From positions 1 to 27,629 of IMG/VR virus record IMGVR_UViG_3300017788_000136: 27,629 nucleotides of DNA; one strand, written 5' to 3'. The notes beneath the pieces were generated by a model, which made no database searches, was not told the origin of the DNA, and saw only the letters and a program-made list of their open reading frames with translations. Position numbers and translations under genes: made by a program. This DNA comes from a virus. Positions 1 to 27,629 of the stretch are shown here, one piece after another. The first letter of the stretch is position 1, and the number at the start of each line of letters is the position of its first letter.

Positions 1-2733
1 CGTGTCAACAGCGTCATTGCTGGCAAGGACATTGCTTGCCACACCGATTCCAGCGGTATTTCAGGCGGTGTCGCCTGCACCGATGGCAAGAATGTCTACT
101 TCTCAGTAGACAAGTTGCTGAACTGGTTCAAGGTTCTGCGCAACAGTCGCTACAACCCGAAGGCGTATGGCAATGCGTTGCGCTCAATCATGGATTTCCG
201 TGGCATCAACTACCACGAACTTGCGCACATCTTGTTCACGCCCAACGGAAGCACCTTCCACGAAGCGCTTTTTGGGCATGCAACGAACTACTACGGAACA
301 CACCCAGCAGATTCAATGTTCTGGCCAATCAAGCCCACGAAGGTTCGCTATTGGCAAACGCAGGTCAGAACGGAAACTAATGAACGGGGTGAAAAGGAAG
401 CCGTATCTTTCCAGGGTTCGGATGACTACGACTGCCACGCTGTACACATTCCGAGGTGGCTAGAAGTCGTGCCAATGCTTGCCTTGTACGAGCGACACAA
501 TCGGGGAATGCTGGTTGCTAACGCCAAGTTCGCACCATCTTTGACGAAGGTTCTGTCTGACAAGAAGAAGCCTTTCTGGTTGACCAAGCACCAAGTCACA
601 GGTGGCGTTGAAGCCCTGAAAGCAGGATGGCAAGCGTTCACGCAAAACACCTCGGACAAAGCGCCGCCACAAGTCCTCAAAGACCACGGACTGTTTGACA
701 TGCCATACGGCGGGTACGGTACCGATTCGCAACGCCGTTCCGTCAGGTGGGCGCCAATGCATGATGCCTTCGTCAAGTACGAGCGCCATTGGCAATCTTG
801 CCGTGACATGCTTTCGCCACATATTCGTCAAATCGTCAAGGAACTGGATTCGCAACCAATCTTTGAGGCATTGTCGCTTGATGAAAAAGGCAAAATGCAA
901 TCGTGGAAGATGATTGCCACGGTTTCTAGCAACGATTACGAACTGCAACATCCGCACGACATGGGAAGCGATGCAGTTCGCTTTTTCTACTCCTATCGCT
1001 TTAATAGCGAAGACTGCAAGCGGGCATGGAACTTGCTTGAAGACATGCGCATTGAATCGCTCATGGTCGCCAAGTATGCACCAGTTCGCCACTACTTCGC
1101 TGCCGCTGTACTTCAGCACCTGATTAAGGCGGTAGAAAACACGGCTAGGCACATCAGCATCCAATCGCTTGATGAAGTGAAAGCGGTTCAAGCACAACTT
1201 TGGCTGTTCGTTTACGGCAGGCGCTACCTGCCCCAATCGCTGATTCAGCAAGCACGCACTGTCTTTCAGAATCAGTTCAAGGCAACGGATGGGCAAATGA
1301 AAGAACTTGAACTAATCATTGACACATTTCGCCATGCGCCCGTCAGCAAAGACAAGATTTGGCTGGAAGCGAACAAGGGCAACATTGCGTTGCTGGTGAT
1401 GCGATTCTTGGAAATCGTTGACATGGAACTGGGCGTTCCGTTCATTAAAGGTTCCAACAGTTTCCAATATGACAGTCACGACAATCAGAACGGCGGTTCG
1501 GCACCTTCCACCAGCGACATTGAAGAAATGGTGGAAAAAGTCCGTGCCAATGACGAACAGGCTGACGAACAGGAAGGCGAGCAGGAAGATGAAAGCAAGT
1601 CTGGCGGTTCTTCGGCTGGCGAGCAGGAAGATGAAGACGCTGTAGGCGATGCCGATGACGGTGCCGACGACAGCGACGAAGACGGCGACGAAGAATCCGA
1701 ATCAGACACGGAAAAATCGGCGCCACCTTCACCCGAAAGCGATGAAAAAGATTCCGAACGCACCAACATTCCTGCAAATGGCGCCAGCAAGACAGGCACC
1801 AAGTTCGGTAGTAATCCAGATGCCGAAGCACTTGTGCGCACAGCACGCAGGATTCTGGATGCCACTACGGAAACGCTGATTGAGCAGGCACAAGAAACGA
1901 TGACAACCGTTGCGAAGCGTGTTGAAAAGATTCGTGAAGCGAACCTGTTCAAAGACCCTGTGCAGGCGAAGGCAACCATTCCTGTCGGCACTGACTGGCG
2001 CTTAATGTCTGTGTCGCTTCGTGGCGCTCTACGCCAACTTCAGGCGTATCGTGAAAATGATTGGAATCGTGGAACAGACAACGGCACCGTCAACATCGGT
2101 GCGTTCATTGACAGTCGTGGTCTTCACACCGATTTCTTTGACGAATGGGTTGACGATGGCGACGAGCGTGCCGATTGTGAAATCATCATTCTGATGGATT
2201 CCAGCGGTTCAATGGGCGGTCAGATGGATGAAGCGTGTTCGGTAAGTTGGGCAATCAAGAACGCTTGCCAAGACACAGGTATTCCTTGTTCGGTATTCAT
2301 GTACGACACGACCTACCAACTTGTCTGCGGCCCGAATGACAGAATGGCAAAGAACGAAGTGCCGCTGTTCAATGAAGGCGGTGGCACAGAACCACAGGCG
2401 CTTTTGAACATTGTCGGTTCGTATCTGACCCATGTTTCGGATGCGAAGCACAAGATTCTGTTCAGCGTCACCGATGGCGCATGGGGCGGTGGCGACTACG
2501 CAGGTATCTTGGGCGGCATGAATCAGGCAGGCGTAGAAACCATCCTGCTTCAGTTGCCCCGATATTCGTTGGCGTACCTACAGGCTCGTGGCCACGGTGC
2601 CGATTGGAAGGAAGCGTTCTCGCAACTTCCAGCAGGCAATTACGGTCACAGTCGCCACATTCAGTGCTTCGGCATCATGGAACTAGGCAAGTCCATCAGC
2701 CGCATTCTTGTAGAGGGGGTGAAAAATCGCTAA
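1..2733 (+). CDS. VWA-domain protein with HExxH motif, CobT/DUF2201-like (5' partial)
   Basis: The frame is open from base 1, so the gene begins upstream; the TTG at 115 is only an internal codon. At least 910 residues are encoded. An HELAH motif (bases 214-228, residues 72-76) fits the HExxH zinc site of the putative metallopeptidase N-terminal domain found with DUF2201. A Glu/Asp-rich, low-complexity linker follows (about bases 1540-1760). The C-terminal half carries a von Willebrand A domain with the MIDAS signature DSSGS (D at residue 733, base 2197) and a later TDG. Proteins of this build usually work with a MoxR-type AAA+ ATPase in metal-dependent remodelling or chelatase-like complexes; the ATPase gene would be expected just upstream, outside the window. 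In phages the role is unknown. Domain recognition is fairly firm; peptidase activity is unproven. Confidence 0.85.
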   Translation, partial: RVNSVIAGKDIACHTDSSGISGGVACTDGKNVYFSVDKLLNWFKVLRNSRYNPKAYGNALRSIMDFRGINYHELAHILFTPNGSTFHEALFGHATNYYGTHPADSMFWPIKPTKVRYWQTQVRTETNERGEKEAVSFQGSDDYDCHAVHIPRWLEVVPMLALYERHNRGMLVANAKFAPSLTKVLSDKKKPFWLTKHQVTGGVEALKAGWQAFTQNTSDKAPPQVLKDHGLFDMPYGGYGTDSQRRSVRWAPMHDAFVKYERHWQSCRDMLSPHIRQIVKELDSQPIFEALSLDEKGKMQSWKMIATVSSNDYELQHPHDMGSDAVRFFYSYRFNSEDCKRAWNLLEDMRIESLMVAKYAPVRHYFAAAVLQHLIKAVENTARHISIQSLDEVKAVQAQLWLFVYGRRYLPQSLIQQARTVFQNQFKATDGQMKELELIIDTFRHAPVSKDKIWLEANKGNIALLVMRFLEIVDMELGVPFIKGSNSFQYDSHDNQNGGSAPSTSDIEEMVEKVRANDEQADEQEGEQEDESKSGGSSAGEQEDEDAVGDADDGADDSDEDGDEESESDTEKSAPPSPESDEKDSERTNIPANGASKTGTKFGSNPDAEALVRTARRILDATTETLIEQAQETMTTVAKRVEKIREANLFKDPVQAKATIPVGTDWRLMSVSLRGALRQLQAYRENDWNRGTDNGTVNIGAFIDSRGLHTDFFDEWVDDGDERADCEIIILMDSSGSMGGQMDEACSVSWAIKNACQDTGIPCSVFMYDTTYQLVCGPNDRMAKNEVPLFNEGGGTEPQALLNIVGSYLTHVSDAKHKILFSVTDGAWGGGDYAGILGGMNQAGVETILLQLPRYSLAYLQARGHGADWKEAFSQLPAGNYGHSRHIQCFGIMELGKSISRILVEGVKNR

Positions 2734-2743
2734 AAACACCAGC

Positions 2744-2773
2744 CCGACATCAATGACAACCAACTGGTACAAT
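2744..2773 (+). promoter_or_regulatory. Candidate extended -10 promoter
   Basis: CCGACA (2744-2749, 4 of 6 matches to TTGACA) is followed after 18 bases by TACAAT (2768-2773, 5 of 6 to TATAAT), and the -10 is preceded by TGG, the extended -10 element. A start near 2780 would give a leader of about 29 bases containing the Shine-Dalgarno sequence of the next gene. It would drive the small-gene operon that begins at 2809. Found by eye only. Confidence 0.4.
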
Positions 2774-2808
2774 GAAATCCACGACAAACCAAGATAGGAG
2801 AAAACACC

Positions 2809-3270
2809 GTGGCTAAGAAAAGAAGGGGCGCTCGCTTCGTCAGCGAACAACCCGAAGAAGAAACCGTGACGGAAGAAACCGAAGAAACCGATTCGGAAGA
2901 AACAGCCGAACCCGATGAAGATGAAGCGGGCGATGCCGAAGATTCCGATGAAGGCGATGAAGAGCAGGAAGAACTGGAAGTAGAAGAAGTCAGCATCAAG
3001 TTGGCTTCCCCGAAACAGTTCGTCAACAAACTCTCTGCCAACATCACAGAAAAGACACAGGTGCTATTCCACATTGGCGGTACCCTTGTGGCGGCTTGCG
3101 ATAACGGCGAATCAGGTTCCGATTCGCTGGTTCGTATCCTGCCCACACAGCATGCCGCTGATTTGGCGCAGTTCCTGTACGACGAGTTGGAAGGCGAAGG
3201 TCAAGACCCGAACACGGTCAAAGACATCGCCAAGAACGGCTACGACTTCGTTATCAGCACTACTTGGTGA
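2809..3270 (+). CDS. Acidic protein of unknown function
   Basis: A protein of 153 residues with a GTG start preceded by ATAGGAG at 2794-2800. After a short basic N-terminus (MAKKRRGARF) there is a highly acidic segment, residues about 14-60, dominated by Glu and Asp, and then a globular-looking C-terminal part with alternating hydrophobic residues and no motif I recognise. Its acidic block resembles in composition the linker of the preceding VWA protein. It is the first gene after the candidate promoter and is followed by a 149-base gap. It could be a DNA mimic or a binding partner of a basic protein, but nothing in the sequence proves this. Confidence 0.75.
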   Translation: MAKKRRGARFVSEQPEEETVTEETEETDSEETAEPDEDEAGDAEDSDEGDEEQEELEVEEVSIKLASPKQFVNKLSANITEKTQVLFHIGGTLVAACDNGESGSDSLVRILPTQHAADLAQFLYDELEGEGQDPNTVKDIAKNGYDFVISTTW

Positions 3271-3290
3271 CGGATTCGTACCTGCAATAC

Positions 3291-3336
3291 CCGCCTGCCA
3301 TCGGCAAAGCAATCCGCCCATGTCGGTGGCAGGCGG
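3291..3336 (+). other. Perfect inverted repeat downstream of the acidic gene
   Basis: CCGCCTGCCA (3291-3300) pairs perfectly with TGGCAGGCGG (3327-3336) across a 26-base loop. No T-run follows, so it does not look like a classical terminator. It may be a 3' processing or protection hairpin, or part of the structured leader immediately downstream. Confidence 0.5.
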
Positions 3337-3350
3337 TGGAATACCGAATA

Positions 3351-3419
3351 CGGTGACGCTCGCCAAAAGCGGCGCCACCGCAACACCAAAACCACAACGC
3401 CTTGAAGGAGGCAAACGCA
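3351..3419 (+). promoter_or_regulatory. Structured 5' leader, copy A of a duplicated element
   Basis: CGGTG (3351-3355) pairs with CACCG (3376-3380), with an inner CGCT/AGCG pairing; an unstructured A/C-rich stretch follows, and then TTGAAGGAGGCAA with the Shine-Dalgarno AAGGAGG at 3405-3411, eight bases before the ATG at 3420. The same order of hairpin, ACCAAAAC-type spacer and CCTTGAAGGAGGCAA recurs at 4205-4297. The resemblance is seen directly; a regulatory role is inferred. Confidence 0.5.
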
Positions 3420-3602
3420 ATGAAAAGGAAATTCAGAGATGGCAAACTGCTATTTCAGGAACTGGCAAAGTTGGATAATGTCAGAATCCTGAGCGAAGAA
3501 GAATCCAGAGCAATTCTGGCAGGCATTGAATTCAACGGTAATACCTGCATTGCCAGACCCAAAAACCACAACCAGCAACTTCCACAGGAGGAAGCACAAT
3601 GA
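3420..3602 (+). CDS. Small hypothetical protein
   Basis: A protein of 60 residues starting MKRKFRDGKL. The ATG at 3420 is chosen over the upstream in-frame ATG at 3402 because a full AAGGAGG lies eight bases before it. The N-terminal half is basic and the rest probably helical. No family is recognised. Residues NVRILSEEE share 13 identical bases (3480-3492) with a stretch in the membrane-protein gene (4532-4544), which also follows a copy of the same leader. The last codons contain the Shine-Dalgarno sequence of the next gene, and the stop overlaps its start (ATGA at 3599-3602), so the two are likely translationally coupled. Confidence 0.7.
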   Translation: MKRKFRDGKLLFQELAKLDNVRILSEEESRAILAGIEFNGNTCIARPKNHNQQLPQEEAQ

Positions 3603-3850
3603 AAAAAATCACCGAAGCACAGTTCCGCAAGCGGAACGCCAAACGGCGTAAGGAATTAGCCGAGCGGCTGACAGAAGCCCGAATCAGTCTCGGATTGTCG
3701 CAGATGCGCCTGTCCGAATTGGCGGGCGTGGATAGGAAGACCATCAATCGGATTGAGAACGAACACTTCTCACCAAGCGTGGATACCTTCTGGCGCTTGT
3801 GCCAAGTGTTGCGTATCAAGCCATCGGCACTTCTGAACGAAGGCAAATAG
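3599..3850 (+). CDS. XRE-family helix-turn-helix regulator
   Basis: A protein of 83 residues with AGGAGG at 3586-3591 before an ATG that overlaps the preceding stop. Residues about 22-80 have the Cro/CI-type helix-turn-helix pattern: GLSQMRLSELAGV, then a recognition helix DRKTINRIENE, then SVDTFWRLCQVL. That is a complete single-domain regulator with a basic N-terminal extension (residues 1-20). It lacks a dimerisation or peptidase domain, so it is the Cro or antitoxin size class rather than a full CI repressor. It probably binds an operator in or near this operon; the duplicated leader hairpins nearby are possible targets, though that is speculation. No toxin-like partner of the HigB type is evident beside it. 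Confidence 0.85.
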   Translation: MKKITEAQFRKRNAKRRKELAERLTEARISLGLSQMRLSELAGVDRKTINRIENEHFSPSVDTFWRLCQVLRIKPSALLNEGK

Positions 3851-3853
3851 CCG

Positions 3854-4195
3854 ATGACGATTGAACGCTTCTACAAGATTGAGGCGCTGATTCGTGTTCC
3901 GATTGACCACGAGTTTCCTGCCGACACAAGACAAGCGGTTCACATGCAGTACAAGAATGAAGCCACCGCTTCGGACTTGCTTCTGGAAGAAATCAAGAAC
4001 CTGCTCAACAATGCTGGATTCAGGGTTGAATCGCTGGCAACTGGTTTAAGCGCCTATCGGGTGCTTGACGATGAAACTGGCCAAGTCCTGTACAGAACAA
4101 GTCACGGCAATGCAACGCTGGAAATCACGGCAGATGAAGCGTTGAGCGCAATCGGAAAGTCCGTTCAGAAAATCAACGAATGGGACTTTGAATAG
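3854..4195 (+). CDS. Hypothetical protein
   Basis: A protein of 113 residues beginning three bases after the stop of the XRE gene, so probably in the same transcript. A weak GAAGG lies about eleven bases before the ATG. The predicted pattern is alternating strands and helices (an N-terminal strand, a helix with LLLEEIKNLLNNAGF, then two strands), with no transmembrane segment, cysteine cluster or catalytic motif. I do not recognise the family. Its acidic C-terminus ends just before a strong hairpin at 4205-4242. Confidence 0.7.
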   Translation: MTIERFYKIEALIRVPIDHEFPADTRQAVHMQYKNEATASDLLLEEIKNLLNNAGFRVESLATGLSAYRVLDDETGQVLYRTSHGNATLEITADEALSAIGKSVQKINEWDFE

Positions 4196-4204
4196 TTCGC
4201 CCGT

Positions 4205-4297
4205 TGTCACGGTGGCTCGCACCAAGCGCCGCCACCGTGACACAGCGAATAGCAATACCAAAACAACCACCACAAGCCTTGAAGGAGGCAATAAGTA
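4205..4297 (+). promoter_or_regulatory. Structured 5' leader, copy B of a duplicated element
   Basis: A perfect 12-base-pair inverted repeat, TGTCACGGTGGC (4205-4216) with GCCACCGTGACA (4231-4242), has a 14-base loop. An A/C-rich single-stranded stretch follows, then CCTTGAAGGAGGCAA with AAGGAGG at 4282-4288, nine bases before the ATG at 4298. The core CGGTG...GCTCGC...AGCG...CGCCACCG aligns with the hairpin at 3351-3380, and the 3' part aligns with the leader of the gene at 3420. There is no T-run, so a terminator is unlikely; a protein- or ribosome-responsive leader, or an mRNA-stabilising hairpin, is more plausible. Confidence 0.5.
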
Positions 4298-4681
4298 ATG
4301 AATGACAAACTGACACCGTTCCAACGGCTGGTCATGGCAAACACAGTTGTATTTGCGCTGAGCGTGCTTATGTTCCTGCCAGAAGAACAGCCGTACAACG
4401 ACACCAGCACAATGGGGTGGGCGCTTTACTTCGCCATCTTCTTCATTGCGCTCGCATTCGCAATCCGTTCGTGGATTGACTATTCGGTGTTCAAGCGCCA
4501 GCAGTATCGCTGGCACTCGTTCATAGATGAAGTCAGAATCCTGACTGATGAAGAATACGAACGAGAGTTCGGGCGACTATTTCTTGATGAAGATGACCGC
4601 CCATCATGGGAATGGGATTCGGAAGATGACCCATTCCGTGATGACAATGAACCCAACAACAACAACAAAGGAGACAAATAA
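4298..4681 (+). CDS. Small membrane protein with two transmembrane segments
   Basis: A protein of 127 residues. Residues about 11-28 and 41-57 are hydrophobic and could form two membrane helices joined by a short acidic loop. After them comes a cytosolic or periplasmic tail that becomes very acidic (DEDD, EDD) and ends in four consecutive Asn before KGDK. The family is not recognised; a two-helix phage protein of this size might be a holin-like or host-takeover membrane protein, but the long hydrophilic tail is unusual for a holin and the lysozyme gene is three genes away. Its terminal codons form the A/C-rich stretch and AAAGGAG (4667-4673) that serve the next gene, whose start overlaps the stop by one base. 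Confidence 0.75.
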   Translation: MNDKLTPFQRLVMANTVVFALSVLMFLPEEQPYNDTSTMGWALYFAIFFIALAFAIRSWIDYSVFKRQQYRWHSFIDEVRILTDEEYEREFGRLFLDEDDRPSWEWDSEDDPFRDDNEPNNNNKGDK

Positions 4682-5130
4682 TGAAAGCCAAGCAGTCAGT
4701 CATCTGTCCCATGAGCAGAATCGCAGCAGTGGAAGAACACAGTTTCTTAGCAGGAAGCGGTGTTAAAGTTTCTTGGAATGTCTTGGGTGATAAACGCAAG
4801 ACGGTAAGAATCTGCAAAGACTGCGCACGATGGAATATGCACGAAGGCACGATTGATGCGTGGAATTGGGGAGTGGCAAAACACGGCGAAGAACAAGAAC
4901 TTCAGTGGCTAAATTCAGTTCGCTGGATGACTCGTGCTTGCACCCTTATTCGTGACGGATGGAATGATGACGGTACCCCTAAATGGATACATAAGTATCC
5001 AGAGTTGCATCAGCAACTGAAAGAAATAAGGGAAGCAGATGACAGAAGACTTGAAGAAAGACATGAAGAAATGATGAGAGTTGTCAATCCGAAAGCGTTC
5101 ACCAACAACAACCAAGGAGAAAAGCAATGA
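4681..5130 (+). CDS. Hypothetical protein with CxxC motif
   Basis: A protein of 149 residues; the ATG overlaps the preceding stop by one base and uses the Shine-Dalgarno AAAGGAG in the tail of that gene. It holds Cys9 and an ICKDC motif (Cys45, Cys48) that could take part in a zinc knuckle, several Trp residues in the middle, and a charged helical stretch near the C-terminus (KEIREADDRRLEERHEEMM) that may be coiled coil. The tail again has three Asn in a row, encoded by the A/C-rich leader of the following gene. No family is recognised. Confidence 0.7.
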   Translation: MKAKQSVICPMSRIAAVEEHSFLAGSGVKVSWNVLGDKRKTVRICKDCARWNMHEGTIDAWNWGVAKHGEEQELQWLNSVRWMTRACTLIRDGWNDDGTPKWIHKYPELHQQLKEIREADDRRLEERHEEMMRVVNPKAFTNNNQGEKQ

Positions 5131-5522
5131 ACTATCAGACAGAAAGAGCGATTGAAGACCTACTTGATGACATTGACTTCCACCAACAGGAAGCCGATGT
5201 TCATGAGAAGAGAGTCAGTGAAGCCAAAGAAGCGCTGTTCGCACTTCTTGAAAAGCACGAACTAGAAACCATCAAAGTCGGTGAAGAAGGCGAATCGGCA
5301 AAAGTCACCATCGTTCGCCCGACCAGCATGGAATTTGATGAAGCGGGTTTGAAGGATGCGGTATCCGAAACCGTGTGGCGACATATCACGAAACTTGTGC
5401 TAGACAAGAAAGCATTGGAAGATGCCGTAGCAAGGGGCAAAGTTTCCGTTGAAACGGTTGCACAGCACAGCAAAGAAGTGGCAAAGAAGCCATACCTGAA
5501 AATCACAAGGGAGAAAAAGTAA
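5127..5522 (+). CDS. Hypothetical coiled-coil phage protein
   Basis: A protein of 131 residues overlapping the previous stop by four bases (ATGA), with AAGGAG at 5114-5119. Residues about 5-50 form a charged amphipathic helix, likely coiled coil, followed by a compact part with a KVTIVRPTS strand and a helical LDKKALEDAVARGKVS segment, and a lysine-rich end. The arrangement resembles uncharacterised small proteins often seen in actinophage early regions, but I cannot name a family with confidence. It directly precedes the transglycosylase gene with no gap. Confidence 0.7.
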   Translation: MNYQTERAIEDLLDDIDFHQQEADVHEKRVSEAKEALFALLEKHELETIKVGEEGESAKVTIVRPTSMEFDEAGLKDAVSETVWRHITKLVLDKKALEDAVARGKVSVETVAQHSKEVAKKPYLKITREKK

Positions 5523-6056
5523 ATGGTCAGATTTATCGCTAGTGCGCTAAGCACTGTGGTAGCAATGGCAGTGTCGTTCGTAGGAATGTACGACGAACCT
5601 GCCGTTGCCCCGCCTTTACCTGCCGTAAGGCAGGCACAAGAAACAACAACCACTACAAGCACTACAACCAGCACGACGACTTCAACCATCGTCGTTGAAG
5701 AACCGAAGAAACAGCCGAAGCGAATTGGTAGATGCCCGAAGTTTGAACCATTGTTTGAGCAGTACGGGCTGCTACCAGTTGACACATTTTCTTACATCGC
5801 ATTCCGTGAGTCGGGTTGCCGACCCAAAGCGGTCAATGCGAAGTGGGATAGTAAAGGCAACATTATCTGGACACTGAACAAGAACGGTTCTTATGACATC
5901 GGGCTTCTGCAAATCAATTCCAGTTGGAGAACTGTGACTAGAAACATTTGCGGTGGCGACATTGCGATGCTTTATGAACTGGACTGCAACCTTCGGGTGG
6001 CGAAGTATCTGCTTGACAACGGCGGATTAGGGCATTGGGAAGTGATGAAGAACTAA
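5523..6056 (+). CDS. Lysozyme-like / lytic transglycosylase (SLT fold) with N-terminal signal or anchor
   Basis: A protein of 177 residues. Residues 1-22 form a hydrophobic signal sequence or membrane anchor; residues 41-55 are a Thr/Ser linker typical of exported cell-wall proteins. The C-terminal domain (about 68-177) shows the goose-lysozyme/SLT pattern: FRESG with the likely catalytic Glu96, then DIGLLQINSSW (residues 125-135), and a late helix with repeated RVAKYLLDNGG. Such domains cleave the glycan strand of peptidoglycan. The signal sequence suggests Sec export, as in SAR-type or secreted endolysins, although a virion role cannot be excluded. It ends the transcript, since a strong terminator begins 20 bases downstream. 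No amidase or holin gene is adjacent. Confidence 0.85.
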   Translation: MVRFIASALSTVVAMAVSFVGMYDEPAVAPPLPAVRQAQETTTTTSTTTSTTTSTIVVEEPKKQPKRIGRCPKFEPLFEQYGLLPVDTFSYIAFRESGCRPKAVNAKWDSKGNIIWTLNKNGSYDIGLLQINSSWRTVTRNICGGDIAMLYELDCNLRVAKYLLDNGGLGHWEVMKN

Positions 6057-6076
6057 ACGCCATCCACGCAAGATTT

Positions 6077-6122
6077 AACCCCTGCGTTACGGTACCCCCC
6101 GCCGTAGCGCAGGGGTTTTTCT
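6077..6122 (+). terminator. Strong intrinsic terminator
   Basis: AACCCCTGCGTTACGG (6077-6092) pairs with CCGTAGCGCAGGGGTT (6102-6117) through 16 pairs including one G-T wobble, with a nine-base C-rich loop, immediately followed by a T-rich tract (TTTTTCTTT). This is a textbook rho-independent terminator ending the transcript that carries the transglycosylase gene. Confidence 0.92.
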
Positions 6123-6188
6123 TTGCCTGAAATCTCGCAAAAATCGGCGCCACCTGCGCACATAAACTTCGTATGCTACGCTTTACTC

Positions 6189-6485
6189 GTGGGCATTGCT
6201 TACAGTACGCATCCGAGAACATTTGATGAACTATGCGAATCGGTTCGTGGTCAAGTAGAGCGTGCCAGAGAACTTGGCATTGTTGGCGAGATGGTGCCAT
6301 TTGAAGAAGCGGTAGAACTGACTTCGGAATCCATGCTCGGCTTGCTGGACAGGGTTCGCCATCTGTCAGAAATAGCAACTCACCAAGCGACGATGTTCCA
6401 GCAACTCAACGACATTCTGCAATGGCTGTTCATTTATCTGGACATTCCGATTCTGGAAGACAACGCCACCGATGAGAGCAACTAA
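6189..6485 (+). CDS. Hypothetical helical protein
   Basis: The frame is open from TTG at 6123, but that codon lies on the edge of the terminator and leaves no room for a ribosome site. The GTG at 6189 (98 residues, MGIAYSTHPRTF) is a more reasonable start, though no clear Shine-Dalgarno sequence precedes it and translation could be leaderless. The product is rich in helix-forming residues and ends acidic (EDNATDESN). No motif is recognised. It overlaps the HNH gene by 14 bases, suggesting co-transcription. Confidence 0.6.
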   Translation: MGIAYSTHPRTFDELCESVRGQVERARELGIVGEMVPFEEAVELTSESMLGLLDRVRHLSEIATHQATMFQQLNDILQWLFIYLDIPILEDNATDESN

Positions 6486-6756
6486 ACAAGAAATCGCCCG
6501 CTTCAAGAAGCACATCGCCATCCAAGACGAGTGCTGGGTTTGGCAAGGGTATTGCGAACCTGCTGGGTATGGGCAGTTCAAGTTTCGTGGAATCAAGGTA
6601 AGGGCGCATAGGTGGATTTATGAAGCCTTGAATGGCGAACTGCCTGAAGGGGTGGTAGTTGACCACTTATGCCGAAATCGTGCCTGTGTACGCCCTGCGC
6701 ACCTAGAAGCGGCCACTTCTAGTGAAAATACACGGAGAGGGGTCGCCCATAGATGA
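6472..6756 (+). CDS. HNH endonuclease
   Basis: A protein of 94 residues. The core DHLCRNRACVRPAHLEA (from D64) matches the HNH_3-type signature: Asp64-His65, Cys67 and Cys72, and His77 as metal ligand, preceded by a GYGQFKFRGIKVRAHRWIYEALNG segment typical of this family. It is a compact stand-alone nuclease, common in phages either as a free-standing homing endonuclease or, next to terminases, as a packaging nuclease. No terminase is nearby, so a homing or accessory role is more likely. It starts inside the end of the preceding gene. Confidence 0.88.
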   Translation: MRATKQEIARFKKHIAIQDECWVWQGYCEPAGYGQFKFRGIKVRAHRWIYEALNGELPEGVVVDHLCRNRACVRPAHLEAATSSENTRRGVAHR

Positions 6757-6799
6757 CCATTGGAGTTGCTTTGTCGTCAATGCGCAGGTATGATTGTCA

Positions 6800-7018
6800 A
6801 TGATGAATAAACCAGAGCAACCAGAACAGGCAATCGGGGTAAGACTCATACTGCCAAGCGGATGCAAGATACTTGTCGGGCCACGGGATTTAGTGGCAGA
6901 AGAAGTAGCAAGGCTTATCCACTTGGAATCAGACCTCGGCGGTTCGTTCTACGAATACTTTCAACCACAAGGAGAAAACCATGAAGGAAGTAACACCGTA
7001 TCGGCGCTTAATCATTGA
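6800..7018 (+). CDS. Small hypothetical protein
   Basis: A protein of about 72 residues. The ATG at 6800 is preferred to TTG 6794, with ATG 6803 as a further option; a short AGGT lies upstream. A small mixed alpha/beta domain is suggested by GVRLILPSGCKILVGPRDLVAEEVARLI, but the family is not known. Its 3' end overlaps the start of the WhiB gene by 38 bases and contains that gene's Shine-Dalgarno sequence, so the two are probably coupled. Confidence 0.6.
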   Translation: MMNKPEQPEQAIGVRLILPSGCKILVGPRDLVAEEVARLIHLESDLGGSFYEYFQPQGENHEGSNTVSALNH

Positions 7019-7310
7019 GCCGAATACCAACTGGAAAGACAAGGCTCTGTGCATTGGCATGGATGCTGACATTTTCTTTCCAGAGCGAGATGGTCAGCCG
7101 ATTCAAGGCGGTAGGGGTATCTACAGCAAGGCACGCAAAGTCTGCGAAAGATGCCCAGTTCGTGCCGAGTGTCTGAACTACGCATTTCATTTCAATATGA
7201 TTGAGTTCGGAATGTTCGGTGGAATGGCGCCGAAAGAACGCAAAGAACATTTCACTCGCCTGCGCCAGTTGTTGAAGTCAATCAAGGCGCACACAGAAAG
7301 CAAGTCGTAA
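6981..7310 (+). CDS. WhiB-family Fe-S regulator (first copy)
   Basis: A protein of 109 residues with AAGGAG at 6969-6974. It has the WhiB arrangement of four cysteines: Cys24 in KALC, then Cys55-x2-Cys58-x5-Cys64 in VCERCPVRAEC, followed by a Gly-rich turn FGMFGGM in place of the usual G(V/I)WGG, and a basic C-terminus. WhiB-like proteins bind a 4Fe-4S cluster and act with the primary sigma factor; they are almost restricted to Actinobacteria and their phages, where some repress host whiB genes. The region between Cys24 and Cys55 carries a short insertion compared with compact family members. A second, divergent copy lies at 16883-17179. Confidence 0.92.
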   Translation: MKEVTPYRRLIIEPNTNWKDKALCIGMDADIFFPERDGQPIQGGRGIYSKARKVCERCPVRAECLNYAFHFNMIEFGMFGGMAPKERKEHFTRLRQLLKSIKAHTESKS

Positions 7311-7530
7311 CGATGACACGGTTGGGGGCTAGGGTTTACAGTCATTCCGCCTTCATTCGGAAGCACTCCTTTCCCTTCAGCGTCATTGTCTGTGATAACC
7401 CGTTATGGTATTGCGGATTGTCATCACAGCGACACCCAACCACTAATCTCTCAGAAGTCATTCCTTGACCAATGAGGCAATAGCAAGTAATGTTCATCAA
7501 CAACGAAAGACCACACAGGAGGGTCACCAC
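7311..7530 (+). promoter_or_regulatory. 220-base non-coding leader with possible hairpins and promoter
   Basis: No supportable gene is seen here. Possible stems are TTCCG/CGGAA (7345-7349 with 7358-7362), TGTC-TGTGAT with ATCACA-GC-GACA (7387-7396 with 7423-7434) and a long-range GGTTGGG/CCCAACC (7320-7326 with 7435-7441). TTGACC (7465-7470), 17 bases before TAATGT (7488-7493), is a weak promoter candidate. AGGAGGG at 7517-7523 is the ribosome site for the gene at 7531. This is the longest gene-free stretch in the window. Confidence 0.4.
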
Positions 7531-8544
7531 ATGCAATTAAGCGGAAAGAAGATGGGCAGTATCAAAGCCCTGAAAGAATCGCTGAAAAAAGGCGGTTCAT
7601 CTTCGGGTACATACATCAAGAATGTACCCGCAGAAGGAATCACGGTTCGGTTTCTCACGGAACCAGAAGAATGGTTCGGCTTCCACGAGTATTGGAACGA
7701 TGAAGGAAAGAACTTCGTGCCAATGGCTCAGGGTGAAGTTCTGCCTGACGGTTCACGACCATCATTCAGGTATCTCACGCAGGCGGTTGACATTGCCAAT
7801 GACCGTGTTATTCCTCTCAAACTTGCGAAGACTGCCGCCAACAGTCTCATTCTGAAGTACGACAAGTTCGGAACGATTCTTGACCGCAACTACGAGTTGC
7901 AGAAACACGGCGAAGGGCTTGATACCACCTACGATGTCACTCCCGATGCACCATCAAAGTTGAATCTCGCCAAGTACGAGACACTTGACCTTGAACAGAT
8001 TCTGATTGATGCACGAGCATCTGCGCTTGGCGAAACAGAAAAGCCAGAATCGTCACCATCGGTTGACGATGACGAGATAGATGACGATGACGATGACATT
8101 CCGACACCGCCGATTGCGGCAAAGAAGAAGTTGGTAGCCGCAGGCAAAGCACCTACTTTGGCACCGCCATCCATCACTTACGAGCAAATCTTCCCGACAG
8201 TCAAGGGTGAACAGATTGTGCGTGAGGATTACACGAAGCAAGAACTTGTGGAATGTGCCAACACTCAGCAAGTCTGGCTACAGGAAATCGCTGAAGCGTG
8301 GAACATTGAGTGGGATGCTGGCGATGATGACGGTTACGACACCGTTGATGCCATCCTGAAGTCGCAGTCTGAAATGAAGGCGATGACGAGCAAGGTAGAT
8401 GGCGATTCACAGTCGCTGGACAGCGAAACCTTGAACGGGATGAAACTCCGTGATTTGCGTATCATCGCAGACTCGCTGGACATTGACCATGAAGACATGA
8501 CCAAAGAGCAGTTGATTACTGCTATCATTCAGGAACAGGAATAA
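7531..8544 (+). CDS. Probable single-stranded DNA-binding protein with acidic and SAP/HeH-like tail
   Basis: A protein of 337 residues. The ATG at 7531 is chosen because AGGAGGG lies seven bases upstream; the longer in-frame TTG at 7465 lies within the leader. The N-terminal half (residues about 20-165) contains VRFLTEPEEWFGFHEYW and a later RNYELQKHGEGLDTTYDVTP-type segment, features I associate with phage gp32-like OB-fold ssDNA-binding proteins. It is followed by an almost purely acidic stretch (about 178-192), a Pro/Ala/Lys linker, and a C-terminal MKLRDLRIIADSLDI helix-extended-helix of SAP or HeH type (about 300-337). An acidic interior and small DNA-binding tail suit a protein recruiting replication partners. 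It stands alone between two structured non-coding stretches. The function rests on pattern memory and is moderately sure. Confidence 0.6.
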   Translation: MQLSGKKMGSIKALKESLKKGGSSSGTYIKNVPAEGITVRFLTEPEEWFGFHEYWNDEGKNFVPMAQGEVLPDGSRPSFRYLTQAVDIANDRVIPLKLAKTAANSLILKYDKFGTILDRNYELQKHGEGLDTTYDVTPDAPSKLNLAKYETLDLEQILIDARASALGETEKPESSPSVDDDEIDDDDDDIPTPPIAAKKKLVAAGKAPTLAPPSITYEQIFPTVKGEQIVREDYTKQELVECANTQQVWLQEIAEAWNIEWDAGDDDGYDTVDAILKSQSEMKAMTSKVDGDSQSLDSETLNGMKLRDLRIIADSLDIDHEDMTKEQLITAIIQEQE

Positions 8545-8550
8545 GTCTCG

Positions 8551-8619
8551 GCGGCGCAGGGTGCTTGCGATTGTCAAGGTACAACTGGCTTCGCTCCCCT
8601 TCAAGACATCCTGCGCCGC
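8551..8619 (+). other. Structured intergenic RNA element
   Basis: GCGGCGCAGG (8551-8560) pairs perfectly with CCTGCGCCGC (8610-8619). The stem extends by three further pairs, including one G-T wobble (8561-8563 with 8607-8609) and, after a one-base bulge, by CTTG/CAAG (8564-8567 with 8602-8605). The inner loop can form AAGG/CCTT. There is no T-run. It fills nearly the whole gap between two genes. Confidence 0.5.
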
Positions 8620-8643
8620 TTCCACTTCTAAACGAGGAACACT

Positions 8644-8946
8644 ATGGCAAAGACTAAGAATCCATTTGACAAGAACCGAGAACCGAAGCGTCACGATGTA
8701 GCGGAACTTCTGCTATCTGGCGAAATCGTCTCTTGGTCAGACATCTGCAATGCGGTAGGCAACTTCTCACCACGCTCAATGGGCTATGTATTGCGTGCGT
8801 TGGAGGACAACGGCGTTTCGCTTCTGCGGTTGCGTGACCCTGAGCAAGGAACCTTGTATCGGTTTGACCCAGGCACGCCATTTGAAGACCGCTACCGACT
8901 AAGCAAGAAGGATGGCCCCGATGCGAAACGACAGCGGGGTTCATGA
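8644..8946 (+). CDS. Hypothetical winged-helix-like protein
   Basis: A protein of 100 residues with a GAGGA ribosome site just upstream. After a basic N-terminus, residues about 18-70 read as three helices and a wing (VAELLLSGEIVSWSDICNAV, then SPRSMGYVLRALEDNG, then LLRLRDPEQGTLYRF), which suggests a small winged-helix DNA-binding fold without a named family. The C-terminus is basic. Its last codons overlap the next gene. Confidence 0.65.
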   Translation: MAKTKNPFDKNREPKRHDVAELLLSGEIVSWSDICNAVGNFSPRSMGYVLRALEDNGVSLLRLRDPEQGTLYRFDPGTPFEDRYRLSKKDGPDAKRQRGS

Positions 8947-9187
8947 AGAGCCGTACTTCTGCAACAAGTGTGGCAGGGTACTTCTAACTACTTCACCGCA
9001 GGTGCAGTTCTGGCTTGTATCTGCGGAAAGACCAAGACCAAGAGTTGTTCGCTGTCCGCAACACATCACGGATTGGGCGATGCGTTCCGCTAAGATGAAG
9101 CGAAGCAAAGCGAACTACAAGTGGAAGAGGCTTGCGAAAGAACAAGACAATCCACCCGAATCACTAGCAATAGAACCATTCTTCTGA
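8921..9187 (+). CDS. Small zinc-ribbon-like protein
   Basis: A protein of 88 residues from ATG 8921; an in-frame ATG at 8912 exists, but AAGGATGG (8908-8914) is correctly spaced only for 8921. CNKC (Cys14, Cys17) and CPQH (Cys45, His48) are spaced as a zinc ribbon with about 27 residues between the pairs. A basic helical segment follows (SAKMKRSKANYKWKRLAKE). It could bind nucleic acid; no specific family is recognised. It overlaps the preceding gene by 26 bases. Confidence 0.65.
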   Translation: MRNDSGVHEEPYFCNKCGRVLLTTSPQVQFWLVSAERPRPRVVRCPQHITDWAMRSAKMKRSKANYKWKRLAKEQDNPPESLAIEPFF

Positions 9188-9203
9188 AGGGGAGATAAAC
9201 ACC

Positions 9204-9659
9204 ATGCAGACATTTCTACCGCTACCTGACTATCAGGCGAGTGCGGAAGTGTTAGATAATAAGCGGCTCGGCAAGCAGCGTGTTGAAGCCATGCAGATTC
9301 TGAAAGCGCTGTTGAGCGAATACGAAGGCACGAAGTACGGCTGGAAGAACCATCCAGCAACCCGAATGTGGAAAGGTCACGCCTTGTCTCTTTCCAACTA
9401 CGGAATACTTGTTTGCGTTGAATGGAAAGGTCGGGGGTTTCAAGACACCTGTTCGCAGAAGATTTCCGACCTGAGATTGAAGTTGATTAAGCACGAAAGC
9501 AGTTTCGTTCCGCCCGACTGGTTCGGTGACAAAGCATTTCACGAGTCGCATCAGTCAAATCTTCTTCGCAAACTACCATCGCACTATCTCAAGTTCGGCT
9601 GGCAAGTGGATGCTTCGCTAGATTATGTCTGGCCACAACCACGAGTGGAAGGCAAGTGA
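9204..9659 (+). CDS. Pyrimidine dimer DNA glycosylase / endonuclease V-like protein
   Basis: A protein of 151 residues with AAGGGGAG at 9187-9194. Almost the whole length matches the Pyr_excise family pattern as found in actinobacteria: MQTFLPLPDY at the N-terminus, SAEVLDNKRLGKQRVEAMQIL, GWKNHPATRMWKGH, a PPDWFGDKAFHESHQSNLLRK block, and YVWP near the end. The founding member, T4 DenV, cuts at UV-induced cyclobutane dimers by glycosylase and lyase steps using the N-terminal amine; after Met removal the residue here would be Gln rather than the Thr of DenV, as in other members of this subfamily. It would repair UV damage in the phage DNA, which suits a sunlit habitat. Confidence 0.85.
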   Translation: MQTFLPLPDYQASAEVLDNKRLGKQRVEAMQILKALLSEYEGTKYGWKNHPATRMWKGHALSLSNYGILVCVEWKGRGFQDTCSQKISDLRLKLIKHESSFVPPDWFGDKAFHESHQSNLLRKLPSHYLKFGWQVDASLDYVWPQPRVEGK

Positions 9660-9955
9660 TGTTCATACTTCAGAAGAAGAATGAAAGAGGCTGGCGGCGC
9701 TTCATAGTTAGTGAGATTTCGCTCGCAAGATTTGGCGGAACTACGAATGTTGTTCGTCGTGCCATGACTTTTGAAGATGAGAAAGCGGCGGATTTCTTTC
9801 GCACCATTCACAGTCTCGCTTCGTTTGATGTTGTGGAATCGGATGAAACCGATGACCAAGACGCAGAACATCAAGAGTGGTGGAGAGAACAGTCCGAAAG
9901 AAAAGAGCGAGAAAAGATGATGAAGAAGTTGGATAGGAAATGGCGTGACAAGTGA
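9659..9955 (+). CDS. Hypothetical charged protein
   Basis: A protein of 98 residues from the ATG at 9659, which overlaps the preceding stop (TGATG). The N-terminal half contains a strand-helix pattern with RFIVSEISLARFGGTTNVVRRAM; the C-terminal half is an acidic patch (ESDETDDQD) followed by a highly charged helix (REQSERKEREKMMKKLDRKWRDK), probably coiled coil. No family is recognised. It overlaps the polymerase start by four bases and is therefore likely coupled to it. Confidence 0.7.
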   Translation: MFILQKKNERGWRRFIVSEISLARFGGTTNVVRRAMTFEDEKAADFFRTIHSLASFDVVESDETDDQDAEHQEWWREQSERKEREKMMKKLDRKWRDK

Positions 9956-12612
9956 CGAACTTCTTCCACACTCATGTTCATTCTGAATTTTCTTGCCTTG
10001 ATGGAATGGCGGAGATAGCGAGACTTGCCGAAAAAGCAAGCCGTGAAGGACAGCCAGCGCTCGCATTGACCGACCACGGCAATATGAGTGGCGCCTTCCA
10101 GTTGTACAAGGCGTGCAAGAAGAGTGGGATACTGCCGTTCGTAGGCTTGGAAGCGTATGTCGTTCAGGACAGGGATGACAAGAAGGCGAAGCGCAACCAT
10201 TTGTCGCTCATTGCTTACAGCACGAAGGGCTACCAGAATCTGGTACGGCTTTCCACGCTCTCAAACAGCCGTGACAACTACCATTACAAGCCACTGCTTG
10301 ACTTGAACGACCTGTCAGATTTGGCGAGCGACAAAGCGCTGGAAGGAATCGTTGCGATGACAGGCTGCTATTTCGGGCTTGTTCCGCAGGCGGTAGTCCA
10401 TGATGATGTTGAGCGTGCGGCAAGGATAACTAAACTTCTGGCTTCGCTGTTTGACAGGGTGTTCGTGGAAGTGCAGAACCATCGCACCGACCACGGTGAC
10501 GGTTGGAATGATGACAAACTTGTTGATGCCCTGTTCGGCATGGCTAACCAGATTGGATTGCCGACCATTGCTTCTCAGGATTCGCACTACTGCGACAAGT
10601 CAGACAAAGAACTTCACAATATGATGAGGATGATTGCCTATTCCGCCGACGAGAAAGATTTGTCGTATCCAGGAGACAGTTACCATCTTGCTTCTACGAG
10701 TTGGGTTCAGAAACACTTTCCAGAACCTGTGTGGAATGCTTCCGAAGAGGCTTGTGGCTGGCTACTTGAAAATCACTCGCTATCCATTCCGCCGCTGGAT
10801 TCGTACAAGTATTTCATTCCAGCCATCACGAAGAATCCGTTGAGGCAGTTGCAGGCGTTGTGTAATGCTCAAATCAAGCATGTCGTATCGTCGTTTCCAG
10901 AAGAACAGGCTGGCAGGTATCGCCAGAGGCTTGAATACGAACTTGCCACCATTGACAAACTCGGCATGGCTGACTACTTCATGCTGGTCAACGATTATGT
11001 CGGCTGGTGTCACGACAACGGCGCATTTGTCACGGCGAGAGGTTCTGCGGCAGGTTCGCTTGTCTGCTGGCTTCTAGGTATCACTCAGGTTGACCCGATT
11101 AAGTGGAAGTTGTCGTTTGAGAGATTCCTGTCGCTTGACCGTATCCGACCACCCGACATTGACCTAGACATTGAAGATGTTCGGCGTGACGAAGTGATTG
11201 AGTACCTGAAAGGCAAGTACGAAATCACGCAGATAGGCACCTACAACCGCTTGTCGTTTGATGAAGAAACTGGTCGTGGCGGATTGTTCGTGCAGTACAT
11301 GAGCGCCAAGCGGAAGATTCTTGGCGATGGATTCCAGCGGTCACTTGGCAGGGTTGAGAACCTGCACGATTTGGATGAAGTGTTCCCGAAAGATGCGGAG
11401 CGACTGCGATTACTTGGTGACATACCATTGCGCCGTTCTCCTGGCGCTCATGCCGCTGGATTCGTAGTGTCTGCGCCTCCGCACCATCGGCTTGAAGACT
11501 GGATTCCTACGATGCTTATTCCTTCATCGGACACGATGGTAACGCAGATGATGATGGATGATGTTGAGGATGCTGGCTTCGTGAAGATTGACTTGCTGGG
11601 GCTTCGTTCTCTCACCACACTTCGGCGTTGTCTAGAAAACATTGGCGGATTGAAGCAGGGAGACATTCCGCTTGACGATGCGAAGACTTTCGCTTTCTTG
11701 CGCAGGGGCAACACGGAAACTGGCGTGTTCCAGTTGGAAGGCTGGACAGCAGCCAGAGGGTGTCGTGAAGTCGGCGTGAAGTCGGTTGATGATTTGATTC
11801 TCGTCAACGCCTTGTACCGACCAGCAACCATCAACAGCGGCTATGTCACTCAGTTCTTGAAGAACAGAAAGAATCCGTCGCTCGTTCGGTATCCAAGTCC
11901 TGTGTTTGAACGCCATCTTGCCGAGACATTCGGCGTACCGTGTTTTCAGGAACAGGTTCTGGAAATCTTGCGAGACTTGGGGATGCCGACCATTGAAATG
12001 AACGCCTTTCTCAAAGCGGTCAAAGGCAAGCATTCAGTCGCTGGCTATTCAGAGGAAGCCGACAAGGTGTTCACAAGTAACAAGACGAAGTTTGAGGAAC
12101 TGTGTCTGAAGTCTGACATGGATAAGAAGCAAACCAAGCAGGCATGGAAACTCGTGGAAGGATTCGCCGCCTACGGATTCAACCGAGCGCACGCAACGGC
12201 GTACAGCCTTCTCGGATACCAGTTGGCGTATTTGAAGACAAACTATCCATTGCAGTTCCACTCGGCGCTTCTGGAAACGACGGTAGGAACCAGCAAAGAA
12301 AAACAGTATGAGAAAGAAACACGGCGAATGGGGGTTAAGATTCTTCCAGCGGATGTGAACCATTCCAGAGTTTCGTGGTCTATTGACGGTGACTCTATTC
12401 GGCGTGGATTGACTTCAATCAAGGGTGTCGGGAACAATGCCGCCGAATCCATTGTCGTCAACGCACCGTTTCAATCGCTTGATGATTTGATTGCACGCTG
12501 TCCTGCTCGTGCCGTGACAGGCGGAAAGAACTGGCGTAGAGAACGAACGCTGAATGGCGTGCTGGAACAACTTCGGAAGAACGGCGCTTTGCAGTCGCTG
12601 GGGATAAAATGA
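9952..12612 (+). CDS. dnaE: DNA polymerase III alpha subunit, short phage DnaE type
   Basis: A protein of 886 residues with a GTG start overlapping the previous stop (GTGA). The N-terminal PHP domain has the HxHxE motif (His8, His10, Glu12) and DHGN (Asp41-His42). The C-family polymerase catalytic site is intact: PPDIDLD with Asp402 and Asp404, and the third carboxylate in VKIDLLG (Asp547), at positions nearly equal to E. coli D401, D403 and D555. A helix-hairpin-helix (LTSIKGVGNNAAESIV) lies near residue 830, after which the protein stops at about 886. It therefore lacks the OB-fold and tau-binding C-terminal domains of the roughly 1160-residue bacterial enzyme. It should be the phage replicase and act without the host clamp-loader link. 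No separate proofreading exonuclease is visible in this window. Confidence 0.93.
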   Translation: MTNFFHTHVHSEFSCLDGMAEIARLAEKASREGQPALALTDHGNMSGAFQLYKACKKSGILPFVGLEAYVVQDRDDKKAKRNHLSLIAYSTKGYQNLVRLSTLSNSRDNYHYKPLLDLNDLSDLASDKALEGIVAMTGCYFGLVPQAVVHDDVERAARITKLLASLFDRVFVEVQNHRTDHGDGWNDDKLVDALFGMANQIGLPTIASQDSHYCDKSDKELHNMMRMIAYSADEKDLSYPGDSYHLASTSWVQKHFPEPVWNASEEACGWLLENHSLSIPPLDSYKYFIPAITKNPLRQLQALCNAQIKHVVSSFPEEQAGRYRQRLEYELATIDKLGMADYFMLVNDYVGWCHDNGAFVTARGSAAGSLVCWLLGITQVDPIKWKLSFERFLSLDRIRPPDIDLDIEDVRRDEVIEYLKGKYEITQIGTYNRLSFDEETGRGGLFVQYMSAKRKILGDGFQRSLGRVENLHDLDEVFPKDAERLRLLGDIPLRRSPGAHAAGFVVSAPPHHRLEDWIPTMLIPSSDTMVTQMMMDDVEDAGFVKIDLLGLRSLTTLRRCLENIGGLKQGDIPLDDAKTFAFLRRGNTETGVFQLEGWTAARGCREVGVKSVDDLILVNALYRPATINSGYVTQFLKNRKNPSLVRYPSPVFERHLAETFGVPCFQEQVLEILRDLGMPTIEMNAFLKAVKGKHSVAGYSEEADKVFTSNKTKFEELCLKSDMDKKQTKQAWKLVEGFAAYGFNRAHATAYSLLGYQLAYLKTNYPLQFHSALLETTVGTSKEKQYEKETRRMGVKILPADVNHSRVSWSIDGDSIRRGLTSIKGVGNNAAESIVVNAPFQSLDDLIARCPARAVTGGKNWRRERTLNGVLEQLRKNGALQSLGIK

Positions 12613-12677
12613 AGTCTGGCTTCCAATCTCAATGACAGCCATCTAGTAATCTTATTCAACTGTTCGCAGGAGGAACG

Positions 12678-13982
12678 ATGAAGAAGCGCCTATCGCAAAT
12701 CGCCACTAAAAACGACGAGAAAGTGACGCTTCTGAACGGTGACTGTGTTCAGGAGTTGAAGAAACTTGCCGATGAATCGGTTCACGCCATTGTCACCGAC
12801 CCGCCCTACGAACTTGGGTTCATGGGTAAGGCTTGGGATGCCACAGGTATCGCATACAACAGCGCAATGTGGGCTGAATGTCTGCGTGTTCTGAAGCCAG
12901 GGGGCCATTTGCTTTCTTTCGGCGGTTCACGCACCTATCACCGTATGGCTGTTGCCATTGAAGATGCTGGGTTTGAGATTCGTGACCAGATTATGTGGGT
13001 CTACGGTTCTGGCTTCCCGAAGTCTGTTGATGTGAGCAAGGCGATTGACAAGTTGCTCGGTGCCGAAAGAAAAGTGGTCGGCTTCAAGAAGGGAACTGGC
13101 ATAGCGCCCGACAACAAGACCGATGGCGGTTATCGTGGCGGTGTCGGTATCAAGCAGGTATCAGTTGATGTTCCTATCACCAAGCCAGCAACCGAGCAAG
13201 CAGAAATCTATGACGGCTTCGGAAGCGCATTGAAACCTTCTCACGAACCAATCGTCATGGCAAGGAAGCCGCTGGAATCAGGTTTGACCATTGGCGAGAA
13301 TGTTCTGAAGCACGGTGCTGGGTGTATCAACATTGACGGTTGCCGTGTTGGTAACGAAGAAATGACCGTATCCGTGAGCGATGGCAAAGTCATTTCAGGT
13401 AATCGTGCTATGGGTGGCGGAAACACTGGAAGGATTGTTGCTGGCACCAAGAGTGGTCGTTGGCCAGCAAACTTCATCCATGACGGTAGCGACGAGGTGC
13501 TGGAACTATTTCCAGATGTGAAAGGTGGTGCTTATCCAGCAAAGCGTGGCAAGAGCAAGATAGGCGCTTTCCATTACGGCGGTGAAGATGAGGACAATCC
13601 ATCGTCATCCAGAATCATGGGTGATGACGGTTCAGCGGCAAGATTCTTCTATTGCTCAAAGACGAATAAGCGTGACAGAAACGAAGGTCTTGACGGTAGA
13701 GAAAAGAAGAAATCTGATACACGCTCAAAGAAATCGGCTGGTCTTTGGCACAGTATGAACGCACCGCACGAGAACCATCATCCGACAGTGAAGCCGACAG
13801 ACCTCATGCGGTATCTGATTCGGCTTGTCACGCCACCATCGGGAGTGGTGCTTGACCCGTTCATGGGAAGCGGTTCAACGGGCAAAGCGGCGGTTCTGGA
13901 AGGATTCAAGTTCATAGGCATTGAGAAAGAAACGGATTTCTTCCAGATAGCAACCATTAGGATTACTCATGTCTCAAGTTGA
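12678..13982 (+). CDS. Site-specific DNA methyltransferase (N4/N6, beta class)
   Basis: A protein of 434 residues with GCAGGAGG upstream of the ATG. Motif IV, DPPYELGFMGKAWD, lies at residues 41-54 and motif I, DPFMGSGSTGKAA, near the C-terminus (393-405), so the order IV before I marks the beta class of amino-methyltransferases in the N6_N4_Mtase family. DPPY supports adenine-N6 or cytosine-N4 methylation. Between them is a long Gly-rich insertion with a likely target-recognition region, and FFYCSKTNKRDRNEG. There is no adjacent restriction nuclease, so it is an orphan methylase, probably protecting phage DNA from host restriction. It overlaps recA by 14 bases. Confidence 0.92.
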   Translation: MKKRLSQIATKNDEKVTLLNGDCVQELKKLADESVHAIVTDPPYELGFMGKAWDATGIAYNSAMWAECLRVLKPGGHLLSFGGSRTYHRMAVAIEDAGFEIRDQIMWVYGSGFPKSVDVSKAIDKLLGAERKVVGFKKGTGIAPDNKTDGGYRGGVGIKQVSVDVPITKPATEQAEIYDGFGSALKPSHEPIVMARKPLESGLTIGENVLKHGAGCINIDGCRVGNEEMTVSVSDGKVISGNRAMGGGNTGRIVAGTKSGRWPANFIHDGSDEVLELFPDVKGGAYPAKRGKSKIGAFHYGGEDEDNPSSSRIMGDDGSAARFFYCSKTNKRDRNEGLDGREKKKSDTRSKKSAGLWHSMNAPHENHHPTVKPTDLMRYLIRLVTPPSGVVLDPFMGSGSTGKAAVLEGFKFIGIEKETDFFQIATIRITHVSS

Positions 13983-15066
13983 AACAAGAAAGGCACCGAT
14001 GAACACCGCAAAAGAGATAATGAAGGAAATCAATTCCATACTCGGCAGTGGGGTTGTGACGCTGGGGAATGATGAACGGCTCGTAGTCAAATACATTCCT
14101 ACAGGCGTGAAGCCGATTGACCATCTGCTAGGTGGCGGAATACCTCGTGGTCGTGTCACGGAACTGTTCGGGGCATACAGCACCATGAAGTCGTACATCG
14201 CACTCAGCACCATTGCGGAAGCGCAGAAAGACGGTTTGGCGTGCGCACTCGTAGATACCGAACACGCTTTTGAACCAGATTGGGCATCAGAGATAGGCGT
14301 GGATACCGATTCGCTTATCTATCAGACACCTGAGACAGGTGAAGAAGCGGTGGATACCATTGAAGCGTTAATCCGCATGGATTGTGGGCTTATCGTATGG
14401 GATTCAATCGCAGCAACGCTTCCACAATCGGAAGCGAGCAAGCGGATGTCAAAAGAAAACATTCAGCCAGCACGACTGGCGGCACTCATGTCTGCTGCGA
14501 TGCGCAGGATTACTGCGGCAAATAGAGACACGGCGTTGTTGTTTATTAATCAGACTCGTGTGAATGTCGGCGTGATGTTTGGCGACCCAGAGGTTGTCGC
14601 TGGTGGCAAAGCGTTGCCGTACTACGCCTCTTACCGTGTTGCGCTTCGCAAAGCAGGCAAAGTCAAAGACAGCACAGATGGATACGATTCGGAAGGCAAG
14701 AAAACGAAAGTGAACACGATTGTAGGAATCAACATTCGTGCCACTCTTGAAAAAAGCAAGTTGTCAGCGCCATCGCAAGAAGTCCTGTTTATGTGGGATG
14801 TTGTGCGTGGAGAAGTAGATGAAATCGGATACTTGATTAGTTGCGGGCTTCTCACAGAAATCATCAAACACGAAGGGAAATCATGGTGGGTAAACGAAGA
14901 CGAGAAGATAGTCGGCATGGACAACTTCCGTGGCTGGCTAAAAAGCAATCGGAAGGTATCCGAAGAGATACATCTGGCGATGTTGAAGCGCCAGAATCCA
15001 AGAAGGGAATCCGATGGAGAGTTAGAACCAGACAAGAAGAAGGCAGGAAGACCGAGAAAGAAATAG
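13969..15066 (+). CDS. recA: RecA-like recombinase with variant Walker A
   Basis: A protein of 365 residues from ATG 13969, overlapping the methyltransferase stop; ATG 13999 is an alternative with an AAAGG nearby. The ATPase core is RecA-like: IPTGVKPIDHLLGGGIPRG, Walker A GAYSTMKS (residues 68-75), Walker B in LIVWDSIAA, and RecA loop-2 and core features FINQTR and GGKALPYYAS. The Walker A has Met where bacterial RecA has Gly (GPESSGKT); phage UvsX also has a bulky residue there. The C-terminus ends in a basic KKKAGRPRKK AT-hook-like tail. It should catalyse strand exchange in recombination-dependent replication and repair, with the ssDNA-binding protein and the three nucleases downstream. 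Confidence 0.92.
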   Translation: MSQVETRKAPMNTAKEIMKEINSILGSGVVTLGNDERLVVKYIPTGVKPIDHLLGGGIPRGRVTELFGAYSTMKSYIALSTIAEAQKDGLACALVDTEHAFEPDWASEIGVDTDSLIYQTPETGEEAVDTIEALIRMDCGLIVWDSIAATLPQSEASKRMSKENIQPARLAALMSAAMRRITAANRDTALLFINQTRVNVGVMFGDPEVVAGGKALPYYASYRVALRKAGKVKDSTDGYDSEGKKTKVNTIVGINIRATLEKSKLSAPSQEVLFMWDVVRGEVDEIGYLISCGLLTEIIKHEGKSWWVNEDEKIVGMDNFRGWLKSNRKVSEEIHLAMLKRQNPRRESDGELEPDKKKAGRPRKK

Positions 15067-15308
15067 CGAAGCATCGTGGCGCTAGGACTCATCCAGCGTC
15101 AGGCGCTTTGCGAATCAAGAATGATGCTTCCGATAAAGAAACGCTGTATGAGATAAAAGATGCGAACAAGACTTACACCATCAAAGGCTCGGAACTGCGT
15201 GACTTGTGGAAGAATGCAGTGAAGCAACTCAAGGAACCTGTGTTCGTTGTGTACTTCAAAGAGTACGACATTACGGTTACAATGACCATCACGAAGGGAA
15301 AAAAATGA
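15063..15308 (+). CDS. Small PD-(D/E)XK nuclease, Hjc/phage resolvase-like (start uncertain)
   Basis: The frame has a family-like N-terminus, AKHRGARTHPASGALRIKND, followed by YEIK (the E-x-K of the active site, with Asp in KNDAS), and PVFVVYFKEYDITVTM. This is the pattern of small phage Holliday-junction-type nucleases of about 80-100 residues. No ATG, GTG or TTG lies at the expected N-terminus. The first codon shown here is ATA at 15063, overlapping the recA TAG stop as ATAG, with AGGAAG at 15045-15050. Alternatives are ATG 14883 (141 residues, 184-base overlap with recA, with GAAGGG before it), TTG 15108 (66 residues, losing the conserved N-terminus) or a -1 frameshift out of recA. The domain is fairly sure, the start is not. 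Confidence 0.6.
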   Translation: MAKHRGARTHPASGALRIKNDASDKETLYEIKDANKTYTIKGSELRDLWKNAVKQLKEPVFVVYFKEYDITVTMTITKGKK

Positions 15309-16084
15309 AACTCAAACAAGCAGTTCGGTTTGCGAAGATGAACTCTCGCATCACGCCACGATTGACACCGTGGCTCGTCAAGCATCCAAGCGGCATCAAG
15401 ATTACAAGCGACGAAACGGCGCAGAGAATTATGTCTATTCTGAAGCCGACCATTGCGAAGTCTCGTGCTGGTGCTTTTCATCCGTCGCAGTTGTACCAAT
15501 GCCCAAGAGCGCAAGTGTACGGCTACCACGATGCGCCTGCGCTCGCCAAGTACGACCCTGTGCTTCAGAATCTTTTCAATGACGGTCACTTCAGACACTT
15601 GCGGTGGCAGATTATGTTGCTGGAAGCAGGCATACTCACCGACATTGAAGTTGGCATCCATGTTCCAGAACTCATGCTGGAAGGTTCCATTGACGGTTTG
15701 AACCAAGACGAAGGTTGGATGTTTGAGTTGAAAGGCACAAGCCAATACAAGATGGTGCAAGCCAGAGGTGCGATGCCTGCGCACATCAAGCAGGTACACG
15801 CATACCTTCTGGCTAGTGGATTACAGGAAGCGGTGATTGTCTACGAGGACAAGTCAAACCAGCAGTGGCATGAAATAGCCATCCATCGTGACCCGAAAAT
15901 CATTGATGAAATCCACGAGATACTTTCAGAACTAAACGATTCAATCAAGAACGGCGTGTTGCCAGAAAGGTTAGAAGAGTGTGAAGCGCAAACAGGCACA
16001 ACCTTCAATGCGTGTCCGTACTCGCACATTTGTCACAGGGTCAACGACCCAGCAGACATCACTTCGGACAGTCAAGGTAAATAG
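15305..16084 (+). CDS. Cas4/RecB-like Fe-S PD-(D/E)XK exonuclease
   Basis: A protein of 259 residues; the ATG at 15305 overlaps the previous stop (ATGA). The nuclease site is EGSIDG (Asp130), FELKG (Glu141, Lys143) and the QxxxY motif QVHAY (Gln163, Tyr167), all in RecB/Cas4 order. Cys66 in LYQCPRAQ plus Cys226, Cys237 and Cys243 near the C-terminus form the four-cysteine set that in Cas4 and AddB holds a 4Fe-4S cluster. Such proteins resect DNA ends; with RecA next door, this one likely makes single-stranded tails for recombination or degrades host DNA. There is no Cas1, Cas2 or CRISPR array nearby, so a CRISPR function is not suggested. Confidence 0.85.
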   Translation: MKLKQAVRFAKMNSRITPRLTPWLVKHPSGIKITSDETAQRIMSILKPTIAKSRAGAFHPSQLYQCPRAQVYGYHDAPALAKYDPVLQNLFNDGHFRHLRWQIMLLEAGILTDIEVGIHVPELMLEGSIDGLNQDEGWMFELKGTSQYKMVQARGAMPAHIKQVHAYLLASGLQEAVIVYEDKSNQQWHEIAIHRDPKIIDEIHEILSELNDSIKNGVLPERLEECEAQTGTTFNACPYSHICHRVNDPADITSDSQGK

Positions 16085-16403
16085 CGGTGTACCGCCGATA
16101 GGCGACATCCGCACAGAGATTGACGAATACACTGCCGTTCTACTTGGCAGGCAGTCTCCGCCGATAGACAAAGGCGAAATGACGATGATGGAATACGCCA
16201 ACGCCGTTTATGCTCGTGCTATGGAATTGACCATTCTTATCCAGCGTGCAGAGTCTGACGGTGCAATCCTGAAGAACAGCAAGTACTACCGACTCCGAAC
16301 GGGTGAACTTCGTTCGTTTACCGAGTTGGCGGCAAAGTGTATTGAACTTGGCAGTCGCCGTGTTACTTGGGCGCAGTTGGACTATTCTATGACGCATGGG
16401 TGA
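16008..16403 (+). CDS. Hypothetical phage protein (start uncertain)
   Basis: The convincing part is bases 16083-16403, beginning SGVPPIGDIRTEIDEYTAVLL and continuing with several long helices ending GSRRVTWAQLDYSMTHG. No usual start codon exists at the junction with the Cas4-like gene, so ATG 16008 (131 residues, 77-base overlap, weak ribosome site) is given; ATG 16179 would keep only the C-terminal 74 residues. The Ile-Arg-Thr-Glu-Ile-Asp-Glu-Tyr segment resembles uncharacterised actinophage proteins found near RuvC or DnaE genes, but I cannot assign a function. Confidence 0.6.
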   Translation: MRVRTRTFVTGSTTQQTSLRTVKVNSGVPPIGDIRTEIDEYTAVLLGRQSPPIDKGEMTMMEYANAVYARAMELTILIQRAESDGAILKNSKYYRLRTGELRSFTELAAKCIELGSRRVTWAQLDYSMTHG

Positions 16404-16902
16404 TAACAACATCGTCATTGGCATTGACCCTTCTGCCACTCACATAGCATTCGTCATCTTCTATCCGAATGAGACTTGGGAAGTGGTAGCCGCCAAGAAA
16501 CTAGGCAAAAGCGGCCCCGAATCGTGTTGTCAGGCTAGGCTCTTGACGCTGGCTACCATTGACAAGGCGAGGAAGACATGGAAAGACGGAATAGTTCACT
16601 GCTTCTACGAACTCCCCGTTCTTGGTCGTGGCGGTTTCCGTTCCACCATTGTTCAGTGCTTCACTTCTGGCGCTGTTCAAGGTGCGATACATGAGAGGGA
16701 ATGTTCGTCGTACACGGTCAATGTCTCAAGTTGGAAAAAAGCGGTGGTGGGCAAAGGAAACGCTGACAAATCCCAAGTCGCAGAATTTTTACGACTGCGA
16801 TGGAATGCTCTCTACACAGCGGCAGAAGGAAATCAAGACATCTACGACGCTACCGCCATTGCCCTCTACGGAAGACAAATACTTGCGAAGGGAGTGGCGT
16901 AA
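16396..16902 (+). CDS. ruvC: RuvC-like Holliday junction resolvase
   Basis: A protein of 168 residues starting eight bases inside the previous gene. The RNase H-like fold carries the four expected carboxylates: Asp11 in IGIDPSAT, Glu72 in YELPV, and Asp148 with Asp151 in DIYDATAIALYG. VVGKGNADKSQV (117-128) matches the RuvC segment that contacts the junction. The length is close to the bacterial 170. It would resolve recombination intermediates before packaging. Together with the Hjc-like nuclease, this phage seems to encode two different resolvase types. Confidence 0.88.
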   Translation: MGDNNIVIGIDPSATHIAFVIFYPNETWEVVAAKKLGKSGPESCCQARLLTLATIDKARKTWKDGIVHCFYELPVLGRGGFRSTIVQCFTSGAVQGAIHERECSSYTVNVSSWKKAVVGKGNADKSQVAEFLRLRWNALYTAAEGNQDIYDATAIALYGRQILAKGVA

Positions 16903-17179
16903 ACTTGCGCTTTGCCACGACAAGACGCCCCAGTTCTTTCGCCATCGCTGTTCAAATAAATGCCTTGTTCACGCCGATTGCTGCGAGCGTGTTCGCACCG
17001 TCAGGGTGTGCAAAGAACTATGCTCACAGTGTCCAGTCCTAGAACATTGTAGGATTTGGGCGATTCAAACGAATCTAATCAAGGGCATCGCTGGCGGGAT
17101 GACCGAGATAGAAAGAAATCAAGTAAGGCAAATCATCCTAGGAGACAACCATGACGACGAACCAGATTCTTGGAACTAA
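16883..17179 (+). CDS. WhiB-family Fe-S protein (second, divergent copy)
   Basis: A protein of 98 residues from TTG 16883, chosen because GGAAG (16870-16874) is well spaced and because WhiB proteins usually begin just before the WRxLALC motif; ATG 16805 would add an N-terminus that reads like shadow sequence of the resolvase gene. Cysteines are Cys11 (LALC), Cys47-x2-Cys50-x5-Cys56 (LCSQCPVLEHC), followed by GIAGGM in place of G(V/I)WGG. Five further Cys residues (23, 27, 33, 34, 43) lie in an insertion between the first and second ligands, which is unusual and might bind another metal. Possible roles are control of host or phage promoters through the primary sigma factor. Confidence 0.8.
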   Translation: MRREWRKLALCHDKTPQFFRHRCSNKCLVHADCCERVRTVRVCKELCSQCPVLEHCRIWAIQTNLIKGIAGGMTEIERNQVRQIILGDNHDDEPDSWN

Positions 17180-18524
17180 AACCGAGATTGTTGACATTGA
17201 CACACTGAAGGGTTACGACAAGAATCCACGCAAAGGCAACATCGCTGCCATTGCCGACTCGCTTCAAGTGAATAAGCAGTACCGCCCGATTGTCGTACAG
17301 AAATCCAGCAAAAAGATTCTGGCGGGCAATCACACTTGGCAGGCGGCAAAGAAGTTGGGGTGGACTCAGATTGCGGTTGTGTTCGTGGATGTTGATGATG
17401 ACGGGGCGAAGCGAATCGTGCTGGCTGACAACCGAACCAACGACCTAGCGGATTATGACACAACCATTCTGGCGGAGTTGTTGAAAGACTTGGGAAGTTC
17501 CAGCGGTACGGGCTATTCGGAACAAGACATGGAAACCATCATGAACGCAACCGCAGCAGAGGTTGAACAAGTAATCTGGGCATCCAATACCGCTGGAGAA
17601 GAAACGCTTGCGCAGAACGACCCGCTTATCGGGGTGTCGCAGTCGTTTGCCGACAGCGAAAGGGATGACGGTTTCGGCGCAGAGTTGGGCGGCAGTGAAG
17701 AAGATGAGTCGGATGTTGAGAACAAGCCCGATGACTTGAGTGGCGTTTACACACTGAAAGATGACCTTATCTTTCCAGGGGCAACTTTCTGGGAAATACC
17801 GTATCTCCGTGAAGACATGTTGATTGAAGAACTTCCGCAACCATTACACACTTGGGCTGGCAGCGCCACCAGAGACATTGGATGGGAAGGCTATTGGCTT
17901 TACAACTGGGGTATTGACAGCACTTCGGGGATGAAAGACCTGAGCAAGATAATGATTTCGTTCTACACTTGGGATGAATACATTGACCCGTGGTGGGATA
18001 ACCCTGTCAGCCACATGAGCAAGGTCATCCATTCAAAAATCAAGTACGCCATCACACCGAACTTCACGCCGAACGACATGCCACGAACGGCATCGCTTTG
18101 GCAGTTGTATCGTTCACGCTGGATTGGGCGATACTTGCAGGAAGTCGGTGTGCGAGTGATGCCCGACCTTCAGATTCGTGAAGAAGATGAGTTCGTTGAA
18201 ATAGCGTCAAAGACCTATCCGAAGCGGCTTCCGTGGGCGGCTATTCAAACGCAGAACCTTGTAGGCTCACAGCGAACCGACATCAAGATTACGGAAGCGG
18301 AAGCGGCTGAACATCGCAAGTGGACTCTGAAATCCGTTCGTGTTGCGAATCCAGAGAATCTGCTCGTCTATGCGCATCCGAAGCAGCACGACCAGATGAA
18401 GGAGTTCTTCGGTCACGGAAAGGAACGGAATGTCTACTGTATTCCGACTCGCCTGTTCTATTTGTCAAAGAAGGTTCGCAAGACGCTTCCGAAGCCTGGA
18501 GAGGCATACGACGACGAAGACTAA
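17151..18524 (+). CDS. ParB-like domain fused to DUF4417
   Basis: A protein of 457 residues overlapping the WhiB gene by 29 bases. Residues about 10-105 form a ParB/Srx-like domain: DTLKGYDKNPRKG, PIVVQKSSKKILAGNHTWQAAKKLG with GNHTWQAA standing for the usual GxxR box, then VFVDVDDDGAKRIVLADNR. After an acidic linker (about 165-196), residues about 200-425 match the DUF4417 pattern, including SKIKYAITPNFTPNDMP, ASLWQLYRSRWIGRYLQEVGVRVMPD and a late FFGHGKERNVYCIPT. ParB-like domains in phages may be CTP-binding or nuclease modules; DUF4417 has no known function. The gene lies where the terminase genes often stand, at the entry to the head module. Confidence 0.75.
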   Translation: MTTNQILGTKTEIVDIDTLKGYDKNPRKGNIAAIADSLQVNKQYRPIVVQKSSKKILAGNHTWQAAKKLGWTQIAVVFVDVDDDGAKRIVLADNRTNDLADYDTTILAELLKDLGSSSGTGYSEQDMETIMNATAAEVEQVIWASNTAGEETLAQNDPLIGVSQSFADSERDDGFGAELGGSEEDESDVENKPDDLSGVYTLKDDLIFPGATFWEIPYLREDMLIEELPQPLHTWAGSATRDIGWEGYWLYNWGIDSTSGMKDLSKIMISFYTWDEYIDPWWDNPVSHMSKVIHSKIKYAITPNFTPNDMPRTASLWQLYRSRWIGRYLQEVGVRVMPDLQIREEDEFVEIASKTYPKRLPWAAIQTQNLVGSQRTDIKITEAEAAEHRKWTLKSVRVANPENLLVYAHPKQHDQMKEFFGHGKERNVYCIPTRLFYLSKKVRKTLPKPGEAYDDED

Positions 18525-18542
18525 CCATTGACGCATTAGTTG

Positions 18543-18638
18543 ATGATTGCCTTAATGGAGTTTGCGTCGTATTGTGTTGCTCGCCACAAGAAGTGGCAGA
18601 AAGAATCAGGCAATCAACATGGGTATCAAACTGTTTGA
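18543..18638 (+). CDS. Possible micro-protein (31 residues)
   Basis: ATG 18543 opens a short frame (MIALMEFASYCVARHKKW...) that ends at 18638, overlapping the next gene by 20 bases; ATG 18555 is an alternative. It fills most of the gap after the ParB-like gene and has a protein-like composition, but no ribosome site is obvious and there is nothing to compare it with. Low confidence. Confidence 0.25.
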   Translation: MIALMEFASYCVARHKKWQKESGNQHGYQTV

Positions 18639-18831
18639 CATCGCTGGTCTCAGCACCGATGATGTCGTTGTCAGCGGCGCAGGCGGCGGTGGTGGCAAGA
18701 CCAAAGGTGGTAAGCGGGGCAACAAGCGGGGCAACAAGCGGGGCAACAAGCGGGGCAACAAGGGTCGTGGCCCGAAGGGTCGCACCCGCGCAAGGGGCGG
18801 CACCAAGCGAAGGGGCGCTCGTCGCCGCTAA
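18619..18831 (+). CDS. Small, highly basic protein with GNKR repeats
   Basis: A protein of 70 residues from ATG 18619. Residues 1-20 look like a small hydrophobic-helical head (MGIKLFDIAGLSTDDVVV), followed by five Gly and a tail in which about half of the last 45 residues are Lys or Arg and none is acidic. The tail contains four perfect tandem copies of a four-residue unit encoded by a 12-base repeat. Histone-like, protamine-like or RGG-type nucleic-acid binding is plausible, for instance condensing DNA in the virion. It lies between the ParB-like gene and two hairpins, just before the portal gene. No family is recognised. Confidence 0.65.
   Translation: MGIKLFDIAGLSTDDVVVSGAGGGGGKTKGGKRGNKRGNKRGNKRGNKGRGPKGRTRARGGTKRRGARRR
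18712..18759 (+). repeat. Four perfect tandem 12-base repeats
   Basis: The unit AAGCGGGGCAAC occurs four times without a mismatch and encodes Lys-Arg-Gly-Asn. Perfect identity at the DNA level suggests recent expansion by slippage, so the copy number may vary between related phages. Confidence 0.9.
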
Positions 18832-18861
18832 TTCCTAATCCGCAGTAGCGGATGAAGGAAT
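18831..18861 (+). other. Hairpin immediately after the basic-protein stop
   Basis: ATTCCT (18831-18836) pairs with AGGAAT (18856-18861) and ATCCGC (18838-18843) with GCGGAT (18848-18853), leaving an AGTA tetraloop and a small internal bulge. The 12-pair hairpin begins within the stop codon; only A-rich sequence follows, so alone it is not a standard terminator, but it stands in front of the terminator-like stem below. Confidence 0.6.
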
Positions 18862-18873
18862 AGCAAAAGTATT

Positions 18874-18935
18874 CCTCCTGTCATCGCCAATCCATTTGCG
18901 GGAACGGCGGTGACAGGGGGTGCTTTGCTTTTTAT
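18874..18935 (+). terminator. Likely intrinsic terminator before the head module
   Basis: CCTCCTGTCATCGCC (18874-18888) pairs with GGCGGTGACAGGGGG (18906-18920), 15 pairs with two G-T wobbles and a 17-base loop, followed by TGCTTTGCTTTTT. The T-rich tract is slightly displaced from the stem, so termination may be partial. It separates the replication block from the head genes. Confidence 0.65.
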
Positions 18936-18982
18936 GCGGTTGTTGTGGTAGGTTCAGGTGCGATTTCTAGGAGTGTCGCATT

Positions 18983-20377
18983 TTGGCTGACAAAGACTTA
19001 TTCCGTGAGGCTGGTTCCACTGGACTAAGGCGAACTTCTGGCTACATTTTTGAAGAGTTCCTGCCGCAGTTGCAGGGATACCGAGCCATCAACACCTACC
19101 GTGAAATGCGGGATAACGACCCAGTTGTTGGTGCGATTCTATTCGCCATTGACAAACTCGTTCGCCAAGTGCAGTGGCGTGTTCAATCTGCGACTGGTTC
19201 GGTTGAAGATAAGCGGGCGGCGAAGTTCGTTGAATCATGCATGAACGACATGAGTACTTCTTGGGAAGATACCATCAGCGAAATACTCACGATGCTTCCT
19301 TACGGTTGGTCGCTGCATGAAATCGTGTACAAGCGTCGTCAAGGCAATGAAGAAACTTCCGTAGGGGAGAACCGTTCCAAGTACGATGACGGTCTTATCG
19401 GCTGGAGGAAGTTGCCGATTCGTGCGCAAGACACACGCCAAGAGTGGATTTTTGACGACAACGGCGGCATTCGTGGAATGGTGCAGTCAGCCCCGCCAGA
19501 CTTCACGCTTCGCACCATTCCGATTGAGAAGGCTCTTCTGTTTAGAACGACTTCTGACAAGAACAATCCTGAAGGGCGTTCAATTCTGCGCAACGCCTAT
19601 CGCCCGTGGTATTTCAAGCGCCGCATTGAAGAAATAGAAGCCATCGGCGTTGAGCGTGACCTTGCTGGATTTCCAGTGATGTATGTTGACCCAGAAATCA
19701 TGCGAACGGATGCTTCAGCCATTGCGCAGTCAATCTATGGAGATTACAAGGATGCGGTTCGCAACATTCGTCGTGACCAGCAAGAAGGAATGATTCTTCC
19801 AGCCATCTACGATGACAAGAACAACCTGCTCTACCGCCTTGAACTGATTTCGGCTGGAGGAAGCAGACAGTTTGACACGGACAGAATCATCACTCGCTAC
19901 GACCAGCGGATTGCTACCAGCGTTCTAGCCGACTTCATCTTGCTCGGCCAGTCAGCGAACGGAAGTTATGCGCTCTCATCAGACAAGACGAACCTGTTCG
20001 CCATTTCGCTGCGGTGCTGGCTAGAAATCATCCGTACCGTATTCAACCAGTTCGCCATTCCACGATTGTTCGGTGTCAACGGGTTTGATGTCAAGAATTT
20101 GCCGACTATTGAGTACGGCGACATTGAAGCGCCACCATTGGGTGAACTCGGCAACTACATTCAGGTTCTTGCTGGTGCAGGAGTTCCGCTGTTTCCAGAT
20201 GACAATCTTGAAAATCACTTGCGCTCGCTTGCCAAGTTGCCTGAAAAGCGTGAGAGTGCGAAAGGTGACATGCAGGCTGTTCAACAGGAACAGGCGGTTG
20301 CTAGACCACGCAATAATGCGGCACAGCCAGCGGAACCTTCTCCACCAGCAAAGCCGCAAAAGCCGATTCTGGAGTAA
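18983..20377 (+). CDS. Portal protein (DUF935/Mu gp29-like)
   Basis: A protein of 464 residues with a TTG start preceded by TAGGAG around 18968-18973. The family pattern is clear: YREMRDNDPVVGAILFAIDKLVRQVQW near the N-terminus, LPYGWSLHEIVYKRR, a RTIPIEKALLFRTTSDKNNPEGRSILRNAYRPWYFKRR block that is the portal signature, then YDQRIATSVLADFILLGQ and a C-terminal Pro/Ala-rich, disordered tail. It forms the dodecameric ring through which DNA enters and leaves the capsid. It is followed without a gap by the MuF-type gene, the normal order in phages with SPP1/Mu-like heads. No terminase gene precedes it. Confidence 0.9.
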   Translation: MADKDLFREAGSTGLRRTSGYIFEEFLPQLQGYRAINTYREMRDNDPVVGAILFAIDKLVRQVQWRVQSATGSVEDKRAAKFVESCMNDMSTSWEDTISEILTMLPYGWSLHEIVYKRRQGNEETSVGENRSKYDDGLIGWRKLPIRAQDTRQEWIFDDNGGIRGMVQSAPPDFTLRTIPIEKALLFRTTSDKNNPEGRSILRNAYRPWYFKRRIEEIEAIGVERDLAGFPVMYVDPEIMRTDASAIAQSIYGDYKDAVRNIRRDQQEGMILPAIYDDKNNLLYRLELISAGGSRQFDTDRIITRYDQRIATSVLADFILLGQSANGSYALSSDKTNLFAISLRCWLEIIRTVFNQFAIPRLFGVNGFDVKNLPTIEYGDIEAPPLGELGNYIQVLAGAGVPLFPDDNLENHLRSLAKLPEKRESAKGDMQAVQQEQAVARPRNNAAQPAEPSPPAKPQKPILE

Positions 20378-22411
20378 GTGATGCCGATTCGTGGCATCCG
20401 AGGACAGGCGCTGGCAGATGAACTGCTTGCCGCTTATGATGCGCTTGAAGAGATGTTCCGTGACGCTTTTCTTCAACAGATTGCCACTCTTTCCAGAAGT
20501 CGTGCGTTGAAGGATTTGCTGGATGAGATTGATGCTGGCGACCTGTCGTTTGGCGACCCGATTGATTCAAGGCTGGAATCGCTTGTCATTTCGCAAAAGA
20601 GGCTTGACGACATTGTTGAAGCGGCGATGGAAACTGGTGCGAGAGTAACGCAGAAAGTTGTTGATGTCGGCGGAGAGTTCAATGTTCTTAATCCAGCGGT
20701 TCGGAACACGGCGAATAATCTTTCTGTCCAGTTGTCTACGACACTCAACAGTGTCACTAGGCAAACCATTAGCGACATTCTGCGAGATGCTATTGAAGGC
20801 AACATCACGACGCTTCAAGCGGCGAGGAAGATAAGGTCGCACATTGGCTTGCTTCCACAGCACTCAAAAGCCGTTGACAAGTACCTGAACAAGATGCTCG
20901 CTGACGGTGTTGCTAAACGGTTGGCGAATAAGCGTGCGGATGAGTATGCCGAACGGCTGTTGAAGTACCGAAGCGAAACCATTGCCAGAACCGAAATCGC
21001 TCGTGCTATGGGGGAAGGTCAAACAGAGTATTGGAAGCAGATGGCATCAGAAGGCTATTTGCCGCCGAACGCAAAGCGGATTTGGATGACTTCAAGAGAT
21101 GAACTTGTTTGTCCTATCTGCGGCCCGATGGATGGCGTAGAAGCAGACATTGACGGGTATTGGACTACCATCAACGGCGAAGCGTTTGCCTATCCGCAGG
21201 CTTCTCACCCGAACTGCCGCTGTTCTTCTGGAATCGTGTTTCCGAAAGGTTCGGTGTCTAAATCCACCATTGAAAAAGCAAATCCCTACCATGACGAACG
21301 AGGTCGTTTTACTTCCGCAAACAACGCAGTTAGTGGGCGTGGTGGTCGTTCTACTTATGCCGAACGCCGTTCACGCTCACGCAGTAAAAAAGGTGCGAAT
21401 GTTCGCTATCACACCATTAGCGATTCTAAGCGGCTTGCCGCTGTTGAGCAGAAAGCCGTTGACGGTAGTTCTGCTTTGCTAATGCCTCGCCATCCAGAAT
21501 ACGGAACCGCTCAAACATTGCCGCTTGATGAAGCGAAGAAACGGTATGGGCGAACCACTGAAGAAGTTAGAAGGTCAATCAACAGGATTCTTGGGGTGAC
21601 GCAGAATGCCGTTTCTATTGAACCGAAGTTTGCGAAATCCAAGTATGCGCTTGAAGAAATGTTGGGTGTTGCGCAGGCGCTTGAAGAAGCGAAAGCCATG
21701 GGGATTAATGTCAGGCTTTTGAATATTAACTTTACTAATGCTCCAGGATTGTCAGATGGCAAATATTCAACTACATACAGGCGCTCGGAAATCCAATCGG
21801 GAACAATAGAAATGAACACAAGAGGCAAAGGTGCTGGAACTTATCCAACCGCATCTGACTTGTCGCTGTTTGACCCGAAAGGTATGCGTGGCGCAGTTGT
21901 TCCAAATACGATGGGCGTTGAGAACACACAGGATGTTGGTATGGTGGGTGTTCCTAAATCTGCGCCAAAACAAGTTGCTCAGAAAGGTGCTTATGCGGTG
22001 ATGATACATGAGATAGGTCATCATTTGACAATGGGAACTATGGGTATTCCTGCCGCTTCCAGCGCTTCTAGGTTGTTTAGAGAATACAAAAATTCGCTTC
22101 CTTCAAACTACGCTCGGAAAGATAAGCATGAAATGCTTGCGGAGGGTTTTGCCGCTTGGTGGCTTATGGGCGGAAGCAAGAACCCGACCATCAAAGAGTA
22201 TTACCGTGGCTGGCTTCCTGTCGTAACCTACATCATTCACGGTGAGGGTAGTGGTGCCAACTCGCTTGCTTCTAGGAAGTCAGAAATACTCAAGTCTTCT
22301 AGTGTGTACATTGAGTCGGTCACAGGAATACGCATCAATGAACTTCCGCCCGACCATCCGATTATTGTCTGGCTTACCAATGGCGCTAGCCTTCAACGAG
22401 TAGGATACTGA
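20378..22411 (+). CDS. MuF/SPP1 gp7-type head protein fused to a C-terminal HExxH metallopeptidase-like domain
   Basis: A protein of 677 residues. Residues 1-295 form the Phage_Mu_F head-morphogenesis domain, ending with RTEIARAMGEGQTEYW, CPIC (Cys245-Cys248) and the closing SHPNCRC. The motif NPYHDERGRFTSAN lies at residues 302-315, then a basic low-complexity linker and a new C-terminal domain. That domain has MIHEIGHHLT (His544, Glu545, His548) and, 40 residues on, EMLAEGFAAWW with Glu589 as the likely third zinc ligand, an arrangement resembling anthrax-lethal-factor-like and other gluzincin peptidases. MuF domains fused to variable toxin or enzyme tails are known as MuF polymorphic toxins. 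The peptidase could be packaged in the capsid and injected; its substrate is unknown. Confidence 0.85.
   Translation: MMPIRGIRGQALADELLAAYDALEEMFRDAFLQQIATLSRSRALKDLLDEIDAGDLSFGDPIDSRLESLVISQKRLDDIVEAAMETGARVTQKVVDVGGEFNVLNPAVRNTANNLSVQLSTTLNSVTRQTISDILRDAIEGNITTLQAARKIRSHIGLLPQHSKAVDKYLNKMLADGVAKRLANKRADEYAERLLKYRSETIARTEIARAMGEGQTEYWKQMASEGYLPPNAKRIWMTSRDELVCPICGPMDGVEADIDGYWTTINGEAFAYPQASHPNCRCSSGIVFPKGSVSKSTIEKANPYHDERGRFTSANNAVSGRGGRSTYAERRSRSRSKKGANVRYHTISDSKRLAAVEQKAVDGSSALLMPRHPEYGTAQTLPLDEAKKRYGRTTEEVRRSINRILGVTQNAVSIEPKFAKSKYALEEMLGVAQALEEAKAMGINVRLLNINFTNAPGLSDGKYSTTYRRSEIQSGTIEMNTRGKGAGTYPTASDLSLFDPKGMRGAVVPNTMGVENTQDVGMVGVPKSAPKQVAQKGAYAVMIHEIGHHLTMGTMGIPAASSASRLFREYKNSLPSNYARKDKHEMLAEGFAAWWLMGGSKNPTIKEYYRGWLPVVTYIIHGEGSGANSLASRKSEILKSSSVYIESVTGIRINELPPDHPIIVWLTNGASLQRVGY
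21281..21322 (+). repeat. DERGRF motif, copy 1 (in the MuF fusion)
   Basis: Encodes NPYHDERGRFTSAN exactly between the MuF domain and the metallopeptidase domain. It is preceded by IEKA. Confidence 0.9.
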
Positions 22412-22412
22412 C

Positions 22413-22685
22413 ATGACCAGAAACGAAAAAGTCCGTGTCGTATGGAAAGATGCCCACTCAGTTTCTAATGATTGGATTTCCGATTCAGAAATCAAGAATG
22501 AGCCGTGCCTAGTGGAATCGCTTGGCTGGCTCTTGAAGGACAAGGTAGACGACCATCTCGTTCTCGCCCAGTCGTGGAATATCAGCGCAGAAGAACCAGA
22601 GTATGACGGCGTGCTGGCTATTCCTGTCGGTATGGTCATCACCATTGAAAGTCTCACTGCCACCACAAGGGAACTGTTCAACTAG
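22413..22685 (+). CDS. Hypothetical phage protein
   Basis: A protein of 90 residues starting one base after the MuF stop. Its pattern of VVWKDAHSVSNDW, then a strand-rich body with LLKDKVDDHLVLAQSW, and GVLAIPVGMVITIESL near the end is like small uncharacterised proteins found beside phage portal or protease genes. The acidic middle and position right after a possible toxin fusion make an immunity role worth considering, but the resemblance to common phage proteins of this type argues against it. No catalytic motif is seen. Confidence 0.7.
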   Translation: MTRNEKVRVVWKDAHSVSNDWISDSEIKNEPCLVESLGWLLKDKVDDHLVLAQSWNISAEEPEYDGVLAIPVGMVITIESLTATTRELFN

Positions 22686-22727
22686 GGCTACCATTCATAG
22701 ATAGTCAGCGGCTATCGTAGAGTTTGT

Positions 22728-24188
22728 ATGTCTGAAGTGGCGGCTGGAACCATCGTAAAGATTGATGCCGACAGAAAACTTGTGTTCGGCTGGGCTTCGG
22801 TGATAAAGGACACCTCCGATAAAGTTCTGCTTGACCGCCAAGACGACTTCATTGACTCCGAAGACGAACTTGAAAAAGCCGCATACGAGTATGTTCTGAA
22901 GTCACGGGATGGCGGAGAAATGCACATCCGCAAAGGCGTTTCAACAATGGTGGAGTCGGTGGTGCTTTCCAAAGAAAAGCAGGCGGCTCTCGGTATTCCT
23001 GCTGGGGTGATTCCTGTTGGCTGGTGGGTTGGCTTCAAAGTGAATGATGACAGGGTGTGGGGCGAAGTGAAGAAGGGTGGCTATGTCGGTTTCAGTGTTC
23101 ATGGAACTGGAAAGCGGCAGACAACCGACATGCCGATTGACAAGATTACGGAGATAGAAAAGTGCGGATGTGACGATTCGGCGGTGGCTTTGCCGCAAAT
23201 TGCTAAGAGAGATGATAGGTATTGGGATTTGATGAATCGTGCGCAAATGGCGGTTGTTGTGACTGCTATTGAGAAAGCAAAAAAGCGCAATAGCAAGGTC
23301 GCAGTCGTAATGCGAAAGTCTAAGCGTGCCGTGTCAAAAGGCGATTTTCCAGGTCATCCGTTCCGTGGCAATCAGTGGACTCGTGGCAAAGGCGGTGCTG
23401 GCGGTGGCAAGGCTGGCGGTAAGCCGAAGATGAAGCGTGGCTCTGACAAAGAGATAACTTTCGCTGGTGGTCGCTCTGGAAGTGTTCGTGAAGCGGCAAA
23501 GAGATTGATGGATGGCGAAGAGATTGACATGCCGAATGTCAAAGGTGCGCACACTCTCATTAAAAAGTTGGCAAAAGTTGCTACGGAGATGGAAAAGAGT
23601 GGCGAAAAACTCGTCTATGACTTGTGCAAGGTGACTGTCAAAGGGGCTAGCGCTTTCTGCGGTGGCAATAAAGGGATTGACCGAGCAGACATGCCACAAG
23701 CGAAGGGTGAAGTAGTCAAAGGTTCAAAGGCAGACAAAGCACTGAAAAAACAGAATGCCAAACGCAAAGCGAAAGGCAAAGACCCGAAGGATGAATATGA
23801 TGCGACCAGCGAGTTCATTGCGCACATGGAAAAGCGAGGAATCAAGGTAGGCAAGCCAACGACGGTGCGTGCCGACAAACTGAAAGCAACTCAGCGCAAT
23901 ATGGAAGGTCAAAAAGTCGCTGGGATGATGACGGCGAAAGACAAGAAGTTTCTCAAAGAACCAATTTTTGTTTCTCGTGACGGTTATGTTGTAGACGGCC
24001 ACCATCGCTGGGCGGCTGTTCTCGGACTTGACATGAAGGATGGAAAGTTGGGTAATGATTATCGCCAGAATGTTCGTGTGATTGATGCGCCCATTAGCAA
24101 GATTCTGAAGGAAGCCAACAGGTTCACATCTCAGTTCGGCATCAAGCGAAAGACGGTTGCCGCAAGCAAGAAGAAAAAGAAGAGGTAG
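22728..24188 (+). CDS. XkdF-type prohead protease fused to a ParB-like domain
   Basis: A protein of 486 residues with no good Shine-Dalgarno sequence before ATG 22728. Residues about 1-165 match the XkdF/Peptidase_S78_2 putative serine protease: RKLVFGWASV, DRQDDFIDSEDELEKAAYEYV, GEMHI, PVGWWVGFKVND and GYVGFSVHGTG. At residue 209 begins GHPFRGNQWTRG, a motif that in position and style matches the DERGRF motif of its neighbours, followed by a Gly/Lys-rich linker. The C-terminal domain (about 370-470) is ParB-like: KPTTVRADKLKATQ, then PIFVSRDGYVVDGHHRWAA with the GHHRW box at 424-428. Prohead proteases mature the capsid and often cleave themselves, so the ParB-like part may be released as cargo. 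The length far exceeds that of a simple XkdF protein. Confidence 0.82.
   Translation: MSEVAAGTIVKIDADRKLVFGWASVIKDTSDKVLLDRQDDFIDSEDELEKAAYEYVLKSRDGGEMHIRKGVSTMVESVVLSKEKQAALGIPAGVIPVGWWVGFKVNDDRVWGEVKKGGYVGFSVHGTGKRQTTDMPIDKITEIEKCGCDDSAVALPQIAKRDDRYWDLMNRAQMAVVVTAIEKAKKRNSKVAVVMRKSKRAVSKGDFPGHPFRGNQWTRGKGGAGGGKAGGKPKMKRGSDKEITFAGGRSGSVREAAKRLMDGEEIDMPNVKGAHTLIKKLAKVATEMEKSGEKLVYDLCKVTVKGASAFCGGNKGIDRADMPQAKGEVVKGSKADKALKKQNAKRKAKGKDPKDEYDATSEFIAHMEKRGIKVGKPTTVRADKLKATQRNMEGQKVAGMMTAKDKKFLKEPIFVSRDGYVVDGHHRWAAVLGLDMKDGKLGNDYRQNVRVIDAPISKILKEANRFTSQFGIKRKTVAASKKKKKR
23352..23387 (+). repeat. HPFRGNQW motif in the prohead protease
   Basis: Encodes GHPFRGNQWTRG between the protease and the ParB-like domain. 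The order aromatic or His-Pro, Arg-Gly, aromatic, Thr is similar to NPYHDERGRFTSAN elsewhere in the module, though not close enough to prove common descent. Confidence 0.6.
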
Positions 24189-24190
24189 TC

Positions 24191-24607
24191 ATGGCGAAGC
24201 CAAGTGGCGGTCTTACTCGCTGGTTCAAAGAGAACTGGGTAGATTTGTCTCGCCCCAAGAAAGGTGGCGGTTATGAACCGTGTGGTCGCCGTGATGCGAG
24301 TAAAGGTAAGTATCCGAAGTGTGTTCCAGCATCAAGGGCTTCATCCATGTCTCAAGAACAGATTCGTTCTGCGGTTAGCCGTAAACGCAGGGCTGAAAGC
24401 ACAGGCGGCAGAAAGGGTAAGAAACCGATTATGGTAAGCACCATTAAGAAGAGCAAGAATGTGCCGACGAATGCCAAGTTGTACGCCAGAGTAAAGGCAG
24501 CGGCAAAGGCAAAATTTGATGTCTACCCATCGGCGTATGCGAACGGCTGGCTCGTTCAGGAATACAAGCGTCGTGGTGGAAAGTTCAAGAGTGTGAAGCG
24601 TGGCTAG
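24191..24607 (+). CDS. DUF5872-like basic protein
   Basis: A protein of 138 residues, two bases after the protease stop. The N-terminal LTRWFKENWVDLSRPKKGGGYEPCGR followed by GKYPKCVPASRASSMS matches a conserved phage and viral domain I know as DUF5872; the C-terminal YPSAYANGWLVQEYKRRGGKF is its usual companion. The two Cys (in EPCGR and PKCVP) could hold a metal or disulfide. It is very basic. A structural or DNA-associated virion role is likely from its place in the head module, but no activity is known. It overlaps the next gene by eight bases. Confidence 0.75.
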   Translation: MAKPSGGLTRWFKENWVDLSRPKKGGGYEPCGRRDASKGKYPKCVPASRASSMSQEQIRSAVSRKRRAESTGGRKGKKPIMVSTIKKSKNVPTNAKLYARVKAAAKAKFDVYPSAYANGWLVQEYKRRGGKFKSVKRG

Positions 24608-26597
24608 GGTTTCCAAGCGGAATCCGTATCACGACGAAAGAGGTCGTTTTACTTCGGCAAATGCGGCAGTAGGCGGCTCTGGTGGTCGTGCTAGAAGGGT
24701 GCGCACCATTAAGCCAGCGCCGAGAAAGCGTGGCAAGAAAAATGGAAAGCGCAAAGCCGATTACAAGGAACGGATTGCTCGGATTGATGAAAAGATTGAT
24801 GACCTAGTTGACTCAAAAAACAATCTGTTTGACCCGATGACTGGAAGGTCGGTTGGTGGTGGAGTGATGAACCGTAGGACTGGAAAGCCAGCGAAAGGTT
24901 CAAAGAGGCTTACGGAAGGCGAAAAGACGGCGGCTGCTGTGAAGAGGCAGCAGGCTGAATATCGGCGTAAGATGAAGGCTCTGCAAGACAAGCGAACTGA
25001 AGTGATGGGCGATGCGGCAAGAGCCGCTGCAAAGCGCCAGAAAAAGGCGGAAGCGAAGCAGGCTCGTGAAGCGGCTTATCAGAAGCGACCAAAGAGCAAG
25101 AAGCGCATTGAGCAAAGCCGCCAATTTAGTGAGCGTTTGCGGCAGAAGATGTTCTCTTCTCCAGCCGAACAACTTCGCCAGTTGCGTGCCGCTTCGGATG
25201 CTCCAGCGGATTTAGTGTTTCGGCAACCGAAGCCACCTAAGAGAGATAGAAAAAGGAAGCGGGGATGGGTTGGCAAGGTGTATGTCGGTGATTTAGAGTT
25301 GGTGGCTGTGCCTGCTTTGTCTAAAAACAACCCGACTTCTAGCGATGTGCATTTGCCGACCATCATGAACCGCAAGAAGAAGCGAACGAGGAAGATGATG
25401 CTTGAAGACATTGTGGAGAAGAATGCGAAACTTAAAAACCCGAAGGGTGGTCTCACCGCTGCTGGTCGTCGCCATTTCAAGCGGAAGGAAGGTGCAAATC
25501 TGAAGCCAGGAGTGAAGGGTAAGGCGGATACGCCTGAGAAGATGCGGCGTAAAGGTTCTTTCCTTACCCGCTTCTTCACGAACCCTTCTGGCCCGATGAA
25601 GAACGATAAGGGTGAACCAACACGGCTTGCTCTTTCGGCTGCGGCTTGGGGTGAACCTGTTCCGAGAGATAGGGCTTCGGCGGCTCGTCTTGCTGCGAAG
25701 GGTCGTAGTTTGCTTCAGCGTTATGAGAATCGGAAGAAGGTTGAAAAAGCGAATCCGTATCACGATGAGCGTGGCAGGTTTACTTCCGCCAATGCCGCAG
25801 TTGGCGGTGCTGGGATGCGTAGCGGTGGTAAGAAGCGTAGCGGTGGCAGAAAATTAAGCAGAACTGGTGGTGCATCAAAGAGGCCATCGGTAAAGCGTGG
25901 CAGTTCAGAAGAACGAAGTGACTATCCAACTCCAGAAAAAATAGCAGAAGTTAGAGCGTGGATGGCCAGCAGGAAAGAATTCCCTTCTGAAGTTCGTAGC
26001 ATGGAGCGTGCTTTTGAAGCGCTAAAGAAAAAGTCGGCAGATGCAATGCTCAAAGACTACGACAAGATGTACAACAAAGCGGTAAAAAATAATTCTCCAG
26101 ACCCGCAAGATGAAGCAAGCGCAATGTTTACCACGAAGTACAAGGCGAGCGTGCTGGCTGTTGAAAATGCCGCAATGCTTATTTCAACAAGCATGGGCGA
26201 GAGAACAAGTCATACAATCTCTTCGGAAGGTGGTAGGTCAAAACTTTCTTCTAAAGAACGGCGAGCAAGGCGTGACCAACGCAATGCCGAACAGCGTGAT
26301 GCTTTTGACACTCTTGTTTCACGAACTGGGCAAATGAAATCCAGGATTGAACCGAAGAATGCTCGTGATAAAGCGAAAGCGAAGAAGGTTCGTGACTACA
26401 TGACTCCTGCCGCCAAGCGGTTCAAGAATCCGAAGCATCGTGCCTATGCGCTTGAGCGAATCAAGCAGATGACTAGCGGCAAGGCACGACCAGATGGGAT
26501 GTCAAAGCCCTACGGTATGTCTGCGGCGGATGTTCGCACTTTTGAGGCTGTTTTGGGTAGAATATTTAAGAGTGGAAGGTTGAAGTATGGCATCTGA
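24600..26597 (+). CDS. Large basic head-module protein with two DERGRF motifs
   Basis: A protein of 665 residues from GTG 24600, overlapping the previous gene. It starts almost at once with DERGRF motif copy 2 (residues 8-21), followed by a Lys/Arg-rich helical region (about 30-210) with coiled-coil character. Residues about 280-375 form a conserved phage domain, NPKGGLTAAGRRHFKRK to MRRKGSFLTRFFTNPSGPM and LALSAAAWGEPVPRDRA, that I tentatively match to DUF6321. Motif copy 3 (385-398) follows, then a helical domain with MLKDYDKMYN at 483 that is repeated in the next gene, and a C-terminal part with KNPKHRAYALERIKQM. The order suggests two cargo units joined in one chain, each led by the motif. 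The function is unknown. Confidence 0.78.
   Translation: MARVSKRNPYHDERGRFTSANAAVGGSGGRARRVRTIKPAPRKRGKKNGKRKADYKERIARIDEKIDDLVDSKNNLFDPMTGRSVGGGVMNRRTGKPAKGSKRLTEGEKTAAAVKRQQAEYRRKMKALQDKRTEVMGDAARAAAKRQKKAEAKQAREAAYQKRPKSKKRIEQSRQFSERLRQKMFSSPAEQLRQLRAASDAPADLVFRQPKPPKRDRKRKRGWVGKVYVGDLELVAVPALSKNNPTSSDVHLPTIMNRKKKRTRKMMLEDIVEKNAKLKNPKGGLTAAGRRHFKRKEGANLKPGVKGKADTPEKMRRKGSFLTRFFTNPSGPMKNDKGEPTRLALSAAAWGEPVPRDRASAARLAAKGRSLLQRYENRKKVEKANPYHDERGRFTSANAAVGGAGMRSGGKKRSGGRKLSRTGGASKRPSVKRGSSEERSDYPTPEKIAEVRAWMASRKEFPSEVRSMERAFEALKKKSADAMLKDYDKMYNKAVKNNSPDPQDEASAMFTTKYKASVLAVENAAMLISTSMGERTSHTISSEGGRSKLSSKERRARRDQRNAEQRDAFDTLVSRTGQMKSRIEPKNARDKAKAKKVRDYMTPAAKRFKNPKHRAYALERIKQMTSGKARPDGMSKPYGMSAADVRTFEAVLGRIFKSGRLKYGI
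24621..24662 (+). repeat. DERGRF motif, copy 2
   Basis: Encodes NPYHDERGRFTSAN near the N-terminus of the large basic protein, followed by a Gly-rich AAVGGSGGR. Confidence 0.9.
25752..25793 (+). repeat. DERGRF motif, copy 3
   Basis: Encodes NPYHDERGRFTSAN in the middle of the large basic protein, preceded by VEKA and followed by AAVGGAGMRSGGKK, as in copy 4. Confidence 0.92.
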
Positions 26598-27531
26598 ACA
26601 GCCAGACATTACTGAAGCGGAGTTGGAAGAAATCTACGACAAGGCGGAACCGTTTGATTCTGAGGAAGAAATGGATGCAGCCATTGACCAGTTGAATGCC
26701 TACTTCGCTCTTGCGAAATCTGCGTTGAAGATAGAGCGAACAATAAACATTAGGCGCAGTGAAACAGTTGAGAAGGCGAATCCGTACCATGATGAAAGAG
26801 GCAGGTTTACTTCTGCGAATGCCGCTGTCGGTGGTGCTGGTATGCGTAGTGGTGGAAAGAAACTATTTCTTAGGCGTGGTCAAAAGAGTCGTAGAAGTAA
26901 AACGACTTCTGAAGAAAATCGCCAGTTGCTTCAGAGGCAAGCGGATGGAACTAAGACAAGGGCGGAAGCGCAGGGTGTAGAAACTGGTGTGTATGCCATA
27001 AATGCTGCTAGGCGTGGCACAAAAATGGATGCGGCGCAGGCTGGCAAGAAAATGCTCAAAGATTATGACAAGATGTACAACAGCGCCGTCAAGCGTAATG
27101 ACCCCGACCCGCAAGGTGCTGCCGATGCTGCGTTTACTAAAAAGTATCGTGCGACTGTTCTTCAGGTTGAAAATGTGTTGAGTCTTATTGGCGATGTACC
27201 AAGTGGTATTTCAATTACCAGAGTTGTTGGCGCCATGCAGAGTCCACGAAGCAGAGACACAAAACTTAGCGCTGAAGGATTGCGTAGCGGTAGTGCCGAC
27301 AGAAAATCGTTTTCTGCGGCTCGTCGTGCCGCTTCAAGGGTTCCAGATTCTGAAACTGGATACGGAAGAGAAAGAGTTACGCTTGGTCGTGGTGGTGGCG
27401 GAAAGTCTAAGGGGCGAGGTGGCAAAGCACGGCGCAAAAGCAATATGGTGCCAAAGCGGATGAAAAGCAAGTCTGGTAGAGCGCGCAAAATGCGGGGCGG
27501 TACTCTTATCAGGCGACCCGACAGTGATTAA
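26587..27531 (+). CDS. Paralogue of the C-terminal part of the preceding protein, with DERGRF motif
   Basis: A protein of 314 residues overlapping the preceding gene by 11 bases. An acidic helical N-terminus (residues 1-60, with ELEEIYDKAEPFDSEEEMD) leads to VEKA and motif copy 4 (residues 65-78). A basic linker follows, then a domain starting MLKDYDKMYN at residue 156 that aligns with the preceding protein for about 40 residues with most positions identical (AVK, PDPQ, FT-KY, VL-VEN shared), and a very basic Gly/Lys/Arg-rich C-terminus (from about 240). It appears to be a duplicated cassette whose N-terminus was replaced by an acidic segment. A virion or cargo protein is likely; the activity is unknown. 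Confidence 0.78.
   Translation: MASEQPDITEAELEEIYDKAEPFDSEEEMDAAIDQLNAYFALAKSALKIERTINIRRSETVEKANPYHDERGRFTSANAAVGGAGMRSGGKKLFLRRGQKSRRSKTTSEENRQLLQRQADGTKTRAEAQGVETGVYAINAARRGTKMDAAQAGKKMLKDYDKMYNSAVKRNDPDPQGAADAAFTKKYRATVLQVENVLSLIGDVPSGISITRVVGAMQSPRSRDTKLSAEGLRSGSADRKSFSAARRAASRVPDSETGYGRERVTLGRGGGGKSKGRGGKARRKSNMVPKRMKSKSGRARKMRGGTLIRRPDSD
26779..26820 (+). repeat. DERGRF motif, copy 4
   Basis: Encodes NPYHDERGRFTSAN with the same flanks as copy 3 (VEKA before, AAVGGAGMRSGGKK after). Confidence 0.92.
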
Positions 27532-27558
27532 AAAAGCGGTTGCGGTACCGCTAATTCT

Positions 27559-27629
27559 GTGGCTACTCACATAGCCGACATTCCGAAGCCGTTCTACTGT
27601 TTCGTTGCTAACGAGTTTCTGTACGACCA
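27559..27629 (+). CDS. Start of a further phage gene (3' partial)
   Basis: GTG 27559 opens a frame running off the window end, reading VATHIADIPKPFYCFVANEF. The KPFYCFVANEFLYD style resembles uncharacterised phage head-module proteins. No Shine-Dalgarno sequence is clear; a short hairpin (AGCGGT 27535-27540 with ACCGCT 27547-27552) lies just before it. Confidence 0.55.
   Translation, partial: MATHIADIPKPFYCFVANEFLYD

Follow-up and report, generated by a model that had tools for sequence, protein, structure and literature searches.

A short peptide tag in three interchangeable classes at head/effector module boundaries of tailed viruses

Encapsulin cargo-loading peptides are short peptides that dock unrelated cargo inside an HK97-fold shell. 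How head-carried proteins are chosen in most tailed phages is, to our knowledge, understood only for a few models. The T4 internal proteins IPII and IPIII and the N-terminal 30 residues of P1 DarB supply capsid-targeting signals that can be transferred to foreign proteins (PMC9958956, PMC9024508). Polyvalent proteins and MuF polymorphic toxins carry ADP-ribosyltransferase, MPTase, 2H and LPD domains fused to MuF or portal (PMC5512222, PMC5576092). The window analysed here (27,629 nucleotides, the whole of the stretch taken from viral record IMGVR_UViG_3300017788_000136) encodes head proteins joined to cargo of this kind, with a short peptide at the joints.

Head genes of the window and their tags

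The window contains four tags of class t1 (one behind MuF, two in the DUF6321 protein and one in the last protein) and one of class t2; all features given below are on the + strand. The portal protein (18983–20377; Portal_Mu, PF06074, E 3e-35) is followed by the MuF minor head domain (20378–21268; PF04233, phrog_3517 head morphogenesis), by tag copy 1 (t1, 21269–21322), which is the recombination junction with the related loci L006 and L007, and by a metallopeptidase-like cargo (21323–22411) with an HEIGHH motif and a weak PF07737 match under the cut-off (E 0.0013). Matches of the PF07737 type also occur in the MPTase domains of polyvalent proteins (PMC5512222). In the AlphaFold (AF2) model of this MuF protein, confidence is high to about residue 289 and falls over the tag. 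The next tagged protein (22728–24188) combines an XkdF head protease domain (PF14550, E 5e-19) with a ParB-like cargo akin to large virion proteins of Pseudomonas phages, the t2 tag VSKGDFPGHPFRGNQWT (23331–23381) lying between them. Behind the DUF5872 protein (24191–24607), whose L008 homologue bears a t1 tag, ORF 24600–26597 has tag copy 2 (t1, 24609–24662) at residues 4–21 and tag copy 3 (t1, 25740–25835) directly behind its DUF6321 domain (25434–25649), a domain that is followed by t1, t2 or t3 tags in homologues. Copy 3 consists of the core VEKANPYHDERGRFTSAN (25740–25793) and a Gly-rich linker. Copy 4 (t1, 26767–26862; core 26767–26820) occupies residues 61–92 of the last protein (ORF 26587–27531). 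In the window proteins, Pfam, PHROGs and NCBIfam assign the tag to no family, and neither a fold search nor a search of solved structures gave a match. The AlphaFold models of XkdF and MuF are too weak, except over the MuF domain and some of the ParB-like domain, to place the tag in an active site.

Other features of the window lie upstream. A ParB-N + DUF4417 protein (17151–18524) precedes the portal, as do its homologues in L274, L275, L281 and L194, and short tandem repeats at 18320–18838, between the DUF4417 gene and the portal, read SGATSGAT or KRGNKRGN in different frames. Two ORFs (6981–7310 and 16622–17179) look WhiB-type from their cysteine pattern judged by eye, which suggests an actinobacterial host.

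The peptide VEKANPYHDERGRFTSANAAVGGAGMRSGGKK is encoded at both 25740–25835 and 26767–26862. A codon-by-codon comparison of copies 3 and 4 confirms what an initial sequence-only reading had noticed: all 32 residues are identical and 15 of the 32 codons differ, every difference being synonymous. The coordinates in that reading (25743–25838 and 26770–26865) were one codon late, so that its segments begin at E and end on R in one copy vs L in the other. Similarity is lost immediately on either side of the 32 residues. Chance does not account for the match: all 32 residues agree, whereas 19.9 ± 2.6 codons would be expected to differ if synonymous codons were fully randomised according to this genome's usage. 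With 15 differing, the silent sites of the two copies are near saturation, and this rules out a recent DNA copy. Silent divergence selected to block recombination between the two copies was also considered and is not needed, since the observed 15 fall below the expected 19.9.

About 100 residues downstream, the two proteins share a second, paralogous cargo block (26043–26186 behind copy 3 and 27049–27192 behind copy 4) in which 32 of 48 residues are identical. Its silent divergence (pS = 0.70) equals that of the tag (pS about 0.68), yet 16 of its 48 residues have changed against none of 32 in the tag (Fisher P = 1e-4); the tag peptide was therefore held while its DNA drifted. Among all four t1 tags of the window pS is 0.62–0.85, that is, most silent sites differ, and the peptides hardly differ. 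The sequence-only reading had taken copies 3 and 4 for an old duplication rather than a recent DNA copy. The second half of this stands, and an old duplication does fit the two copies because their cargo blocks are paralogous, but cassette exchange also operates at the tag, as the junction with the relative L006 falls inside it.

Three classes of tag and their distribution

The 32 shared residues are one instance of a short interchangeable peptide tag and not merely a local repeat. A degenerate DNA pattern for NPYHDxxGRF, run over viral contigs, yielded more than 100 stretches, with up to 13 distinct tags within one genome group, and over 100 contigs have the t1 core (consensus [VIL]xK[FAY]NPYHDExGRF[TAS][TS]A) on unrelated proteins. 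Across 181 distinct tags, conservation extends from about −4 to +13 around NPYHD and includes positions that the search had left free (V/I/L at −4, K at −2, F/A/Y at −1, T/A/S at +10). It fades in the Gly-rich linker, so the proposal of strong selection over the linker is not supported and the linker identity of copies 3 and 4 is local to this lineage. Class t2 ([VIL]xKGDxxGHPFRGNQ[YW]T) has the same layout as t1. Class t3 emerged, as KHGxHDQSSHGSWA, when MuF-seeded loci were searched without bias for recurring peptides; its consensus is KHGxHDQ[SK][ST]HG[NS]WA. Hidden Markov models of the three classes, which gave no match of at least 12 bits in shuffled proteins, place tags in 30 of 80 MuF-seeded and 14 of 41 XkdF-seeded loci; the tag is thus not universal. 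Only one class is present in 217 loci and two classes in 13, the former number overstating class separation because most of those loci were fetched by a class-specific pattern. In several two-class loci XkdF keeps t2 and the remaining proteins use t1 or t3. Tags on unrelated cargo within a genome resemble each other (0.713 vs 0.580 when shuffled), but the linker control behaves partly alike (0.177 vs 0.100), and a within-genome ‘dialect’ beyond the class level is only suggestive. Two side observations may concern further tags: XkdF loci without t1–t3 (L289, L305) carry SAFGVDDxRISKA or SAFGVDHG on two or three of their proteins, and GGQFCETGGGSG is repeated in three proteins of the MuF locus L243.

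In genome scans t1 was found in contigs labelled Beijerinckiaceae, Bradyrhizobium, Chryseobacterium, Clostridia and Singulisphaera, and it is present near the C-terminus of the portal in the archaeal Nitrososphaera provirus Pro-Nvie1. The phage MW202897 has t1 on its portal and HK97 protease and none on its major capsid protein. A phage collection searched with short consensus tags returned three records only, and none for t3. Searched by terms, the papers on polyvalent proteins and MuF toxins (PMC5512222, PMC5576092) yielded no mention of the motif, and none of the tag strings turned up in a phage context in the open literature searched. We provisionally regard the tag as previously undescribed.

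The three classes are equivalent and replace one another at homologous positions, all three behind DUF6321 and MuF, and t1 and t2 behind XkdF. The homologous ends of DUF6321 (LAAKGRSLLxRYE) are followed by NPYHDERGRF in the window, NTNHDNLGRF in L275, GHPFRGNQ in L281 and SKHGSHDQSTH in L277. Homologous MuF ends are followed by WLLSKFNPYHDELGRF (L053), WVISKGDYVGHPFRGNQW (L280) or WLISKHGRHDQKTHG (L277), and at the XkdF position some phages have t2 and others t1. The putative major capsid proteins of L277 (t3) and L281 (t2) are 90% identical, so there is no obvious sign that the class depends on the capsid protein. XkdF domains that are 64–82% identical likewise occur alongside all three classes.

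Selection on the peptide, as the sequence-only reading had proposed, is supported by the retention of the core on unrelated proteins in so many contigs and by the nearly unchanged peptides of the window tags at the pS values given above. The dN/dS contrast between tag and flanks that it had suggested as a check came out mixed. It is present in the motif-fetched loci with alignable flanks (pN/pS 0.19 in tags vs 0.42 in flanks), a comparison biased by residues that the search had fixed. In loci mostly fetched via other genes it is not significant [0.315 (0.257–0.379) vs 0.355 (0.315–0.401)]; here t3 dominates. The requirement for alignable flanks itself favours conserved flanks, and length variants of t3 are misaligned by the ungapped comparison. 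Judged from sequence, the case for selection rests on the core persisting across unrelated proteins at near-saturated silent sites and not on orthologue dN/dS. A common recognising partner for the tag is plausible.

Module boundaries and exchange of cargo

Tags sit at the ends of portal, MuF or protease domains where cargo begins, or near the N-terminus of stand-alone cargo. The protein segments flanking them form 29 clusters on the N-side and 86 on the C-side. The N-side comprises several portal families, MuF, XkdF, DUF2213 and HK97 protease. C-side partners include ADP-ribosyltransferases, ART-PolyVal, LPD3, Zeta toxin, 2H/RNA ligase, topoisomerase IB, GNAT and metallopeptidase, among others, and most of the 86 cargo clusters have no Pfam match. 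Homology between tagged proteins breaks within 15 residues of the tag in 53 of 133 cases (19.8 ± 4.0 expected). In 72 of 181 t1 tags the NPYHD core begins no more than 70 residues from the earliest possible start codon, in many cases at residue 7–30; the others are internal, and long polyproteins have 5–7 tags between their domains. In some portals and proteases (L065, L086, L278, L279) the tag is near the end with no further domain behind it, and in the Nitrososphaera provirus portal the tail after the tag is about 45–50 residues; the tag can thus stand without attached cargo. In L275, L277 and L284 the genes with tags occupy the interval from portal or MuF to the putative major capsid or decoration genes; L281 has a single exception.

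Comparison with L006 catches the exchange at one joint. The DNA of the window is 98.8% identical to L006 through MuF up to the tag (MuF itself 99%), behind which L006 has another cargo. The cargo of the window's MuF is in L006 a separate next gene with its own N-terminal tag (94.8%), and the window lacks the approximately 700 bases that separate the two tags of L006, the switch point being inside the tag. By this gene comparison the window joins a MuF domain to an exchangeable effector, the metallopeptidase-like cargo, which is the arrangement of MuF polymorphic toxins and polyvalent proteins. The core of the MuF tag differs from that of L006 at 6 of 36 bases, more than the flanks do (P = 0.01), an excess that exchange among tags could explain. 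A leader MKLExYFxRLPxFGYYN precedes the tag in both L006 (3073–4281) and L008 (7719–8519) and the cargo behind differs, so that the three parts, leader, tag and cargo, behave as modules.

Sorting and processing as possible roles, and known targeting signals

The tag exists as a distinct peptide, recurs on unrelated proteins in three replaceable classes, and marks the boundaries between head and effector modules. We put at about even chances the proposal that it is a transplantable sorting signal for proteins inside the phage head, of the T4/P1 kind, and perhaps a protease site too. A short, probably unstructured segment before the cargo would present a positively charged K, then H-D/P, then G-R/N/S and an aromatic residue, and the reader, we infer, would be some prohead component that these phages share. 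Gene context suggests that tagged proteins, stand-alone or fused to portal, MuF or protease, would be incorporated into the head; they would then be delivered with the DNA into the next cell, and a head protease may remove the tag. Cargo cassettes would be swapped at the tag, by which one genome would gather copies with the peptide kept and the silent sites different. On the side of sorting we count the flanking head proteins and effectors, the N-terminal positions, the cargo that is fused in the window and alone in L006, class replacement, the homology breaks at tags, the cargo-less tags, the gene order of the head module and the T4/P1 precedent. Counted against it are the lack of universality and the different classes of L277 and L281 with their near-identical capsids. 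In addition, cargo already fused to portal or MuF should need no targeting signal, and a terminal tag with no cargo behind it may be what is left after a cargo was lost.

A rival reading is processing, in which the head maturation protease would cut at the tag and free cargo from portal, MuF, protease or polyproteins in the prohead for ejection. We think this rather unlikely. Sorting and processing can coexist, as in T4, where the N-terminal segment combines targeting and cleavage according to the passages of PMC9958956 and PMC9024508 that cite Mullaney and Black (1996). What speaks for processing is that tags sit at fusion joints and inside polyproteins, that the head proteases are themselves tagged behind the catalytic domain, and that portal-fused cargo would need release before injection. 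By contrast, N-terminal tags on stand-alone cargo and tags that end portals or proteases with little behind them favour sorting; a cut at the latter would release almost nothing. The untagged capsid protein of MW202897, the one capsid protein looked at for a tag, may also speak against processing; the similar XkdF domains that go with all three classes do so too. XkdF (PF14550) is no commoner in tag-bearing records not fetched via it (16 of 35) than in the MuF-seeded controls (18 of 32), which with few exceptions lack t1 and t2, several of them carrying t3, and other protease families may have been missed in this count. ClpP and S49 proteases were found in none of the 22 tag-bearing records without a clear XkdF match, and a DUF2213 search is uninformative, with no match in any record, controls included. 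XkdF was also considered as a specific reader of the tag and set aside, as it is not enriched in tag-bearing records.

Sorting is preferred over processing. A flexible hinge, kept because recombination there swaps cargo and read by no protein, would account for the L006 switch inside the tag, the clustered homology breaks and the little secondary structure predicted over the tag in low-confidence regions of the models. It is improbable, since a DNA hinge would require conserved DNA and a free peptide, the reverse of what the silent sites reveal, and the core K, H, G and aromatic residue are far more specific than a linker requires. More improbable still, the basic aromatic peptide might bind packaged DNA or the portal channel and guide cargo out with the genome; its basic composition and its presence on the same class of head and injected proteins fit this, and sequence alone cannot tell it from sorting.

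A broader generalisation is possible, though doubtful: a degenerate code (K...H...G-x-aromatic) common to tailed viruses of bacteria and archaea would mark head-loaded, injected proteins, new cargo being recruited by recombination at the tag. Any domain gaining the tag would then join the injected set. With a recognisable tag, candidates for head cargo (possibly anti-defence proteins and toxins) could be listed straight from sequence, domains of no known family included, and cargo selection becomes a simple tag-reporter question.

Among described systems, encapsulin cargo-loading peptides differ from the tag in sequence and position, and near-identical putative capsids go with different classes here; the likeness is one of analogy only. 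The likeness to polyvalent proteins and MuF toxins lies in the same kinds of cargo domain on MuF or portal, although the tag that accompanies them here goes unmentioned in those papers as judged by term searches. To the T4 and P1 capsid-targeting signals the tag is similar, as we read it, in general layout: a short segment, N-terminal in stand-alone cargo, on proteins apparently carried in the head. Unlike those signals, it is also internal or C-terminal, occurs on portal, MuF and protease with many copies per genome, and comes, with a function so far predicted, in three replaceable classes spread over many phages and, as t1, an archaeal provirus.
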